This document shows positions 1 through 64,000 of a stretch of DNA of 64,000 nt, in pieces. The notes below the pieces were generated by a model. The model searched no databases, was not told the origin of the DNA, and was given only the letters and a program-made list of their open reading frames with translations. Positions within the stretch are counted from its first letter, which is position 1; every line of letters starts with the position of its first letter. A program made the position numbers and the translations under genes. Origin of the DNA: Candidatus Solirubrobacter pratensis (GTDB taxonomy: Bacteria > Actinomycetota > Thermoleophilia > Solirubrobacterales > Solirubrobacteraceae); assembly GCF_000425945.1 (NCBI RefSeq), contig NZ_AUEK01000008.1:310001-374000 (forward strand), in the 5' to 3' direction.

Positions 1-1068
1 CGCGACGTCCTCCGCCCAGCGGTCGATCCGCGGCTCGCCCGGCTCGAGGATCGCATCGCCGAGCAGGAAGAAGGTGAACGTCCCGACCGCCAGCAGCGCC
101 AGCATCGTCGTCAGCTCGAGCCCGAGGTTCCCGGGTGTCAGGCGCTCGGCCGAGAAGCGCGCGGTCATGTCGGCGACGGCGGCGGCGGGCCGGCCGATCG
201 TCCGCCATGCCGGCCGCGCGAGCTTGACGACGGGGCGCCAGCCGCGCCGGTCGGCGCGCTCGTCCAGCCACCCGGCGACCCTCGCCCGCGCCTCGGGATC
301 GCGGCGCAGGCGGATCAGGGCGACGATGATCGCGATCACCACGACGAGCGTCCCGAACGCGAACAGGCCACGGCTGACGTACGTGGTCAGCTGGTTGATC
401 GAGCGCCAGAACAGGAAGCCGAGCACGCAGAACGTGGTCGACCACGCTCCCGCGGCGAGCACGTCGTAGGGCAGGAAGCGGCGGAACGGCATCTTCGAGG
501 CGCCGGCGATGAACGGCGCGATCGGCCGCACGAAGCCGATGAAGCGGCCGATCAGGATGGTCACGCCGCCGCGGCGCTCGAAGAAGCCCTCGACCTGGTC
601 CAGCCGCTCGTCGGTGATCTTCAGGCGCTCGCCGTGGCGCAGCAACCACTGGCGGCCGAGCCGGCGGCCGAGCTCGTAGGACGTGACGTCGCCGAGGACC
701 GCGCACGCCCATACGATCGCGATCAGGACCAGCAGCGAGATCTGCCCCTGTCCGGCGACCAGGCCGCCGACGATCACCGCGGTCTCGCCGGGCGCGATGA
801 AGCCGAGGAACGCGCCCGTCTCGGCGAACGCGAGCAAGCCGACGACCAGGTAGGTCCACTGCCCGAGCCGCTTGCCGGCGTCCTCGAGCACCTTCTCGAA
901 GTTCGGCAGGTGGATGATCCCGACGCCGATCAGCACGAAGCCGGCGATCGCGATCAGCTCGACCACCTGGAACCAGCGCTGCTGCTTGTGCCGGCGGGTG
1001 ATCAGCCACCCCGCGAGCGCGACTGCGGCGAGCAGCCAGGTGAACTTGATCTGCGCGGTGACGATCAT
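1..1068 (-). CDS. DedA-family membrane protein with C-terminal PAP2-like segment (partial)
   Basis: The gene runs off the left edge. The minus-strand reading starts at ATG 1068 (MIVTAQIKFTWLLAAV) and overlaps the end of ispE by 4 bases. A DedA core is visible: a conserved proline-glycine element (APGETAVIVGGL) and, further on, GRFIGFVRPIAPFIAGAS. DedA proteins are polytopic membrane proteins linked to lipid carrier flipping and envelope homeostasis. After the DedA part there is a linker, then a new hydrophobic helix (LALLAVGTFTFFLLGDAI) followed by IDRWAED. This resembles the start of a PAP2 phosphatase domain, as in known DedA-PAP2 fusions. The PAP2 catalytic motifs would lie outside the window, so the fusion is an inference. 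Confidence 0.8.
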   Translation of the reverse strand, partial: MIVTAQIKFTWLLAAVALAGWLITRRHKQQRWFQVVELIAIAGFVLIGVGIIHLPNFEKVLEDAGKRLGQWTYLVVGLLAFAETGAFLGFIAPGETAVIVGGLVAGQGQISLLVLIAIVWACAVLGDVTSYELGRRLGRQWLLRHGERLKITDERLDQVEGFFERRGGVTILIGRFIGFVRPIAPFIAGASKMPFRRFLPYDVLAAGAWSTTFCVLGFLFWRSINQLTTYVSRGLFAFGTLVVVIAIIVALIRLRRDPEARARVAGWLDERADRRGWRPVVKLARPAWRTIGRPAAAVADMTARFSAERLTPGNLGLELTTMLALLAVGTFTFFLLGDAILEPGEPRIDRWAEDVA

Positions 1069-1919
1069 GCCGCGACGGCGCGGTTGTACCCGGCTTCGCG
1101 CAGGCGCGCCGCGACGCGCTCCGGATCGGCGGCGCGGCCGAAGACCGTCGGGCCGGATCCCGTCACCATCGGGTGCTCGGCGCCCTCCTTCTCGAGCGCT
1201 TCGAGCGCGGGGTCGATCGCGCGGCAGAGCCTGCGCGCCGCCGGCTCGAGGTCGTTGACGAGCGGCGGGTCGTGGCCGGCCCTGATCCGCGCGGCGGCCT
1301 CGGCGAGCTCCTCGTCGCTGCGCGCGGCGCCGAGGATGTCGAACGCGCGGTAGACCTCCTTGGCGGTGAGCGCCGCGTCGAGCGGCACGATCACGAGGGG
1401 CAGCTCGGCGCCCGCGACCGGCTCGACGTGCTCGCCGGCGCCGGTGACGAGCGCGCGGGTGTCGTGCAGGAGGGCGGGGACGTCGGCGCCGAGGCGCATC
1501 GCGAGGTGATTCGGGACGGGGATGCCGGAGACCTGCCCGGCGAGGCGCAGCGCGGCGGCGGCGTCGGCCGAGCCTCCCGCCATGCCGCCGGCCACCGGGA
1601 TCCGCTTCGCGATCGAGATGCGCTGGGGCGCGCCGTCCCAGCCCGTGGCGGCGCGGAACTCGGTGAACGCGCGGAGAGCGAGGTTGTCGCCGTAGACGCC
1701 GGGGCAGACGACGAGGTCGCGGACTCCGGACGCGCCGTCGCGGCGCCGCGCCGCGGCCTCCCGGCGCGCGATCGCCACGATCTCCTCCGGCGACGCCGGC
1801 TCGATCGTCACCTCGTCGGCGAGCGCGGTCGGCTGGAACACGGACACGAGCGGATGCAGGCCGTCCGTGCGCGGCGCGCCGACGAGCAGGCACAGGTTGA
1901 CCTTGCCGCGCGCCTTCAC
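1065..1919 (-). CDS. ispE: 4-diphosphocytidyl-2-C-methyl-D-erythritol kinase
   Basis: A GHMP kinase of 284 residues that phosphorylates CDP-methylerythritol in the MEP isoprenoid pathway in the cytosol. The N-terminus (VKARGKVNLCLLVG) is the IspE substrate-binding start. The ATP loop is seen as VAGGMAGGSADAAAALR near residue 95. The C-terminal part has MVTGSGPTVFG, the third GHMP motif. The chosen start is GTG 1919, which overlaps the rsmA stop (GTGA); longer upstream readings run through rsmA in another frame. The metG-tatD-rsmA-ispE order is a common actinobacterial operon, so the gene is probably co-transcribed from metG. Confidence 0.93.
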   Translation of the reverse strand: MKARGKVNLCLLVGAPRTDGLHPLVSVFQPTALADEVTIEPASPEEIVAIARREAAARRRDGASGVRDLVVCPGVYGDNLALRAFTEFRAATGWDGAPQRISIAKRIPVAGGMAGGSADAAAALRLAGQVSGIPVPNHLAMRLGADVPALLHDTRALVTGAGEHVEPVAGAELPLVIVPLDAALTAKEVYRAFDILGAARSDEELAEAAARIRAGHDPPLVNDLEPAARRLCRAIDPALEALEKEGAEHPMVTGSGPTVFGRAADPERVAARLREAGYNRAVAA

Positions 1920-2740
1920 GCGAGCCGCTCCCACAGCGCCCGCCATTCCGGCGGGGAGAGCGTCTCGGCGCGGGCGTCGGCGGGGTGGCCGAGCGCCTGC
2001 AGCGCCTCGCGCACGCGGTCGCGCAGCTCGTTGCTCCCCCCGGGCGAGAGCGCGAGCGAGCGGGCGAGCGCCTTGCGCCGGTGCGCGAAGCCGTGCTGCA
2101 CGAGGGCGCGCAGCTCCTTCGGGGCCGCGGGGCCGTGGCGGCGGAGCCCGACGAGCACGGAGTCGACGTTGGGCACGGGCGAGAAGACGTTGCGGGAGAC
2201 GGGGCGCAGCACACGTACGTCGGCGGCGAGCTGGGCGATCACGGAGGGGACGCCGTAGGCCGCCGTCCGCGGCGCCGCGGCGAGCCGCTCGCCGACCTCG
2301 CGTTGCACCATCGCCACCCACAGCATCACGCTCTCCAGCTCGAGCGTACGGATCAGGACCGTGGCCGCGACGCCGTACGGCAGGTTCGCGACGACCTTGG
2401 TCGGATGGGGGTCGAGCGCGGCCAGGTCGAGCTTGACGGCGTCGCCGACGTGCAGCGTCGTGTTGGCGTGCGGGTCCAGCGCGTCGCGCAGCGCGGACTC
2501 GAGCGTGCGGTCGATCTCGACGACGTGGACGTGCGCGGTGCGCTCGGCGAGGTACTCGGAGAGGACGCCGAGGCCGCCGCCGACCTCGAGCACGACGTCG
2601 TCGCCCGAGAGCTCCGCGGCGCGGCCGATCACGTCGAGGATGTTCGAGTCGACCAGGAAGTTCTGGCCGAGCTCGCGGTTGGGGCGGATGCCGAACTGCC
2701 TCAGCCGCCGCAGGCTCGGCTGCGCGGGGAGCTCGCTCAC
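1916..2740 (-). CDS. rsmA: 16S rRNA (adenine1518/1519-N6)-dimethyltransferase KsgA
   Basis: A 274-residue Rossmann methyltransferase that dimethylates two adenines in helix 45 of 16S rRNA during 30S maturation. Visible motifs are the N-terminal GQNFLVDSNIL, the SAM-binding loop LEVGGGLGVLSEYLAE, and the catalytic NLPYGVA motif IV. The C-terminal helical domain contains SPVPNVDSV and the FAHRRKALARSL segment typical of the family. The GTG start at 2740 overlaps the tatD stop by 4 bases, and the stop overlaps the ispE start, so translation is probably coupled along the operon. Nothing appears missing. Confidence 0.94.
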   Translation of the reverse strand: MSELPAQPSLRRLRQFGIRPNRELGQNFLVDSNILDVIGRAAELSGDDVVLEVGGGLGVLSEYLAERTAHVHVVEIDRTLESALRDALDPHANTTLHVGDAVKLDLAALDPHPTKVVANLPYGVAATVLIRTLELESVMLWVAMVQREVGERLAAAPRTAAYGVPSVIAQLAADVRVLRPVSRNVFSPVPNVDSVLVGLRRHGPAAPKELRALVQHGFAHRRKALARSLALSPGGSNELRDRVREALQALGHPADARAETLSPPEWRALWERLA

Positions 2741-3486
2741 CAGCCGAACAGGGCCGCCGCGTTGGCGTCGACCGCGGCCTCCAGCTCGGCGTAGGCGATC
2801 CCGCGGCGCTCCGCGATGAAGCGCGCGGTGTGCGCGACGTACGCCGGACGGTTGCGCTCCTTGCGCAGCACCTGCGGCGTCAGGTAGGGGGCGTCGGTCT
2901 CGACGAGCAGGCGGTCGAGTGGGACGCGTTCGGCTGCATCCGCCAGGTCCGTCGCCTTCGGGTACGTCACGTTGCCGGCGAACGAGATCCACCAGCCGTG
3001 GTCGAGGCACTCCTCGAGGCGATCGGGCATCGAGAAGCAGTGCAGCACGACATGCAGGCCCCGCGCGTCGCGGGCGAGCGCGGCGATCGTGTCGTCCTCG
3101 GCCGCGCGCGTGTGGATGATCAGCGGCTTGCCGTGCTCGCGCGCGATCCCGATCTGCGCGGCGAACGCCTTCTCCTGGTCCTCGCGCGGCGCGTAGTCGC
3201 GGTAGTAGTCCAGGCCGGTCTCGCCGATCGCTCGGCAGTTGGGGTGGGCGGCGAGCTCGCGCAGCTGCTCGGTGACGGCTTGGTCGTAGCCGGTCGCCTC
3301 GTTGGGATGGCGCCCGATGGCGGCGAACACCTCGGGGTACGTCTCGGTCGCCGCGAGTGCGCCGGCGCACGACTCGGCATCCATGCCGATCGTGAGGATG
3401 CGCGTGAGGCCGGCCTCCCTGGCCTCGGCCACGAGCTCGGCCTCGGGCGCGGGCCCGCGATCGAGGTGGGTGTGGCTGTCGTTCAC
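2737..3486 (-). CDS. tatD: TatD-family metal-dependent deoxyribonuclease
   Basis: A 249-residue amidohydrolase-fold protein. Metal ligands are all present: the N-terminal DSHTHLD (HxH), the glutamate in GETGLDYYR, histidines in IIHTR and LHCFS, and the aspartate in VETDAPYL. TatD proteins act as 3'-5' exonucleases/DNases, and their physiological substrate is often uncertain. The gene sits between metG and rsmA with 4-bp overlaps at both ends. This is the usual actinobacterial and Bacillus-type context (YabD). Length is normal for the family, which runs at about 250-265 residues. Confidence 0.92.
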   Translation of the reverse strand: MNDSHTHLDRGPAPEAELVAEAREAGLTRILTIGMDAESCAGALAATETYPEVFAAIGRHPNEATGYDQAVTEQLRELAAHPNCRAIGETGLDYYRDYAPREDQEKAFAAQIGIAREHGKPLIIHTRAAEDDTIAALARDARGLHVVLHCFSMPDRLEECLDHGWWISFAGNVTYPKATDLADAAERVPLDRLLVETDAPYLTPQVLRKERNRPAYVAHTARFIAERRGIAYAELEAAVDANAAALFGW

Positions 3487-4994
3487 TCGGGCTTGGGGAA
3501 CAGCGGGGGCAGCTTCTCCACAGCCTGCCCGCCGGGGTGCGATCCGAAGTCCGAGAGCTGCGTCTCAGGCGTGCCGAGCGCGGTGAGCAGCTTCGTCGTG
3601 GACTCGGGCATGTACGGGTGCAGGAAGACCGCGACGACCCGCAGACCCTCGGCGAGGCTGCGCAGCGTGCGGTCGAGCTCGTCCGCCTTGGCCTCGTCCT
3701 TGGCGAGCTGCCAGGGCGCGCGCTCCTCCACGTAGCGGTTGAGTCGGCGCACGCGCGTCCAGATGCGGTCGAGCGCCTGGGTGATCTCCGCCTGGTCGAG
3801 CAGGCCGGTCACGTCGGCGTGGAGACCGGCGAAGTCCGGCTCCAGCTCGGGATCGACGCCGACCGCGGGCACCACGCCGTCGCGGTAGCGGCCGATCATC
3901 GCGAGGGTGCGGCTGGCGAGGTTGCCGAGCTCGTTCGCGAGCTCGGACTCGTAGCGCTCGCCGAACGTGACGGTCGAGACCCCGCCGTCCTGGCCGAACG
4001 AGACCTCGCGGAAGCAGTAGTAGCGCAGCGCGTCGGTGCCGAAGCGGTCCATCACCTCGAACGGATCGAGCACGTTGCCGAGCGACTTGGACATCTTGTG
4101 CTCGGACCCGCTCGCGTCGCGCATCAGCAGGTAGCCGTGGCTGAAGACCTGCTGGGGAAGCTCGATCCCTGCCGCCATCAGGGTCGCGGGCCAGTAGATC
4201 GTGTGGAACTTGAGGATGTCCTTGCCGATGATGTGGAAGTTCGCCGGCCAGAACGCGTCCGTCAGGTCCGTGCCGTCCTTGGCGAACGAGAGCGCCGTGT
4301 AGTAGTTCAGGAGCGCGTCGAACCAGACGTAGAAGACGTGGCCCGGCGCCCAGGGGACATCGATGCCCCAGGTGATCTTGGAGCGGCTGAGGCTGATGTC
4401 CTGCAGGCCGCCGCGGATGAAGCTGAGCGCCTCGTTGTAGCGCTGGCGCGGCCTGACGAACCCGGGGTTGTCGACGAAGAGCTGCTCCAGCCGGTCCTGG
4501 AACGCGGAGAGCTGGAAGAACCAGTTCTCCTCCTGCTCGCGGTCGAGCGCGATCTTGTGGATCGGGCACGTCTGGTCGGGCCCGACCTCGGCCTCGGTCT
4601 TGAAGTCCGCACAGCGCGGGCAATACCAGCCCTCGTACATGCCCTTGTAGGCGTAGCCGTTGTCGTAGACCTTCTGCATCACGTCCTGGACCCGGCGCTT
4701 GTGGCGCGGGTCCGACGTGCGGATGAAGAAGTCGTTGGACGCGTTGATGCGCGGCATCAGCGCCTCGAAGCGCGCGGCGTTGCGGTCGGCGAGCTCCTTC
4801 GGCGTCACGCCCTCGCGCTCGGCCGCCTGGGCGACGGGCTCCCCATGCTCGTCGGTGCCCGTGAGGAAGAACACCTCCTCGCCGCGCTGGCGCATGTGAC
4901 GGGCGAGGATGTCCGCGCCGATGGTTGAGTACGCGTGCCCGAGGTGCGGGGCCGCGTTGACGTAGTAGATCGGCGTGGTGACGTAGAAGCTCAT
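3483..4994 (-). CDS. metG: Methionyl-tRNA synthetase
   Basis: A class I aminoacyl-tRNA synthetase of 503 residues that charges tRNA-Met. The HIGH-type motif appears as APHLGHAYST, the KMSKS loop as HKMSKSLGN, and a zinc knuckle as CPRC followed by CPIH. The anticodon-binding helical domain follows. The protein ends soon after it, without the dimerisation tRNA-binding extension found in longer MetRS forms. ATG 4994 is preceded on the minus strand by a plausible TAGCCT -10 box about 12 bases upstream. It heads the metG-tatD-rsmA-ispE-dedA run. Confidence 0.96.
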   Translation of the reverse strand: MSFYVTTPIYYVNAAPHLGHAYSTIGADILARHMRQRGEEVFFLTGTDEHGEPVAQAAEREGVTPKELADRNAARFEALMPRINASNDFFIRTSDPRHKRRVQDVMQKVYDNGYAYKGMYEGWYCPRCADFKTEAEVGPDQTCPIHKIALDREQEENWFFQLSAFQDRLEQLFVDNPGFVRPRQRYNEALSFIRGGLQDISLSRSKITWGIDVPWAPGHVFYVWFDALLNYYTALSFAKDGTDLTDAFWPANFHIIGKDILKFHTIYWPATLMAAGIELPQQVFSHGYLLMRDASGSEHKMSKSLGNVLDPFEVMDRFGTDALRYYCFREVSFGQDGGVSTVTFGERYESELANELGNLASRTLAMIGRYRDGVVPAVGVDPELEPDFAGLHADVTGLLDQAEITQALDRIWTRVRRLNRYVEERAPWQLAKDEAKADELDRTLRSLAEGLRVVAVFLHPYMPESTTKLLTALGTPETQLSDFGSHPGGQAVEKLPPLFPKPE

Positions 4995-5103
4995 GCGCGG
5001 CGTCGAAGGCTAGAGGGTGGCATCAGCTCGGCCCGCGGGCTCGCGTCGCCGTGAGCGATCGCCCACAGGGCGATTCTCCCGCGCCCGGGGCTCGGAGCGA
5101 TCC
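4995..5103. other. Short intergenic stretch before metG
   Basis: It lies between the LysE-family stop and the metG start, and no gene is seen. It carries the likely metG promoter (minus-strand TAGCCT) and a short GC-rich inverted repeat around GCGATCGCCCACAGGGCGAT. That repeat could serve as a weak terminator for the LysE gene. Confidence 0.4.
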
Positions 5104-5724
5104 TCAGTCGCGCAGGGTGCGGTAGGCGAGCAGGCCGCCGAAGGCGACGAGGCCGGCTCCCGCCACGCCGTCGACGGCGCGCAGCATCCGGTCGCCCACG
5201 AAGCGGCCCGCGATCGAGACGCCGCCGGTCAGCACGCACATCCACGTCAGGCTGCCGAGCCCGACGCCGGCGAGCAGCGCGAGGACAGTGGCGCCCTTGG
5301 CGGCGCCGGCGGTGGAGGCGGCGGCGAAGATCGCGGCCCATGAGATGATCGTCAGCGGGTTCGAGGCGGTCGCGCCGAGCGTGGTGACGAACGCGGAGCG
5401 CGGCGTCGCGAGCTCCTCGCGCGCCTCGCCGCCCATCCGGATCCGGAACGCGGACCAGAGCGTCTTGGCGCCGAGGTAGAGCAGCACGGCGGCCCCGATC
5501 ACGCCCGCGGCGAGGCGGACCGGCTCGAAGCTCATGACGCCCGCGGCACCAGCCGCGCCCGCCGCCGCGTACAGCGTGTCGATCACGGCCACGCCGGCGC
5601 CGATCGCCAGCCCGACCGCGATCCCGTTGCGAAGCGTCGACCGGATCGCGAGCAGCGAGATCGGGCCGAGCTGCGCGGCCACGGAGGCGCCGAGGCCGAA
5701 GCCGATGATGAGCGCGGCCAGCAT
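5104..5724 (-). CDS. LysE/RhtB-family amino-acid exporter
   Basis: A 206-residue integral membrane protein with about six hydrophobic helices. The opening IIGFGLGASVAAQLGPISLLAIRSTL matches the LysE/RhtB pattern, in which a G-x-x-x-GP element sits in the first helix. The second half has GATASNPLTIISWAAIF, the conserved NP motif of the family. The family exports basic or small neutral amino acids by proton exchange; the substrate here cannot be read from sequence. ATG 5724 is preceded by a TAGCGT box 8 bases upstream, suggesting a leaderless or near-leaderless message. It lies downstream of the M23 gene with only 3 bases between the genes. Confidence 0.85.
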   Translation of the reverse strand: MLAALIIGFGLGASVAAQLGPISLLAIRSTLRNGIAVGLAIGAGVAVIDTLYAAAGAAGAAGVMSFEPVRLAAGVIGAAVLLYLGAKTLWSAFRIRMGGEAREELATPRSAFVTTLGATASNPLTIISWAAIFAAASTAGAAKGATVLALLAGVGLGSLTWMCVLTGGVSIAGRFVGDRMLRAVDGVAGAGLVAFGGLLAYRTLRD

Positions 5725-5727
5725 CGC

Positions 5728-6618
5728 TCATGACGCTACAGCCTCCGCCAAGAGGCGCTTCCTGCGGACGCGCACGCGGATCCCGCCGCCGACCGCGCCG
5801 AGCAGCGCGAGGGCGAGCCCGGCCCACACGGGCCACGGCGCCATCGGCCGCTCCGGGGGGACTCGAACCCGCGCGGCCGGGGCCGGAGATCGCGGGAGAC
5901 GGAGGAGCTCGCGCGGCGCGGGCCTCTTGAGCGGCGCCGGCACCGCGTGGGGCAGCGGCCCCCGGCGCGGCGCCGGCCCCACGCGGCGCCGCGGCCCCAG
6001 GACCGCCACCGGCGGCTTCGGTCCGCGGAGGAACGGGAGCGGGTCGACGTAGCCGAAGCGGTCACCGGCGCGGCGGACGCCGAGGTGCAGCCCCGCATGC
6101 TCGGGCGACTGCGCGAGCGACCCCAGCCGCGTCCCCGCGCGCAGCCGCTGCCCGCTCCGGACGGCGACCGCCGTGAGCGGCAGGTGCGTGACGCGCCACT
6201 CGCCGCAGCGCAAGGTGACGACATCGCGCCCGGCGAAGGCCACGCGGCCTGAGCACGCCGCGCGAACCGCCGCGCCCGGGCGGGCCGCGAGATCGACCCC
6301 GCGGTGGCGGCCGGCGACGAACGGCTCGGCGGCCAAGTAGGCGAAGGGCCGCGAGACCGCGCCGGGGACGGGCCGGCGCCACTCGGCGCCAGGAGACGCC
6401 GCGGGCGGGGACGCCGCCGCGACGACGGCGCGTGGAGACGCCGCGGGCGGGGGCGATGCCGCGACGACGGCGCGTGGAGACGCCGCGGGCGGGGGCGATG
6501 CCGCGACGACGGCGGGCGGAGGCGCCGGACGTGGCCGCGCTTCGGCGCTCGCCGTGCCCCGGAGTGTCGCGGCGAGCGTGATCGCGGCGGCTGCGAGAGC
6601 GGCGGTGGCGCGGGTCAT
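5728..6618 (-). CDS. Secreted/membrane-anchored M23 (LytM-like) peptidase with 14-residue repeats
   Basis: A 296-residue envelope protein: a signal-like N-terminus (MTRATAALAAAAITLAATLRG), then about three copies of a 14-residue repeat (RAVVAASPPPAASP). An M23 domain follows, with zinc ligands in HRGVDLA (HxxxD) and GLHLGV, and the active-site histidine region THLPL. A basic-proline stretch leads to a C-terminal membrane helix (WPVWAGLALALLGAVGGG) with an arginine-rich tail. M23 domains are glycyl-glycine-type endopeptidases or amidase activators of peptidoglycan. The usual HLH motif has lost its first histidine (GLH), while the zinc-binding histidine remains. ATG 6618 is preferred to GTG 6663 because a TACCGT box sits 6 bases before it. 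Confidence 0.8.
   Translation of the reverse strand: MTRATAALAAAAITLAATLRGTASAEARPRPAPPPAVVAASPPPAASPRAVVAASPPPAASPRAVVAAASPPAASPGAEWRRPVPGAVSRPFAYLAAEPFVAGRHRGVDLAARPGAAVRAACSGRVAFAGRDVVTLRCGEWRVTHLPLTAVAVRSGQRLRAGTRLGSLAQSPEHAGLHLGVRRAGDRFGYVDPLPFLRGPKPPVAVLGPRRRVGPAPRRGPLPHAVPAPLKRPAPRELLRLPRSPAPAARVRVPPERPMAPWPVWAGLALALLGAVGGGIRVRVRRKRLLAEAVAS
5733..5738 (-). promoter_or_regulatory. -10 box of LysE-family gene
   Basis: The minus-strand hexamer TAGCGT lies 8 bases before ATG 5724, inside the 3' end of the upstream M23 gene. It fits the TANNNT pattern seen before several other starts here. No clear -35 box is visible. Confidence 0.4.
6385..6520 (-). repeat. 42-bp tandem coding repeats inside the M23 gene
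   Basis: About three imperfect copies of a 42-bp unit encode RAVVAASPPPAASP. The two central copies are nearly identical at the DNA level, which suggests recent slippage or recombination. The repeat forms the linker between signal peptide and peptidase domain. Confidence 0.75.
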
Positions 6619-6624
6619 CGGGCG

Positions 6625-6630
6625 ACGGTA
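6625..6630 (-). promoter_or_regulatory. -10 box of M23 gene
   Basis: The minus-strand hexamer TACCGT is 6 bases upstream of ATG 6618. This predicts a leaderless transcript and favours the inner ATG over the GTG at 6663. Confidence 0.45.
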
Positions 6631-6682
6631 CGGCGGGAGCGGGAGATGAGGCCCGCATGACACGGAGTTGGTGCACTCGCGT

Positions 6683-6688
6683 TACTGT
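6683..6688 (+). promoter_or_regulatory. -10 box of the small ORF/lipoprotein cassette
   Basis: The plus-strand hexamer TACTGT lies 9 bases before GTG 6698 in the divergent region with the M23 gene. No good -35 box is seen. Confidence 0.35.
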
Positions 6689-6697
6689 TCCGTCGCA

Positions 6698-6841
6698 GTG
6701 ACGAGCCCTCTCGCCGCAGAGGTGACGCGCAGCCTCATGCGTCACTTCCTCGCCCGCCGGCCCGGGAGGGCGATCCGCGATCCCGAAGTCGTGGCCGCGC
6801 ACGAGCGCGCCGCCGCCCTGCCCCAGGAGGACGTTCGTTGA
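6698..6841 (+). CDS. Putative 47-residue cytoplasmic protein, first gene of the YgiC-like cassette
   Basis: This is a small open frame from GTG 6698 (starting VTSPLAAEVTRSLMRHFLARR, then a charged helix-rich tail ending LPQEDVR). It is arginine- and alanine-rich with no signal peptide or membrane helix. Two things support it as a gene: its TGA stop overlaps the TTG start of the following lipoprotein gene (TTGA), as for other coupled genes here, and a -10-like box lies just before it. I do not recognise a family. It could instead be a leader region of the lipoprotein message. Confidence 0.45.
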   Translation: MTSPLAAEVTRSLMRHFLARRPGRAIRDPEVVAAHERAAALPQEDVR

Positions 6842-7167
6842 GTCAACGCCGGCGTTCCCGCGACGTCGCGCTCGTCGTCGTGCCCCTGCTCGCCGCCGCG
6901 GTGACTGGCTGCGGCGGCAACGACACCGCGTACTGCGTCGACAAGAACGACCAGGTCGTCGAGAACCGCAACTGCGACGGCCGCGGCAACCCCGGCTTCT
7001 TCTGGTACTACGGCGGCGCCGGCGCCGCCCGCGTCGGGACCAAGCTCAGCGGCGGCGACCGGGTGGTCTCCACCGACATCGCGGAGAACGCGCGCCGCGG
7101 CGGCTTCGGATCGAGCGCCAAGAGCGGCGGCGTCGGGCGCTCGATCGCGCACAGCGGCGGCGGATGA
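6838..7167 (+). CDS. Small Gly/Ser-rich lipoprotein (DUF1190/YgiB-like position)
   Basis: A 109-residue predicted lipoprotein. A basic N-terminus (MSQRRRSRDV) is followed by a hydrophobic core and a lipobox ending VTGC, with the acylated cysteine at about residue 25. The mature part has two further cysteines (AYCVD, NRNCDG), a YY/WYY patch (GFFWYYGG), and ends in a Gly-Ser-rich tail. The TTG start at 6838 is chosen because a strong AGGAGG sits 6-7 bases upstream. Its stop overlaps the start of the ATP-grasp gene (ATGA). In enterobacteria, lipoproteins YgiB and YjfM precede the homologous ATP-grasp genes ygiC and yjfC. The equivalence here rests on position and general features, not clear homology. 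Confidence 0.75.
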   Translation: MSQRRRSRDVALVVVPLLAAAVTGCGGNDTAYCVDKNDQVVENRNCDGRGNPGFFWYYGGAGAARVGTKLSGGDRVVSTDIAENARRGGFGSSAKSGGVGRSIAHSGGG

Positions 7168-8339
7168 ACCGGATTGAAGTCGAGCCCCGCAAGGGGTGGC
7201 CGGCGATCATCGAGGAGCAAGGGCTGGTCTACTGGAAGACCGAGTTGCCCGACGGCTCGACGATGCCGTACTGGCACGAGTCGCACGCCTACACGCTGAC
7301 CGGCGCCGAGGTCTACGAGATGGAAGGCGCCGCGAAGGTGCTGCTCGATCTGCTCGTCGAGGCCGGCGACTACATCATCGAGGAGAACCTGTTCTCCCGG
7401 ATGGGCATCCCCGGCTGGGCCGTTCCGCGCATCAAGGAGACGTGGGAGTCCGAGCCGCCGATGGTCTACGGGCGCTTCGACTTCTCCTACGGTCCCGAAG
7501 GCTTCAAGCTGCTCGAGTACAACGCCGACACGCCCACGTCGCTGGTCGAGACCGCCGTGCAGTGGCACTGGGTGCAGGACGTCTACGGTCAGGGCGGCGA
7601 CCAGTGGAACATGGTCCACGAGTCGCTCGTGGCGCGCTGGAAGGAGCTGCTGCCCCGCATCCCGGGCGACCGCCTGTACTTCCTCCACACGACGGCGGAG
7701 AGCTCCGGCGAGGATTTCATGACCGTCGGCTACATGATCGAGACGGCCCGCGAAGCCGGCTTCAACTGCGAGCTGTTGCCCATCGAGAGCCTCGGCCACC
7801 ACGAGGAGAAGGGCTTCGTCGACGACCAGAACCGGCCGGTCCGAAGCGCGTTCAAGCTCTACCCGTGGGAGTGGCTGGTCCACGAGGAGTTCGCCGACGA
7901 GGCGCTGCAGCGCATGGGCGACAACCAGGGCGAGACGCTCTGGATCGAGCCGATCTGGAAGATGCTGTGGTCCAACAAGGGCATCCTGCCGGTGCTCTGG
8001 CGCCTGTACCCGGACCACCCGAACCTCCTCCCCGCGTACTTCGAGGACGAGGACCACTCCCTCACGAGCTATGTCCGCAAGCCGCTGCTCGCCCGCGAAG
8101 GCGCGAACTCGCTGATCGTGATCGACGGCGAGGAGGCCGACCGCGGGCCCGACCAGGGCTACGGCGAGGAGGGCTTCGTCGTCCAGCAGTTCACCGACCT
8201 CGGCGACTACGACGGCAACCACCCGGTGCTCGGGGTCTGGACCGTCGACATGGAGCCCGCCGGGCTGGGAATCCGCGAGTCCGACGGGCTCGTGACCAAC
8301 AATCTCTCGCGGTTCGTGCCGCACGTCATCGCCGACTGA
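7164..8339 (+). CDS. Glutathionylspermidine synthase-like ATP-grasp ligase (YgiC/YjfC family)
   Basis: A 391-residue protein matching the C-terminal synthetase domain of glutathionylspermidine synthase, without the amidase domain. Recognisable segments are GRFDFSYGPEGFKLLEYNADTP (substrate/ATP region), EGLVYWKTE-like opening residues, WIEPIWKMLWSNKGILPVLW, and the late Gly-rich GEEGFVVQQF stretch. YgiC/YjfC proteins are predicted to join a peptide or amino compound through an amide bond using ATP; no glutathionylspermidine activity is established for this subgroup. The gene is translationally coupled to the lipoprotein and is followed 10 bases later by a DUF350 protein. The set may modify a lipoprotein or envelope peptide. 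Confidence 0.88.
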   Translation: MNRIEVEPRKGWPAIIEEQGLVYWKTELPDGSTMPYWHESHAYTLTGAEVYEMEGAAKVLLDLLVEAGDYIIEENLFSRMGIPGWAVPRIKETWESEPPMVYGRFDFSYGPEGFKLLEYNADTPTSLVETAVQWHWVQDVYGQGGDQWNMVHESLVARWKELLPRIPGDRLYFLHTTAESSGEDFMTVGYMIETAREAGFNCELLPIESLGHHEEKGFVDDQNRPVRSAFKLYPWEWLVHEEFADEALQRMGDNQGETLWIEPIWKMLWSNKGILPVLWRLYPDHPNLLPAYFEDEDHSLTSYVRKPLLAREGANSLIVIDGEEADRGPDQGYGEEGFVVQQFTDLGDYDGNHPVLGVWTVDMEPAGLGIRESDGLVTNNLSRFVPHVIAD

Positions 8340-8349
8340 CGGGAGCCCC

Positions 8350-8757
8350 ATGTTCGAGAACGTCCTGCTGATCCTCGCGTACACCGGCGTCGGCCTCGGC
8401 ATCCTCGTCGCCGGCTTCTACGTGCTGGACCTCCTCACGCCGGGCAAGCTCGGGGAGCAGGTGATGGGCGGGAACCCGGGCGCGGCGCTCCTGTCGGCGA
8501 CGTCGCTCGTGTCGCTCGGCGTGGTGATGTGGTTCGCGATCTTCTTCACCGGCGCCGGCTGGGAGCACCTCGACGACGCGGCGATCTACGGCGCGGTCGG
8601 CGTCGCGACGCAGGCGGTCGGGATCTTCATCCTCGACCTGCTGATCCCCGGCAAGCTCGCGCAGCACTGCTTCGAGCCGAAGCTGCACCCCGCCGCGTGG
8701 ACCATGAGCGGCGTCCAGGTCGCGACGGCGCTCGTCGTCGCCGCCAGCCTCACCTAG
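8350..8757 (+). CDS. DUF350 membrane protein (YjfL-like)
   Basis: A 135-residue protein with four hydrophobic helices arranged as two similar halves. Each half ends in a near-identical motif (LDLLTPGKL at about residue 27 and LDLLIPGKL at about residue 96). This internal duplication is characteristic of DUF350/YjfL. The function is unknown, but the family repeatedly neighbours YjfC/YgiC ATP-grasp enzymes and YjfM/YgiB lipoproteins. Its start has GGGAGCCCC upstream rather than a strong ribosome site. Its stop overlaps by 4 bases the end of a minus-strand TetR remnant. Confidence 0.85.
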   Translation: MFENVLLILAYTGVGLGILVAGFYVLDLLTPGKLGEQVMGGNPGAALLSATSLVSLGVVMWFAIFFTGAGWEHLDDAAIYGAVGVATQAVGIFILDLLIPGKLAQHCFEPKLHPAAWTMSGVQVATALVVAASLT

Positions 8758-8930
8758 AGACCGGCTTCGAGCATGTCGTACGCGCGGTCGGCCTCGGCGA
8801 GCAGCTCGGGGATGAACGCGCGCGGCCGCTCGCCCGCGACGACGCGCCGCTTCACCACCTCGAAGACCGACGCGTGCACCGCGGCGAGCGCCGACGCGAC
8901 GACGAACGGCCGCTGATCGTCGGCGCCGGC
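8754..8930 (-). pseudogene. TetR-family regulator, C-terminal remnant
   Basis: The last ~58 codons before the stop at 8754 read FVVASALAAVHASVFEVV, then KRRVVAGERPRAFIPELL and ADRAYDMLEAGL. This is the usual C-terminal end of a TetR ligand-binding domain. Upstream of about 8930 the minus-strand frame continues but encodes the antisense of unrelated fragments. No helix-turn-helix is present, so the regulator is truncated. It is the first of several remnants in this stretch. Confidence 0.6.
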
Positions 8931-8937
8931 GCCATCG

Positions 8938-9060
8938 CGCGCAGCGGCGAAGGCGCGCAGCAGATGCTCTTCATCGTCATCTTCCCGCTGATGTTCGTGA
9001 GCGGGATCTTCGTGCCCACGACGGGGATGCCGCCGGTCCTGCGCGTGATCGCGGAGTGGA
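8938..9060 (+). pseudogene. ABC-2 permease remnant, internal piece
   Basis: The plus-strand reading SGEGAQQMLFIVIFPLMF, then VSGIFVPTTGMPPVLRVIAEW, matches the conserved penultimate-helix region of ABC-2 (drug-exporter type) permeases, in which a FVP...MP element precedes an EWNP motif. The frame leaves the family directly after the tryptophan at 9058 and enters methyltransferase-like sequence. The missing continuation (NPLSS onward) appears about 1.28 kb downstream. Confidence 0.65.
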
Positions 9061-9064
9061 GGCG

Positions 9065-9627
9065 GCATCTGGTCGGCCGTGCCTCCTCCTGCGTGGTGCT
9101 CGACCTCCTCCCGGAGATGCTCGCCGCGGCCCCGAAGCGGCCCGACGTCCTCTACGTGCTCGGCGACGCCTCGGCAATGCCGTTCGCAGACGCGCAGTTC
9201 GACCTGGTCGTCTCGCGCTTCGCGGTCCACCACCTCGACGATCCGGTCGCGGCGTTCCGCGAGATGGCGCGGGTCGGCGTCGCGGGAGCGCGGGTCGCGA
9301 TCGTCGACATGGTCGACGGCGGGTTCACACACAACGAGCTCGAGCGCCTGCGGGACGAGCCACGTCGCGGCGCTGAGCCGGGAGCGGCTGCTGGAGCTGG
9401 TGGGCGACGCGGGCTTCGACGCGGCGGTGGTCTCCGAGCACGAGCACCGGATCGACGCCGAGCGCTGGCTCGCGCAGGCACACGGCGCTCCCGAGCCCGT
9501 CCGCGAAGCGCTGCGGGCCGAGGCGTCAGGCGGCGCCGAGACGGGGTTGCGCGCACGGTTCGCCGGCGACGCGCTCGAGATCACGCAGACGTGGGCCGTG
9601 GTGGGCGGGGTCAAGGCCGCGCGGTAG
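9065..9627 (+). pseudogene. SAM-dependent methyltransferase remnant, N-terminally truncated and frameshifted
   Basis: The fragment begins inside the Rossmann fold (VVLDLLPEMLAAA). It continues through GDASAMPFADAQFDLVVSRF and AVHHLDDPVAAFREMARV, which are UbiE-type class I methyltransferase motifs. Near 9353 the reading frame breaks: one frame carries LERLRD and the next carries SHVAALSRERLLELVGDAG through to a stop at 9627. The glycine-rich SAM loop and everything N-terminal to it are missing. Both the truncation and the frameshift argue against function. Confidence 0.7.
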
Positions 9628-9656
9628 GTGGGTGGTGCGTGACTTCGACCTCGGGC

Positions 9657-9802
9657 GCGCGTTCCGGGATCGGCGAACTGCGCGGGTAAGGGATGCGGGT
9701 CGATCCCGCTCGGCGGGCCGACGGGGCCACGGATGGTTCGCTCGTGCGCGAACCTCGGCGGCGGCGCGTTCCGGGATCGGCGAACGGTGCGGGTAAGGGA
9801 TG
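9657..9802 (+). repeat. Pair of ~39-bp direct repeats
   Basis: GCGCGTTCCGGGATCGGCGA begins at 9657 and again at 9764. Both copies continue through a GGGTAAGGGATG end, at 9695 and 9802, with only a few mismatches. The repeat period is 107 bp. No coding frame is evident across it. Confidence 0.7.
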
Positions 9803-9880
9803 GGGGGCGGACTGACGATCACGATCGATCATCGCGGTGGCGGGTTCGCGCATGTTCGATCATCCTCGCGCGGGTTCCCC

Positions 9881-9934
9881 GAGGGGTGCCTCACGAACCT
9901 TCGAACTATTCGAAGGTTCGTGAGGCACCCCCTC
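9881..9934. repeat. Long near-perfect hairpin (25-bp stem, 3-base loop)
   Basis: The left arm 9881-9905 (GAGGGGTGCCTCACGAACCT then TCGAA) pairs with the right arm 9909-9934 around a CTA loop; one extra C bulges near the base. The apex contains TTCGAA on both sides. There is no T-tract. It could be a strong bidirectional terminator, a palindromic repeat element, or the end of a lost mobile element. Confidence 0.75.
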
Positions 9935-10334
9935 GCGTAGTGCCCCCGAACCGATCACGAACCGATCACGCGGCCCCGCGAACCGCGCAGGCAACCTGAC
10001 CCGCTCCCTTACCAGCGCAGTTCGCCGGACCTGCCGAGCCGCGGGGAGAAGAGGCGCCGCACGCCGGGGGCGAGCCGCGGCCCGCGCACGCGTCCGGCCA
10101 CGGCCAGGCGGCGCGAGCGCAGCGAGGCGAGACGAGCGCGGCCGAGGCGCGACCCCGGCGCACCGGACGAGACGAGGCGCGGCGCGCCCGGACATCGGGG
10201 CGCGGCGAGATCACCGCGCGCGCGGAGCGCGCGACTCGGGCGCGGCGAGGCGAGGCGCGGTTGCGCCCGGACATCGGGACGCGGCGGGAATCACGCGCGC
10301 TCGGGGAGCCGCCCGCGGAGGCGCGACGGACCGC

Positions 10335-10525
10335 GCCGCCTCCTGGGTCAACCCGCTCAGCTCGGCCGCGACCGCGTGCCGGCAGCTGTTCGACAATCCG
10401 GTCGGACGGTTCCCGACGTGTGGCCGCAGCAGCACCCGGTGGTCGCGACGATGGCGTGGTCGGTCGTGTTCGTCGCCGTCTTCGCGCCGCCGGCGGTGAG
10501 GCGGTATCGCAGGCTGACCGACTAG
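10335..10525 (+). pseudogene. ABC-2 permease remnant, C-terminal piece with frameshift
   Basis: One frame reads ASWVNPLSSAATACRQLFDNPVG. After about 10405 the adjacent frame reads PDVWPQQHPVVATMAWSV, then VFVAVFAPPAVRRYRRL, TD and a stop at 10525. Together these give the typical C-terminal end of an ABC-2 drug-exporter permease: WNP motif, RELFGNP-like segment, last helix, basic tail. The break needs a one-base indel. It joins well with the fragment ending at 9060, so one permease gene may have been interrupted. The stop codon overlaps the MFS stop on the other strand. Confidence 0.6.
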
Positions 10526-11730
10526 ATCCGTGCGAGCGCGCGTCGTGGGAGCAGCGCCGGGGTCGCGAGCATCAGGACGCCGGCGATCGCGATCGCGGCG
10601 CGCGGGCTGGTGGCCGCGGCGAGCAGGCCCCACAGCGCGGTCAGCGCCGCGATCGTCGCGTTGCTGGTGACCGACCACGCCGAGAGCGTGCGGGCGACGC
10701 GGTCGCTCGCCGTCTGCTCGAGCCGGTAGGTCGCGAACACCGGGTTGTACACGCCCATGCACGTGACCAGGCCGAGCTGGACGACGATCACGAGCGCCAG
10801 GCCGGCGGCGCCCGGGCCGACGAAGGCGAGCCCGAGCGACCAGCAGGCGCGCAACGCGCCCGCGGCGAGCATGACCCGGTGCTGCCCCGCCCGCGCGACC
10901 AGCCGGCGCGACAGCCGCGAGCCGATCAGGCCGCCGACGCACGGCGCGCCGAACGCGAGGCCGTACTGCCACGGCGCGAACCCGAGGTCGCCGAGCATCA
11001 GGACGGCGATCACCGGCGCGGTCGCCATGATCAGCCCGTTGACGAGCACCGTGTTGAACAACAGCGGCCGCAGCGCCGGGTGCGACAGGATGTAGCGCCA
11101 GCCGTCCAGCAGGTCGCGGGCCCGCAACCGCGGGGCGCCGGCTCGGACGGGGCGCGGCTCGCGCCCGCCGATCGCGCGGATGCCCAGCGCCGAGAGCAGG
11201 AAGCTGACCGCGTTCGCCGCCACGGTCGTGACCGGGCCGAACAGCCCGATCGCCGCGCCGCCGAGCGGCGGCCCGAGCGCGGTCGCGGTCCAGGTCGTGG
11301 ACTCGAACCGGCCGTTCGCGACGAGTAGGTCCTCCGGCTCCACGAGCGCCTTCAGGAACGCGCCGCTCGCCGCCTTGAACGCGATGTCCGCAGCCCCGGC
11401 GACGACCGCCACGACCAGCAGCTGGGCGAACGTGAGCCGGCCGAGCGCGAACGCGGCGGGAACGCTCATCAGCGCCGCGAACCGGATCAGGTCCATCGCG
11501 ACCATCACCGGCCGCTTGCGGCGGAACTCGACCCACGGGCCGAGCGGCACCGCGACCGCCGCGCCCACGGCGAGCCCCGCGGCGGCCAGCAGCGAGACCT
11601 GGCCGGGGCCGGCGTGCAGCGCGAGGATCGCGATCAGCGGGAACGCGTCGAACGCGATCCAGGTGCCGAACGTGCTGACGGCATATGCCGCCCACAGCCA
11701 AGCGAACCGTCGCCCCGTTTCACGCCCCAC
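10522..11730 (-). CDS. MFS transporter (enterobactin exporter/EntS-like group)
   Basis: A 402-residue polytopic protein with about twelve hydrophobic helices. The opening FAWLWAAYAVSTFGTWIAFD, the cytoplasmic loop PWVEFRRKRPVMVAMDLIRF, and a central basic linker ahead of WRYILSHPALRPLLFN are typical of the MFS_3/EntS-type exporters in actinobacteria. In that subgroup the WRxLxxHPxLR motif marks the loop between the two halves. Substrates are usually small toxic compounds or siderophores; none can be assigned here. It is a single gene, convergent with the ABC-2 remnant, with its start about 160 bases from the LCP/ROK housekeeping group. Confidence 0.85.
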   Translation of the reverse strand: MGRETGRRFAWLWAAYAVSTFGTWIAFDAFPLIAILALHAGPGQVSLLAAAGLAVGAAVAVPLGPWVEFRRKRPVMVAMDLIRFAALMSVPAAFALGRLTFAQLLVVAVVAGAADIAFKAASGAFLKALVEPEDLLVANGRFESTTWTATALGPPLGGAAIGLFGPVTTVAANAVSFLLSALGIRAIGGREPRPVRAGAPRLRARDLLDGWRYILSHPALRPLLFNTVLVNGLIMATAPVIAVLMLGDLGFAPWQYGLAFGAPCVGGLIGSRLSRRLVARAGQHRVMLAAGALRACWSLGLAFVGPGAAGLALVIVVQLGLVTCMGVYNPVFATYRLEQTASDRVARTLSAWSVTSNATIAALTALWGLLAAATSPRAAIAIAGVLMLATPALLPRRALARI

Positions 11731-11762
11731 GACCGCGGGATCAAAGCGCGCGGGTCAGACGG

Positions 11763-12566
11763 CTAGGTCGCGACCGCGCGGTAGAGCGCGTTCGCGGGCG
11801 CGCCGGTGAGCTCCGAGACGACCGCGGCGGCGACCTTCGCCCGCGCGCCCGCCTCGACGAGCCGCCGCACCGCCTCGACGGCGGCCGGGTCCGGCTCCGA
11901 GCGAGCCGGAGCGCCGCCGATCACGAGCACGATCTCGCCGCGCGGGTCCTGGGACGCGTAGCGCTCCGCGAGCTCGGCGGCCGTCCCGCGCACGATCTCC
12001 TCGTGCACCTTCGTGAGCTCGCGGCAGACCGCGACGGGCCGCTGCGGATCGAGCGAAGCGAGCACCGCCAAGGACGCCGCCACCCGCCGCGGCGACTCGA
12101 ACGCCACGACCGTCTCGGGCGACCGCAGCACGTCCTCGAGCGCCCCGCGCTTGCGCGGCAGGAACCCGGCGAAGCGCCACGCATCGGAGGGAAGCCCGCT
12201 CGCCACCAGCGCGGTGAGCGCGGCCGACGGCCCGGGCAGCACCTCGACGGCCAGCCCGGCGGCGACGCAGCCATGCACGAGCGCGTAGCCGGGATCGCTC
12301 ACCAGCGGCATCCCGGCGTCGGACACCAGCGCGACCACGGCGCCCTCCTGCATCCGTCCCACCAGCTCGGCGGCCCGCGCGCGCTCGTTGTGCTCGTGGT
12401 AGGAGACCAGCGACGCGCTCACCCCGTAGCGCTCCAGCAGCACGCGCGTGTGGCGGGTGTCCTCGCACGCCACCACGTCGGCCTCGCGCAGCGCCGCCAG
12501 GACCCGCAGTGTCACGTCCTCGAGGTTGCCGATCGGCGTCGGGCAGACGACCAGCCGCCCGCTCAC
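11763..12566 (-). CDS. rsmI: 16S rRNA (cytidine1402-2'-O)-methyltransferase
   Basis: A 267-residue tetrapyrrole-methylase-fold enzyme that methylates the ribose of C1402 in the ribosomal decoding centre. Family motifs are PTPIGNLEDVTLRVL at the N-terminus, ACEDTRHTRVLL, VALVSDAGMPLVSDPG, and EVLPGPSAALTALVASGLP. The GTG start at 12566 overlaps the stop of the ROK kinase gene (GTGA). Length is normal (about 270-290 residues). Confidence 0.94.
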   Translation of the reverse strand: MSGRLVVCPTPIGNLEDVTLRVLAALREADVVACEDTRHTRVLLERYGVSASLVSYHEHNERARAAELVGRMQEGAVVALVSDAGMPLVSDPGYALVHGCVAAGLAVEVLPGPSAALTALVASGLPSDAWRFAGFLPRKRGALEDVLRSPETVVAFESPRRVAASLAVLASLDPQRPVAVCRELTKVHEEIVRGTAAELAERYASQDPRGEIVLVIGGAPARSEPDPAAVEAVRRLVEAGARAKVAAAVVSELTGAPANALYRAVAT

Positions 12567-13555
12567 GACGGGCGAGCCTCGATCGCCCCCGTCGCGCGAC
12601 CAGCCGCCAGCTCGCGCGCGAACAGCGCCGCGCCGATCATCCCCGCCTCGGGGCCGTAGCGGGCCGCCTCGACGCGCACGACGTCCTTCCCGGGCGCCAG
12701 CGCGCGCTCCATCATCACGCCGCGCGCGGGCGCCAGCAGCAGCTCGCCGGCCGCGATCACGCCGCCGCCGACGACGACGACCTGCGGGTTGAAGATGTTC
12801 AGCAGGTTCACGATCCCGACGCCGAGCGCGCGCCCGATCGTCTCGATCGCGCCCGCGGCGACCGGGTCGCCCGCGTTGGCAAGCTCGGTGATCAGCGGTC
12901 CCGTGAGCTCGCGGCCCTCCTCGAGCGCCGCGCCCAGCTCCGTGTCCGGCCGGCGGGCGACGGCCAGCGACGCCTCGCGCACGAGCGCCGAGCCGGAGGC
13001 GACCGACTCCAGGCAGCCCCAGTTCGGGCAGTTGCCCTGGCACGGCCGCCCGTTCATCTCGACCACCATGTGCCCGAGCTCCGCGCCCCCGCCGATCCAG
13101 CCGCGGTAGACCTCGCCGCGCAGGAAGAGCCCCCCGCCGATGCCGGTGCCGAGCGTGAGCAGCACCACCTCGGACGCGCCCTGCGCGATGCCGAGCTTCG
13201 CCTCGCAGTAGACGTGGCAGTTCGCGTCGTTGTCGACGATGACCGGGACGCCGAGCCGGTTCGCCATCACCTCCGCGAACGCGATGTCCCTGAGCGGCAC
13301 GTTGACCGCCTGCACCGCCATCCCCGTGCGGGTGTCGAACGTGCACGGGATGCCGAAGCCGACTGCCTCGATCGGCGTGCCGACCGCCGTCCGGATCTCC
13401 TCGACGGCGTCGGCGACCATCTGCACGAGTTGATCCTGGGTGAGCCCGAGGACCGGGCGGTTGGTACGGTGGATCACCGAAAGATCGGAGCCGACCGCGC
13501 CGGCCAGGAGCTTCGTGCCGCCGAGATCGACGCCGATGACGTGTCCCTCGGCCAT
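12563..13555 (-). CDS. ROK-family sugar kinase (glucokinase-like)
   Basis: A 330-residue ROK kinase. It has the phosphate-binding DLGGTK at residues 10-15, the second ATP motif TLGTGIGGGLFL, the catalytic-base region VDNDANCH, and the ROK zinc signature CQGNCPNWGCLES. ROK enzymes phosphorylate glucose or amino sugars at C6; a glucokinase role is most likely but not proven. A TATCGT box 9 bases before ATG 13555 suggests a nearly leaderless message. It is divergent from the LCP gene with only 27 bases between starts, and coupled to rsmI downstream. Confidence 0.88.
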   Translation of the reverse strand: MAEGHVIGVDLGGTKLLAGAVGSDLSVIHRTNRPVLGLTQDQLVQMVADAVEEIRTAVGTPIEAVGFGIPCTFDTRTGMAVQAVNVPLRDIAFAEVMANRLGVPVIVDNDANCHVYCEAKLGIAQGASEVVLLTLGTGIGGGLFLRGEVYRGWIGGGAELGHMVVEMNGRPCQGNCPNWGCLESVASGSALVREASLAVARRPDTELGAALEEGRELTGPLITELANAGDPVAAGAIETIGRALGVGIVNLLNIFNPQVVVVGGGVIAAGELLLAPARGVMMERALAPGKDVVRVEAARYGPEAGMIGAALFARELAAGRATGAIEARPS

Positions 13556-13564
13556 GTGCCGGCC

Positions 13565-13570
13565 ACGATA
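13565..13570 (-). promoter_or_regulatory. -10 box of ROK kinase gene
   Basis: The minus-strand TATCGT lies 9 bases before ATG 13555, inside the 27-base divergent gap with the LCP gene. A CGATATCG palindrome overlaps it, so both promoters must lie very close together. Confidence 0.4.
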
Positions 13571-13582
13571 TCGCGAGCCGCC

Positions 13583-14677
13583 ATGGCCGATCAGCACGAC
13601 GACGAACAGCCGCAGTACACGCTCTATCGGACCCGGCCGAAGCTGTTCCGGCGCGGCGAGGAGGACCTTGCGCCGGCCCGTCCCGAGGAGCCGCGGCGCT
13701 TCCAGCCGGACAAGCCCAGGCGCCGGCGTCGCCGCCTTCGCCCCGGTCGCATCCTCGCCTACCTCGCGCTGGCGCTGGTCGGCTGGGTGCTGGTCTCGCT
13801 CGTGCTCTTCCTCGTCTCCGCGCAGATCCAGTCGGCGAAGACCTCGAGTGCGGCCGACGCGCAGCTCGGCGGCGCCGGCTACCCGCTCACGTCGCCGAAC
13901 ACGATCCTCGTGCTCGGCTCCGACGCGCGCCCGAAGGGCACGCACGAGGCGGGAGCGCAGACGATCGGCGAGGCCGGATCGCGCTCGGACTCGATCCTGC
14001 TGATGCGGATCGGCGGCGGCGCGAACGCGACGCTCTCGATCCCGCGCGACACCGTCGTGAACATCCCCGGCCACGGCCAGGACAAGATCAATGCCGCGTA
14101 CGCGTACGGGGGTCCGGCGCTCGCCATCCGCACCGTCGAGCAGTTCCTCGGCATCGACGTCAACCACCTGATCGAGGTCAACTTCGAGAACTTCCCGCAG
14201 CTGGTCGACGCGCTCGGCGGCGTCACCTACAAGGGCAGCTGCGTCGTGTCCCGGCTCAACGGCGGCTTCAAGAACGGCGGCTACACGCTGCGGCTGCCGT
14301 CGGGCACGCACGAGATCAATGGCAAGCAGGCGCTCGCCCTCGCACGGACCCGGCACAACGACTGCAACCCGCGCGAGAGCGACCTCACGCGCGCCCGCCG
14401 CCAGCAGAAGATCCTCGGCGCGATCAAGGCGAAGGTGAAGTCGTTCGAGACGTTCGTGCGCCTGCCCTGGGTGTCCTGGGCGGCGCCGAAGGCGATCCGG
14501 TCCGACATGGCCGGCCCGTCGCTGCTCGGCCTCGTCGGCGCCGAGCTGACCGCCGGCTCCTCGGTGCCGCAGGTGCTCAAGCCGACGGGCACGGTCACGA
14601 CCGCGGCCGGCGGCGCCGGCCTGACCGTCGACGACGCGAGCAAGCACCGCGCCGTCCAGAAGTTCCTCGCGGGCTAG
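13583..14677 (+). CDS. LytR-CpsA-Psr (LCP) family cell-wall polymer ligase
   Basis: A 364-residue membrane-anchored enzyme: a charged cytoplasmic tail with a basic cluster (KPRRRRRRLRPGR), one membrane helix at about residues 50-73, then the LCP domain outside. Hallmarks are NTILVLGSDARP, RSDSILLMRIG, SIPRDTVVNIPGHG with the catalytic arginine, and ALALARTRHNDCNPRESDLT with the pyrophosphate-binding arginines. LCP enzymes transfer undecaprenyl-linked polymers such as teichoic acid, arabinogalactan or capsule onto peptidoglycan. ATG 13583 is the first in-frame ATG after the divergent ROK start. The long frame upstream is antisense to that gene. Confidence 0.93.
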   Translation: MADQHDDEQPQYTLYRTRPKLFRRGEEDLAPARPEEPRRFQPDKPRRRRRRLRPGRILAYLALALVGWVLVSLVLFLVSAQIQSAKTSSAADAQLGGAGYPLTSPNTILVLGSDARPKGTHEAGAQTIGEAGSRSDSILLMRIGGGANATLSIPRDTVVNIPGHGQDKINAAYAYGGPALAIRTVEQFLGIDVNHLIEVNFENFPQLVDALGGVTYKGSCVVSRLNGGFKNGGYTLRLPSGTHEINGKQALALARTRHNDCNPRESDLTRARRQQKILGAIKAKVKSFETFVRLPWVSWAAPKAIRSDMAGPSLLGLVGAELTAGSSVPQVLKPTGTVTTAAGGAGLTVDDASKHRAVQKFLAG

Positions 14678-14711
14678 CGCCGGACGCCGCCGCTCGCGCA
14701 AGCGACGCTGA

Positions 14712-15656
14712 CTAGAGGAGGATCGAGGCGAGCTGCTCGCGGTGCCAGCGGGCGTCGCCGTACGCGTGCGCGCTCGCCTCGGCGCGCTTGAGGAAGAGGT
14801 GCAGGTCGTGCTCCCACGTGAAGCCGATCCCGCCGTGGAGCTGGAGCGCGCGGCGCGTGACGTTGACCGCCGCGTCGGACGCGTAGGCCTTGGCCGAGCA
14901 CGCCGCCGCCCGCGCGGCCTGCGGGTCGTGGTCGAGCGCCCAGGCCGCCCAGTAGGTCACCGAGCGCGCGCCCTCGGTCTCGAGGTACATCTGCGCGCAG
15001 GCGTGCGAGACGGCCTGGTAGGAGCCGATCGCGCGGCCGAACTGCTTGCGCTCCTTCGCGTAGTCCACGGTCATCCGGGTCACGCGCTCCGCCACCCCGA
15101 CGGCCTCGGCCGCGGCGGCGACGTACACGGGGTCCCACGGGCGCGCCGGCAGCTCCTGCGCGGGCGTGCCGTCGAAGCGCACGGTGGACAGCGGCCGCGT
15201 CGCGTCGAGCGCGCGCGCCGACTCGACCTGGGCCTCCGCCACCGCGAAGAGCCGGTCCCCGGCGGTCACGACGATCGTGTCGGCGGCGTCGGCGTTCGGG
15301 ACCGCGATCTTCGCGCCGGTCAGGCGGCCGCCGTCCTCGCGCGGCGGCCCGTCCTCGTCCCACATCGCGATCGTCCCGCGCCCCTCGAGTCCCGGATGCA
15401 GGAGCGACGCCGCCCAGGTGGAGAACAGCGGCGACGGCGCCAGCGCGTAGCCGAGCTCCTCCGCCACGACCGCCAGCTCGACGATCCCGAACTCGGCGAT
15501 GCCCGGCCAGCCGAGCTCGACGATCTCGTCCCAGTGCGGGTCGGGCTCGCCGTCGAGCGCGATCCGCCGCACCTTCTCCAGCGGATAGCGGGCGGCCAGG
15601 AACTCGCGCGCCGTGCGCTTGATCTCGCGCTGGTCCTCGGTCAGGTCGAAGTTCAT
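14712..15656 (-). CDS. Acyl-CoA dehydrogenase (short subunit-type)
   Basis: A 314-residue flavoenzyme-like protein. It starts MNFDLTEDQREIKRTAREFL, and its C-terminal helical domain carries the conserved YAKERKQFGRAIGSYQAVSH and LQLHGGIGFTWEHDLHLFLKR. It is shorter than canonical acyl-CoA dehydrogenases of about 380 residues. Actinobacterial FadE pairs of this kind often form heteromers, for example in steroid side-chain degradation, so a complex with the neighbouring 374-residue gene is a reasonable inference. The start overlaps the stop of that gene (ATGA). The acyl substrate is unknown. Confidence 0.9.
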   Translation of the reverse strand: MNFDLTEDQREIKRTAREFLAARYPLEKVRRIALDGEPDPHWDEIVELGWPGIAEFGIVELAVVAEELGYALAPSPLFSTWAASLLHPGLEGRGTIAMWDEDGPPREDGGRLTGAKIAVPNADAADTIVVTAGDRLFAVAEAQVESARALDATRPLSTVRFDGTPAQELPARPWDPVYVAAAAEAVGVAERVTRMTVDYAKERKQFGRAIGSYQAVSHACAQMYLETEGARSVTYWAAWALDHDPQAARAAACSAKAYASDAAVNVTRRALQLHGGIGFTWEHDLHLFLKRAEASAHAYGDARWHREQLASILL

Positions 15657-16777
15657 CCGCGCGGCAGCCCCAGGACGCGCTCGGCCACGATGTTCTTGAG
15701 GATCTCCGTCGTCCCGCCCTCGATCGAGTTGGCCCGGGCGCGCAGGTAGCGGTAGGTCCAGCGGTCGTCGACCAGCGCGGCGCGCGGGCCGCGCACGTCC
15801 TGCGCGAGCTCGGTCAGCCCCTGGTTGACATCGGCCCACAGCCACTTGCCGAGCGAGCCCTCCGGCCCCGGCTCGCCGGACTTCATCGCGGTCGTCAGCC
15901 CGCGGTAGGCGAGCAGCCGCAGGACGTTGGCCTCGATCGACAGCTGCGCCAGCCGCTGGCGCACGATCGGATCGGTGGTCCCCTTGAGCTCGTCGATCAG
16001 CTCGCCGAGCGCGATCTGCACGCGCGCCTGGAGCGCGAACGCGAGCCCCGCGCGCTCGTGCATCAACGTCGTGATCGCGACGCGCCAGCCGTTGTCCACC
16101 CCGCCGACGACGTTCTCGGCCGGGATGTGCGCCTCCTCGATGAAGAGCTCGTTGAACTCCGCCTCGCCGGTGATCTGCACGAGCGGGCGGACCTCGACGC
16201 CGTCCTGCTCCATGTCCATCAGGAAGTACGTGAGGCCGCGGTGCTTGGGCGCGTCCTGGTTGGTGCGCGCGAGCAGCATGCACCACTTGGACTCGTGCGC
16301 GAACGTCGTCCACACCTTCTGCCCGGTGACCACGTAGCCGTCGCCGGAGGGAACCGCGCGCGTCTTCAGCGAGGCGAGGTCGGAGCCCGACTCCGGCTCG
16401 GAGAACCCCTGGCACCAGATCTCGTCGGCACTCAGGATCGGGGCGAGGAAGCGCTCCTTCTGCTCGTCGGTCCCGTGCGCGATCACGGTCGGGCCGCCCA
16501 TCGTCAGCCCGAGCACGTTCGCCATCTGCGGCGCGCGGGCGCGGGCGATCTCCTCGAAGAAGATCGCCTGCTCGATCATCGTCGCGCCCGCGCCGCCGAA
16601 CTCGCTCGGCCACGTCAGTCCCGCCCAGCCGCGATCGTTGAGCTTGCGCTGCCAGTCGCGGCGGAACCTGAACGCCTCCTCGTCGGCGTCCGGCTCGCGG
16701 CCAGGGTGATGCTCGGCGATCCAGGCGCGCAGCCCGTCCCGGAACTCCTCCTCGGCCGGCGAGAGCGTCAGGTCCAC
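15653..16777 (-). CDS. Acyl-CoA dehydrogenase (larger subunit-type)
   Basis: A 374-residue protein with the acyl-CoA dehydrogenase N-terminal helical domain and a beta-domain motif WCQGFSEPESGSDLASLKTRA for the FAD/substrate site. The TGQKVWTTFAHESKWCMLLAR stretch and a C-terminal domain ending in SIEGGTTEILKNIVAERVLGLP (FAD contact) complete the fold. It oxidises an acyl-CoA to the enoyl-CoA and passes electrons to ETF. It precedes and overlaps the shorter dehydrogenase, and together they look like an alpha2beta2-type FadE pair. A dedicated ETF system is encoded about 10 kb away in this window, though it may serve mycofactocin enzymes instead. Confidence 0.93.
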   Translation of the reverse strand: MDLTLSPAEEEFRDGLRAWIAEHHPGREPDADEEAFRFRRDWQRKLNDRGWAGLTWPSEFGGAGATMIEQAIFFEEIARARAPQMANVLGLTMGGPTVIAHGTDEQKERFLAPILSADEIWCQGFSEPESGSDLASLKTRAVPSGDGYVVTGQKVWTTFAHESKWCMLLARTNQDAPKHRGLTYFLMDMEQDGVEVRPLVQITGEAEFNELFIEEAHIPAENVVGGVDNGWRVAITTLMHERAGLAFALQARVQIALGELIDELKGTTDPIVRQRLAQLSIEANVLRLLAYRGLTTAMKSGEPGPEGSLGKWLWADVNQGLTELAQDVRGPRAALVDDRWTYRYLRARANSIEGGTTEILKNIVAERVLGLPRG

Positions 16778-16792
16778 TGCCGGGGCACGCTA

Positions 16793-17707
16793 CTACGCGC
16801 GGGCGGCGGAAGGCGCCGGCTTCACCAGTCGCGCGGCCTTGCGCTTGCGCGACGCGATGTAGACGCCGCCGAGGATCAGCGCCAGGCCCGCGACCGCCGC
16901 GACCGTGATCGCCTCGTCGCGGAAGACCGCGCCGTAGAACAGCGCGACGCCCGGGGCCAGGTAGGAGACGAGCGAGGCGCGGCCGGCGCCGATCTCGTTG
17001 ATCAGCTTGTAGAAGATCACGAACGCGATCGCCGTCCCCACGGCGCCGAGCACGACCAGCGCCGCGCTCGCGCCGAGCGTCGGCGTGTGGCCGGGCGTGG
17101 TGGCGATCGCGACCGGCAGCGTGACGACGCCGGCCACGGTCACCGAGATCCACGAGGTCTGCATCGACGCCAGGTGGCCGAAGCGGCCCTTCACGACGAA
17201 CGTCGAGAGCCCGTAGAACGCCGCCGCGCCGACCATCGCGAGCGCGCCGAGGAACTCGCCCGCCGTGCTCACCGAGTCGACGCCGACCACCATCGCGACG
17301 CCGAGCAGCCCGAGTCCCATGCCGGCCGCCTGGCGGCGGTCGATGCGTTCGCTCGGGTCGATGGCGGGCGCGAACAGGGCGACGAACAGCGAGGTGGGCG
17401 AGATCAGCACGGCCGTCAGTCCGCTCGGGACGACGTGCTCGCCGAACGTGATCAACAGGAACGGGAACGCGACCGCCGTGAGGCCGAGGATCAGCGCCAA
17501 CTTCGGCCGCGCGCGGAGATCCGCGAGCGCCGGCTTGGCGGCGCCGGTCGCGCGCAGCGCGGCGTACAGGACCGCCGAGGCGAGCAGGCAGCGGAACGAG
17601 ACGATCGCGGCGGCCGAGAAGCCGTCGAGGGCGTACTTGATCAGCAGGTAGGAGCCGCCCCAGATGGCGGCCAGCGCGGCGAGCAGCGAGGCGTGGCGTG
17701 CGGACAT
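16793..17707 (-). CDS. EamA/DMT-superfamily transporter
   Basis: A 304-residue protein with ten hydrophobic segments in two EamA repeats. The N-terminal LAALAAIWGGSYLLIKYALD matches the DMT start (WGx3), and the second half ends LALILGGVYIASRKRKAARL. Such proteins export metabolites or amino acids; the substrate is unknown. ATG 17707 is chosen over GTG 17713, six bases upstream. Transcription is in the same direction as the acyl-CoA dehydrogenases, with a 15-base gap. Confidence 0.86.
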   Translation of the reverse strand: MSARHASLLAALAAIWGGSYLLIKYALDGFSAAAIVSFRCLLASAVLYAALRATGAAKPALADLRARPKLALILGLTAVAFPFLLITFGEHVVPSGLTAVLISPTSLFVALFAPAIDPSERIDRRQAAGMGLGLLGVAMVVGVDSVSTAGEFLGALAMVGAAAFYGLSTFVVKGRFGHLASMQTSWISVTVAGVVTLPVAIATTPGHTPTLGASAALVVLGAVGTAIAFVIFYKLINEIGAGRASLVSYLAPGVALFYGAVFRDEAITVAAVAGLALILGGVYIASRKRKAARLVKPAPSAARA

Positions 17708-17777
17708 GGACACCGAGTGTCCCAGCGCCCACCCGTCAGCACCAATGACGATCCGTAGGCCGCCCGATCAGGTCCGC

Positions 17778-18101
17778 TTATGGCTTGTCGGACGACGAGC
17801 CGCCGCTCGAGGGCGACGTGCTGGGCGCGGAGGACCCCGAGCTGTCGGACTTCTTCTCGGCGGCCTTGGCGTCGTGCTTGTCGGCGCCCGACGCGGCGGA
17901 GTCCGCGCTCTCGCGGCGCCGCTTGGCCGTGCCGTAGTCGGTGTTGTAGAAGCCCGATCCCTTGAAGTGCACGGCGACGGGATGGAACACCCGCTGCACC
18001 GGCGCTCCGCAGACCTCGCACTCGGTCACCGGGTCTTCGGTGATCCTCTGCATCACCTCGAAGAGGTGCCCGTTCTCACAGCGGTACTCGTAAATCGGCA
18101 T
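17778..18101 (-). CDS. FmdB-family zinc-ribbon protein
   Basis: A 107-residue protein. The first 45 residues form a FmdB/CxxC_CXXC_SSSS zinc ribbon: PIYEYRCENGHLFEV, then TECEVCGAPVQRVF; the first pair of the usual four cysteines is incomplete (C then GH in place of a second C). The remainder, from residue 60, is Ser/Asp/Lys-rich and probably disordered. The family is proposed to regulate transcription or bind nucleic acids but lacks a firm function. It is divergent from glyS, sharing a 38-base promoter region with a TATACT box. Confidence 0.85.
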   Translation of the reverse strand: MPIYEYRCENGHLFEVMQRITEDPVTECEVCGAPVQRVFHPVAVHFKGSGFYNTDYGTAKRRRESADSAASGADKHDAKAAEKKSDSSGSSAPSTSPSSGGSSSDKP

Positions 18102-18139
18102 GCCGGCGGCCGAGTATAGGCGCCCTAGACTCAGCGGCC
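18102..18139. promoter_or_regulatory. Compact divergent promoter of fmdB-like gene and glyS
   Basis: Within 38 bases there are two opposed -10 boxes. TATACT faces left about 11 bases before the fmdB ATG, and TAGACT faces right 8 bases before the glyS ATG. The glyS message should be leaderless. The -35 region of each promoter would lie inside the coding start of the other gene. Confidence 0.5.
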
Positions 18140-19489
18140 ATGCCCGCAGCCACCATGGACGAGGTCGTGGCCCTGGCCAAGCGCCGGGGCCTCATCTTCC
18201 CCGCCTCCGAGATCTACGGCGGCATCGCCAACACGTACGACTACGGGCACTACGGCGTGCTCCTCAAGCGCAACGTCATCGACGAGTGGTGGCGCGCGAT
18301 GGTCTTCGAGCGCGACGACATCGTCGCGCTGGACTCCGCGATCATCCAGCACCCGCGGACGTGGGAGGCCTCCGGGCACCTCGCCGGCTTCACCGATCCG
18401 CTTGTCCAGTGCCTCGGCAAGTGCAAGCGGCGCTTCCGCCTGGATCACCTCCAGGAGGAGGCCGAGGCGCGCGGCGAGGACCCCGCGAAGGTCGTCTGCC
18501 CCGTCTGCGGCGGCGAGCTGAGCGAGCCGCGCGCGTTCAACCTGATGTTCGAGACCACGATCGGCCCCGTACAGGAGGCCGGCGCGGCGGTCTACCTGCG
18601 GCCGGAGACGGCGCAGGGCATCTTCCTCGACTTCAAGCAGACGCTTCAATACGCGCGCAAGCGGCCGCCGTTCGGGATCGCGCAGGTCGGCAAGTCGTTC
18701 CGCAACGAGATCACGCCGGGCAACTTCATCTTCCGCACGCTCGAGTTCGAGCAGATGGAGATGGAGTTCTTCGTCCCGCCGGACGAGGCGGGCAAGTGGT
18801 ACGACTACTGGCGCCAGGAGCGGCTGGACTGGTACGCGCGCCTGGGGATCTCGCGCGAGCGGCTGCGGCTGCGCGAGCACACCCTCGAGGAGCTCTCGCA
18901 CTACTCCTCCGGCACCGCCGACGTCGAGTACCTGTACCCGATCGGCTGGTCGGAGCTCGAGGGCGTCGCCAACCGCGGCGACTTCGACCTCACGCAGCAC
19001 GCGAAGTTCTCGGGCGAGAAGCTCGAGTGGAAGGACCCGCAGACCGGCAAGGGCTACGTCCCGCACGTGATCGAGCCGGCCGCCGGCGTCGGGCGGACGA
19101 TCCTCGCGCTGCTGTGCGAGGCCTACGACACCGACGAGCTGGGCGGCGAGGAGCGCACGGTCCTGCGCCTGCACCCGTCGGTCGCCCCGGTGAAGGTCGC
19201 GGTGCTGCCGCTGCTGCGCAAGGCCGGGCATCCCGAGGTCGCGCGCGAGGTCTACGAGTCGCTGCGCACGCGCATGAGCGCCGAGTACGACGACGGCGGC
19301 GCGATCGGCCGGCGCTACCGGCGCCAGGACGAGATCGGAACGCCGTACGCGGTCACGATCGACCACCAGACGATCGAGGACCGCACCGTCACGCTGCGCG
19401 ACCGCGACTCGCTGACGCAGGAGCGCGTGCCGATCGCCGAGCTCGCCGACGAGCTCGGGCGGCGTGTGACGAATCGCACCCCCGCATAG
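18140..19489 (+). CDS. glyS: Glycyl-tRNA synthetase (single-chain, eukaryote/archaeal-like type)
   Basis: A 449-residue class II synthetase that charges tRNA-Gly. It opens EVVALAKRRGLIFPASEIYGG, and has motif 2 (FGIAQVGKSFRNEITPGNFI) and the YLRPETAQGIF block. The late motif-3 region is PHVIEPAAGVGRTILALLCE, followed by an anticodon-binding domain. Zinc-type cysteines appear at CLGKCKRRF and VCPVCGGE. The homodimeric alpha2 form is usual in actinobacteria, in contrast to the alpha2beta2 GlyQS. A TAGACT box immediately upstream suggests leaderless expression. Confidence 0.96.
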   Translation: MPAATMDEVVALAKRRGLIFPASEIYGGIANTYDYGHYGVLLKRNVIDEWWRAMVFERDDIVALDSAIIQHPRTWEASGHLAGFTDPLVQCLGKCKRRFRLDHLQEEAEARGEDPAKVVCPVCGGELSEPRAFNLMFETTIGPVQEAGAAVYLRPETAQGIFLDFKQTLQYARKRPPFGIAQVGKSFRNEITPGNFIFRTLEFEQMEMEFFVPPDEAGKWYDYWRQERLDWYARLGISRERLRLREHTLEELSHYSSGTADVEYLYPIGWSELEGVANRGDFDLTQHAKFSGEKLEWKDPQTGKGYVPHVIEPAAGVGRTILALLCEAYDTDELGGEERTVLRLHPSVAPVKVAVLPLLRKAGHPEVAREVYESLRTRMSAEYDDGGAIGRRYRRQDEIGTPYAVTIDHQTIEDRTVTLRDRDSLTQERVPIAELADELGRRVTNRTPA

Positions 19490-19514
19490 GCGGCGGGGAG
19501 TAGGTTCCGGCCTC

Positions 19515-20765
19515 GTGCCGGCCGTCGCGCAGGTCTCCTACGACGATCTCTACGCCCGCTGGGAGCGCGGCAACTGGCGGGCGACCGAGATCGACTTCAC
19601 CGAGGACCGCGCGCAGTGGGCGGCGATGAGCGAGCTGGAGCGGCGTGCGGCGCTGTGGAACTACGCGCTCTTCTTCCACGGCGAGGACGCGGTGGCCGCC
19701 GACCTCGCGCCGTTCATCGACGCGGCGCCGCTGGAGGAGCAGAGGTACTTCCTCGCGACGCAGCAGGTCGACGAGGCGCGCCACGCCGTCTTCTTCAAGC
19801 GCTTCATGCACGAGGTCGTGGGGCGCGGCGACGGGACGGTGGCCTCCGGCCTGTGCGCGACCGAGCCGGAGCTCACGTGGGGCTTCCGGCGCACGTTCGA
19901 CCTGCTGCGCGAGGAGACCGGCAGGCTGCGGCGCGACCGCTCGCGCGCCGCGCTGGCGCGGGCGGTGACGATGTACCACCTCGTCGTCGAGGCGACGCTC
20001 GCGCAGCCGGGCCAGCACTTCATCTCCGACGCGCTCGAGCGGCGTGGGCTGCTGCCCGGCTTCCGTGCGGGCATGAAGCAGGTGGCGCTCGACGAGCAGC
20101 GCCACATCGCGTTCGGCGTGCGGCTGCTGCACGACCTGGCCGAGTCGGATCCGGGCGTGGTCGATGCCGTCGCTGCGCTGATCCGGACCGCGACGCCGTA
20201 CTCGATCGCCGTGTTCGTCCCGCCCGCCTGGAACCGCGAGTACACCGAGGTCTTCGGCTTCACGCTGGAGGAGATCTATGCCGAGGCGGCGCGCTCGTTC
20301 GAGGCCAAGATGCGCGCGGCGGGACTGCCGCTGGAGTCGCTGCCGGGCCCGCAGGTGTTCCCGCTCGACATGACGCCCGAGCAGCGCGGCGAGCGGGCGC
20401 TTGCGATGCTGCGCGCCGGCTTCGCCGGGCCGGCCGACGGCGCGCCCGCGCGCGACCCGGACGCGATGAAGCTGCTGTTCGACGTGCTGCGGCGCGCCGT
20501 CGATCACCGCACGGCACCGGCGGGGCCGTTCACCGTGCAGTGGGAGTTCTCCGATGCCGAGCCGTGGCACCTGGTCGTGCACGACGGCGCTGCGAGCGCG
20601 GCCGCAGGCCGCGCGGCGTCCGTCGACGTCGAGCTGCGCTGCCGCTACGCGGACTGGGTCGACGTCGTCGCGGGGCGCCTGGACGCGCGTCGCGCGCTCG
20701 CGACATGGCGCCTGCGCCCGCGCGGCTCGCCGCGCGTGGTGTGGGCAGCACGAGGGCTGTTCTAG
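19515..20765 (+). CDS. R2-like diiron ferritin-fold protein fused to a C-terminal SCP2 domain
   Basis: A 416-residue protein from GTG 19515. The first ~300 residues resemble ribonucleotide reductase R2 and R2-like oxidases. A full set of diiron ligands is present: E57 (HGEDAV), E87 and H90 (DEARH), E159 (VVEATLAQ), E194 and H197 (DEQRH). The last ~105 residues (from PAGPFTVQWEFSDAEPW) look like an SCP2 sterol/lipid-binding domain. No RNR R1 gene is near, so it is more likely a ligand-oxidising enzyme acting on a lipid presented by SCP2. It follows glyS by 25 bases and precedes a group of secreted copper proteins. The diiron assignment is strong; the SCP2 call is moderate. Confidence 0.75.
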   Translation: MPAVAQVSYDDLYARWERGNWRATEIDFTEDRAQWAAMSELERRAALWNYALFFHGEDAVAADLAPFIDAAPLEEQRYFLATQQVDEARHAVFFKRFMHEVVGRGDGTVASGLCATEPELTWGFRRTFDLLREETGRLRRDRSRAALARAVTMYHLVVEATLAQPGQHFISDALERRGLLPGFRAGMKQVALDEQRHIAFGVRLLHDLAESDPGVVDAVAALIRTATPYSIAVFVPPAWNREYTEVFGFTLEEIYAEAARSFEAKMRAAGLPLESLPGPQVFPLDMTPEQRGERALAMLRAGFAGPADGAPARDPDAMKLLFDVLRRAVDHRTAPAGPFTVQWEFSDAEPWHLVVHDGAASAAAGRAASVDVELRCRYADWVDVVAGRLDARRALATWRLRPRGSPRVVWAARGLF

Positions 20766-20822
20766 GGATATCCCCGATGCGGCGCCGGGGCCGTGCGACG
20801 AGGATGCGCCTTCCCAGTGACC

Positions 20823-20830
20823 TAAGGAGG
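20823..20830 (+). promoter_or_regulatory. Strong ribosome binding site TAAGGAGG
   Basis: A full anti-16S match lies 6 bases before ATG 20837, much stronger than the sites of most genes here. This suggests high expression of the cupredoxin. Confidence 0.7.
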
Positions 20831-20836
20831 ACAAGG

Positions 20837-21367
20837 ATGATCCGTCGCACCCCGCCGGCGCTCGCCGCCGTCGCGGCGCTCGCCGTGGCGGCGCCGGCGC
20901 TGGCCGCGCCGAAGGCCAACACGATCGAGGCCCAAGGAACGTCGAAGGTCAAGATCAACGAGTACATCCAGGACGGCCAGAAGTTCGTCCCGGGCGACAT
21001 CACCGTCAAGTCCGGCGCGACGATCACGCTGCGCAACAAGAGCAAGGACGGCGCTCCGCACTCGCTGTCGCTGCTGAAGAAGTCGGCGCTGCCGAGGACG
21101 GCCGCCCAGGTCATGCAGTGCGCGGCGTGCGGGCCGCTGCTGGCGGCCCATCAGGCCGATCCGACGACCGGTGAGGTCAAGCAGCCGCTCGTGGACGCCG
21201 GCCGGCCCGGCTTCGACACCGAGGGCACCAAGACCACGGCCGGCGACTCGATCTTCCTGCCGCCCAAGGGCAAGGTGACGTTCAAGGTGACCGCGAAGAA
21301 GGGCAGCAAGCTGAGCTACTTCTGCGCCGTCCACCCGTGGATGCAGGGCACGATCACCGTCAAGTGA
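20837..21367 (+). CDS. Secreted cupredoxin (plastocyanin-like)
   Basis: A 176-residue protein with a clear signal peptide (MIRRTPPALAAVAALAVAAP, cleavage near ALA-AP). The cupredoxin domain has a conserved VPGDITVKSGATITLRNKS strand pair, H75 (GAPHSLSLL), and C163/H166/M169 (YFCAVHPWMQG), a type I copper site. An inserted loop at residues 90-130 contains a CxxC (QCAACGP). It probably shuttles electrons outside the membrane. Its stop overlaps the start of the multicopper oxidase gene by one base, so the two are likely electron-transfer partners. Confidence 0.88.
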   Translation: MIRRTPPALAAVAALAVAAPALAAPKANTIEAQGTSKVKINEYIQDGQKFVPGDITVKSGATITLRNKSKDGAPHSLSLLKKSALPRTAAQVMQCAACGPLLAAHQADPTTGEVKQPLVDAGRPGFDTEGTKTTAGDSIFLPPKGKVTFKVTAKKGSKLSYFCAVHPWMQGTITVK

Positions 21368-22290
21368 TGCGCGGAATCCGGCGAGGGCTGCTGTGCGCGG
21401 TCCTCGCCGCCGCGGCGTACCCGGCGGAGTCCGCCGCCGCCACGCGCGAGTACTGGGTGGCCGCCGTGCCCACGCGCTGGAACCCCGTGATCAACGGGCA
21501 GGACGCGATCCACGGCGCGCGCTACGACGCGGCTGCGACGATCTTCCCGACGGTGACCTACCGGCGCTACTCGCGCGGCTTCCGCGCGCCCGCGCCGTCG
21601 GCCGAGGACACCGCGTCGGGCGTCGGCCGCATCCCCGGCCCGCTGCTCAAGGCGCGCGTCGGGGACACGCTGAAGGTCCACTTCAAGAACCTCGACACGC
21701 TGACCCGCGCACCGCACTCCATGCACTTCCACGGCGTCGAGTACAAGCCGTCCTCCGACGGCTCCTATGTGCCCGGCTTCTCCGGCCGCGACGCCGAGGT
21801 GAAGGTCGGGCAGTCCGTCACCTACACGCTGCACGCCGGTCGCGACTCAGGCGGCGTGTGGTCCTACCACGACCACGGGCCGGCGATGGAGGCGTCGCTG
21901 AAGGGCGGCATGTACGGCGCGCTGTCCATCCTGCGGCGCGGCGAGCGGCGCCCCGACCGCGAGTTCGTCGCGTTCTTCACCGCGCTCGGCGGCTTCGAGA
22001 CGATCGACGGCCGGGCGTTCGTCGGCAACACGCCGGTGTTCAAGGCGCGCGTCGGCGACGTGGTGCAGTGGGACGTGCTCTCGCTCGGCGACGAGTTCCA
22101 CACCTTCCACGTGCACGGGCACCGCTGGCGCGCGTCGTCGGGCGTGACGCAGGACACGCGGTCGGTCGGGCCGGCGGAGAGCTGGTCGGTGCGCTGGCGC
22201 GAGGACGCGCCGGGCACGTGGCTCTATCACTGCCACGTCGAGAGCCACATGATGCAGGGGATGATCGGGCTTTACCGGGTGAGCCGATGA
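21367..22290 (+). CDS. Two-domain multicopper oxidase (small laccase-like)
   Basis: A 307-residue exported enzyme. All four copper motifs are present: HSMHFHG (H120, H122), YHDHG (H168, H170), HTFHVHGH (H245-H252) and the C-terminal HCHVESHMMQGM with H288, C289, H290, H294 and axial M299. Only two cupredoxin domains fit this length, so it should act as a trimer like small laccases and two-domain MCOs. The basic N-terminus MRGIRRG and hydrophobic core give a signal peptide ending near ESAAA. It lies between two cupredoxin genes, sharing overlaps with both. The substrate could be phenolics, Cu(I) or another metal. Confidence 0.92.
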   Translation: MRGIRRGLLCAVLAAAAYPAESAAATREYWVAAVPTRWNPVINGQDAIHGARYDAAATIFPTVTYRRYSRGFRAPAPSAEDTASGVGRIPGPLLKARVGDTLKVHFKNLDTLTRAPHSMHFHGVEYKPSSDGSYVPGFSGRDAEVKVGQSVTYTLHAGRDSGGVWSYHDHGPAMEASLKGGMYGALSILRRGERRPDREFVAFFTALGGFETIDGRAFVGNTPVFKARVGDVVQWDVLSLGDEFHTFHVHGHRWRASSGVTQDTRSVGPAESWSVRWREDAPGTWLYHCHVESHMMQGMIGLYRVSR

Positions 22291-23138
22291 AGCGCCTGAT
22301 CCTCGGCGCCGCCGCGATCCTCGCCGCCGCGCCGGCCGCCGCCTCGGCCGAGACGACGACGATCTCGATGCCCGGCAAGTCGTTCTCCCCGGCGCGGGTC
22401 ACGATCCTCCCGGGCGACGCCGTGCTGTTCCGCAACGGCGACCTGACGGCGCACGACGTCAAGGGCGGAGGATTCGAGTCGGGGCCGCTGGCGTCGTCCT
22501 CGTTCTTCACGCACGAGTTCGACTCCGTGGGCCCCCAGCCGTTCGTGTGCACGATCCACCCGTTCATGGCGGGCGAGGTCGACGTCGTGGCGGCGACGCT
22601 GGCCGGCGGCTCGGCGTTCGCGGGCGAGACCGTGTCGCTCGCAGGGCGCGTGCCGGCGGGCACGCCCGGGGTGGCGATCGAGCGCCAAGCGGGCGCGGCG
22701 TGGGCGCCGATGGGAGACGTCGTGCCGGGCGCCGACGGCTCGTTCACCGCCCGGGTGCGCCCGGAGGCGACCTCGGTCTACCGCGCGCGGACCGCCTGGG
22801 GCGAGAGCCCGGGCGCGACGGTGACGGTGGCCGAGCGGATCGACGTGCGCGTGAAGCTGTCGGGCCACATGGTGCGCGTCAGCGCGCGCCCGGGCCTGAT
22901 CGCGACCCTGCAGGTCTACTCGCGCGAGCGCTTCATGTGGCGCGCCGCGGGGCACGTGAGGCTCGACTCGCGCGGGCGCGGCTCGCTCATGCACCACGGC
23001 GCGCGCGTGGGCCGCGCGCGGGTCGCGATCTCACGCAAGCCGGGCGGCCCTGTGCTCGCGACCGGAGCCGCGTTCCGGCTCCGCGACGGGAAGCCGTCGC
23101 GCTTGCCCGAGTCGCACGCGCACCACGAGATGGGGTGA
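22287..23138 (+). CDS. Secreted cupredoxin with extended C-terminal beta domain
   Basis: A 283-residue protein with a signal peptide (MKRLILGAAAILAAAPAAASA) and an N-terminal cupredoxin of about 100 residues. Its copper ligands are H55 (TAHDVKGG region) and C/H/M in FVCTIHPFMAGEV. After that come about 150 residues of beta-rich sequence with repeated short strands (GSFTARVRPEATSVYRA) that resemble Ig-like envelope domains. The end is histidine-rich (LPESHAHHEMG), perhaps a metal-binding tail. It is coupled to the multicopper oxidase by an ATGA overlap. Confidence 0.85.
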   Translation: MKRLILGAAAILAAAPAAASAETTTISMPGKSFSPARVTILPGDAVLFRNGDLTAHDVKGGGFESGPLASSSFFTHEFDSVGPQPFVCTIHPFMAGEVDVVAATLAGGSAFAGETVSLAGRVPAGTPGVAIERQAGAAWAPMGDVVPGADGSFTARVRPEATSVYRARTAWGESPGATVTVAERIDVRVKLSGHMVRVSARPGLIATLQVYSRERFMWRAAGHVRLDSRGRGSLMHHGARVGRARVAISRKPGGPVLATGAAFRLRDGKPSRLPESHAHHEMG

Positions 23139-23177
23139 GGGGGCGGGCGCTCGGGCGCCCGCCCCGCGCTCACGCAC

Positions 23178-24065
23178 TCACGCCGCCGCCGCCGCCGTGT
23201 ACAGCGACTGCGCGGTCGAGTCCATGTAGGGCCCGTACATCACATTCGGCTGGTTCGCGTAGCCGTACGAGTTGACCGAGTACAGCGTGGAGCCGACGAT
23301 CCAGCCGCCGCCGCTCGAGCCGCCCGTCATGTCGCAGCCGATCCCCATCGTCGCCGGTGACGCCGAGCTGTCGGACGCCGCCGGCGCCGAGTCGCAGACC
23401 CAGTGGCGCTCGCCGTTGAACGGCGGCGCGGCCGGATAGCCGTGCGACTGGAACTGCTGGGAGCGGCTGTAGTTGAACGTGATCCCGCGGCCGCCGACCG
23501 CATCGGTCAGCGCCTTGCCGTTCGCGGTGCCGACGACGGCCGCTCCCTCGTCGTGGCCGAAGTCGCCGCCGCTCCCCCACGCCGACGTCGTCATCAGGGC
23601 CCGCGAGGCGAACACGCCGAACGGAGCGGCCCCATCCTTGTAGCCGGGGACGAACGCCCATCGGGTGGCGTAGGCGCCGGGGCCTTCGTTGACGCAGTGG
23701 CCCGCCGTCCACACCACGCTCTTGTTCGCGCTCAGCAGCGCCGTGCCCGAGCAGACGTAATCGACGCCGCCCAGCGTGAAGAACACCTTGCCGTGCGTCG
23801 AGGTCGGCTGATCGGTGTACGGCGTCGTGACCTCGAACGACGACCATGCGGCCTGCGTCTTGGGCGGCTTCGCCTTCACCTTCGCTCCCGACGGCGCCAG
23901 CACCCGGTCGGCGGGCTGGGCGGCACGCATCCGTGCCGGGGTCCAGTACGAGACGACGGCCGCGGTCGACTGCGTCACCGCGTGCCGCTGGAGCTGCGCG
24001 GCGTCCGCGACAGCGGGCAGCAGGAGGCAGCCGAGCAGCGCCGGCGCCATGATGAGACCTCGCAA
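23178..24065 (-). CDS. Secreted trypsin-like (S1) serine protease
   Basis: A 295-residue exported protease. A signal peptide (MRGLIMAPALLGCLLLPAVA) precedes a propeptide-like segment up to about residue 85. The catalytic triad appears as TAGHC (H123), GHDEGAAVV (D172) and TGGSSGGGW (S251), in the order of S1 peptidases. Cysteine pairs (C105/C124 and C224/C244) fit disulfides. The start chosen is TTG 24065, with GGGAG five bases before and an arginine in the n-region; ATG 24050 is the alternative. It is divergent from the M23 peptidase gene across 174 bases. Close relatives are V8/glutamyl-endopeptidase-like and actinobacterial trypsin-like proteins. Confidence 0.85.
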   Translation of the reverse strand: MRGLIMAPALLGCLLLPAVADAAQLQRHAVTQSTAAVVSYWTPARMRAAQPADRVLAPSGAKVKAKPPKTQAAWSSFEVTTPYTDQPTSTHGKVFFTLGGVDYVCSGTALLSANKSVVWTAGHCVNEGPGAYATRWAFVPGYKDGAAPFGVFASRALMTTSAWGSGGDFGHDEGAAVVGTANGKALTDAVGGRGITFNYSRSQQFQSHGYPAAPPFNGERHWVCDSAPAASDSSASPATMGIGCDMTGGSSGGGWIVGSTLYSVNSYGYANQPNVMYGPYMDSTAQSLYTAAAAA

Positions 24066-24239
24066 ATCTCCTCCCTACAGGAGAGGTCTTCGTCCACGCG
24101 GCCAACACCCCAGCCGGCGCGCGTGACCTGTCGTGCGCAGCGTATCGCGCGGAGGGGGGCCGCAGTTCAATACTGAAGACAGGGAACTGACACGCCGCGA
24201 CCGCGTCGCGGCAGGGACGCGGTTTGGCACACTCTTGGC
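24066..24239. other. Divergent intergenic region between protease and M23 genes
   Basis: No gene seen. It must hold both promoters. It contains small palindromes: TTCAATACTGAA near 24170, flanked by CAGTTC and GAACTG arms, and a GC-rich CGCGACCGCGTCGCGG inverted repeat near 24200. No convincing riboswitch fold was recognised. Confidence 0.4.
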
Positions 24240-25430
24240 GTGAGGCTCCGTGTCCCCGGCGCGCTCGCCGCCACCGCGGCGGCCGCAGCGATCCTCGCGT
24301 CCGTCTCCCCCGCAGCGTCCACTCCCACCGCCCGCGCGCACGCGGCCGTGGTGAGCGGGTCGCTCGGCACCGTCGCGTCCGTGAGCGTGTCCGGCGACGA
24401 CGACGCGAGCCGCAGCGCGCCCTCCAGGACGCCCAAGGGCATCCGGCTCGGCGGCGGCTCCGCGAGCGCCTCGTCCTCGCGCGGCGGCGGCGACGCGACG
24501 GCCGAGTCGACCGCCGAGGCGCGCGACGTCGACCTGCTCGACGGGCTGGTCACGGCCGACCGCGTGACCCGCAGCGCGCAGGCCGACGGCAAGGGCCGCG
24601 TCGGCTACGACGGCGGCGTCGAGAACCTCGCGATCGGCGACCAGACGATCGGCGACGTCAGCTCGGGCAAGTCCTACGACTTGCCGGACGGCGCAGGCAC
24701 CGTCGAGGTCAACCGCGACGGCGCAGGGCTGCGGCTCGAGCTGGCCGCGGCGGACGGTGGGTATCCCGCCGGCACGAGCGTGATCGTCGCCGACGTGACC
24801 GCGACCGCGCGCGACGGTGCCGCCACCCCCACGCCGACCGCGACGCCGACGCCGACCGCCACGCCGGCGCCGTCGGTGACCGCCACGCCGACTCCGGATA
24901 AGCCCAAGGCCAAGAAGCCGCCGAGCTACAAGAAGCGGCTGCTCTCCACGCGCTTCCAGTTCCCGGTGCGCGGCAGGACGACGATCGGCGGCCCGTTCGG
25001 CGCCTTCCGCGCCGACGCCGGCTTCCACGAGGGCAACGACCTCTTCGCCGGCTTCGGCACGCCCGTCGTCGCCGTCGCCGACGGCACGGTCGAGAACGTC
25101 GGCTCGCTGAAGATCTCCGGCAACCGGCTGTGGGTCTACGCCGACACCGGCGACCAGTTCTTCTACGCGCACCTCTCGGCGTTCAGCCCCGAGGCCGTCG
25201 ACCATGCGCACGTGAAGGCCGGGACCGTGCTCGGCTACGTCGGCAACACCGGCGACGCCGAGCCGACGCCGCCGCACCTGCACTTCGAGATCCACCCGGA
25301 CGGCGGCAAGGCGGTCGACCCGCACCCGTTCCTGGTCGCCTGGCAGGACCGCCTGGGCAACCCGTCGGCCGACACCGCCGAGCGCCCCGGCGCGCTCGTC
25401 GAGGTGCGCGACCTGATCGGGGAGCAATGA
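24240..25430 (+). CDS. Secreted M23 peptidase with Thr-Pro linker
   Basis: A 396-residue exported protein. A signal peptide precedes a Ser/Asp-rich region to residue 200, which includes an isolated beta-type domain (VENLAIGDQTIGDVSSGK). A TPTPTATPTPTATPAP linker then leads to a C-terminal M23 domain. Zinc ligands are in HEGNDLFAGFG (HxxxD) and PPHLHFEIHP (HLH), with FYAHLSAF supplying the catalytic histidine; unlike the M23 protein at 5728-6618, all are intact. Likely role: peptidoglycan endopeptidase or amidase activator. It is coupled to the PGPGW membrane protein by ATGA. Confidence 0.9.
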   Translation: MRLRVPGALAATAAAAAILASVSPAASTPTARAHAAVVSGSLGTVASVSVSGDDDASRSAPSRTPKGIRLGGGSASASSSRGGGDATAESTAEARDVDLLDGLVTADRVTRSAQADGKGRVGYDGGVENLAIGDQTIGDVSSGKSYDLPDGAGTVEVNRDGAGLRLELAAADGGYPAGTSVIVADVTATARDGAATPTPTATPTPTATPAPSVTATPTPDKPKAKKPPSYKKRLLSTRFQFPVRGRTTIGGPFGAFRADAGFHEGNDLFAGFGTPVVAVADGTVENVGSLKISGNRLWVYADTGDQFFYAHLSAFSPEAVDHAHVKAGTVLGYVGNTGDAEPTPPHLHFEIHPDGGKAVDPHPFLVAWQDRLGNPSADTAERPGALVEVRDLIGEQ

Positions 25431-25798
25431 GCGAGCGGCCGAGGATCATCGAGCGGCTGCTGCAGCGCCAGGAGCACCACCGCACGCGGCATCCCGTGTT
25501 CCGGATCGCCTGGGGCGCCGCCGGCTTCCTCGTCCTGATCGCCGGCGTGATCATGCTCGTCACGCCCGGGCCGGCGTTCGTGCTCATCCCCCTCGGCCTG
25601 GCGATGCTCGCGCTCGAGTTCGAATGGGCGGAGCGGCTGCTCGAGAAGGCGCTCGAGGAGGCCGAGAAGGCCAAGCGGCGCGCGGAGAACGCGACGCGCA
25701 CCCAACGCGTACTCGGCATCGCCGGAACGCTCGCCGTCGTCGCCGCGTGCGTCGCCGCGGTGATGCTCGTCAACGTACCGGTGCTGCCCGACTCCTGA
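25427..25798 (+). CDS. PGPGW/TIGR02611-type small membrane protein
   Basis: A 123-residue protein with a basic N-terminus and two closely spaced helices around the signature VTPGPAFVLIPLGLAMLALE. A charged amphipathic stretch follows (EKALEEAEKAKRRAENATR), then a C-terminal helix (GTLAVVAACVAAVMLVNV). The family is widespread in actinobacteria and of unknown function. Its 3' end overlaps the end of the ETF-beta gene on the other strand by 29 bases. Confidence 0.8.
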   Translation: MSERPRIIERLLQRQEHHRTRHPVFRIAWGAAGFLVLIAGVIMLVTPGPAFVLIPLGLAMLALEFEWAERLLEKALEEAEKAKRRAENATRTQRVLGIAGTLAVVAACVAAVMLVNVPVLPDS

Positions 25799-26516
25799 GA
25801 TAGCCGTGGCGCTCGAGGAAGCCGAGCAGCGCGTCGGCGGCCGCTGAGGCGCCGAGCGGCCCGAGCACCGTCGGCGGCTCGCGCGCCTCGTCGACGCCGG
25901 TGAGTGCGCGCAGCCGCGCCGTGGCGTCGCCGGCCGGGGGCGGGACGACGCGCGGCGGCGGGCGGAACGGCAGCGTGGCGGTGACCTTCACGCGGCTGCG
26001 CGGCGGCGGGTCGGCGACGTGCCGGATGTCCGGCTCCCGCAGCAGCGCGCCGAGCGGCGCGCGCCGGACGCGGACGCCCGCGGCCTCCACGGACACGACC
26101 GCGGGCCCGTCGATGCGCAGGCGCTCGCGCAGGCCGTGGTCGAGCCGGCGCTCGGCGATCCCGTGCTCGATCCGCACGACGCCGAGCGCCTGCGGGACGC
26201 CGAGCTCGTGGGCGAGCAGGGCGGGAAGCGTGCCGTGATCGCCGCACAGGACGAGCGCGCCGCGCAGCTCGGCGGCGAGGGCGGCGGGATCGCCGTGCGC
26301 GAAGCGGACGGTCGGGGCGAGCGCGGCGACCTCGCCCAGGTCCGCGCCGGCCGGCGCGACGCAGACGGCGCGCGCCTGGCCGAGCCGCAGCGCGTGCTCG
26401 AGCGCCGCCCAGTCGGCGGGCGGGAACCCGTAGAAGGCGCCGAGGACCGCGCCGGTGAGCGGATCGACCGCCGTCCGCACGGCGGTCCAGCGCAGTACGG
26501 CGGCGACGTCAGCCAT
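25770..26516 (-). CDS. Electron transfer flavoprotein beta-like subunit (mycofactocin-associated, FixA type)
   Basis: A 248-residue divergent ETF beta. It keeps an ADWAALEHALRLG-type opening, an internal GDPAALAAELRGALVLCGD nucleotide-site region, and PQALGVVRIEHGIAERRLDHGLRE ahead of GPAVVSVEAAGVRVRRAPL. That last stretch is the usual ETF-beta signature region. It is last in a six-gene minus-strand operon with FixX, FixC, ETF alpha and two FadH/OYE oxidoreductases. In mycofactocin genomes such ETFs are proposed to move electrons from mycofactocin-dependent dehydrogenases to the quinone pool. Its start overlaps the fixX stop by 8 bases. Confidence 0.75.
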   Translation of the reverse strand: MADVAAVLRWTAVRTAVDPLTGAVLGAFYGFPPADWAALEHALRLGQARAVCVAPAGADLGEVAALAPTVRFAHGDPAALAAELRGALVLCGDHGTLPALLAHELGVPQALGVVRIEHGIAERRLDHGLRERLRIDGPAVVSVEAAGVRVRRAPLGALLREPDIRHVADPPPRSRVKVTATLPFRPPPRVVPPPAGDATARLRALTGVDEAREPPTVLGPLGASAAADALLGFLERHGYLRSRAAPVR

Positions 26517-26802
26517 GGTGGAAGACGACGCCCATCCCGCCGTCGGGGTAGCTCCACGAGATCGCGCCCTCCTCGTTGCAGACCATGTAACAGGTGCCGC
26601 ACTCGAAGCACTGCTCGTAGTTGAAGAGGATGCCGCCGTCGGCGGTGAGGGCGAACAGGTCGGCCGGGCACGCGGTGACGCACGCCTTGGTCGAGCAGCC
26701 CTCGCACACGCGCGAGTCGACGCTGATGTGCGGCCGCTCGGCGACGCGGAACTCGACCGTCGCCATCCGATCCTCGAAGGCGATGCCGGCGTAGCGCGTC
26801 AC
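26509..26802 (-). CDS. FixX-like ferredoxin
   Basis: A 97-residue ferredoxin-like protein. The first cluster-type cysteines are CEGCSTKACVTACPADLF and the second group is CFECGTCYMVCNEEGAI, giving the FixX/ETF-QO C-terminal ferredoxin pattern. It pairs with FixC to form an ETF:quinone oxidoreductase. The GTG start at 26802 overlaps the fixC stop. Confidence 0.9.
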   Translation of the reverse strand: MTRYAGIAFEDRMATVEFRVAERPHISVDSRVCEGCSTKACVTACPADLFALTADGGILFNYEQCFECGTCYMVCNEEGAISWSYPDGGMGVVFHHG

Positions 26803-28097
26803 CGGAACGCCCTCGCGGCCTTCAGCCCGTCGCTCGCCAGCTCGCGCAGCCGCAGCCCGTGCCGCGCGGCCGTGCGCCGCGCGAGCCGCCCCAGGCCGGG
26901 CTTCGGCGTGGGATTCGTGACGGTGAAGGCACCCTCGACGAGGTCGCAGATCAGGCCGGGGTAGCGCTGCTGGATCCGCTGCGACAGCACGAGCTCAGGC
27001 GCGCGCCGCAGCCGCTTGTGGTCCCGCAGCACGAAGTCGGACTCGAGCGCGCGGCGGTAGCTCGCCAGCGCGCGCTCGGACACGTCGCCGCGCTCCAGCG
27101 CCGCCGCCGCAGCGCGGCCCGCGGCGAGCCCGGAGCCGATCGCGAAGTTCACGCCCTCCAGCCACAGCCCGGTCGCGAGGGCGAGGCCGGCGGCGTCGCC
27201 GGCGACGAGCAGCCCGTCGAGCGCGAGCTTGGCGGGCAGCGCGTCGTAGCCGCCCTCGGGGATCAGGTGCGCGGAGTACTCGAGCAGCTCGCCGCCGCGC
27301 ACGTAGGGCGCGATCGCCGGGTGCCGCTTGAGCGCGGCGACGACCTGCTCAGGGCGGATCCTCGCCTTCGCGAGGTGCGGCAGCGAGAGCACGGCGCCGA
27401 CCGCCAGCGTGTCCGCGCCCGTGTAGAGGAACCCGCCGCCCGGGATGCCGAGCGTGCCGCCGAGGATCTCGAGGTCCAGCCCCTCGTCCCCGTGCAGGCC
27501 GAAGCGCTCGTCGATCGCCTCGCGCGGCAGCGAGAGCACCTCCTTGACGCCCAGCGTGTGGCGCGCGGCGTCGGCGCGCGGCAGCAGTCCGGCCTCCTTG
27601 GCGAGGAACGAGTTGACGCCGTCGCAGGCGATCACGACGCGTGCGGGGAGGTCGCCGCCGGGGCGGTCGGTGCGGACGCCTGCCACGCGGCCGCGCGCGT
27701 CGCGCAGCAGGCTGGTCGCGACCGTCGATGTCACCAGCCGCGCGCCCGCCTCGACCGCCTTGTCGGCGAGCCACGAGTCGAAGCGCGCCCGGTAGGTCGT
27801 CATGCCGTTGTACGGCGCCTCGCCCCAGGCCTGGGTGCGGAAGTCGACGGTCAGCGCCTGGGTCTCGGTCAGCACGGCGGTCGAGCGGCGGACGACCCAG
27901 CGCTCGACCGGCACCTCCTCCCACCAGCGCGGGACGACCGCGTCGAGGACGCGTCCGTACACGACGCCGCCGTAGACGTTCTTCGCGCCCGGGAACGGCC
28001 CGCGCTCGAGCAGCACGACGTCGCGTCCCGCCTGCGCCAGCGAGAGCGCGGCGGCGGCGCCCGCGGGACCGGCGCCGACGACCACCGCGTCAAGCAT
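26799..28097 (-). CDS. FixC-like FAD-dependent ETF:quinone oxidoreductase
   Basis: A 432-residue flavoprotein. It opens with the Rossmann FAD motif VVVGAGPAGAAAALSLAQAG, has GMTTYRARFDSWLADKA, and a later FAD-contact block LLVAGDAAGLALATGLWLEG typical of FixC/ETF-QO. Its iron-sulfur partner is the separate FixX ferredoxin gene immediately downstream. ATG 28097 is chosen because it begins directly before the FAD motif; the longer frame start has no support. It overlaps the ETF-alpha stop by 8 bases. Confidence 0.92.
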   Translation of the reverse strand: MLDAVVVGAGPAGAAAALSLAQAGRDVVLLERGPFPGAKNVYGGVVYGRVLDAVVPRWWEEVPVERWVVRRSTAVLTETQALTVDFRTQAWGEAPYNGMTTYRARFDSWLADKAVEAGARLVTSTVATSLLRDARGRVAGVRTDRPGGDLPARVVIACDGVNSFLAKEAGLLPRADAARHTLGVKEVLSLPREAIDERFGLHGDEGLDLEILGGTLGIPGGGFLYTGADTLAVGAVLSLPHLAKARIRPEQVVAALKRHPAIAPYVRGGELLEYSAHLIPEGGYDALPAKLALDGLLVAGDAAGLALATGLWLEGVNFAIGSGLAAGRAAAAALERGDVSERALASYRRALESDFVLRDHKRLRRAPELVLSQRIQQRYPGLICDLVEGAFTVTNPTPKPGLGRLARRTAARHGLRLRELASDGLKAARAFR

Positions 28098-29001
28098 CGA
28101 GCCGCCGCACGAGCTCGTCGAGCAGGGCGCGCGCATCGGCCACGATCGCGAGGTCGGCCATCGCGCTCATCGGGCATGCCGCGTCCGTGTTGACGCTGAC
28201 GATGTGCGCCGGGCGCCCGAGCCCCGCCGTGTGCTGGCTCGCCCCCGCGACGCCGAGCGCGACGTAGAGCTCCGGGTCGATCAGCGCGCCGGTCGTCCCG
28301 ATCTGCCGTTCGCGGGCGATCCAGCCCGCGTCGGTGGCGACGCGGGTGGCGCCCGCCGCGGCGCCGAGCGCGGCGCCGGCGCGCTCGAGCAGCTCGAACG
28401 CCGCCCGGCCCTCGCCGGGGTCGGAGACCAGCCCGCCGCCGCCGCCGAGCACGAGGCGCGCGTCGGCCAGCTCGCGCGTCTCCGGCTCGAGCACCTCGAG
28501 CACCTCGGGGTCGGGCGCGTCGTCAGGGACCTCGAGCGGGATCCGCTCGCGCGAGGCGACGGCGGCCCGCGGCGTGAGCGAGCCGGGCTCGAGCGTCGCG
28601 ACGGCGGGCGCGGGAGCCTCGCACCGCAGCAGCGTGCGGGACTCGTGGCGCGAGAGCTCGGCGCGCACGGTCTCCCCGTCGAGCGCGACGGAGATCGCCC
28701 CGTCGAGCAGTGGGCGATCCAGCGCGGCGGCGAGGCGCGGCGCGAGGTCGCGCCCGTCCGGCGACGCGGGAAGGATCACGAGCGCGGCCTCGGCCAGCAG
28801 CGGCGCGAGCGCCGCGGTCAGCGCCGCGGCCCGCAGCCCCGGACCGGTGTCGCACCAGTGGGCGCGCGCCGCCAGCTCGCCGGCGGCGGCGCGCGCGCCG
28901 TCGCCCACCACGATCGCCTCGCCGCCGGCCGCCGAGGCCGCCTCGGCGGCGCCCAGCGGCAGCCGCCCCGCGCGAGCGACGACGACGGCGACCGACCTCA
29001 C
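28090..29001 (-). CDS. Electron transfer flavoprotein alpha-like subunit (mycofactocin-associated, FixB type)
   Basis: A 303-residue ETF alpha. The C-terminal FAD domain is clear: ARLVLGGGGGLVSDPGEG, GATRVATDAGWIARERQIGTTG, then YVALGVAGASQHTAGLGRPA and IVSVNTDAACPMSAMADLAIV. These match the conserved ETF-alpha signature, with a normal GASQH (elsewhere G(I/V)SGAxQH). The N-terminal domain is divergent. The GTG start overlaps the upstream OYE stop. It acts with the beta subunit at 25770. Confidence 0.88.
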   Translation of the reverse strand: MRSVAVVVARAGRLPLGAAEAASAAGGEAIVVGDGARAAAGELAARAHWCDTGPGLRAAALTAALAPLLAEAALVILPASPDGRDLAPRLAAALDRPLLDGAISVALDGETVRAELSRHESRTLLRCEAPAPAVATLEPGSLTPRAAVASRERIPLEVPDDAPDPEVLEVLEPETRELADARLVLGGGGGLVSDPGEGRAAFELLERAGAALGAAAGATRVATDAGWIARERQIGTTGALIDPELYVALGVAGASQHTAGLGRPAHIVSVNTDAACPMSAMADLAIVADARALLDELVRRLDA

Positions 29002-30932
29002 AGTGCAACCGCCACCCGGTGGCCCTCCATGACCGCCGCGTGCGCGCGCCGCGGCGCGAGGCAGTCCCCGACGCGGTGGACCGGGAACTCGGCGTCGCGC
29101 AGCTTGTGCCACAGCTCGTCCTCCGGCGCCTGGTGCACCGCGCACACGACCCAGTCGAACGGGCGCCGCTCGCTCACGCCGGTCGGGTGGTGCAGCAGCG
29201 TCAGCGCGTCGTCCTCTACGCCCATCGGCACGAGGTCGGTCGCCTGCCGGATCCCCTTGGCATGCGCTCTCACGTTCCAGGTCTCCAGGTCCAGCGTGAG
29301 GCCGAGATCCTGCCCGACCACCATCGCGTTCGTCACGATCTCGACGTCGCAGCCGCGATCGGCGAGCAACTCGGCGACCGAGGTCGCCTGATGGAAGCCG
29401 AGCTCGTCGACGACGATCACCCGCCCTGCCGGCGTCGCGCGGCCCGCGAGCACGTCGCGGACGTCGACCACGCGCTCGTGGCCGCCGGCCCACCACGGCG
29501 CGAGCGGCTTCGCGCCGGTCGCCAGCACGACCGCGTCCGGCGCCGCCCCGAGCACCTCGCCGGCGTCCGCCGCCACCCCCAGCCGCACATCGACGCCGAG
29601 CCGCCGCGCGTGCGCCGCGAGATTGCGCGTGAGGTCGAGCAGCTCCGCGCGGCTCGGCACGCCGGCGGCGAGCGGAACCTGCCCGCCGAGGCGGGCCTCG
29701 CGCTCGAAGACGACGACGTCATGGCCGCGCTCGGCCGCCGTGACCGCCGCCTGCAGCCCGCCCGGCCCGCCGCCGACGACCACGACGCGCCGCCGGCCGC
29801 CGGCCGCCGGCAGCGGCTCGGCCTCGCGCCCCACGCGCGGGTTCTCGATGCAGCCGAGCGGGCCGTTGAGCCCGACGCGCCCGACGCACTCCTGGTTGCA
29901 CGACAGGCACGTGCGGATCTCCTCGGCGTGCCCGGAGCGCGCCTTCGCGGCGAACTCGGGGTCGGCGATCTGCCCGCGCACGACGCCGACGAGGTCGCAG
30001 AAGCCGTCCTGCAGCGCGCGGTCGGCCTGCAGCGGATCCTTGAAGCGCCCGACGCCGACGACCGGCACGCCGACCGCGGCCCGGATCGCGCTCGGGATGA
30101 ACATCGCGTACCCCGGCGGGACCTGCATGCTCGCCTCGATCATGTACAGCGTCGCCGTCGCCACGCCGATCGACGTGTTGATGTAGTCCACCAGCCCCGT
30201 GGCGTCGGCCATCCGCGCGACCGCGACCGCCTCGTCGATCGTCGTGCCGCCCTCGAGCAGCTCGTCGCCGCACAGCCGCACGCCGAGCGCGCGCGAGCCG
30301 CCGATCGCCTCGCGCACCGCCGCCACGATCTCCAGCAGCAGCCGCGCCCGGTGCTCGAGCGCGCCGCCGTAGCGGTCCGTGCGCCGGTTGGTCAGCGGCG
30401 AGAGGAAGCCGCGCACGAGCGAGGAGTGCGAGCACTGCAGCTCGACGCCGTCGAAGCCGCCCTCGGCGCAGCGCGCCGCGACCGTCGCATAGCCGTCGAT
30501 CACCTCGCGGATCTCCTGCTCGCCGATCGCCATGGGCACCTCGCGGAACAGCGGGTCGGCGACGGGGCTCGGGGCCCACACCGGCAGCCGCGTGTACATG
30601 CCCGACGACTGCCCGCCGTTGTGGTTGATCTGCGCGAGGATCGGGACGTCGTGCGCGTGCACCGCGTCGGTGATCGCGCGGTAGCCCGGCAGGACCTCGG
30701 GCCGGTACGCGTGGATCAGCTTCTCGTACGGCCAGTCGGTCGGATGGGTCGAGTGCTCCTCGGTGACGATCAGCCCGGCCCCGCCCGCGGCGCGCGCGGC
30801 GTAGTACGCGGCGTGGCGGGCCGTCGGCAGGCCGTCTTGGGCGTAGTTGGTCAGGTGCGCCGCGAACACGATCCGGTTGCGGACGGTCAGCGGGCCGATC
30901 CGCAACGGCGTGAACAGACGCGCGTAGGTCAC
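28998..30932 (-). CDS. FadH/OYE-type NADH:flavin oxidoreductase, mycofactocin-associated (copy 1)
   Basis: A 644-residue multidomain oxidoreductase resembling 2,4-dienoyl-CoA reductase. An FMN-binding TIM barrel (ARLFTPLRIGPLTVRNRIVF onward, with QINHNGGQ and VQLQCSHSSLVRGFLSP-type segments) spans residues 1-350. A 4Fe-4S ligand set CLSCNQECVGRVGLNGPLGC follows, then a FAD/NAD domain with VVVVGGGPGGLQAAV near residue 385. It ends in HRVGDCLAPRRAHAAVMEGH. It matches the described mycofactocin-system FadH/OYE family by context. GTG 30932 overlaps the stop of copy 2. Confidence 0.88.
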   Translation of the reverse strand: MTYARLFTPLRIGPLTVRNRIVFAAHLTNYAQDGLPTARHAAYYAARAAGGAGLIVTEEHSTHPTDWPYEKLIHAYRPEVLPGYRAITDAVHAHDVPILAQINHNGGQSSGMYTRLPVWAPSPVADPLFREVPMAIGEQEIREVIDGYATVAARCAEGGFDGVELQCSHSSLVRGFLSPLTNRRTDRYGGALEHRARLLLEIVAAVREAIGGSRALGVRLCGDELLEGGTTIDEAVAVARMADATGLVDYINTSIGVATATLYMIEASMQVPPGYAMFIPSAIRAAVGVPVVGVGRFKDPLQADRALQDGFCDLVGVVRGQIADPEFAAKARSGHAEEIRTCLSCNQECVGRVGLNGPLGCIENPRVGREAEPLPAAGGRRRVVVVGGGPGGLQAAVTAAERGHDVVVFEREARLGGQVPLAAGVPSRAELLDLTRNLAAHARRLGVDVRLGVAADAGEVLGAAPDAVVLATGAKPLAPWWAGGHERVVDVRDVLAGRATPAGRVIVVDELGFHQATSVAELLADRGCDVEIVTNAMVVGQDLGLTLDLETWNVRAHAKGIRQATDLVPMGVEDDALTLLHHPTGVSERRPFDWVVCAVHQAPEDELWHKLRDAEFPVHRVGDCLAPRRAHAAVMEGHRVAVAL

Positions 30933-32944
30933 GCGCCGAGGTCCCGCGCGAGCCGGCGCCCCTCCAGGATCGCCGGCAGGACGCCGCGCGGCGCGACGCA
31001 ATCCCCCGCTCGCGGCCCGGGCAGCGACTGGTCCGGGAGCCGGTGGCCGCAGTCCACCACGACCGCGCAGGGGACCTCGCGCCGCTCGCCGGTCCACACG
31101 TCCTCGAGCACGGCCCGCCCGTGGCCCGCCTCGCGGATCATCGAGCGCAGCTCGCGCCCGATGCCGGCGCGCTGCAGGCGCCCGTTGGCGTCGGCGAGAT
31201 CGCCGGTGCGCGCAAGCTGCACGCCGGCGACCTGGTCCTGCGTGACGAGCGAGACGGTGCGCCCGGCGGCGGCGAGCCACTCGGCGACGGCGACGCCGGC
31301 CACGTCGCCGACGGGGTCGTGGACCAGCACCGCCCCTTCTGGGAGGGCGGCGCCCGCGAGCGCCGAGAGCGCGTCGACGGAGGGGAAGGTGGTCCGCGCC
31401 GGACGCGAGCCCGTGGCGACGATGACGTCGCGGCGCCGGTGGCCGGGCGGCGCCGCGACGGCGGTGCGGTGGCCGGCGACGTCCGCGGCCGGGAGCCATC
31501 CCCGGCCGGCGTGCGAGCCCGCAGCGGCGCCGGCGGCCTCGAGCGCGATGGGCTGGACGGTCATGCCGGCCTCTTCGCCCGCGGCGAGCGCCTCGCTCGG
31601 GGTCACCTCGCGGCCGAGCTCGATCGTGACGCCGAGCCAGCGGCACTGCTCCTCCAGCCAGTCGCAGAACTCCACCATCCGCGGGTTGCCGAGCTCGCGG
31701 CCGACGATGCGCAGCGCGCCGCCGGTGAACGCCTCGCGCTCCGCGACGGTGACCGTGTGCCCGAGCAGCGCCAGCTCGCGCGCGCACTCGAGCCCCGCCG
31801 GCCCCGCGCCGACGATGAGCACCTCGCGCGGCTCGCCGCCTCCGGCGTGCGTCAGCGTCTCGTAGCCGCTCTCGGGCTCGACGATGCAGCTCACGACTTG
31901 GTTGCGCGGGTCGCGCACGCGGCACGCCTGATTGCACAGGACGCAGGGGCGGATCTGCTCCGGCGTGCCGGCGCGCACGTGCGCGACGAAGCGCGGGTCG
32001 GCGATCTGGGCGCGCGTGCACTCGACGAGGTCGGCGGCGCCGACCGACACGGCCGCGGACGCGTCGCCGGGATCGACCACGCTGCCCTGCAGGACGACCG
32101 CGCAGCGGCCCGCGGCGGCCCCCCGCATCCGCGTGCAGAGCGCGCGGTTGAAGAGTGGCTCCACGTGCGCGTCGGGGCGGTAGGCGGTGACCGAGAACGG
32201 CCCGCCGCGCACGACGGTGAGGAGGTCGATCGCGTCCGCGAACGCGTCCACGTGCTCCTCGGCCTGCTCGGGCGTGATGCCCGCCCACGGCGCCAGCTCG
32301 TCGCACGACAGGCGCAGCGCGAGCACCCGGTCCGCGCCGATCGCGTCGCGCACCGCGGCAAGCACCTCGCGCGTGAAGCGCAGCTTGTCGGCGCCGTACT
32401 CGTCGCCGCGCAGGTTCGTCAGCCCTGAGTGGAACTGCCGCAGCAGCGAGATCGGGCCCGCGTCGATCTCGACGCCGTCCAGCCCGGCGGCGGCGGCCAG
32501 CGACGCGGCGGCGGCGAACCCGGCGACGACCGCGGCGATCTCGTCGCGCTCCATCGGCGCCGGCATCTCACGGCTGATCGCGTCGGCCACGCGTGACGGG
32601 CCCCACAGCACCGCCTGTGAGTACGCGCTCGAGCCCTGCGCGCCGGCGTGGCCGAGCCCGGCGAGCACGAGCGTCCCGTGCGGGCGGCACACGGCGGCGA
32701 CGGTGCGCCAGCCCGCCGCGCACTCGCGCGCCAGCGGCGCGCGCTCGTAGGGCCAGTCGGAGTCGTGCACCGAGGCGGTCTCGGTGACGATCACCCCGGC
32801 GCCTCCCGCGGCCCGCGCCGCGTAGTACGCCACGTGGCGCGAGGAGATCGAGCGCCGGCGCCCGAGATTTGTCTCGTGCGGCCCGAAGACGACGCGAGTA
32901 GGGGCCGTCCTCGGCCCGACGGATAGAGGCTCAGCGAGGGTCAT
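30929..32944 (-). CDS. FadH/OYE-type NADH:flavin oxidoreductase, mycofactocin-associated (copy 2)
   Basis: A 671-residue homologue of copy 1. The barrel begins TLAEPLSVGPRTAPTRVVFG and carries SRHVAYYAARAAGGAGVIVTE, closely matching copy 1. Iron-sulfur cysteines are in CVLCNQACRVRDPRNQVVSC, followed by FAD site EVLIVGAGPAGLECARELAL. It ends PGPRAGDCVAPRGVLPAILE. It is the first gene of the operon, divergent from the TetR gene by 42 bases that include a palindrome. The substrates of both reductases are unknown. Copy 2 has a longer barrel-to-FAD spacing and more alanine-rich loops. Confidence 0.88.
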   Translation of the reverse strand: MTLAEPLSVGPRTAPTRVVFGPHETNLGRRRSISSRHVAYYAARAAGGAGVIVTETASVHDSDWPYERAPLARECAAGWRTVAAVCRPHGTLVLAGLGHAGAQGSSAYSQAVLWGPSRVADAISREMPAPMERDEIAAVVAGFAAAASLAAAAGLDGVEIDAGPISLLRQFHSGLTNLRGDEYGADKLRFTREVLAAVRDAIGADRVLALRLSCDELAPWAGITPEQAEEHVDAFADAIDLLTVVRGGPFSVTAYRPDAHVEPLFNRALCTRMRGAAAGRCAVVLQGSVVDPGDASAAVSVGAADLVECTRAQIADPRFVAHVRAGTPEQIRPCVLCNQACRVRDPRNQVVSCIVEPESGYETLTHAGGGEPREVLIVGAGPAGLECARELALLGHTVTVAEREAFTGGALRIVGRELGNPRMVEFCDWLEEQCRWLGVTIELGREVTPSEALAAGEEAGMTVQPIALEAAGAAAGSHAGRGWLPAADVAGHRTAVAAPPGHRRRDVIVATGSRPARTTFPSVDALSALAGAALPEGAVLVHDPVGDVAGVAVAEWLAAAGRTVSLVTQDQVAGVQLARTGDLADANGRLQRAGIGRELRSMIREAGHGRAVLEDVWTGERREVPCAVVVDCGHRLPDQSLPGPRAGDCVAPRGVLPAILEGRRLARDLGA

Positions 32945-32963
32945 CCGCGCTGCGGCGGAATAA

Positions 32964-32978
32964 TGGCATAGGATGCCA
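32964..32978. promoter_or_regulatory. Perfect palindromic operator in the MftR/OYE divergent promoter
   Basis: TGGCAT-AGG-ATGCCA is a perfect 6+6 inverted repeat with a 3-base spacer. A plus-strand TAGGAT hexamer (possible -10 of the tetR gene) lies inside it, so binding would block the promoter. It is the best candidate for the regulator's own site, controlling both directions. Confidence 0.6.
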
Positions 32979-32986
32979 AATCCCGC

Positions 32987-33577
32987 ATGGCGAACGCTCG
33001 AACACGGCCGGGCAGGCCAAGGACGACATCACGCCGCGAGGTGGCCCACGCGGCCCTGCAGCTGTTCTCCGAGCAGGGTTTTTCCGCGACCACGATGGAT
33101 GAGATCGCGGCGGCTGTCGGTGTCGGAACACGGACCTTGTTCCGCTACTACCCGAGCAAGAACGACATCGTCTGGGGCGAGTTCAGCCGGCAGCTCGAGG
33201 GGCTGAGAGAGCAGCTCGCGCAGGCGGACCCCGAGGAGCCGCTGATGGATGCGCTGCGCCGCGCCGTGGTCTCGTTCAACGACTACGGTGAGGCCGAGCT
33301 CGGAGAGCTGCGGATCCGCATGACGCTGATCACGACGGTGCCTGCGCTGCAGGCCCACTCGATGCTGCGCTACCGCGAGTGGAGCGCGGTCGTCGCCGAG
33401 TTCGTCGCCGCCCGCACCGGTGCGAGTCCCGAGGACCACGTCCCGCAGGTGATCGCCGACGCCGCGCTCGGCGCCGCGACCGCCACCTACCGGCACTGGA
33501 TCCGCCACCCGGAGGCCGACCTGCTGACCGAGCTCGACCGCGCCTTCCGGCTGCTCGCCTGCCTCAGTCGGACTTGA
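32987..33577 (+). CDS. mftR: TetR-family regulator, MftR-like (mycofactocin system)
   Basis: A 196-residue TetR protein. The DNA-binding domain is HAALQLFSEQGFSATTMDEI then AAAVGVGTRTLFRYYPSKND, closely fitting the MftR consensus, which has TTMDxIAxxVGVxxRTxFRYFPSKNDI. The rest is the helical ligand domain. Described MftR proteins sense long-chain acyl-CoAs. It is divergent from the OYE/ETF operon over a palindromic 15-bp site, so it likely represses that operon and itself. Its 3' end overlaps the O-methyltransferase end by 14 bases. Confidence 0.85.
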   Translation: MANARTRPGRPRTTSRREVAHAALQLFSEQGFSATTMDEIAAAVGVGTRTLFRYYPSKNDIVWGEFSRQLEGLREQLAQADPEEPLMDALRRAVVSFNDYGEAELGELRIRMTLITTVPALQAHSMLRYREWSAVVAEFVAARTGASPEDHVPQVIADAALGAATATYRHWIRHPEADLLTELDRAFRLLACLSRT

Positions 33578-34151
33578 CGGCGAGCAGCACGCCGGCGCCG
33601 ACCGTGACCAGCGTGCTGGTGACCTGCGCGTCGCCGTAGACCAGCTCGGAGAACTCGGTCAGCTGGTTCGCGTGCGAGAGCGTGTTGTCGACGACCAGCA
33701 GCCCGTTGTCGCGCAGGACCCGGACGAGGTGCGGCCAGTAGCCCACGTACGCCGGCCGCTCGGCGTCGAGGAACACGAGGTCGAACGAGCCGTCGCCGAG
33801 CTGCGCCAGCACCTCGCCGGCGTCCGCCGTGCGCAGCTCGACGAAGCCGTCGACGCCGGCCTTCGCCAGGTTGGCGCGCGCGAGCGCCGTGCGCTCGGGC
33901 TCGACCTCGAGCGACAGCACCGAGCCGCCGACCGCCTCGGCGGCGTCGGCGAGCCAGATCGTCGAGTAGCCGTTGGACGTGCCGATCTCGAGCACCCGCT
34001 TGGCCTGCATCGAGCGCACGAGCACCCCGAGCAGCTCGGCGGTCTCGGGCTCCACGTTGCGGAAGCGCTGCAGGCGGTCCTCCAGCGCCTCGTCGTGCGC
34101 GCGGCTGGAGGCGAACAGCTCGTCGAGGAACGTCTGCCGTTCGGTGTCCAT
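33564..34151 (-). CDS. SAM-dependent O-methyltransferase (family 3)
   Basis: A 195-residue class I methyltransferase of the catechol/caffeoyl-CoA type. The SAM loop is VLEIGTSNGYSTIWLA and the acidic motif II is LSLEVEPERTALARANL. The metal/substrate region shows DLVFLDAERPAYVGYWPHLV followed by GLLVVDN. The acceptor is unknown; small aromatic diols are typical. The start at 34151 touches the aldo/keto reductase stop (TGATG), so the two genes are coupled. Confidence 0.87.
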   Translation of the reverse strand: MDTERQTFLDELFASSRAHDEALEDRLQRFRNVEPETAELLGVLVRSMQAKRVLEIGTSNGYSTIWLADAAEAVGGSVLSLEVEPERTALARANLAKAGVDGFVELRTADAGEVLAQLGDGSFDLVFLDAERPAYVGYWPHLVRVLRDNGLLVVDNTLSHANQLTEFSELVYGDAQVTSTLVTVGAGVLLAVKSD

Positions 34152-35065
34152 CAGGCCGAGGCCTCGGTGAGCGTCGCGAGCTCCTCGTCGGTCAGCTTCA
34201 GGCCGACGGCGGGCAGCAGCGCCTCGAGCTGCTCGACGCTGCGCGCGCTGGCGATCGGCGAGACGACGCCCGGCTGCGCCGACAGCCACGCGAGCGCGAC
34301 GGCGGCGACCGGCGCGGCGCGCTCGGCGGCGACCTGGTCGAGCGCGGCCAGCACGCGCTCGCCGCGCCCGTCGAGGTACGCGAGCGCGCCCTTGGAGCGC
34401 GGGCTCTCGACGTCCGGGCCGCCCGGCCGGTACTTCCCGGTCAGGAACCCCTTGGCGAGGGCGTAGTACGGCAGGCAGGCGAGGTTGTGCTCTTCGACGA
34501 CGGGAGCGTACTCGCGCTCGTAGCCCTCGCGCTCGACCAGGTTGTAGTGGGGCTGCAGCGCGACGTACTCGGCGAGACCCTCGCGCCAGGAGACGTCGAG
34601 CGACTCGCGCAGGCGCTCCGCTGACAGGTTGGACGCGGCGATGTGGCGCACCTTGCCCTCGCGCACGAGCTCGTCGAACGCGCGCAACGTCTCGGCCACC
34701 GGGGTGTCGAGATCGTCCTTGTGGGCGTAGTAGAGGTCGATGCGGTCGGTCTGCAGCCGCCGCAGCGACGCCTCGGCGTGCTCGCGGATGTTCCCGGCCG
34801 AGAGCCCGCCGTCGGACCCCACCTTGGTCGCCAGCACGATGTCGTCGCGGTTGCCGCGCGCGGCCATCCAGCGCCCGATGATCGTCTCCGACACGCCCAT
34901 GTTCGGGCGCATGTAGGTGTCGGCGGTGTCGATGAAGTTGCCGCCGGCGGCCGCGTATGCGTCCAGGACCGCGAAGGAGTCGGTCTCGTCAGCGGTCCAC
35001 CCGAAGACGTTGCCGCCCAGGCAGAGGCGGAAGACGTCGAGCTCCGTGGTGCCGAGGTTCGCCAT
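34151..35065 (-). CDS. Aldo/keto reductase
   Basis: A 304-residue NADPH-dependent reductase of the AKR superfamily. The tetrad members are visible in FIDTADTY (Asp, Tyr) and LYYAHKDD, with the conserved catalytic lysine ILATK-type (IVLATKVGSDGG). The cofactor end carries SPIASARSVEQLEALL. TAGGTT 6 bases before ATG 35065 suggests a leaderless transcript. It precedes the O-methyltransferase, and together they could modify a phenolic or aldehyde compound. Confidence 0.9.
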   Translation of the reverse strand: MANLGTTELDVFRLCLGGNVFGWTADETDSFAVLDAYAAAGGNFIDTADTYMRPNMGVSETIIGRWMAARGNRDDIVLATKVGSDGGLSAGNIREHAEASLRRLQTDRIDLYYAHKDDLDTPVAETLRAFDELVREGKVRHIAASNLSAERLRESLDVSWREGLAEYVALQPHYNLVEREGYEREYAPVVEEHNLACLPYYALAKGFLTGKYRPGGPDVESPRSKGALAYLDGRGERVLAALDQVAAERAAPVAAVALAWLSAQPGVVSPIASARSVEQLEALLPAVGLKLTDEELATLTEASA

Positions 35066-35071
35066 CCACCG

Positions 35072-35077
35072 AACCTA
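35072..35077 (-). promoter_or_regulatory. -10 box of aldo/keto reductase gene
   Basis: The minus-strand TAGGTT lies exactly 6 bases before ATG 35065, fitting the leaderless pattern of this genome. Confidence 0.45.
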
Positions 35078-35085
35078 GCAATAGA

Positions 35086-35156
35086 GCTCTGACACCTTTA
35101 TCCAGACGCAGCGGGCCCGGTCGAGGCCGGGCCCGGAGGGATAAAGGTGTCTGAGC
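35086..35156 (-). terminator. Two-tier intrinsic-terminator-like hairpin
   Basis: The outer arms (left GCTCTGACACCTTTATCC at 35086-35103, right at 35139-35156) match over 18 bases with one mismatch. They enclose an inner stem GGGCCCGG/CCGGGCCC with a TCGAGG loop. It lies between the end of the 148-residue gene and the start of the aldo/keto reductase, both transcribed leftward, so it should end the former transcript. There is no U-tract. Confidence 0.65.
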
Positions 35157-35162
35157 GGTCTC

Positions 35163-35609
35163 TCAGGCGGGCGTGCCCGCCGGCGTCGACGGCGCCGCGG
35201 TCGTCGAGGTGTACTCGAACTCCTCCTCGGCGCCGAACAGCGTGTCGAGCACCTTCTTGCGCAGGCCCTCCGACAGCGCGAGCGCGACGCCGGTGCCGAC
35301 GACGCCGAGCAGCAGGACGCGCCCGAACCCGCCCTTGCGCTGCTTCTTGGGCGCCTCGCGCAGCGACACGGAGACGTCGCGCAGGTTGCCCGCGGCGTTC
35401 TTGACGTGCTTCTGCAGCTTCTTGTCGTCGAAGATCTGCGTCGTCGGGTTCTTGCCGTTGCTCAGCCGGCCATACGCGTCACGCGCGGACTCGTACGCCT
35501 GCACGATGTTCTTGCGCAGATCCTCGTCCTCGAGGAACCGCTGGACGTACGGGTTCGAGCGTGCGCTCTGCGCCGCCTTTCCGGCCTTGGCCACCTTCTT
35601 GTTCGCCAT
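35163..35609 (-). CDS. Hypothetical protein with a single membrane helix
   Basis: A 148-residue protein of unrecognised family. It begins with a basic cytoplasmic region ([18 protein letters not shown]) and has a charged helical middle ([20 protein letters not shown]). One hydrophobic helix is present at about residues 93-112 ([18 protein letters not shown]). The C-terminal tail is Thr/Pro/Ala-rich ([15 protein letters not shown]). It resembles, without proven homology, small YtxH-like stress proteins in which an extended charged helix follows a membrane anchor. It lies just downstream of lon on the same strand, possibly in the same stress operon. Confidence 0.65.
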
Positions 35610-35639
35610 CGCGCCTCCTCGAAGAGTCAGGGTTCGCAG

Positions 35640-37994
<2,355 letters not shown>

Positions 37995-38178
37995 CAGGCG
38001 AGCCCCGAGCGAAGCGGTGACGAGGCCCCTGGGCCGAGGCAGTGCGAGCCGTCGCCGCAGGTCACCTCACCCGGGAGAACCGCCCTCGGCTCCGAGCCCT
38101 CCGGCGCTCCCAGGGATTCCCTGTCGGCACGGACGATTGCTCCCAGCGACGCGAGCCCTCTGGGCGAGTCGTCGCCGC
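37995..38178 (-). other. Intergenic stretch between hsp20 and lon
   Basis: 184 bases without a gene; GC-rich, with a GGGCCGAGG/CCTCGGC-type repeat motif. There is no TANNNT box close to the lon start and no CIRCE-like inverted repeat. Transcription of lon may run through from hsp20. Confidence 0.4.
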
Positions 38179-38625
38179 TCACCGCTGGGACCCGCGGATC
38201 GGCACCGAGCGGGCGGTCGCGGGGCGGCTGAGCGGCAGCTCGACGGTGAGGATGCCGTCCTCGTACTTGGCGTCGGCGGCGTCGGCGTCGACGTCGGCGC
38301 CGAGCCCGATGACGCGCCGGAAGGGCCCATGCTCGATCTCCAGCTGCTGGTAGACGCGGTCCTCGCCCGCCTCGGGCTCGCGGTGGCCCGAGAGGATCAG
38401 CTCGCGCCCGCGGATCTCCAGCGTGACCCCGTCGGGGTCGATCCCCGCGAGGTCGGCGCGCACGACCGCCCGCGGCGGCTCGGTCGTGTAGTAGACGTCG
38501 ACGGCGGGCGAGAAGCCGCCCCGCCGGCGTGGTGAGAGCCCACGATCGAGGACGTCGCCGAACAGCTCGTCCATCTCCCGCCGCATCCGCTCGAAGTTGG
38601 CGAAGAGGTCCCGCTCGGAGGCCAC
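38179..38625 (-). CDS. Hsp20/alpha-crystallin-family small heat-shock protein
   Basis: A 148-residue chaperone. An N-terminal helix (DLFANFERMRREMDELFGDV) precedes the alpha-crystallin domain from about residue 40 (FSPAVDVYYTTEPPRAVVRA). It includes RADLAGIDPDGVTLEIRGRE, the GHREPEAGEDRVYQQLE loop, and the C-terminal RPATARSVPIRG (I-x-I-type anchor). It binds unfolded proteins to prevent aggregation. GTG 38625 is preceded at 6 bases by TAGCAT, so the message is probably leaderless. It is upstream of lon. Confidence 0.93.
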   Translation of the reverse strand: MASERDLFANFERMRREMDELFGDVLDRGLSPRRRGGFSPAVDVYYTTEPPRAVVRADLAGIDPDGVTLEIRGRELILSGHREPEAGEDRVYQQLEIEHGPFRRVIGLGADVDADAADAKYEDGILTVELPLSRPATARSVPIRGSQR

Positions 38626-38631
38626 GCCCCG

Positions 38632-38637
38632 ATGCTA
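38632..38637 (-). promoter_or_regulatory. -10 box of hsp20
   Basis: The minus-strand TAGCAT is 6 bases before GTG 38625, which fits leaderless transcription. Confidence 0.45.
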
Positions 38638-38724
38638 TCGAGTGGTCCCGGACCGCCATGCACGACGCATTCCGGCGGGCCCGGCATTCGCCGGATTATG
38701 CGCCGTACACGCCAGCCGGAACCA

Positions 38725-39747
38725 CTACATGCTCGGTCGCACGAGGCGCGTGTCGACCGCCATCGGCTTGTCGGTCGGCTGCCCGAAGTAGAAGCCCTGC
38801 CCCAGGTCGACGCCGAGCTCGGACATGGTGCGGAACTCGTCGACGCGCTCGACGCCCTCGGCGACGACCCTGGCGCCGTGCTCGTGCGCGCACTCGACGA
38901 GCGCCTGCACGAGCTTGCGCCGCGCGACGGAGTGCTGGATGCCGGCGGTCAGCGCCGTGTCGATCTTCGCGATGTCGGGGCGCAGGAGCTCCAGGCAGGC
39001 GAGCGACTCGGGGCCGCCGCTGAGATCGTCGAGCGCGATCCGGGCGCCGCGCTTGCGGTGCGCGTCGGCCATCGCGTGCAGCAGGTCGCGGTCCGGGCAG
39101 CGCTCGGGCTTGACGAACTCCAGGCAGATGCGCGAGGGGTCGGCGCCGAGCCGGCCGACGATCGGCCAGGTCGTGCGCAGCGAGCTCTCGACGTCCAGCG
39201 ACGCGCGCGGGTCGAGGTTGACGAACAGCACCTCGCCCTCCGGCAGCAGCGGCAGCCCGACCTCGAGCGCCGCGGTGCGCGCGCGGTAGTCGAACGAGAA
39301 GATCGCGTCGTGCGCCTCGGCCGCCGCGAGCAGCTCGGCTCCGCGCAGCTCGACGGCGCCGAGCTTGCCCCGCATCAGCGCCTCGCGGCCGAACGCGCGG
39401 CCGCTGTTGAGCTCGACGATCGGCTGGAAGTGCGGATGCATCTTCCCGTGCGAGAGGAACTCGGGGAACCAGTCCGTGCGCGTGCGGTCCAGCAGCGTCT
39501 CGGCCGGCACCGGGAGCATCTGCTCGTCGGAGAGCCGGACGGCGAACAGGCACGCGCGCTCGGACAGCGAGAGCGCCTTGATGACCGAGCGCAGCCGCTC
39601 GTCCCAGCCCGGACCCGCCAGCAGCAGCCCTTCGACGGCGATGTCGCCCTCGGCGGGCTCCGTCGCGAGGTGCTCGACCTTGTAGAGCACTGACGGGCGG
39701 TGCGAGAGGAGTCGCACGCCATCCATGGCGGCGGTGGCTTGGGTCAC
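38725..39747 (-). CDS. EAL-domain cyclic-di-GMP phosphodiesterase
   Basis: A 340-residue protein. Residues 1-95 form a domain with KVEHLATEPAEGDIAVEG and an LLSHRPS start; it could be a DICT or other sensor domain, but I cannot assign it. The EAL domain starts at FQPIVELNSGRAFGREALMR and retains catalytic positions: E/L in REALMR, N in LFVNLDPRA, E in LEFVKPE, DD in ALDDLSGG, K in DIAKIDTAL, E in VVAEGVE, and Q in GFYFGQP. It is therefore likely active. No GGDEF domain is present. The start is GTG 39747; ATG 39726 is an alternative. Confidence 0.87.
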   Translation of the reverse strand: MTQATAAMDGVRLLSHRPSVLYKVEHLATEPAEGDIAVEGLLLAGPGWDERLRSVIKALSLSERACLFAVRLSDEQMLPVPAETLLDRTRTDWFPEFLSHGKMHPHFQPIVELNSGRAFGREALMRGKLGAVELRGAELLAAAEAHDAIFSFDYRARTAALEVGLPLLPEGEVLFVNLDPRASLDVESSLRTTWPIVGRLGADPSRICLEFVKPERCPDRDLLHAMADAHRKRGARIALDDLSGGPESLACLELLRPDIAKIDTALTAGIQHSVARRKLVQALVECAHEHGARVVAEGVERVDEFRTMSELGVDLGQGFYFGQPTDKPMAVDTRLVRPSM

Positions 39748-39782
39748 ATCCGGTTAGTCGGCCGGATGGGGTCTGGACTTGA

Positions 39783-40532
39783 TCAAGCGCGGCCGATTTC
39801 GTATACGGCGCCATCCGCGGCCAGCTCCACCGGCGCGCCGAACCCGCGCTCGCCCTCGGCCCGCACCCACGCCGCGTCCGCCTCGTCGGAGAAGTGCGTC
39901 AGCACGAGCCGGCGCGCGCCCGCCCGCGCGGCGAGCTCGCCGGCCTGCGCCGGCGTCAGGTGGCCTTCCTCGGGCTCGATCAGCGTCGCCTCGGAGAGCA
40001 GCAGATCCGTGTCCGCGGCGAACTCCACCAGCGCGTCGTTGGGGCCGCAGTCGGCGGAGAACGTCAGCCGCGCGGCGTCCTCGGCGAGCTCGACGGCGTT
40101 GCATGGGATGAAGTGCGGGACGGGACGGAAGCGCGCGCGCAGGCCGCCGAGCTCGACCACGTCCTCCGGGTCGTAGACGCTCAGCTCGAACGCGCCGTCG
40201 ATGTGGTCGGGCCGCATCGAGCCGCCGGCGCACAGCGAGGCCAGCACGTCGCGGGCGCCGGGCGGCGCGAGCAGGCGCGGCGCCGCGGCCTCGTGCGGGC
40301 CGTAGCGCAGCGCCGACGCGAACGTGACGAGGTCCATCACGTGGTCGGCGTGCAGGTGCGAAAGCAGCACGGCGTCGACGTCCACGTAGGACGTGACCTG
40401 GCGCAGCTTCGCGAACACGCCCGGCCCGCAGTCCAGCAGCAACCGCACTCCGCCACCCTCGACGAGATACCCGGAGCAGGCGCCGCCCGCATCCTGGAAG
40501 GCAGGCGACTTGCCGAGCACGGTGATCCGCAT
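39783..40532 (-). CDS. Metallo-beta-lactamase-fold hydrolase (RNase Z/phosphodiesterase-like)
   Basis: A 249-residue protein with the two-metal motif LSHLHADHV and downstream ligands FSADCGPN, SEATLIEP and LTHFSDE. This pattern is typical of the RNase Z-like cluster (ribonuclease/phosphodiesterase) rather than a true lactamase. The N-terminus is MRITVLGKSPAFQDAGGACS. The substrate could be tRNA 3' trailers or a cyclic nucleotide. The gene lies 27 bases from the small Cys-rich gene, same strand. Confidence 0.85.
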   Translation of the reverse strand: MRITVLGKSPAFQDAGGACSGYLVEGGGVRLLLDCGPGVFAKLRQVTSYVDVDAVLLSHLHADHVMDLVTFASALRYGPHEAAAPRLLAPPGARDVLASLCAGGSMRPDHIDGAFELSVYDPEDVVELGGLRARFRPVPHFIPCNAVELAEDAARLTFSADCGPNDALVEFAADTDLLLSEATLIEPEEGHLTPAQAGELAARAGARRLVLTHFSDEADAAWVRAEGERGFGAPVELAADGAVYEIGRA

Positions 40533-40559
40533 GCCGCGGAGTGTCTCAGGCGTGATGGC

Positions 40560-40805
40560 TCACCGGTGCAGGGCGGCCTGCTCCTGAGCCGTCGGGAACG
40601 CCCAGGCCGCCTGGCGCCGCCGCTCCTGGCGGAACACGAAGCGCAGCTGGCGGGGCGGGCGCAGCCCGTCGGGATGGTCGGGCCGGTAGGTCGCGCAGGG
40701 CTCGTCCAACTCCAATGCGCACAGCCCCTGCCGGGCGAAGAAGCACTCCTCGCATGTGACCTTCCGGCTTTTCGCGCTGCGCGGCGCGGCAACTGCTGCT
40801 GACAC
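40560..40805 (-). CDS. Small Cys-rich protein, unknown function
   Basis: An 81-residue basic protein. Four cysteines in CEECFFARQGLCALELDEPC could make one metal site. The rest (RPDHPDGLRPPRQLRFVFRQ) is Arg/Pro-rich and hydrophilic. I do not recognise a characterised family. It is transcribed toward the metallo-hydrolase gene and may form an operon with it. A different frame of similar length starts just upstream, but its product is low-complexity. Confidence 0.65.
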   Translation of the reverse strand: MSAAVAAPRSAKSRKVTCEECFFARQGLCALELDEPCATYRPDHPDGLRPPRQLRFVFRQERRRQAAWAFPTAQEQAALHR

Positions 40806-41021
40806 CCTTCAAGAACCCCTTCGTTCACGACTCCGTCACAGGACGAGCGGGACTCAAGCGAAGCGGCGACGGGCCTTCAAGGGGTGTGCAAGCGCCGAAT
40901 CCGCAAAACGCAGGGTCTTCCCGATTTCCCTGCAAATAGCGGCAGAACACCGCGTTTCACCCCTGCTTGCGGGGACGGGTTCCCGCAAGCAGCGCGGATT
41001 TCGCGTGCCACCCTGGAGCGC
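40806..41021. other. Intergenic region with hairpin
   Basis: No gene supported. Contents: possible direct repeats of CCTTCAAG around 40805-40880, short TGCAAATAGCGGCAGAACACC motifs, and the CTGCTTGCGGG hairpin. A GTG-initiated N-terminal extension of the downstream gene crosses the region, but it reads as low-value sequence. Confidence 0.45.
40963..40992 (+). terminator. Stable hairpin before the NAD-binding gene
   Basis: CTGCTTGCGGG (40963-40973) pairs perfectly with CCCGCAAGCAG (40982-40992) around GACGGGTT. It lies 30 bases before the proposed start at 41022. It could be a transcript-5' hairpin, an operator, or the end of an unseen upstream transcript; no T-tract follows. Confidence 0.5.
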
Positions 41022-41948
41022 TTGCGGATCCTCGTGACCGGCGCATCCGGATATGTCGGCGCGGCGCTGGCGCCGCGCCTCGCTCGGGACGGCCACGCCG
41101 TCCGCGGGTTCGCCCGCTCGGCCGAGCGCGTGCGCGCCGCCGGCGCCGTCTTCGACGACCTCGTGCTGGGCGACGCGAGCACCGGCGCGGGCCTGGACCG
41201 CGCGCTCGACGGCATCGACGTCGCCTACTACCTGATCCACTCGATGGAGGGCCCGGCGGCGGGCGCCTTCGCGGACGAGGAGCGCCGCCAGGCCGAGCGC
41301 TTCGCCGTCACCGCGGCCAAGGCGGGCGTGCAGCGGATCGCCTATCTCGGCGGCCTCCTGCCGCAGGACGGAGCGCTGTCGCGCCATCTCGCCTCGCGGC
41401 TCGCGGTCGAGGAGGCGCTGCTGGCCGCGGCGCCGGAGTCCGTGGCGCTGCGCGCGTCGATCGTCATCGGCGCCCGCTCGCGCTCGTTCCGCTTCCTCGT
41501 GCGACTGCTCGAGCGCCTACCCGTGCTCGCATTGCCGGCCTGGCGGGTAAACCGCACCCAGCCCATCGATGGGCGCGACGTGCTGGAGTTCCTCGCTGCC
41601 GCCGCCACGCTGCCGGCGAGCTCCTCGGGGCGCTCGTGGGACATCGCCGGCCCGGATGCGATGAGCTACGCCGAGATGCTGCAGCGGATCGCCGACGCGA
41701 TGATGATCAGCCGACCGAGCCTTGGACTCAACTTCACCCTCACTCCGATCGCCTCGGTGATGGCCGCCGCGGTGGCCGGTGAGGACGTCGGGTTGATCGA
41801 GCCGCTGATGGAGTCGCTCGAGCATGACCTGCTGCCGCGCGACGACGGCGCCGCCGACGCGTTCGGCGTGCGCCTGCACCGCTTCGAGCCGGCGGTCGAG
41901 CGGGCGTTGTTCGAACTGGAGCAGCTCGAGGAGGTGGCGGCGCGGTGA
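41022..41948 (+). CDS. NAD(P)-binding epimerase-like protein
   Basis: A 308-residue atypical SDR/NmrA-type protein. A Rossmann opening LRILVTGASGYVGAALAPRL, then DVAYYLIHSMEG and VQRIAYLGGLLPQ replace a typical YxxxK active site. The sequence is weighted toward a regulatory or quinone-reductase-type NmrA group found next to SRPBCC genes in actinobacteria. Start TTG 41022 is chosen because the GxxGxxG loop follows at residue 8; a GTG-initiated extension from 40884 has no fold support. Coupled to the SRPBCC gene. Confidence 0.8.
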   Translation: MRILVTGASGYVGAALAPRLARDGHAVRGFARSAERVRAAGAVFDDLVLGDASTGAGLDRALDGIDVAYYLIHSMEGPAAGAFADEERRQAERFAVTAAKAGVQRIAYLGGLLPQDGALSRHLASRLAVEEALLAAAPESVALRASIVIGARSRSFRFLVRLLERLPVLALPAWRVNRTQPIDGRDVLEFLAAAATLPASSSGRSWDIAGPDAMSYAEMLQRIADAMMISRPSLGLNFTLTPIASVMAAAVAGEDVGLIEPLMESLEHDLLPRDDGAADAFGVRLHRFEPAVERALFELEQLEEVAAR

Positions 41949-42391
41949 GCGAGGTGCGCGCGCGGATCGAGATCGACGCACCGCCGGAGACGGTGTATGA
42001 CCTCATGCTCGATCCCACCCGCCTGCACGAGTGGGTGACGATCCATCGCAAGGTCAACCGGGTCGATGGCGGCAGTCCCCGCGAGGGGTACGAGATGGAT
42101 CAGACACTGTGCCTGCGCCACGCCAACTTCAAGGTGCACTGGACGCTGACCGAGGCCGATCGCCCCCACGCGGCGACGTGGGAGGGGCGCGGGCCGGCGG
42201 GGTCCTACGCGCGCACCAGCTACCGCCTGAAGCCCGTCGACGGCGGCCGCACGAGGTTCGAGTACGAGAACGAGTTCAAGGCGCCGGGCGGGTTCCTCGG
42301 CGCCGCCGCCAGCCGGGTGATCGTGGGCGGTGTGCCCGCGCGCGAGGCCAATCGCTCGCTGGAGAACCTCAAGGCGCTGCTCGAGAAGTGA
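41945..42391 (+). CDS. SRPBCC (START-like) ligand-binding protein
   Basis: A 148-residue protein of the polyketide cyclase/coenzyme Q-binding fold. It opens SEVRARIEIDAPPETVYDLM, has RLHEWVTIHRKVNRVDG, and later YEMDQTLCLRHANFKVHWTL and RFEYENEFKAPGGFLG, ending in a C-terminal helix. It probably binds a hydrophobic small molecule that the adjacent NAD-binding protein acts on. The GTG start at 41945 overlaps the upstream stop. Confidence 0.85.
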   Translation: MSEVRARIEIDAPPETVYDLMLDPTRLHEWVTIHRKVNRVDGGSPREGYEMDQTLCLRHANFKVHWTLTEADRPHAATWEGRGPAGSYARTSYRLKPVDGGRTRFEYENEFKAPGGFLGAAASRVIVGGVPAREANRSLENLKALLEK

Positions 42392-42450
42392 ACTAACGCG
42401 CCGCGGCAAGCCGCCGTGCAGCGGCCCGCCATCCGCGACTTTGGGATACG

Positions 42451-42490
42451 GTGTGTGACTCCATTCACACACTCCCCCGGAGTCACACAC
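42451..42490 (+). promoter_or_regulatory. Overlapping inverted repeats directly before the wHTH gene
   Basis: GTGTGTGACTCC (42451-42462) pairs perfectly with GGAGTCACACAC (42479-42490), ending 2 bases before ATG 42493. The arm's GTGTGTGA can alternatively pair with TCACACAC at 42465-42472. The region could be an operator or an RNA switch controlling initiation. A GATACG -10-like box precedes it near 42444. Confidence 0.6.
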
Positions 42491-42492
42491 AC

Positions 42493-42918
42493 ATGGCCGA
42501 CTTCCTCGACGAGAAGCAGAAGGAGATCCAGGCGCGGTTGAAGGAGCTCGAGCCGCTCGTGGAGGAGTACCGGCGCCTCAAGCAGGCCGAAGAGGCACTC
42601 GCCGGCGTCGTCTCGGGCGGCCGCAACTCCTCGCCCGCGCCCGCCGCGGGCGCGCGCCGCGCCGGCCGCCGCGCCGCCTCTCCCCGCCGCTCGGGCGGCG
42701 GCACCGGCCGCCGCGGCCGCCCGCGCGGCTCGGGCACGCGCGCCACGCAGGCGCTGGACCTGGTCAAGGACCGCCCCGGCATCACCATCCCGGAGATGGC
42801 GGAGGCGATGGGGATCCAGCAGAACTACCTGTACCGCGTGCTGCCGAGCCTCGCCGAGGAGGGCAAGGTCGTCAAGTCCGGCCGCGGGTGGCACCTGCGC
42901 GAGGGCGCGGCTTCATAG
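42493..42918 (+). CDS. Coiled-coil / AT-hook / winged-helix DNA-binding protein
   Basis: A 141-residue protein in three parts. An N-terminal coiled coil (FLDEKQKEIQARLKELEPLV) is followed by a Gly/Arg/Ala-rich linker with a canonical AT-hook core (RRGRPRGSG, around residue 78). A C-terminal winged helix follows (ATQALDLVKDRPGITIPEMA, then GIQQNYLYRVLPSLAEEGKV). It is probably a nucleoid-associated or local regulator. I do not know the exact family. The ATG is at 42493, at the foot of a hairpin, with no ordinary ribosome site. Confidence 0.7.
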   Translation: MADFLDEKQKEIQARLKELEPLVEEYRRLKQAEEALAGVVSGGRNSSPAPAAGARRAGRRAASPRRSGGGTGRRGRPRGSGTRATQALDLVKDRPGITIPEMAEAMGIQQNYLYRVLPSLAEEGKVVKSGRGWHLREGAAS

Positions 42919-42920
42919 CC

Positions 42921-42934
42921 GCGCCCGCGGGCGC
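42921..42934. terminator. Palindromic hairpin between the wHTH and mdh genes
   Basis: GCGCCCGCGGGCGC lies in the 29-base gap between two convergent genes. It is a short GC hairpin that could stop both transcripts; there is no T-run. Confidence 0.4.
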
Positions 42935-42947
42935 GCTCCATTAACTC

Positions 42948-43940
<993 letters not shown>

Positions 43941-43956
43941 CGAGAATCGTGCGAGC

Positions 43957-43980
43957 GCAGTCCGTTCGCAGTCCGTTCGC
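43957..43980. repeat. Tandem 11-bp repeat in the mdh/M50 divergent promoter
   Basis: GCAGTCCGTTC occurs twice back to back. Two phased copies between divergent promoters could be regulator binding sites. Confidence 0.45.
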
Positions 43981-44007
43981 GAGGCTTGCCTGTCACCATC
44001 TGACGCG

Positions 44008-45168
44008 ATGCTCGGAGGAGGCTCATCGTTCACGCTGTTCCGGATCGCCGGGATACGCGTGGGCGTCAATGCCTCCTGGTTCCTGATCCTGTTCCTGTCG
44101 ATCGCGTGGCTGCAGGACAGCTTCCGCGACGACCTGGGATCCGACGGCAAGGGGTTCACCGCCGCCGTCGTCGCCGTGTTCCTGTTCTTCGGCTCGATCC
44201 TGCTGCACGAGCTGGGGCACGCGTTCGCCGCGCGCCGCGAGGGCATCGGCGTCGCCGGCGTCGACCTGTTCTTCTTCGGCGGCTTCATGCGCGCGACGCG
44301 CGACAGCGAGACGCCCGGCGAGGAGTTCCGCGTGGCCGCCGCCGGGCCCGCCGTGACGCTGCTGATCGCGCTCGTCTTCGCCGCCGTCGCGCTGGTGATG
44401 GAGGGCGGCGGCGAGGCCGTGGACGCCGTGACCCTCGAACCGGTGTCGGGGGCAACGATGGTCGAGGTGCTCGTCAGCTTCACCGTCACCATGAACGCGA
44501 TCCTGCTGCTCTTCAACCTCGTCCCGGCGTTCCCGCTCGACGGCGGCCGGATCGCCCGCGCCGCGGTCTGGAAGCTCACCGGCGACCGCCATCGCGCGAC
44601 GCGCTTCTCCGCCTTCCTGGGGCAGGCGTTCGCGGTCCTGCTGATCGGCTACGGCGCCTACGTCGGGTTCTCCAACGAGGACTGGGTGAGCGGCATCTGG
44701 TACTTCATCCTCGGCTGGATCCTCGGCAGCGCCGCGCGCCAGGCCGTCGTGCAGAGCACGTTCTCCACGCGCCTGGAGGGCGTCACGGCCGAGGACATCA
44801 TGGACGCCGAGCCGGTGACGATCCCCGCCTCGCTGCCGGTCGCGCGCGCCCACGAGGACTTCTTCCTGCGCTATCAGGGCTGGCCGTGGTTCGCCGTCGT
44901 CGAGCACGACGGGCGCTTCGCCGGCCTGGCGCACCGTGAAGCCGTCGAGCACGCGGCACTTTCAGGCGCCGCGTCGCTTCCCGTCCGCTCGGTCGTCACC
45001 GAGGGCGAGGAGGTCAGGACCGATACGCCGCTGGAGGCGCTGATCGGCAGCGAGCCGCTGCGCCGCCTGGGAGCGCTGATGGCGGTCGACGCGGACGGAC
45101 GGCTGCGCGGCGTCGTGACGCTCGAGCAGGTCTCGCGCGCGCTCCAGACGCGGCTCGCGCCCAGCTGA
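44008..45168 (+). CDS. Site-2 protease (M50) with CBS-domain C-terminus
   Basis: A 386-residue membrane metalloprotease of the Rip3/SpoIVFB-like group. The zinc motif [11 protein letters not shown] is in the first core helix, and the third ligand is in [12 protein letters not shown]. It has about five to six membrane helices and a C-terminal CBS pair ([20 protein letters not shown] and [20 protein letters not shown]). CBS domains sense adenine nucleotides. Such enzymes cleave membrane-bound anti-sigma factors or other single-pass proteins. ATG 44008 precedes the structured part. Confidence 0.9.
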
Positions 45169-45172
45169 AAGC

Positions 45173-45178
45173 TATTGT
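45173..45178 (+). promoter_or_regulatory. -10 box of the sdh operon
   Basis: TATTGT lies 7 bases before ATG 45186, consistent with a leaderless sdhA transcript and favouring the ATG over GTG 45177. Confidence 0.5.
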
Positions 45179-45185
45179 GCGGCGC

Positions 45186-46874
45186 ATGCCCGCACACGAC
45201 GTCCTGATCATCGGCGCCGGTCTCGCCGGTCAGCGCGCCGCCTTGGCGGCGGCACGCACAGGGGCGACCGTGGCAATCATGAGCAAGGTCCATCCGGTCC
45301 GCTCGCACTCCAACGCGGCGGCCGGCGGCATCAACGCCGCGCTGAACCCCGACGACTCCTGGGAGTCCCACGCCTTCGACACCGTCAAGGGCTCGGACTA
45401 CCTGGGCGATCAGGACGCGATCGAGATCATGTGCCGCGAGGCCCCGAACGAGGTGCTCTGGCTCGAGCACTCGGGTGTGACCTTCCACCGCAGCCCAGAG
45501 GGCAAGCTCGGCACGCGCGCCTTCGGCGGCGCCTCCGCGGCGCGCACGTACTACGTGGCCGACATCACCGGCCAGGCGCTGCTGCACGTGCTCTACGAGC
45601 AGCTGATGAAGCACCACGAGCAGATCGACCGCTACGAGGAGTGGTTCGTCACCGGGCTCGTGCAGGACGACGACGGCGTCTGCTGCGGCGCGGTCGCGCG
45701 CAACATCCGCGACGGGTCGATGGAGCTGTTCGCGGCCAAGGGCGTGATCCTCGCCTCCGGCGGCGCCGGCCAGTGCTTCAAGCCGACCACCAACGCGCTC
45801 ATCTGCACCGGCGACGGCATCGCCCAGGCCTACCGGCTCGGCGCCCCGCTGATGGACATGGAGATGATCCAGTACCACCCGACGACGCTGGCGGGCAACG
45901 GGATCCTCATCACCGAGGGCGCGCGCGGCGAAGGCGCGCACCTCTACAACGCGGAGGGCGAGCGCTTCATGGAGAAGTACGCGCCCAACAAGATGGAGCT
46001 CGCCTCGCGCGACGTGGTCTCGCGCGCGGAGCAGACCGAGATCAACGAGGGCCGCGGCTTCCCCGACGGCACCGTCGCGCTCGACATCACCAAGGTGCCC
46101 CGCAAGCGCACGCTCGAGGCGCTGCGCGAGATCGTCAACATCGGCAAGGACTTCGCGGGCGTGGACATCACACGCGAGCCGATCCACATCCGCCCCGGCT
46201 GCCACTACATCATGGGCGGCGTCAAGACCGACGTCGACGGCGCGACCTCGATCCCCGGCCTCTACGCCGCCGGCGAGGTCGCCTGCGTGTCGGTCCACGG
46301 GGGCAACCGCCTGGGCGCGAACTCGCTGCTGGACACGCTGATCTTCGGCCGCCGCTCCGGCGAGCACGCCGCACGCCGCGCGCTGCAGATGAGCATGCCC
46401 AGGCCCAGCCGCGGCTCGCTGCACGCCGAGCAGGCGATGATCGACGAGATCGTGAAGCGCGAAGCCGGCGGCCGGCGCGTGTCGGAGATCAAGGACGAGC
46501 TCGGCACCCAGATGAACGAGAAGTGCGCCGTCTTCCGCACCCAGGAGGGGCTGACGGAGATGCACCAGATCATCCGGCGCCTGAAGGAGGAGGCCCAGGT
46601 CGCGGCGATCGACGACCGCGGCACGGTGTTCAACCAGGACGTGCTGGGCGCGATCGAGCTCAGCTACATGCTCGACGTCGCCGAGTGCATCGTCGTCGGC
46701 GCGCTGGAGCGCAAGGAGTCGCGCGGCGCCCAGTTCCGGCTGGACTTCCCGAAGCGCAACGACGATCAGTGGCTCAAGCACATCGACCTCTCGCTCAACG
46801 GCAGAGAGGCGCCGAAGGTCAGCTACTCGCCCGTGACCATCACCAAGTGGGAGCCGCAGGAGCGGACCTACTAG
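45186..46874 (+). CDS. sdhA: Succinate dehydrogenase/fumarate reductase flavoprotein subunit
   Basis: A 562-residue FAD protein. It has the dinucleotide motif [20 protein letters not shown], the covalent-FAD segment [20 protein letters not shown], and [20 protein letters not shown]. The capping-domain arginine region is [20 protein letters not shown], and it ends [18 protein letters not shown]. The homologues oxidise succinate or reduce fumarate with SdhB and a quinone-linked membrane part. It is followed by sdhB and a CCG-domain protein instead of SdhC/D, a type E arrangement. Confidence 0.95.
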
Positions 46875-46890
46875 GGTTCGAGACGGTCAC

Positions 46891-48000
46891 ATGCCCGAGT
46901 ACACGCTCCGCATCCGCCGCTACACGCCGGAATCCGGCGAGGCCGCGCACTGGCAGGACTTCACCATCGACCTCGACGGTCACCGCTCGGTCCTGGACGG
47001 GATCCTGCAGGCCAAGGACCGCGAGGACGGCTCGATCGGCATCCGCTGCTCGTGTCGCGCCGCGATCTGCGGCTCCTGCGGCGTGCGCATCAACGGCAAG
47101 CCGAACCTCGCCTGCCACACGCACCTGGACAAGGCCTTCGAGGACGCCGACCGGGGGATCATCACGGTCGAGCCGATGGGCAACATGCCCGTCATCAAGG
47201 ACCTGATCGTCGACATGGACGCGGTCCACTGGAAGAAGATCCAGCGCGTCACCCCGTGGCTGATCCCCGAGGGGCCGCCGCCCGAGCGCGAGTACATCGT
47301 GCCCCCGGAGTCGATGATCGACGTCACGCAGACGATGGCGTGCATCCAGTGCGGCGCCTGCGTCTCGGACTGCCTGTCGATGGAGGTCGACCCGCTGTTC
47401 GTCGGCCCGGCCGCGCTCGCCAAGGCGTACCGCTTCGTCGGCGACCCGCGCGACGGCCAGCACTTCGAGCGGCTCAAGAACCTCTCCGAGGACGAGCACG
47501 GCATCTACGACTGCACGCACTGCTTCAACTGCATCGAGGCGTGCCCCAAGGGCGTCGCCCCGATGAGCCAGATCATGCGCCTGCGGCGCCTGTCGGGCAA
47601 GCAGAGCATCGAGGACCGCAACAACGGCCATCGCCATGAGATGGCCTTCGTCAAGAACATCGAGCGCAACGGCCTGCTGCACGAGGCGGACCTGCTGCCG
47701 GATTCCTACGGCGGCAAGTTCCATCCGCGCGCCGTGCCGGAGCTGATCGACTCGCTTCCCGTGATCCTGCGCGCCGTCGCGCGCCGCAAGGTGACCCCCG
47801 CCGGCGCGCTGCTGCACTCGCACAAGGCGCCGAAGGAGGTCAAGCGGATCTTCCGCCACGTGCACGACAAGGAAGCGTCGTACGAGCTGAACCTGTATGT
47901 GGTCGGCGTCGAGGACGAGCCGACGTCCGCCGCGGCGGACACGTCCCAGGCCGACGCCGCGGGCAGCCACCTGCCCCCCGAGAGGAGCCCTAACCGGTGA
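46891..48000 (+). CDS. sdhB: Succinate dehydrogenase iron-sulfur subunit with long C-terminal extension
   Basis: A 369-residue subunit. A 2Fe-2S domain ([20 protein letters not shown]) comes first. The C-terminal 4Fe-4S and 3Fe-4S ligands are [15 protein letters not shown] and [18 protein letters not shown]. The second motif has only CxxC...CxxC plus the extra CP. Residues after about 270 form an extra ~100-residue helical and charged tail ([18 protein letters not shown] onward) not present in normal ~240-residue SdhB. It may dock the CCG subunit encoded next. The start lies 16 bases after sdhA. Confidence 0.93.
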
Positions 48001-48905
48001 AGGTTGCTTACTGGCCCGGCTGCGTGAGCCGCGGCTTCACCCCGGAGCTGCACGGTTCGATGGCGAAGGTCGCCCCGCTGCTGGACATCGAGCTCGTCGA
48101 GCTCGACCGCGCCGCGTGCTGCGGCGCCGGCGTGATCGCCGAGCACGACCAGGAGCTCGCGGACACGCTGAACGCGCGCACCTTCGCGCTCGCGCAGAAG
48201 GAGATCGCCAACGGCGCGTCGATGATGATGAACATCTGCTCGACGTGCCAGGGCGCCCAGAGCGAGTGCCAGGAGCGACTGGACGCGAACACGCCGTATC
48301 GCGACCACGTGAACGCGACGCTGTCGGCCGAGGGGCTCACGTACGAGCGCGGGATCTCCAACAAGCACTTCCTCTGGCTGCTGGTCGAGGAGATCGGGCT
48401 CGACGTCGTCAAGTCCAAGGTCAAGCAGCCGCTGTCGAACCTGCGCGTGGGGCCGTTCTACGGCTGCTACATCGTGCGCCCGACCGACCGGCTGGGCATC
48501 GACCGCGAGCACCCGCGCGACACGTACCTGCAGCTGCTGATCGAGGCGCTCGGCGGCACGGTGGTCGACTATGCCGGCCAGTACAAGTGCTGCGGCTTCC
48601 CGATCATCACCATGAACAAGGAGAACTCGCTCAAGCAGGCGGGCCGCCACCTCGGTGACGCGATCGACGCGGAGGCCGACTGCCTCGTCACGCCCTGCCC
48701 GCTGTGCCACCTCAACCTGGACCTGCAGCAGCCGCTCGCCGAGCGCTACGCCGGCCGCGAGCTCGGCATGCCGGTGCTCCACCTGCCGCAGCTGCTCGGC
48801 CTCGCCCTGGGGCTCTCGCCCAAGGAGCTCGGGTTCGGCAAGCACGTCGTCAAGCCGACGTCGGTCATCGACTGGTCGACTTCGGTGGTCGCGAGCGCCG
48901 CGTAG
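47997..48905 (+). CDS. CCG-domain (HdrB-like) subunit of type E succinate dehydrogenase
   Basis: A 302-residue protein with two CCG cysteine-rich motifs. The N-terminal one is [12 protein letters not shown] with [10 protein letters not shown]; the C-terminal one is [20 protein letters not shown] with [15 protein letters not shown]. An opening [10 protein letters not shown] and mid-region [11 protein letters not shown] complete the HdrB pattern. Similar subunits (SdhE/MfrE) replace the membrane anchors of Sdh/Frd and pass electrons to a methylmenaquinone-like carrier. GTG 47997 overlaps the sdhB stop and has GAGAGGAG upstream. Confidence 0.9.
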
Positions 48906-48960
48906 GCGCCCGCGATCACCTGGCGTACCCCGTTGGAAGCTCGGCCGCCTGAGTACCCGC

Positions 48961-49983
48961 TCAGGCGGCGGCCGGAACCTTGATCAGCCCGCGCTCGTGC
49001 AGGACCTCCGCGATCTGGATCGCGTTGGTCGCGGCGCCCTTGAGCAGGTTGTCGCTGACGACCCACAGCTGCAGCCCGCGCGGGTGCGTGGGATCGCGAC
49101 GCAGGCGGCCGACGAGGACCTCGTCGCGGCCGGCCGCGGCGAGCGCCGTCGGGTAGGCGTGCCGCGACGGGTCGTCGACGAGCTCGAGGCCCGGCATCCG
49201 CGCCAGCAGCGCGCGCGCCTCGTCGACGCTCAGGTCCTCGCGGGTCTCGAGCGAGACCGACTCCGAGTGCGAGTTGCGCACCGGCACGCGCGCGCAGGTG
49301 ACGGCGATCGCGAGCTCGTCGTCGCCGAGGATCTTGCGCGTCTCGAACATCATCTTGCGCTCTTCGTCGGTGTGGTCGTCGCCCTCGGCGAAGTTGCCCG
49401 CGCCGCCGAGCACGTTGAACGCGATGGGGTGCGGGTAGACGGTGGGCTCAGGCAGCGGCCGGCCGTCCAGCGCCGCGCGGGTCTGCGCCTCGAGCTCCTT
49501 GACGGCCTTGACTCCCGTGCCTGAGACCGACTGATACGTGGAGACGTTCAGGCGCGCGATGCCGGCCGCGTCGTGGATCGGCTTCAGCGCCACCATCAGC
49601 TGCATCGTCGAGCAGTTCGGGTTCGCGATCAGGCCCTTGTGGCGCTCGAGCGCGTCGGGGTTGACCTCGGCGACGACGAGCGGGACCTCGGGGTCGCGCC
49701 GCCACTTGGAGGAGTTGTCCACGACGACCGCGCCCGCCTCGACGAAGCGCGGCGCCCACTCGCCGGAGGTCGCGCCGCCCGCGGAGAAGATCGCGAGGTC
49801 GAAGCCCTGGATCGACTCGTCCGAGAGCGCGCGCACGGTCTCGCCGTCGAGCTCGCGGCCCGCGCTTCGCTCGGAGGCGAACGGGACGATCGCAGAGGCG
49901 GGGAAGCGGCGCTCGCGCAGCTTCGCGCGCATGACGGTCCCGACGGCGCCGGTGGCGCCGACGACGGCGACGCGGTAGCTCAC
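48961..49983 (-). CDS. asd: Aspartate-semialdehyde dehydrogenase
   Basis: A 340-residue enzyme reducing beta-aspartyl phosphate, in the lysine/threonine/methionine pathway. Motifs are the NADP loop [18 protein letters not shown], the catalytic cysteine in [16 protein letters not shown], and [16 protein letters not shown]. The substrate-binding arginine is in [15 protein letters not shown]. Start GTG 49983 overlaps the lysC stop by 4 bases. Length matches the family. Confidence 0.95.
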
Positions 49984-51314
49984 AGCGACGCTCCCCTGCT
50001 CCGCATGGCCGTGCCCCCCTCGGCGTCTTGTGTCGAACCGGTCGGCGTCGTCACGCGGCTTGTCCCAAAGGGATGCTCCGCCTCGATCTGGTCGGCGCCG
50101 AGCTCGAACGCCTCGTGCAGCGCGCGCACCGCGCGGTCCACCATGTCGGCGGTGACGACGCACGAGATCTTGATCGGCGAGGTGGAGATCATCTCGATGT
50201 TGATGCCCTGGTCGCCCAGCGTGGAGAACACCCGCGCGGCGACGCCCGGGTGCGACTTCATCCCGGCACCGACGACGGACACCTTGCCCATCTCGGGATC
50301 TTCGGCGACGGCCTTGATGCCGACCTGGGCGACCACCGGGTCCAGCGTCGCGCGGGCGACGCGCAGGTCCGAGCGCGGGACGGTGAAGGACATGTCGGCC
50401 GCCGCCCCTTCGGACTCCGGCTCGTTCTGGATGATCATGTCGACGTTCACGTTGGCGTCGGCGAGCGCGGTGAAGATGCGGCCGGCGACGCCCGGGTGGT
50501 CCGGTACGCCGAGCAGCGTGATCCGGGCTTCGTCGCGCGAGTGCGTGACGGCGGTGATCAGGGGGCGTTCCATCGTCTCCTCTTCTCCGACGACGAATGT
50601 GCCGGGTGATTCCGTGAACGACGAGCGGCAGTGGATCCGGATTCCGTGGTTGCGGGCGTACTCGACGCTGCGCAGCTGCAGCACGCCGGCGCCGGACGCC
50701 GACATCTCGAGCATCTCCTCGAACGAGACCACGGGAAGCTTGCGGGCGTCCGGGACGATCCGCGGGTCCGCGCTGAAGACGCCGGCGACGTCGGTGTAGA
50801 TCTCGCACACCTCGGCGTCGATCGCGGCGGCGAGGGCGACGGCGGTCGTGTCGCTGCCCCCGCGGCCGAGCGTCGTGACGTCCTTGGAGGTGGAGACGCC
50901 CTGGAAGCCGGCGACGAGGACGATCAGGTCGTCGTAGAGCGCGTCGCGGATGCGGTCGGCGCGGACGTCGAGGATCCGCGCCTTCGTGTGCGACGTGTCG
51001 GTGACGATGCCCGCCTGCGAGCCCGTGAGGCTGATCGCGCGGTGTCCGAGGTCGTTGATCGCCATCGCGCACAGCGCGCAGCTGATGCGCTCGCCCGTGG
51101 AGAGGAGCATGTCCATCTCGCGCGGGTCGGGGGCGGTCGACACCTCCTCGGCCATGGCGATCAGCTCGTCGGTCGTCTTCCCGCGCGCCGAGAGGACCGC
51201 GACGACCCGGCGGCCCTGCTCGCGCGCGGCGACGATGCGCCGCGCGGCGCGCTTGATGCGCTCGGCATCCCCGACGGACGTGCCGCCGAACTTCATCACC
51301 ACGGTCCCGGACAC
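49980..51314 (-). CDS. lysC: Aspartate kinase
   Basis: A 444-residue kinase catalysing the first step of the aspartate pathway. It begins [20 protein letters not shown] and has catalytic and regulatory motifs ([38 protein letters not shown]). A C-terminal ACT-domain pair follows ([34 protein letters not shown]). It is longer by about 25 residues than usual because of a hydrophilic tail ([17 protein letters not shown]). TAGACT 7 bases before GTG 51314 argues for a leaderless message. It is coupled to asd. Confidence 0.95.
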
Positions 51315-51321
51315 CCGTCGC

Positions 51322-51327
51322 AGTCTA
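51322..51327 (-). promoter_or_regulatory. -10 box of the lysC-asd operon
   Basis: The minus-strand TAGACT is 7 bases before GTG 51314, the clearest leaderless arrangement in the window. Confidence 0.5.
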
Positions 51328-51476
51328 GGGAAGCCTCAGATCGTCTCCCGCGCCGCGCCGTGCGACCGCCTGTCCGCGGCGATGTACGTGCGCGGACCTG
51401 GACGAGTGGACGAGTTGCCGCCGAACCGGTTCAAGTCCACCATGCGATCGCACGGGTACGGCCGCAGGAGGCGGGA
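51328..51476. other. Divergent intergenic region between lysC and a secreted-protein gene
   Basis: No gene seen. It includes the perfect palindrome GAACCGGTTC at 51423-51432 and a TGGACGAG tandem duplicate near 51400. The rightward gene has AGGAGG just before its GTG. Confidence 0.45.
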
Positions 51477-52433
51477 GTGGCTTCGTTGTTGAAGAGGATC
51501 GGCGGACGCCGGACGGTCGTGGGAGGGTTGCTCGCGGCCGGCGCCGTGCTCGGCGCGAGCGCCGTCGTAGAGGGAGCGGACGGGCTTCGCGTCACGCGCG
51601 AGCCGTCGGTAGAAGGCAACCTCAAGGTGGGGCAGACGGTGACCGCGGGCGGCTACGGCTGGGACGGTCCGCCGGGCACCTCGATCGGCTTCCAGTGGCT
51701 GCGCTGCCCGGACGCCGCCGACGTCTACAGCTGCTCGCTCGTCGGCGGGGCGACCGGGCAGTCCTACCGGCTCGTGCAGGACGACGTGAGCAGGCGCATG
51801 CGGGTCGCGCTGATCGTCCGCCGCAACAAGGACTTCGCCTACGGGATCTCGGACGCGTCGGCCCCGGTCGCGGCCGCCGGCGCCGGCCCGACACCGGCGC
51901 CCACGCCGCGCTGGACGCCGACGCCGCGGCCCACGGCGACCCCGCGGCCGACCGTGACGCCGGCACCGACGGTCGCCCCGGTCGCGACCCCGGCGCCCGC
52001 CCCCGCCTTCGACGTCGCCCCGGCTCCCACGCCGGTCCCTACGTCCGGCCAGGTGCTGCACCAGACGGCCACGAGCAAGAAGGCGAAGATGCTCAAGCCG
52101 TTTCCGACCGTGCGCGTACGGGGGCGGCTCACGGCGAGCGGCGCGAACGTGACGCTGCTGACGGTGAGCGCGCCCAAGGGCGTGCGGATCACGGCCACCT
52201 GCGCGGGCTCGGGCTGCCCGGCGCGCAAGCTCGCCCGCAGCGCCAAGGTGACGCACCTGTCGACCTTCGAGCGGGTGATGCGCTCGGGCACGCGGCTGAC
52301 GATCAAGATCGCGCGCCCGGGATACATCGCCAAGGTCACCGTGCTGCGATTCCGCCGCGGCGCCGCGCCCACGCGCTCGGACGGCTGCCTGTATCCCGGC
52401 CACCGGAAGACCCAGCGGTGCCCGGCGGGCTGA
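51477..52433 (+). CDS. Secreted Pro/Thr-linker protein, unknown function
   Basis: A 318-residue exported protein. A signal-type N-terminus (SLLKRIGGRRTVVGGLLAAG) is followed by one Ig-like domain (VGQTVTAGGYGWDGPPGTSI with a C-C pair). A Pro/Thr linker (TPTPRPTATPRPTVTPAP) and a C-terminal beta-rich part with C-A-G-S-G-C (VRITATCAGSGCPARKLA) come next. Domains of this kind are frequent in surface proteins of Solirubrobacterales-like actinobacteria. No catalytic motif is seen. GTG 51477 is supported by GCAGGAGGCGGGA. Confidence 0.75.
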   Translation: MASLLKRIGGRRTVVGGLLAAGAVLGASAVVEGADGLRVTREPSVEGNLKVGQTVTAGGYGWDGPPGTSIGFQWLRCPDAADVYSCSLVGGATGQSYRLVQDDVSRRMRVALIVRRNKDFAYGISDASAPVAAAGAGPTPAPTPRWTPTPRPTATPRPTVTPAPTVAPVATPAPAPAFDVAPAPTPVPTSGQVLHQTATSKKAKMLKPFPTVRVRGRLTASGANVTLLTVSAPKGVRITATCAGSGCPARKLARSAKVTHLSTFERVMRSGTRLTIKIARPGYIAKVTVLRFRRGAAPTRSDGCLYPGHRKTQRCPAG

Positions 52434-52807
52434 GCCTCAAGATCACCGCCGTGGTGGCCGCGTTCGCGTTCGTCGGCGCGTTCCGCATCCATGCCGGCTC
52501 GGGCGGTGAGACCGCCGGAGCGGCGACGACGCTGTCACCGGCCGGCGCCGGTGCGCTCGCCGCGGACACCTCGACCGCGCCGGCACCGCGGGGGATCGCG
52601 GTGCCCGCGCTGAGTCGGGTCGCTGCGCTTCCCGCGCTGCATCGCGCGCCGGCGCGGCCGCACAGGCGCGCCAAGGCGCCCGTGAGGCATGTCGCGACCG
52701 CGACCGCGACGCCGACGCCGGCGGCCACGGTCGTCCGGACCGTGCCGACCGCGCCGCCGCGCCGGCCGCAGTCCTACGTCGGCAAGAGCTTCGACTCCGA
52801 GGGCTGA
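52418..52807 (+). CDS. Small membrane-anchored or secreted Ala/Thr-rich protein
   Basis: A 129-residue protein. A hydrophobic N-terminal segment (SLKITAVVAAFAFVGAFRI) can act as signal or anchor. The rest is Ala/Pro/Thr-rich and basic (APARPHRRAKAPVRHVATAT), ending PRRPQSYVGKSFDSEG. No family recognised. GTG 52418 overlaps the end of the previous gene by 16 bases and is tentative. Confidence 0.55.
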   Translation: MPGGLSLKITAVVAAFAFVGAFRIHAGSGGETAGAATTLSPAGAGALAADTSTAPAPRGIAVPALSRVAALPALHRAPARPHRRAKAPVRHVATATATPTPAATVVRTVPTAPPRRPQSYVGKSFDSEG

Positions 52808-52848
52808 GTGATGCCGGCCGTCGCACCCCCACCCGCGCCGTCCGCCTG

Positions 52849-53808
52849 ATGGAGATTCCGCGCGCCCTGCGCTCACGGCCCTACGGGCCGCCGCAGCTGC
52901 CCACCCCGGCCGCGCTCACGGCCGCCGCGGCGGTGGTGCTGATCGCCGCGCTCGGCGGCTGGGCGCTGGCCGCCGGCCTCACGTTCGAGCCGGCGGCGGC
53001 GCCTGAGGCGCGGCCCGCCGACGTGCGGCTGGGCTCGTCGCTCGCGCTCACGCTGCGCGCGGGCTGGAAGGCGGTCGAGAAGGTCCCGCGCGTGCCGGGA
53101 CTCGAGGGCCGGCAGGCGCGCGCGTTCGCGCCGGCCGACGGCGGCGCCGGGCGGATGGTGCTCGCCGTGCTGCCGGACGCGACCGGCGACACGCTCCCGA
53201 GCGAGACGGCCGCCGCGCTGCGCACGCCGCTCGGCCGGAGCGTGCAGCGGCTGACGATCGGCGGGCGCCGCGGCGCCGGCTACACCGCCCTGGCGATCAG
53301 GGACGTCGCGGGGATCGTCGACGTCTACGCCGTCCCGACCGTCGCGGGCGTGCTGGCCGTCGCGTGCGTCGCGCCGCTGGACGATCCGCTGCCCGTCGGC
53401 GCCTGCCCGGCCGACATCGTCGACGTCGCCGCCCGCAGGCCCCCGGCTCCGGATTCGCTCGCGCCGCTGCGCGCGAAGCTGCCGGCGGTGGTGGCCGGCC
53501 TCGACCGGGCCCGCCGCGCGGGCCGCCGCGACCTGCGCGCCGGCGCAACCTCGAAGGCTCAGGCCCGCGCCGCGGGGCGCCTGGCGGCCGCCTACCGCCA
53601 CGCCGCGAAGCGGGCCGCCGGGCTCGCACCCGACCTGGGCACGGCCGCCGCCCTTCCCGCCGCGTTCAGCGCCGCGGCCGCCGCCTACGGCGACCTGCGG
53701 ACGGCGGCGAGCCGGCACAGCCGGCCTGCATGGCGCCGCTCCCGCGTGAAGGTCGACGCGGCCGAGCGCGCGGCGGCGGCCCGCCTCGACGCGGTCCGCA
53801 CGGGCTAG
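52849..53808 (+). CDS. Single-pass membrane protein with extracytoplasmic helical domain, unknown function
   Basis: A 319-residue protein with one helix near residues 24-43 (ALTAAAAVVLIAALGGWALA) after a cytoplasmic Arg/Pro start. The outer part has two portions: a beta-type region (LGSSLALTLRAGWKAVEKVP through DVAGIVDVYAVPTVAGVLAV) and an Ala/Arg-rich C-terminal coiled helix bundle. I do not recognise the family. It may form an operon with the two preceding exported proteins. Its stop overlaps recR's on the other strand. Confidence 0.65.
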   Translation: MEIPRALRSRPYGPPQLPTPAALTAAAAVVLIAALGGWALAAGLTFEPAAAPEARPADVRLGSSLALTLRAGWKAVEKVPRVPGLEGRQARAFAPADGGAGRMVLAVLPDATGDTLPSETAAALRTPLGRSVQRLTIGGRRGAGYTALAIRDVAGIVDVYAVPTVAGVLAVACVAPLDDPLPVGACPADIVDVAARRPPAPDSLAPLRAKLPAVVAGLDRARRAGRRDLRAGATSKAQARAAGRLAAAYRHAAKRAAGLAPDLGTAAALPAAFSAAAAAYGDLRTAASRHSRPAWRRSRVKVDAAERAAAARLDAVRTG

Positions 53809-54410
53809 AGCGCGCGGCGGCCGGCGAACGCGCGGCCGAGCGTGACCTCGTCGGCGTACTCGAGGTCGCCGCCCACGGGCAGGCCGGAGGCCAGCCGGGT
53901 GACGGCGACCTGCGGGGCGCGCTCGTGCAGCGCGGCGGCGATGTGCAGGGCGGTCGCCTCGCCGGTCGTCGTCGGGTTCGTCGCCAGCACCACCTCGTGC
54001 ACGGAGTGGGTGGGATCGAGTACGCGGGCGTAGAGCTGCATCAGCCGCAGGTTCTCTGGCTCGACGCCGTCGATCGGCGAGAGCGCGCCGCCGAGCACGT
54101 GGTAGCGGCCGCGGAACTCGTGCGTGCGCTCGATCGGGATCACGTCGTTGGGCTCCTCGACCACGCACAGGACGCCGCCGTCGCGGCGCTCGTCGAGGCA
54201 GATCGCGCAGCGCGGGCCCTCGGCGAGGTTGAAGCAGATCTCGCAGAGCGTGATCTTCTCCTTGACGTCGCGGATCGCCTGCGCGAGCGCTTCAGCGTCC
54301 TCACCGGACGCGCGCAGGACGTGGAACGCGAGCCGCTGGGCCGTGCGGTTGCCGATCCCGGGGAGCTTCGACAGCTCGGTGACGAGCCGCTGGAGCGGCG
54401 GGGCGAGCAT
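53805..54410 (-). CDS. recR: Recombination mediator RecR
   Basis: A 201-residue protein that loads RecA with RecF/RecO. An N-terminal helix-hairpin-helix (LPGIGNRTAQRLAFHVL) precedes the zinc finger CEICFNLAEGPRCAIC and a Toprim domain (LCVVEEPNDVIPIERT and VVLATNPTTTGEATALHIA). Length is normal. The usual dnaX-ybaB-recR order is conserved here. Confidence 0.96.
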   Translation of the reverse strand: MLAPPLQRLVTELSKLPGIGNRTAQRLAFHVLRASGEDAEALAQAIRDVKEKITLCEICFNLAEGPRCAICLDERRDGGVLCVVEEPNDVIPIERTHEFRGRYHVLGGALSPIDGVEPENLRLMQLYARVLDPTHSVHEVVLATNPTTTGEATALHIAAALHERAPQVAVTRLASGLPVGGDLEYADEVTLGRAFAGRRAL

Positions 54411-54460
54411 CAGCCGCGACTCCGCCCGCGGTGCGGCGTGTCGACCCGCGCGCCGCCCAC

Positions 54461-54898
54461 CTACTTCTTCTTGTTCGAGCGGCGGGCCGCGCGGTTCGGC
54501 GCGCCGCCCGGAAGCCCTCCGCCGCCGCCGCCCAGGCCGCCGAGCCCGCCCATGCCGCCCAGGCCGAGCGACTCGAGCGCGCTCATCGGATCGAAGCCCT
54601 CGGCGCCGCCGGGCGCGCCGAGCTTGCTCTGCTGCAGCTCCTCGGCCATGCGGATGCCCTCGTTGACGGCCGCGACGACGAGGTCCTGGAGCATCTCGAC
54701 GTCCTCCGGATCGACCGCGTCGGGGTCGATCGTCAGGCTCTCGATGCGCAGGTCACCGGTCAGCGTGACCTTGACCATGCCCCCGCCGGCGCTGGCCTCG
54801 ACGCGCTCGGACTTCAGCGCCTCCTGGGCCTCCTGCTGCGCGGCGATCATCGCCTGCGCCTCGGCAAGCATCTTCTGCAGGTTGGGTGGCTGGGGCAT
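54461..54898 (-). CDS. YbaB/EbfC nucleoid-associated protein
   Basis: A 145-residue DNA-binding protein. The core (PNLQKMLAEAQAMIAAQQEA through ASAGGGMVKVTLTGDLRIES) is canonical YbaB. It ends in a longer-than-usual Gly-rich tail (GGMGGLGGLGGGGGG then APNRAARRSNKKK), about 40 residues beyond the fold. Its start touches the dnaX stop by one base, as in many bacteria. It binds DNA and helps organise the nucleoid. Confidence 0.94.
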   Translation of the reverse strand: MPQPPNLQKMLAEAQAMIAAQQEAQEALKSERVEASAGGGMVKVTLTGDLRIESLTIDPDAVDPEDVEMLQDLVVAAVNEGIRMAEELQQSKLGAPGGAEGFDPMSALESLGLGGMGGLGGLGGGGGGLPGGAPNRAARRSNKKK

Positions 54899-56853
54899 CA
54901 GGTCTGCTCCTCGGGCTCCGGCGGGAGCTCCTCCGCATCGAACTCGTCCATGAACCGCTTGACCAGCTCCTCCTCCGACAACGCCGGCTGGGCGGCCGCG
55001 GTAGGAGCGACCACCTCGTGGTCGGCGCGCAGCTCGTACGCGAGCCGCAGGGAGGAACCGGTCACCGCACGTATCGCGCCCGCGATCAGCTCGCGGTTGG
55101 CGGGATCCTCCGCCTTGCGCTTGAGAAAGGCGGAGGACTCGGGCCAGGCGAGCGTGAGGCCCTGGTCGGCGAGCGCCGCCGGCTGGGCGTCCTCGAGCAG
55201 GCTCGCGAGCATCGGCGCCTCGGCACGCAGCGAGTCGACCACCGCGGGCCAGACCTCGCCGAAGGACTCGAGCGAGAGCTCCACGCCGGCCGAGAACGAG
55301 GGCTCGCCGCCGGGCGCCGCAGGATCGACTACGGCGACCGCCGCGACGGCGGGTGAGGGATCGGCCTCGGTCGCGATCTCGGCGGCGACGGCGGCGGCCG
55401 CCTCGTCGGCGACCTGCTGCGCCTCCTGCACCGTGACGAGCGGCGCGCCGGGGAGCGAGGTGGCGGCGGCGACGGGCGGCTGGCCCTCGACCTGCGCCGT
55501 GATCGCGACGGCGGTGCGGCCGGCGGGCGCGGAGCCGTAGGCGGGCGAGGGGGCGGGGGCCGGCGATGCCGTGGGCGTCGTCGGAGCGGGCGGACCGGTG
55601 GGGGTCGCCGGAGCCGGCGACGCGGGTGCCCCCGCGCGGCCCGCGGCCGTCGCGGGCGCCAGATCGTGGCGCGCCGGCGCCGTCGCCGGGCCGCGGGACT
55701 CGAGGCGCTCGATGCGGGCGAGCAGCGCCTTGACCGACGGCTCGAGCCCGGGAGTCGCGGCCTTGACGAGCGCGAGCTCGAGCTGGGTGCGCGCGTCAGC
55801 GCCGTCCTTCATCGCCCGCAGCGCGCCCGCGATCAGCTCGAGCAGCCGCACGATGTCGGCGCCGTTGACGCGAGCCGCCTGCTCGGCCAGCCGCTCGTCC
55901 TGCTCGGGCGTCACCGACAGCTCGGGCGGCACGCCGCCGAGCACCTGCGTGACCATCAGCCCGCGCGCGTGCGCCTCCAGGTCGCCGAAGAAGCGGCCGA
56001 GGTCGCGCCCCGAGTCGGCCAGCCGGGCGCAGGCGCGCAGCGCCGACGCCGCGTCGCCCGACGCGACCGCGTCGACGGCCCCGAACAGCAGGTCCGCGTC
56101 GGCCGCGCCCAGCACCGCCAGCACGTCCTCCAGCGCGACCGCGGAGCCCGAGTACGCGACCAGCTGCTCGAGCGTCCCGAGCGCGTCGCGGAACGAGCCC
56201 GTCGCCGCTCGCGCGACCAGCGCGACCGCCTCGTCGGGGATCTCGATCGACTCGGCGTCGGCGACCCGCCGCAGCACGGCGGCGATCTGCGCGACGCCGG
56301 GACGCGCGAAGTCGAAGCGGTGGCAACGGTCCACGACCGTCGGCAGCACCTTGTTGGCCTCGGTCGTGGCGAGGACGAAGATCGTGTGCGGCGGCGGCTC
56401 CTCGAGCGTCTTGAGGAACGCGTTCCACGCCGCCGTGGTCAGCATGTGCGCCTCGTCGAGGATGTAGACCTTGTGCCGGCCGCCGACCGGCGCGTACCCC
56501 ACGCGCTCGCGCAGGTCGCGGATGTCGTCGACCGAGTTGTTCGACGCGGCGTCCATCTCGACCACGTCCAGCGACGTGGCGGATGCGATCGAGACGCACG
56601 ACTCGCACGCGCCGCACGGCGTGACGGTCGGGCCGCCGGGGCCGCTCCCGCCGCCGGCCTCGCCCTGGCAGTTCAGGGAGGCGGCGAGGATCTTCGCCAT
56701 CGACGTCTTGCCCGTCCCGCGCGAGCCCACGAACAGGTACGCGTGGTGGACGCGGTCCTGCTGGACCGCGTTGGAGAGCGTGCGGACCACGTGCTCCTGC
56801 CCGACGACGTCGGCGAAGGTGCGCGGGCGATGGCGACGATAGAGGGAGGCCAC
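54898..56853 (-). CDS. dnaX: DNA polymerase III gamma/tau subunit
   Basis: A 651-residue clamp-loader subunit. N-terminal AAA+ motifs are RPRTFADVVGQEHVV, SRGTGKTSMAKILAASLNC and YILDEAHMLTTAAWNAFLK. Zinc cysteines are in TPCGACESC. Domain III starts at about residue 240. A proline-alanine-rich tau extension (TGPPAPTTPTASPAPAPSPA) and a C-terminal tau domain with polymerase contact follow. No obvious slippery run was found, so a separate gamma product is not indicated. GTG 56853 begins the conserved RRHRPRTF region. Confidence 0.96.
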   Translation of the reverse strand: MASLYRRHRPRTFADVVGQEHVVRTLSNAVQQDRVHHAYLFVGSRGTGKTSMAKILAASLNCQGEAGGGSGPGGPTVTPCGACESCVSIASATSLDVVEMDAASNNSVDDIRDLRERVGYAPVGGRHKVYILDEAHMLTTAAWNAFLKTLEEPPPHTIFVLATTEANKVLPTVVDRCHRFDFARPGVAQIAAVLRRVADAESIEIPDEAVALVARAATGSFRDALGTLEQLVAYSGSAVALEDVLAVLGAADADLLFGAVDAVASGDAASALRACARLADSGRDLGRFFGDLEAHARGLMVTQVLGGVPPELSVTPEQDERLAEQAARVNGADIVRLLELIAGALRAMKDGADARTQLELALVKAATPGLEPSVKALLARIERLESRGPATAPARHDLAPATAAGRAGAPASPAPATPTGPPAPTTPTASPAPAPSPAYGSAPAGRTAVAITAQVEGQPPVAAATSLPGAPLVTVQEAQQVADEAAAAVAAEIATEADPSPAVAAVAVVDPAAPGGEPSFSAGVELSLESFGEVWPAVVDSLRAEAPMLASLLEDAQPAALADQGLTLAWPESSAFLKRKAEDPANRELIAGAIRAVTGSSLRLAYELRADHEVVAPTAAAQPALSEEELVKRFMDEFDAEELPPEPEEQT

Positions 56854-56914
56854 TGGGATACCAAGGGTAACGTCGCGGGCAGTCCGATCCGGGGCACCCG
56901 AACGCCGGACCTTT

Positions 56915-56920
56915 TACCGT
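56915..56920 (+). promoter_or_regulatory. -10 box of the glycosyltransferase-like gene
   Basis: TACCGT lies 7 bases before GTG 56928, supporting that start over TTG 56922 and a leaderless message. Confidence 0.45.
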
Positions 56921-56927
56921 CTTGCGC

Positions 56928-58337
56928 GTGACCGCCGTCGCCGCGAAGCCGCGTCTTGCGCCGAGTCTCGCGACTCGCGCGGCCGCGCTGATCCCGCTCG
57001 GAGCGCTGTTCTGCCGGCTGCTGGTGCGAGCCGGGTTCCTCAATTACGACACCGCCTACTCCCTGTTGTGGGGCGGCGACCTCGCGCACGGCCGCGTGCC
57101 CGACACGAGCATCCCGCTCGCCCCCACCGCGCACCCGCTCGCGACGCTGCTGGGCCTCGTCCTGACACCGGTCGGCGACGCCGGCCAGGGCGCCTGGGTC
57201 GTGATCGCGTTCCTGGCGCTCGGGGCGGTCGGGTGGCTCGCGTACGAGTTGGCAGCGCACTGGTTCGGCCCTGCCGCCGGAGCGGTCGCGGCGCTGCTGA
57301 TCCTCACGCGCATCCCGCTGCTGTCCTTCGGCGTGCGGGCGTACGTGGACATCCCGTACGTCGCGCTCGCGCTGGGCGCGGTGCTCGCCGAGGCGCGCGG
57401 CCCGAAGCCCAGGCTCACGCTCGCGCTGCTCGCGCTCGCCGGCCTGCTGCGCCCCGAGGCGTGGCTGCTCTCGCTCGCCTACGTCGTCTACCGCCGCGAC
57501 CTGCGCCTCGTGCCGCTGGCGCTGGCAGCGCCGGTCCTGTGGGGCGTCTACGACCTCGCGCTGACCGGCGACCCCCTGCACTCGCTGACCGGCACCCGCC
57601 ACGGCGCCGAGGTGCTCGAGCGCACGACCGGGCTCACGGCCGTCCCCACCGTCATGCCGCGGCGACTGGGCGAGATCATGCGCGCCGACGGGCTCTTCGC
57701 CGCGGCCGCGGGCGGCCTGCTCGTGCTCGCGTTCATGCGCCGCAGCGCGCGGTTGCCGATCGCCGCCGGGTTCGCGTCGGTCGCGGCGTTCTGCGTGCTC
57801 GCCGTCGCGGGACTGCCGATCCTCGGCCGCTACCTGCTGCTGCCCGCCGCCCTGCTCGCCGTCTTCGCCGGTGCCGGCGCGTTCGGCTGGCTCAGGCTCC
57901 CGAAGGACCATCCGTGGCGGCGCCGGTGGAGCGTCGTCGGCGCCGCCACGCTGCTCGGCTTCGCCGCCCTGACGCCGGCGCAGGCGAGCCGGATCGAGGA
58001 CCTGCACCGCTCCATGGCGCTGCAGCAGGACATCCTCGCCGACCTGCACGACCTCACCCAGACGCCCGCGTTCAAGCAGGGCTGCCGGCCGGTCGCGGTA
58101 CCGAACCACCGGCCCGTCCCGCACGTGGCGCTGTGGACCGGCATCCCGCCGGCGGCGATCGTCTCCGCGCAGCTCGAGCGGCCGGCCCGCGGCCTCTACA
58201 TCGACCCCGCGAACCGGCGCGTGGAGCGCAACTTCACGCTCGACCCGCGCGACCCGCGCCGGCTGACGGCCGTGGTGCCGCCCGGCTTGGAGCGAGTCGC
58301 GGCGAACCGCTCCTGGGTCCTCTTCGCCCGCTGCTAG
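56928..58337 (+). CDS. Polytopic glycosyltransferase-like membrane protein
   Basis: A 469-residue protein with about ten hydrophobic helices followed by a soluble ~100-residue C-terminal domain. Early motif YDTAYSLLWGGDLAHGRVPD places acidic residues in an external loop, as in GT-C fold enzymes (GT39/GT87-like). The later RPEAWLLSLAYVVYRRDLRL segment is also typical. The donor would be a polyprenyl-phosphate sugar and the acceptor is unknown. It is monocistronic, divergent from dnaX and ends near the SRP RNA gene. Confidence 0.75.
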   Translation: MTAVAAKPRLAPSLATRAAALIPLGALFCRLLVRAGFLNYDTAYSLLWGGDLAHGRVPDTSIPLAPTAHPLATLLGLVLTPVGDAGQGAWVVIAFLALGAVGWLAYELAAHWFGPAAGAVAALLILTRIPLLSFGVRAYVDIPYVALALGAVLAEARGPKPRLTLALLALAGLLRPEAWLLSLAYVVYRRDLRLVPLALAAPVLWGVYDLALTGDPLHSLTGTRHGAEVLERTTGLTAVPTVMPRRLGEIMRADGLFAAAAGGLLVLAFMRRSARLPIAAGFASVAAFCVLAVAGLPILGRYLLLPAALLAVFAGAGAFGWLRLPKDHPWRRRWSVVGAATLLGFAALTPAQASRIEDLHRSMALQQDILADLHDLTQTPAFKQGCRPVAVPNHRPVPHVALWTGIPPAAIVSAQLERPARGLYIDPANRRVERNFTLDPRDPRRLTAVVPPGLERVAANRSWVLFARC

Positions 58338-58440
58338 CCGCGGCGGGAAGATCCGCGCCGGCGAACGCACGGCGAGCTGCAAGGACCCGGGAGGATTTCG
58401 CGCCGGCGAATTCTTCCCAAGTCCATTTGCTCTGCAAAAT
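58338..58440. other. Intergenic stretch after the glycosyltransferase gene with inverted repeat
   Basis: No gene seen. GGGAAGATCCGCGCCGGCG (58346 region) and CGCCGGCGAATTCTTCCC (58402-58419 region) form an imperfect inverted repeat that could stop the rightward gene. Next to the SRP RNA 3' end, TCCATTTGCTCTGCAAAATG carries a short hairpin that could end that RNA. Confidence 0.45.
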
Positions 58441-58711
58441 GGACCGTGCACCCTCTGTCGAGCTCGGCCTCCGGGGACTCCCCGTCTCACAAGCTCCGGC
58501 CGGGCGACCCCGCAGCGCCCGTCGGTGGTCGCTTAAGGCTGCTTCCTTCCGGACCTGACCTGGTTCACGAGTCGACGTCGCGCGGGACCCGGCCATCGAC
58601 GCCGCAAGCGCGGGGTGTTGGCCCGGAGCCGTGACCCTCGAGAGGGAATTCAGCCCCGCTAGAGCGGATTGCGGGTACAGGGCGCCGCTACATCCCCGCC
58701 TAGCACGGTCC
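58441..58711 (-). ncRNA. ffs: Large-type (Bacillus-like) SRP RNA with Alu domain
   Basis: The minus-strand RNA carries the conserved SRP helix-8 core: CCAGGTCAGGTCCGGAAGG followed by AAGCAGCC. It also carries the Alu-domain sequence GTGCTAGGCGGGGATGTAGC followed by CCCTGTACCCGCAATCCGC, and CTCGACAGAGGGTGCACGG near the 3' end. The 5' GGACCGTGC and 3' GCACGGTCC pair perfectly over 9 bases, which fixes the ends at 58711 and 58441 and gives 271 nt. That equals the described B. subtilis scRNA length. It binds Ffh and directs membrane-protein targeting. No upstream or downstream gene is linked. Confidence 0.95.
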
Positions 58712-58713
58712 GC

Positions 58714-59193
58714 TCAGGATGCTAGCGCCTCGCGGAGCTTTCGCAGCGCCCGGTACACCCGGCCCTCGACCGTGGTCAGCGGCTCGCCGAGCACATGCGC
58801 GATCTCCGGCACGGTCAGCTCGGCGCCGAAGCGCAGCGAGATCGCCTCGCGCTCCTCGCCGCTCAGGGTCCGGAGCGCCCGCCCGATCTCGTCGCGCGCC
58901 TCGACACCGGCGAAGGCGTTGAAGCCCTCCGGGATCAGCACGCGCTCGAGCGCCCGCCCCTCGGCCGCCGCCCTCCGGGCGTGGTCGCGCAGCAGGTTCA
59001 GCGCGATCGCGTACAGCCACGTCTTCTCCGATCCGCGCCGCCGGTCGTACTTGACGCCCGAGCGCAGCGCGCGCTCGAAGGCGTCCGCCAGCAGGTCCTC
59101 GGCCAGCGCCCGATCTCCCGTCCGGTAGGCGAGGAAGGCGAACAGGCCCTGGGCCTCCGCGGCGTAGAGCCGCTCGAACTCGTCGTCTTTCAC
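58714..59193 (-). CDS. ECF-type RNA polymerase sigma factor
   Basis: A 159-residue sigma-70 protein with only regions 2 and 4. Region 2 is AEDLLADAFERALRSGVKYD with TWLYAIALNLLRDHAR. Region 4 is LSGEEREAISLRFGAELTVP followed by EIAHVLGEPLTTVEGRVYRA. It is divergent from an LPXTG-type membrane protein with 45 bases between starts, a common layout for a sigma factor and its target or controller. GTG 59193 is the start. The function of this group is not known to me. Confidence 0.88.
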   Translation of the reverse strand: MKDDEFERLYAAEAQGLFAFLAYRTGDRALAEDLLADAFERALRSGVKYDRRRGSEKTWLYAIALNLLRDHARRAAAEGRALERVLIPEGFNAFAGVEARDEIGRALRTLSGEEREAISLRFGAELTVPEIAHVLGEPLTTVEGRVYRALRKLREALAS

Positions 59194-59238
59194 GAAGTCT
59201 CAGTCAGGAATCGGCCGGCTGCTTCGTATCAGTGTTCG
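59194..59238. promoter_or_regulatory. Candidate autoregulated ECF promoter in the divergent region
   Basis: GGAAT at 59207-59211 and CGTATC at 59225-59230 sit in rightward order and resemble ECF -35/-10 elements. The spacing of 13-14 bases is a little short, so this is weak. Confidence 0.3.
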
Positions 59239-59772
59239 ATGACCGAGTTCGACGACGTCATACGGCTCCTTCAGGAAGGCCGGCCCCAGGCCACGGAGAT
59301 CGAGCTGGACACCATCAAGCAGCGGGCCCGCCGCCAAGCGGCGGACAATTCACGGAGGAAGCAGTCGATGAAGTCACGTCTCGCGATCGTCGCCATGGTG
59401 GCGTTCGGCATGGTCTTCAGCACCGCCGGGGCGGGTCTCGCCGTCTCGGGCATCACCTCGAGCTCCGACAACGCCTCGGTGGCGCAGTACGGCACCGTCA
59501 CGCCAACCCCCACGCCCACGGCGACCGAGGAGGGCGGCGTCCTCCCGGCGGAGGAGACCAACAACGCACCCAAGGGCGGCACCTCGCCCGCCGAGGCCAC
59601 GCCCTCCGGCGGCGTGTCCCCCGCCGAGGCGACGCAGCCCACGCGCCAGATCGAGGCCACCACCGGCAGCCAGCTGCCGTTCACCGGGTTCGCGGCCATC
59701 CCCGTCATGCTCGGCGGCATCGCCTTGCTGACCGGCGGCCTCGTGCTCCGCCGGCGCACGCGCGCCGAGTAG
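59239..59772 (+). CDS. LPXTG-type protein with N-terminal anti-sigma-like tail and two membrane segments
   Basis: A 177-residue protein. Residues 1-45 are cytoplasmic (TEFDDVIRLLQEGRPQATEI then LDTIKQRARRQAADNSRR). A first membrane helix follows (SRLAIVAMVAFGMVFSTAGA), then an extracellular Thr/Pro/Glu-rich region with repeated SPAEAT units. The end is LPFTGFAAIPVMLGGIALLT plus a basic tail, a typical sortase sorting signal. Its close divergence from an ECF sigma factor suggests it is an anti-sigma-like partner, but it lacks a recognisable zinc-type anti-sigma domain. It may also be a wall-anchored structural protein. Confidence 0.65.
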   Translation: MTEFDDVIRLLQEGRPQATEIELDTIKQRARRQAADNSRRKQSMKSRLAIVAMVAFGMVFSTAGAGLAVSGITSSSDNASVAQYGTVTPTPTPTATEEGGVLPAEETNNAPKGGTSPAEATPSGGVSPAEATQPTRQIEATTGSQLPFTGFAAIPVMLGGIALLTGGLVLRRRTRAE

Positions 59773-59781
59773 GCCCCGCGC

Positions 59782-61761
59782 TCATCCGAACGGTATCCCG
59801 GCCCGTCTGGCGACCTCTCGCCGGCGGGCCGGGCCGCGCGCGCGGTCGAGGTCCCGCACGAGCGTGCGCGCCAGCGGCTCGAGCGGGTCGAGCCGCAGCG
59901 CCTCACGCGCGGCCGGCCGCGGATCGCGCCCGGAGACGCCGTCGACGATCGCCTGCCCGTACGCGTAGCGCCAGTTGTGCGGGTCGCGTGAGCGCGCGGC
60001 GCCGACGGCCCGCGTCGCGAGCGCGTACTGCCCGGCGCGCGCGTCGCAGTAAGCCAGCACCTCCCAGGGCTCCGGCCGCACGCCGAAGCGCCCGATCGCA
60101 TCGAGCGAGGCGTCGATCGCGGTCGGGCAGTCGTTGCTCGCGAAGGCCTGCGAGGCCCGCTCGAGCGGCCCTTGCGAGAGCCACATCAGCGCCGGCGTGA
60201 GCGCCAGCACGAGCACGGCCAGCGCCGCCACGATCCGTGGCGTACGGGAGATCTCGCCCCAGCGCTCGGACCCCTGGCGCGCGGCCAGCACGACCCCGCC
60301 GGCGCCGAACAGCCAGACGAGCAGCGCGGGCATCTCCCAGTCCCAGTCCACGCCGGCGTGCAGCGCGAGCATCGCCCCGGCCGCGACGAACGCGCCGTGG
60401 GCGTGCCGCTCCGGCCCGCCCAGGCGGCGCAGGCCGCCGATGAGCAGCGTGCCGAGCACCACCAGCAGCAGCACGAGGCCCGGCAGGCCGAGCTCCGACA
60501 GCGTCTCCAGGTAGAGCGAGTGCCCGTCGGTCATCTGCACCGGTGGCGCCGGGCGGTGCAACTCCCATGTCAGCCGGTAGGTCCCCGCGCCCGTGCCGTG
60601 CAGCGGGCTGGAGTCGAAGCCGTCCAGTGCGACGCGCCAGTTGCCGATCCGCCCGTTGTCGACCGCGGAGGTGAGCCGCGTGCGGAGGTCCGAGGTGCCG
60701 TAGTAGTACCGCCCTTCGGTGAACGTCTTGCGCGCCTCGGCGATCCGGTGCGGCGCGCCCGCGACGAGGGCGCCGCCGAGCAGCGCGACGATGACCGACG
60801 CGGCGAGCGCCTCCCTCGCGCGCGGCGGCAGGCGAACCCGCTCCAGCCGCGTGTCGAGCGGCAGGACAGCGGCGCGCGCGGCGGTCGCCGCGACCGAGCA
60901 GACCACGACGACGACGCCGACATGGCGGCCCTGGCCGGCCGCCGCCGGCGAGTCGAAGCCGATTCGGGCGAGCAGGTCGGCGTCGTAGGCGACCTTGACG
61001 GCGATCGCGGCGGGGATCGCGGCCGAGAGCGCGGTCACGAGCCCGCGCGGCTGCGCCAGCAGCGCGTACAGGACGACGCCGACCGGGAGCACCCAGATCG
61101 CCCCGCGCGAGAACGTGAAGTAGAGGGTGACCGCGACGGGCGCCAGCGCCGCCGCCGCGAGCACGCGCACTACGCGCGGCTCGGCACCGCTCGCCGTCAG
61201 GTGAAGCGTGAGGACCACGCCGAGTGCGCACGCGATCCCCATCGCGTTCCAGTAGGTCAGCGGGAAGGCCACGCGCTCGGGCAGCACGCCTCCGGAGATG
61301 GGAAACGTCGCGGGCCACAGACGGGTGACCAGGCCCGCGATCGCGAACGCGACGAACGCCGCCGCAGCCCACCGCAGCACCAGCGCAAGGTCGCCGCGGC
61401 GCGCTGCGAACGTGCCAGTCAGCATCAAAACAAGGCCATACAGCACCGCGCGATCGCATTCGGACAACGCGCGTGATGGGGCGTCCGACCACGCCGCCGA
61501 GCAGAGAATCCAGACTGCGAAGGCCGCCAATGCCCCGGAAGCCAGTGCCAGAGCCGGACTGAAGCCAGAGAAGGGCCGCGGCGCGGTGGTGATCCGCCCG
61601 GCCACGAGCGTCAGCGCGAGAACGAGCGCGACGACGCCGACGGTCCCCGGGAAGAACCCGCCGGCGTGGAAGCCGAGCCATGCCGTCGCCAGCCCAGGTA
61701 CCGTTACGTGCCAGCGGCGGAGTGCGTCGCGGGCTTGGGCGGCCGGACGGGGTGAGCTCAA
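59782..61761 (-). CDS. O-antigen ligase/Wzy-like membrane protein with C-terminal soluble domain
   Basis: A 659-residue protein with about ten or more membrane helices. The Wzy_C-type motif region SSPLHGTGAGTYRLTWELHR and DGHSLYLETLSELGLPGLVL lies in the large periplasmic loop near residue 380. The last ~130 residues are soluble with TPR-like helices (DPHNWRYAYGQAIVDGVSGR). It polymerises or ligates polysaccharide units on the outer face of the membrane. It is divergent from the sugar-phosphate transferase gene across 138 bases. Confidence 0.85.
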   Translation of the reverse strand: MSSPRPAAQARDALRRWHVTVPGLATAWLGFHAGGFFPGTVGVVALVLALTLVAGRITTAPRPFSGFSPALALASGALAAFAVWILCSAAWSDAPSRALSECDRAVLYGLVLMLTGTFAARRGDLALVLRWAAAAFVAFAIAGLVTRLWPATFPISGGVLPERVAFPLTYWNAMGIACALGVVLTLHLTASGAEPRVVRVLAAAALAPVAVTLYFTFSRGAIWVLPVGVVLYALLAQPRGLVTALSAAIPAAIAVKVAYDADLLARIGFDSPAAAGQGRHVGVVVVVCSVAATAARAAVLPLDTRLERVRLPPRAREALAASVIVALLGGALVAGAPHRIAEARKTFTEGRYYYGTSDLRTRLTSAVDNGRIGNWRVALDGFDSSPLHGTGAGTYRLTWELHRPAPPVQMTDGHSLYLETLSELGLPGLVLLLVVLGTLLIGGLRRLGGPERHAHGAFVAAGAMLALHAGVDWDWEMPALLVWLFGAGGVVLAARQGSERWGEISRTPRIVAALAVLVLALTPALMWLSQGPLERASQAFASNDCPTAIDASLDAIGRFGVRPEPWEVLAYCDARAGQYALATRAVGAARSRDPHNWRYAYGQAIVDGVSGRDPRPAAREALRLDPLEPLARTLVRDLDRARGPARRREVARRAGIPFG

Positions 61762-61899
61762 GCTAGGAACCTAGGAGCCGATTCAGGATATGGGCGCTCG
61801 CGCGTGCCTGAACGGCAGGATGCATCGGATAGCCAGAGGACGGCGATTGATACACAGGATTCCGGGGCATGATTCCGACGCCCGGGCAAGGATGCACAC
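61762..61899. other. Divergent intergenic region of polysaccharide genes
   Basis: No gene seen. Candidate -10-like motifs (GATACA, GGATAT, GGATAG) are scattered. A GGCAAGGAT ribosome-site-like element precedes TTG 61900. Confidence 0.4.
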
Positions 61900-63351
61900 T
61901 TGAGCACGAACGCGACATCGGCAGATTCGTCAGCCAGTCTGAGCGTCCCGACGGACGTCGTCTCAGACGCGTTCGTCGCGCCCCAGCCGCAGGCGGCGCG
62001 ACGGCACGCGCAACTGCGCCGCCAGCTGCTCAGCGCCGACGTCATCTGCGGCTCGATCACCGGCGCCCTCGCCGCGCTCGTCACGGGCCTCCACTGGGAC
62101 ACGCTGCCCGTCGTCGCGCTCGCGATCGGCCTCGGCTGGCCGGTGCTCGCCTATGTCTGCGGTCTCTACGCCTCCGACGACCTGCGGACGTGGGCGTCCG
62201 GCGTCGGAGAGGCGCCGCGACTCGCCGTCACCTCGCTGCTCATCTCCTGGCCCGCCTTCGGCATCCTCGCTGCGCTCCACGGACCGCACGCCGTTCGCGG
62301 CGCGCTCTTCGCCGGCGCGATGACGGGCGCCGGAGCAGGGCTCGGGCGCGCCGCGGCGCGCGTCGGCCTGCATCGCGTCCCGTCGCTGCGCCAGCGCACC
62401 TTGCTCCTCGGCTCGGGCGCCGTCGCCAAGCAGCTCGTCGACCGGCTGCAGCGCCACCACGAGCTCGGCCTCGACCCCGTCGGCTTCATCGACGACGACG
62501 TCCACCAGCCCGGTGAGCTCGGCATCCCCCGCCTCGGCACGCTCGACTCGCTCTCTGACCTGATCACGTTCGGCCGCGTGGATCGCGTGATGATCGCATT
62601 CAGCCGCGCGAGCCATGAGGACCTGCTGCACTGCATCCGCGTCTGCCGCGACAAGGGCGTCACGGTCGACATCGTCCCGCGCCTGTTCGAGTTCCTCGAC
62701 GGCGCGCGCTCGATCGAGCTGGTCGGCGGCATCCCGCTGCTCTCGATCCAGCAGCCCGCGCTGGCACCGCTGTCGCGCTTCACCAAGCGCGCGCTCGACG
62801 TCGCCGGTGCGTCCGTCGTGCTGCTGCTGCTCTCGCCGCTGCTGCTCGCGGTCGCCGTCGCGATCAAGCTCAGCTCGCGCGGCGGCGTGTTCTTCACGCA
62901 GCAGCGCTCCGGCCGCGGCGGTCGCTTCTTCCGGCTCTACAAGTTCCGCTCGATGAAGGTCGATGCGACCGTGCTCGTGCGCGAGGACGGCGCGATCGTC
63001 AAGCGGCCGGACGACGACCGCATCACGCGCGTCGGCCGCTTCATCCGCCGCTTCTCGATCGACGAGGCGCCTCAGCTGCTGAACGTCCTCAAGGGCGACA
63101 TGAGCCTCGTCGGGCCGCGTCCGCTCGTGCTCGCCGAGCACGCAGCGCTGAGCGAGGACTGGCAGACGCGCCGCGCCGACCTCCGTCCTGGCCTGACCGG
63201 CCCGTGGCAGATCTCAGGACGCTCGCACATCCCGTTCCAGGACATGATCAAGTTCGATTACCAGTACGTCGCCGGCTGGTCGCTCGCGCGCGACGTCGAG
63301 ATCCTGCTCGCTACGCTCCCGGCCGTGATCTCCGGGCGCGGCGCGTACTGA
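61900..63351 (+). CDS. Undecaprenyl-phosphate sugar phosphotransferase (exopolysaccharide-initiating)
   Basis: A 483-residue membrane enzyme of the WbaP/CpsE/GumD group. N-terminal helices and a Rossmann-like CoA-binding segment (RTLLLGSGAVAKQLVDRLQR) are followed by the catalytic bacterial sugar transferase domain. Motifs are GGRFFRLYKFRSMKVDATVL, DEAPQLLNVLKGDMSLVGPR and PLV-type loops, and GPWQISGRSHIPFQDMIKFD. It attaches the first hexose-1-phosphate to the lipid carrier. TTG 61900 is chosen; the AAGGA upstream supports it. Confidence 0.9.
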   Translation: MSTNATSADSSASLSVPTDVVSDAFVAPQPQAARRHAQLRRQLLSADVICGSITGALAALVTGLHWDTLPVVALAIGLGWPVLAYVCGLYASDDLRTWASGVGEAPRLAVTSLLISWPAFGILAALHGPHAVRGALFAGAMTGAGAGLGRAAARVGLHRVPSLRQRTLLLGSGAVAKQLVDRLQRHHELGLDPVGFIDDDVHQPGELGIPRLGTLDSLSDLITFGRVDRVMIAFSRASHEDLLHCIRVCRDKGVTVDIVPRLFEFLDGARSIELVGGIPLLSIQQPALAPLSRFTKRALDVAGASVVLLLLSPLLLAVAVAIKLSSRGGVFFTQQRSGRGGRFFRLYKFRSMKVDATVLVREDGAIVKRPDDDRITRVGRFIRRFSIDEAPQLLNVLKGDMSLVGPRPLVLAEHAALSEDWQTRRADLRPGLTGPWQISGRSHIPFQDMIKFDYQYVAGWSLARDVEILLATLPAVISGRGAY

Positions 63352-64000
63352 TTGATCGACCTGCACTGCCACGCGCTGCCGGGCGTCGACGACGGGCCTG
63401 CGCAGCAGGCCGGCGCGCTCGCGCTGCTGCGCGCGGCGGCGGCCGGCGGCACGCGCACCGTCGTCGCCACGCCGCACGTCTCGCCGCGCTATCGCACGTC
63501 GCCGGAGACGATCGACGCCGGCGTGGCGGGGATGCGCGCCGCGCTCGCGGCTGAGCGCGTCGAGCTCGAGCTGCTCGGGGGGGCGGAGGTGGCGATGGAG
63601 CTCGCGCTCGAGCTGCCCGACGCCGTTCTGCGGCAGCTGACGCTCGGGGACTCGTCGTGCCTGCTGCTCGAGTCGCCGCTCGCGCCCGCCGTCGGCCCCG
63701 TGTTCGAGCGCTGCGTCGCGGAGCTGCAGCAGCGCGGCTACCGGATCCTGCTCGCCCACCCGGAGCGCGCGCCGGCCTTCCTCTCCCGCCCGCAGCGCCT
63801 GCAGGCGCTGGTCGAGGGCGGCGCGTTGTGCTCGATCACCGCTTCCTCGCTCGACGGGCGCTTCGGCGCGGCGGCACGCTGGTATGCGCTCGAATTGCTT
63901 CGCGACGGGCTCGTGCACAGCGTCGATTCCGACGCGCATGACGCGATCGGCCGCCCGCCCGGGCTGACGGCCGGTCTCACGGCAGCCGCCGAGACGCTGC
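63352..64000 (+). CDS. CpsB/CapC-type tyrosine-protein phosphatase (partial)
   Basis: The PHP-fold phosphatase begins just after the transferase stop and runs off the right edge (about 216 codons seen). Motifs are IDLHCHALPGVDDGP (metal ligands), TVVATPHVSPRYRTS, and RILLAHPERAPAFL; further on, HSVDSDAHDAIGRPPG. CpsB-type enzymes dephosphorylate the BY-kinase that controls capsule export. The TTG start at 63352 abuts the upstream TGA, so translation is coupled. Confidence 0.85.
   Translation, partial: MIDLHCHALPGVDDGPAQQAGALALLRAAAAGGTRTVVATPHVSPRYRTSPETIDAGVAGMRAALAAERVELELLGGAEVAMELALELPDAVLRQLTLGDSSCLLLESPLAPAVGPVFERCVAELQQRGYRILLAHPERAPAFLSRPQRLQALVEGGALCSITASSLDGRFGAAARWYALELLRDGLVHSVDSDAHDAIGRPPGLTAGLTAAAETL

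What the first reader, a model, noticed from the sequence alone, without database searches (positions are those of the whole stretch)
25770..33577. Mycofactocin-type redox operon without the mycofactocin biosynthesis genes
Six overlapping minus-strand genes (two FadH/OYE oxidoreductases, ETF alpha, FixC, FixX, ETF beta) face an MftR-like TetR gene. In known genomes these families co-occur with mftABCDEF. I searched both strands around the cluster for a precursor ending in the MftA C-terminus and found none in this window. Either the core is elsewhere, or this electron-transfer module serves other enzymes here. It may be a standalone module linking OYE-type reductases to the quinone pool.
Basis: partly seen in the sequence, partly recalled or inferred. 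Interest (0 to 1): 0.7.

Follow-up and report, generated by a model that had tools for sequence, protein, structure and literature searches.

The report
ETF-linked stand-in for mycofactocin enzyme MftD
This gene cluster belongs to a bacterium that carries the genes for the redox cofactor mycofactocin, and it most likely replaces the usual enzyme (MftD) for one late step of making it, passing the electrons through a flavoprotein chain towards the respiratory chain.

Summary
Six overlapping minus-strand genes (OYE1, OYE2, EtfA, FixC, FixX, EtfB) face MftR. OYE1, OYE2, EtfA and MftR pass NCBI's mycofactocin cut-offs; EtfB does not. The reading 'standalone module' is not supported. mftA-B-C-E, a mycofactocin-coupled SDR and two MftF genes lie on another contig of the same genome. 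No MftD was found in it.

MftD and OYE2 exclude each other. Of 396 genomes of the phylum, 73 carry mftC. MftD passes its cut-off in 57 of 73. The other 16 all carry OYE2, 14 over the cut-off and 2 just under; 0 of the 57 do. On an MftC tree of 106 rows, supported independent pairs go the opposite way, 8 of 8, median p 0.008. In 34 of 43 named loci with mftC the six genes follow it directly, the mftD slot. Against: 4 of 50 module genomes also carry MftD.

Best reading: OYE2-EtfAB-FixCX replaces premycofactocin synthase MftD, working like ETF-linked amine dehydrogenases. A 2024 paper noted part of this for 17 Saccharopolyspora clusters. Function is inferred, not shown.

The parts
25770..26516 (-). 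EtfB: mycofactocin-associated ETF beta-like protein, divergent
   Evidence: mft_etfB 166.4 bits, under the cut-off of 200; PF01012 26.1, just under its cut-off of 26.7
26509..26802 (-). FixX-like ferredoxin with 4Fe-4S motifs (GTG start)
   Evidence: Best NCBIfam model FixX 53.2 bits, under its cut-off of 166; several Fer4 models over cut-off
26799..28097 (-). FixC-like flavoprotein; with FixX it resembles a split ETF:quinone oxidoreductase
   Evidence: PRK10015 321.7 and FixC 312.9 bits, both under cut-off; ETFQO ubiquinone-binding domain PF21162 26.6, just under 27.7
28090..29001 (-). EtfA: mycofactocin-associated ETF alpha (GTG start)
   Evidence: NF038209 385.4 bits, cut-off 240; start checked
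28998..30932 (-). OYE2: three-domain FMN/4Fe-4S/dinucleotide flavoenzyme; proposed replacement of MftD
   Evidence: TIGR03997 999.7 bits, cut-off 793.15; fold of NCR, 2,4-dienoyl-CoA reductase, histamine and trimethylamine dehydrogenase
30929..32944 (-). OYE1: paralogue of OYE2 that lacks two positions I take to bind FMN; probable partner subunit
   Evidence: TIGR03996 816.7 bits, cut-off 627.9; profile alignment with OYE2
32964..32978 (.). Palindrome TGGCATAGGATGCCA in the 42-bp gap between mftR and OYE1; holds the GGCA-N5-TGCC core of the MftR operator
   Evidence: one of two TGGCAN5TGCCA places in 6.64 Mb, the reversed control pattern also has two; core from PMC8728441 (passages)
32987..33577 (+). 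MftR: TetR-family regulator, the only one over the cut-off in this genome
   Evidence: TIGR03968 251.6 bits, cut-off 224.9; 1 of 29 matches in the genome is over the cut-off

Best explanation
The cluster is the relocated half of a mycofactocin operon. OYE2 with its electron chain (EtfA/EtfB, then FixC/FixX) replaces MftD, the enzyme that oxidatively deaminates AHDP to premycofactocin. Proposed mechanism: OYE2's FMN takes a hydride from the carbon bearing the amine of AHDP (free or glycosylated); the imine hydrolyses to the alpha-keto lactam; electrons leave one at a time through OYE2's 4Fe-4S cluster to the FAD of EtfAB, then through FixC/FixX to the quinone pool. OYE1 is probably a non-catalytic partner. 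MftR, facing the operon across an operator-like palindrome, probably controls it. Shown: gene content, exclusion of MftD and OYE2, genomic slot, fold, sequence motifs. Inferred: substrate, direction of reaction, electron path, regulation.
For: (1) Exclusion: of 73 mftC+ genomes MftD is over its cut-off in 57; the other 16 all carry OYE2 (14 over the cut-off of 793 bits, G378 787 bits cut at a contig end, G326 764), and 0 of the 57 have it over the cut-off. Fisher p 3e-13 for the strict 14, not corrected for relatedness. (2) Phylogeny: MftC tree of 106 rows, 8 of 8 supported independent pairs opposite, median p 0.0078. Within family codes f1, f29 and f44 of the sample both states occur. (3) Slot: 34 of the 43 named loci with mftC have it followed by OYE1-OYE2-EtfA-FixC-FixX-EtfB; 14 continue straight to mftE (SDR genes disregarded). 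Close relatives of the window's genome have mftC-mftD-mftE instead (L066-L068). (4) Need: an M. smegmatis mftD mutant makes no premycofactocin and accumulates AHDP (PMC7491314, passages), so an MftD-less producer needs a substitute. (5) Product: PMC11162802 (passages) states that Saccharopolyspora mft clusters lack mftD, hold a TIGR03997 gene, and that S. erythraea was reported to make a methylated mycofactocin. (6) Chemistry: nearest solved folds include histamine dehydrogenase, an amine oxidase (6l6j) and trimethylamine dehydrogenase; trimethylamine and histamine dehydrogenases pass electrons through the 4Fe-4S cluster to ETF (PMC6502838 passages). (7) The second Rossmann motif of OYE2 resembles that of histamine dehydrogenase rather than the GxGxxG of the NADPH enzyme 1ps9.
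Against: No biochemistry. 4 of 50 whole genomes chosen for OYE2 also have MftD over the cut-off: one in a second mftA-E cluster plus an unlinked copy, three unlinked copies only. A fifth, Pseudofrankia G423, has a homologue at 420 bits, cut-off 470.85. By sequence and fold the top hits are reductases (NCR, 1ps9) ahead of the amine dehydrogenases. OYE2 lacks the tyrosine of the YGAH motif and the cysteine of the PHC motif that histamine dehydrogenase has at the aligned places. The 73-row tree alone gives 4 supported pairs, p 0.125. FixX and EtfB score under their model cut-offs. The genome is a 28-contig draft, 96% complete, so an absent MftD is not proven.
Confidence: 0.74

Rival explanations
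1. The module re-oxidises reduced mycofactocin (mycofactocinol) and feeds the quinone pool, that is, it replaces MftG, while some other enzyme does the MftD step.
For: MftG links mycofactocinol to respiration (PMC11778925, passages). 0 of the 12 mft_etfA genomes, and none of the 16 MftD-less genomes, is among the 18 of 73 with MftG over its cut-off. ETF and FixCX point to quinone.
Against: The anticorrelation is weak: 18 of 73 have MftG, Fisher p 0.03 uncorrected, and on the tree module and MftG contrast in only 0.3 of 4 independent pairs on average. Most mftC+ genomes here have neither MftG over the cut-off nor the module. It leaves the missing MftD unexplained.
Confidence: 0.13
2. The MftD step is done by a distant MftD/LldD-type homologue elsewhere in these genomes, and the module carries out an extra modification or serves a variant cofactor.
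For: 27 of the 50 OYE2-chosen genomes have MftD-family matches at E <= 1e-60 under the cut-off, and so do 4 of the 12 mft_etfA genomes of the sample (G247, G253, G378, G382).
Against: 19 of 50 and 8 of 12 have no match at E <= 1e-60, this genome among them. Such weaker matches also occur beside true MftD in many genomes, so they look like ordinary paralogues.
Confidence: 0.08
3. OYE1/OYE2 are client enzymes, for example ene-reductases or catabolic dehydrogenases that use mycofactocin, and the operon is a catabolic module.
For: The fold is shared with 2,4-dienoyl-CoA reductase and 2-naphthoyl-CoA reductase, the top hits. MftR of M. smegmatis responds to long-chain acyl-CoA (PMC8728441, abstract and passages).
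Against: Clients of mycofactocin vary in number per genome (PMC3023750, sections 9 and 10); one search shows one OYE2 over the cut-off in each of the 14 genomes. A client would not exclude MftD.
Confidence: 0.05

Closest known systems
MftD (premycofactocin synthase, TIGR03966)
   Same: Position after mftC in the operon, presence tied to mftC, and, as proposed, the reaction AHDP to premycofactocin
   Different: Unrelated family: MftD is an LldD-like FMN protein acting without a dedicated ETF; the module is OYE-type with ETF and FixCX. The window genome has no TIGR03966 match at E <= 1e-60
Trimethylamine, dimethylamine and histamine dehydrogenases
   Same: Three-domain OYE/4Fe-4S/dinucleotide fold, loss of the second GxGxxG seen in 1ps9, ETF as the likely acceptor, amine as the proposed substrate
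   Different: 25 to 29% identity over the fold; Fe-S cysteine spacing is of the CNQxC type seen in 1ps9 and NCR; the aligned YGAH tyrosine and PHC cysteine are absent
2,4-dienoyl-CoA reductase FadH, NCR, BaiCD
   Same: Closest by sequence and fold score
   Different: BaiCD model 407.7 bits against a cut-off of 825; no NADPH-type motif in the second Rossmann domain; operon partners are ETF and FixCX
FixABCX / ETF plus ETF:quinone oxidoreductase
   Same: EtfA, EtfB, FixC and FixX are encoded together
   Different: mft-specific EtfA; whether EtfB binds a second FAD or bifurcates was not tested
Saccharopolyspora mycofactocin-like clusters of BGCFlow (PMC11162802)
   Same: mft cluster without mftD that holds a TIGR03997 gene (passages)
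   Different: One genus; the passages seen call the FadH/OYE gene of unknown function and hold no mention of ETF ('electron transfer' and 'flavoprotein' 0 times)

Membership tests
Mycofactocin system OYE_2 (TIGR03997) | Score over 793.15 bits | tested here: met
   999.7 bits
Mycofactocin system OYE_1 (TIGR03996) | Score over 627.9 bits | tested here: met
   816.7 bits
Mycofactocin-associated ETF alpha (NF038209) | Score over 240 bits | tested here: met
   385.4 bits
Mycofactocin-associated ETF beta (TIGR04503) | Score over 200 bits | tested here: not met
   166.4 bits, full length matched; called EtfB-like by position and this partial score
MftR (TIGR03968) | Score over 224.9 bits | tested here: met
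   251.6 bits
MftR regulon | Operator with T-N2-GGCA-N5-TGCC-N2-A | tested here: inconclusive
   Core GGCA-N5-TGCC and the 3' A are present at 32964-32978; the outer 5' T is an A here. Exact core found upstream of mftA in 9 of 41 named loci
Mycofactocin biosynthesis genome | mftA, mftB, mftC and mftF present | tested here: met
   MftA 50.2/25, MftB 115.5/33, MftC 638.4/265, MftE 266.4/172, MftF 284.1/280 and 340.4/280 on contig C1
MftD (TIGR03966) | Score over 470.85 bits somewhere in the genome | tested here: not met
   No match at E <= 1e-60, 22 of 25 first-look candidates scored
ETF-linked amine dehydrogenase (TMADH/histamine dehydrogenase type) | Three-domain OYE, 4Fe-4S, dinucleotide fold | tested here: met
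   Foldseek TM 0.80 to 0.83 by query length to 3k30, 6de6 chain A and TMADH on a model of mean pLDDT 79
ETF-linked amine dehydrogenase (TMADH/histamine dehydrogenase type) | Four cysteines for a 4Fe-4S cluster | tested here: met
   C342, C345, C349, C361 invariant in 58 OYE2 rows
ETF-linked amine dehydrogenase (TMADH/histamine dehydrogenase type) | Covalent-FMN cysteine and active-site tyrosine (roles recalled) | tested here: not met
   Leu27 and Gln166 at the aligned places; the neighbouring His169 is kept
ETF-linked amine dehydrogenase (TMADH/histamine dehydrogenase type) | Oxidises an amine and reduces ETF | not testable with these tools
   Needs enzyme assays
Bifurcating FixABCX | EtfB with the second, bifurcating FAD; NADH use | not tested
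   EtfB was not analysed at residue level

The most novel reading that the evidence does not exclude
Mycofactocin maturation has two unrelated premycofactocin synthases. One is MftD. The other is an electron-transfer-flavoprotein-linked OYE/4Fe-4S amine dehydrogenase (OYE2-EtfAB-FixCX) that wires the last redox step of making a peptide-derived cofactor directly into the quinone pool. The two have replaced each other several times within one phylum, and in the window's genome the second system has been moved away from the core together with MftR.
Probability: 0.62. Interest if true: 0.76.

Novelty: new variant of a known kind. Interest (0 to 1): 0.64.

Why it matters
Mycofactocin needs MftD to form its redox centre in M. 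smegmatis (PMC7491314, passages), yet 16 of 73 mftC-bearing genomes of this phylum sample, and Amycolatopsis, Kutzneria and many Acidimicrobiia MAGs, lack MftD or do not have it in the cluster. If the ETF-linked module is a second premycofactocin synthase, it answers how these bacteria make the cofactor, gives functions to gene families named only by association, links cofactor maturation to respiration, and explains why rule-based genome mining that demands MftD misfiles such clusters, as PMC11162802 reports. It is directly testable by one gene deletion and one in vitro assay.

Tried and rejected
Standalone module: rejected, since every genome with OYE_2 (14 of 396) or mft_etfA (12 of 396) over its cut-off also has mftC.

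Hidden MftA in the window: none ending CG[VIL][YHF]. In the flanking locus L005 (10 kb upstream of the window on the same contig) the same scan and a blast with the core proteins found none.

Replacement of MftG: this was my first idea; the anticorrelation is weak, so it was demoted to a rival.

Contaminating contig as the source of the split: tetranucleotide profiles of the window and of the mft core locus correlate at 0.990, as do other loci of the genome (0.987 to 0.996), against 0.87 to 0.96 for four loci of relatives; rejected, though the genome's estimated contamination is 5.9%.

MftR control of the mftABC core by the same palindrome: no GGCA-N5-TGCC upstream of mftA in L004; the second genome-wide site, C5:272201, lies in a stretch where my references found no mft gene. 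Left open.

First structure model with 9 rows was weak (mean pLDDT 68.8); repeated with 58 rows (79.4). Only the second was searched against the PDB.

Literature: besides PMC11162802, the paper searches listed no paper that I recognised, from listings and passages, as assigning a function to this module. The library lacks most subscription papers. The MftD paper (JACS 2019), a 2019 mycofactocin review and the 2022 MftM paper were not held, so what they say is taken from papers citing them.

Rows dropped: G176, G309 and G325 (very long branches) were left out of the 106-row tree; 14 of the 50 named genomes were left out of it because their locus holds no mftC match of at least about 250 residues. 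G326 stayed in that tree labelled as having neither system, before one search showed its OYE2. 30 of the 80 named loci were not given to the whole-genome searches (limit 50).
Full report
OBSERVATION. The six minus-strand genes at 25770-32944 and mftR at 32987-33577 are as described, with overlaps of 4 to 8 bases. Against NCBI's curated cut-offs OYE1, OYE2, EtfA and MftR are over and EtfB is under. FixC and FixX match their families below cut-off and have no mycofactocin-specific hit in that call. No MftA C-terminus exists in the window.

WHERE THE CORE IS. The window is C6:310001-374000 of a 6.64-Mb, 28-contig draft (completeness 96.15%, contamination 5.91%). mftC is on C1 (638.4 bits, cut-off 265). 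Around it (L004) lie, on one strand, mftA, mftB, mftC, mftE, a mycofactocin-coupled SDR and mftF, with a second MftF gene divergent from mftA; all pass their cut-offs. Window and core have the same tetranucleotide profile (correlation 0.990). The only MftR over the cut-off in the genome is the one in the window (1 of 29 matches). No MftD match reaches E <= 1e-60.

RELATIVES. A scan of the species-genome collection with an OYE2 profile gave 80 named loci, the best of 311 candidates that encode a relative: Amycolatopsis, Saccharopolyspora, Kutzneria, Prauserella, Labedaea, Pseudofrankia and many actinobacterial MAGs. With reference proteins from the window, from L004 and from L066, 43 of 80 loci hold mftC; 42 hold the six genes collinear, 34 hold mftC directly followed by the six, and 25 have in addition a divergent mftR and mftB before mftC (SDR genes disregarded; many contigs are short). 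A typical order is mftR< mftA mftB mftC OYE1 OYE2 EtfA FixC FixX EtfB, then SDR, mftF and mftE in varying order. 0 of 80 loci matched MftD or MftG. Three members of the window genome's own family (L066-L068) have mftR< mftA mftB mftC mftD mftE instead. So the window shows the standard cluster with A-B-C missing between mftR and OYE1 and found, with E, SDR and F, on another contig. The module is not always linked: 16 of 80 loci show OYE2 without EtfA nearby, some at contig ends, and in G088 mftC, OYE2 and EtfA are on three contigs.

EXCLUSION OF MftD. Of 396 genomes drawn evenly from the phylum at 90% completeness or more, 73 have mftC over the cut-off. mft_etfA passes in 12, all among the 73 (scores 312 to 385 bits, next best 174). 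MftD passes in 57 of 73 and in none of the 12. The four left over (G176, G309, G325, G326) turned out to carry OYE2: TIGR03997 passes in 14 of 396, all within the 73 and none with MftD, and G378 (787 bits, cut at a contig end) and G326 (764 bits) are just under 793. The next match, 654 bits, is in G375, an mftC-negative genome. Four MftD genomes (G041, G220, G261, G334) have OYE-type matches of 504 to 562 bits, under the cut-off. In G176, G309 and G325 OYE2 directly follows a divergent mftC, with EtfA, FixC and FixX further on, but no OYE1 and no EtfB was recognised with my references; in G326 the order is mftC, OYE1, OYE2, EtfA, FixC, FixX, mftE. Thus OYE2 with EtfA, FixC and FixX is the common part and OYE1 is dispensable. 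Fisher p: OYE2 against MftD 3e-13 for the strict 14; mft_etfA against MftD 1e-10, against MftG 0.03. These ignore relatedness.

PHYLOGENY. On an MftC tree of the 73, the module label needs 8 changes, at least 4 on well supported branches; 4 supported independent pairs go opposite in 3.8 on average, p 0.125. With 36 named module genomes added and three very long rows left out (106 rows), 8 supported pairs go opposite in 7.9 on average, median p 0.0078, range 0.0078 to 0.0156. For MftG only 0.3 of 4 pairs differ on average.

EXCEPTIONS. Of 50 of the 80 named genomes searched whole, 49 have mftC over the cut-off; the fiftieth has one cut at its contig end. MftD is over its cut-off in 4: Saccharopolyspora ipomoeae (two copies, one in a second mftA-B-C-D-E cluster), S. 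aridisoli, Amycolatopsis sacchari and one bog MAG, whose copies have no other mft gene recognised in the 16 to 18 kb fetched. Pseudofrankia has a 420-bit homologue just under the cut-off, and 26 other genomes have weaker ones.

WHAT OYE2 IS. Its closest solved relatives by sequence are 2-naphthoyl-CoA reductase, 2,4-dienoyl-CoA reductase, 6l6j, histamine dehydrogenase and trimethylamine dehydrogenase; the model (mean pLDDT 79.4, pTM 0.71) finds the same set, 6l6j being titled an amine oxidase. Across 58 OYE2 proteins the four Fe-S cysteines, Gln101, Arg219 and Gly295-Arg296 are invariant; I take the last three positions as FMN contacts from recall of the OYE family. In the second Rossmann domain OYE2 reads DELGFHQATSVAE where the NADPH enzyme 1ps9 reads CGGIGFDTA and histamine dehydrogenase 3k30 reads DDDHYYLGGVVAE. 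OYE1 lacks the aligned Gln and Gly-Arg, so it may not hold FMN in the usual way. PMC6502838 (passages) states that trimethylamine and histamine dehydrogenases use ETF, with electrons going through the 4Fe-4S cluster; PMC8097209 (passages) describes the ETF-TMADH complex and the path from ETF to ETF:quinone oxidoreductase.

WHY THE MftD STEP. MftD converts AHDP to premycofactocin by oxidative deamination, and the M. smegmatis mftD mutant accumulates AHDP and its glycosides and makes no mycofactocin (PMC7491314, passages). PMC11162802 (passages) reports 17 Saccharopolyspora clusters with mftD missing and a TIGR03997 FadH/OYE gene of unknown function, and cites production of methylated mycofactocin by S. 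erythraea. Caution: that concerns the cluster, not the genome, and 2 of the 5 Saccharopolyspora genomes searched here carry MftD elsewhere.

REGULATION. The 42-bp gap between mftR and OYE1 holds TGGCATAGGATGCCA, with the GGCA-N5-TGCC core of the M. smegmatis operator (PMC8728441, passages). TGGCAN5TGCCA occurs at two places in the genome, as does the reversed control pattern, so the motif alone is not significant genome-wide; its position is what counts. The exact core lies upstream of mftA in 9 of 41 named loci and in L066, not in L067 or L068, and not upstream of mftA in this genome.

VERDICT. A real module of mycofactocin biosynthesis, most likely an ETF-linked replacement of MftD, displaced from its operon in this genome. 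The swap was half seen in print for one genus; the phylum-wide exclusion, the minimal OYE2-EtfA-FixC-FixX set and the amine-dehydrogenase mechanism were found in no paper listed by my searches. Biochemical function remains to be shown.

Noticed in passing
L004 7348-8649 (-) and 11680-12885 (+): Two MftF glycosyltransferase genes, both over the cut-off (340.4 and 284.1, cut-off 280), flank the mft core; why two is unexplained.
   Followed up: partly
window 33564-34289 (-): O-methyltransferase-like gene (PF01596) converging on mftR; could be tested as the mycofactocin sugar methyltransferase, but no evidence here.
   Followed up: no
L078 7938-15445 (bog MAG): An MftA-type C-terminus directly before OYE1 and the whole module, without mftB or mftC there; the same genome holds a second MftA with mftC on another contig (L153) and an unlinked MftD (L151). 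A split cluster like the window's.
   Followed up: partly
L150, L151, L152, L154: Unlinked MftD genes with no other mft gene recognised in the 16 to 18 kb fetched around each, in genomes that also have the module.
   Followed up: partly
L215, L216, L217: Divergent mft clusters (mftC 325 to 340 bits) with MftA ending AVDGICGVY, OYE2 directly after mftC, no OYE1 or mftE recognised; in L217 MftA lies about 5.5 kb from mftC.
   Followed up: partly
L129: The EtfB-FixX-FixC-EtfA block with mftE is inverted relative to mftC, OYE1 and OYE2, showing that the block moves as a unit.
   Followed up: no
L122, L126, L143: Contigs titled Bifidobacterium breve MAGs carry mft modules closest to Acidimicrobiia-type ones; probably mislabelled records.
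   Followed up: no
G000:C5:272201-272215: The only other TGGCAN5TGCCA site of the genome; none of my mft reference proteins matches within the 3 kb held.
   Followed up: partly
G000 C2:17926, C12:95490, C16:10699: Three GMC oxidoreductases resembling MftG but under its cut-off (305, 251 and 226 bits against 387), unlinked to the mft core.
   Followed up: no
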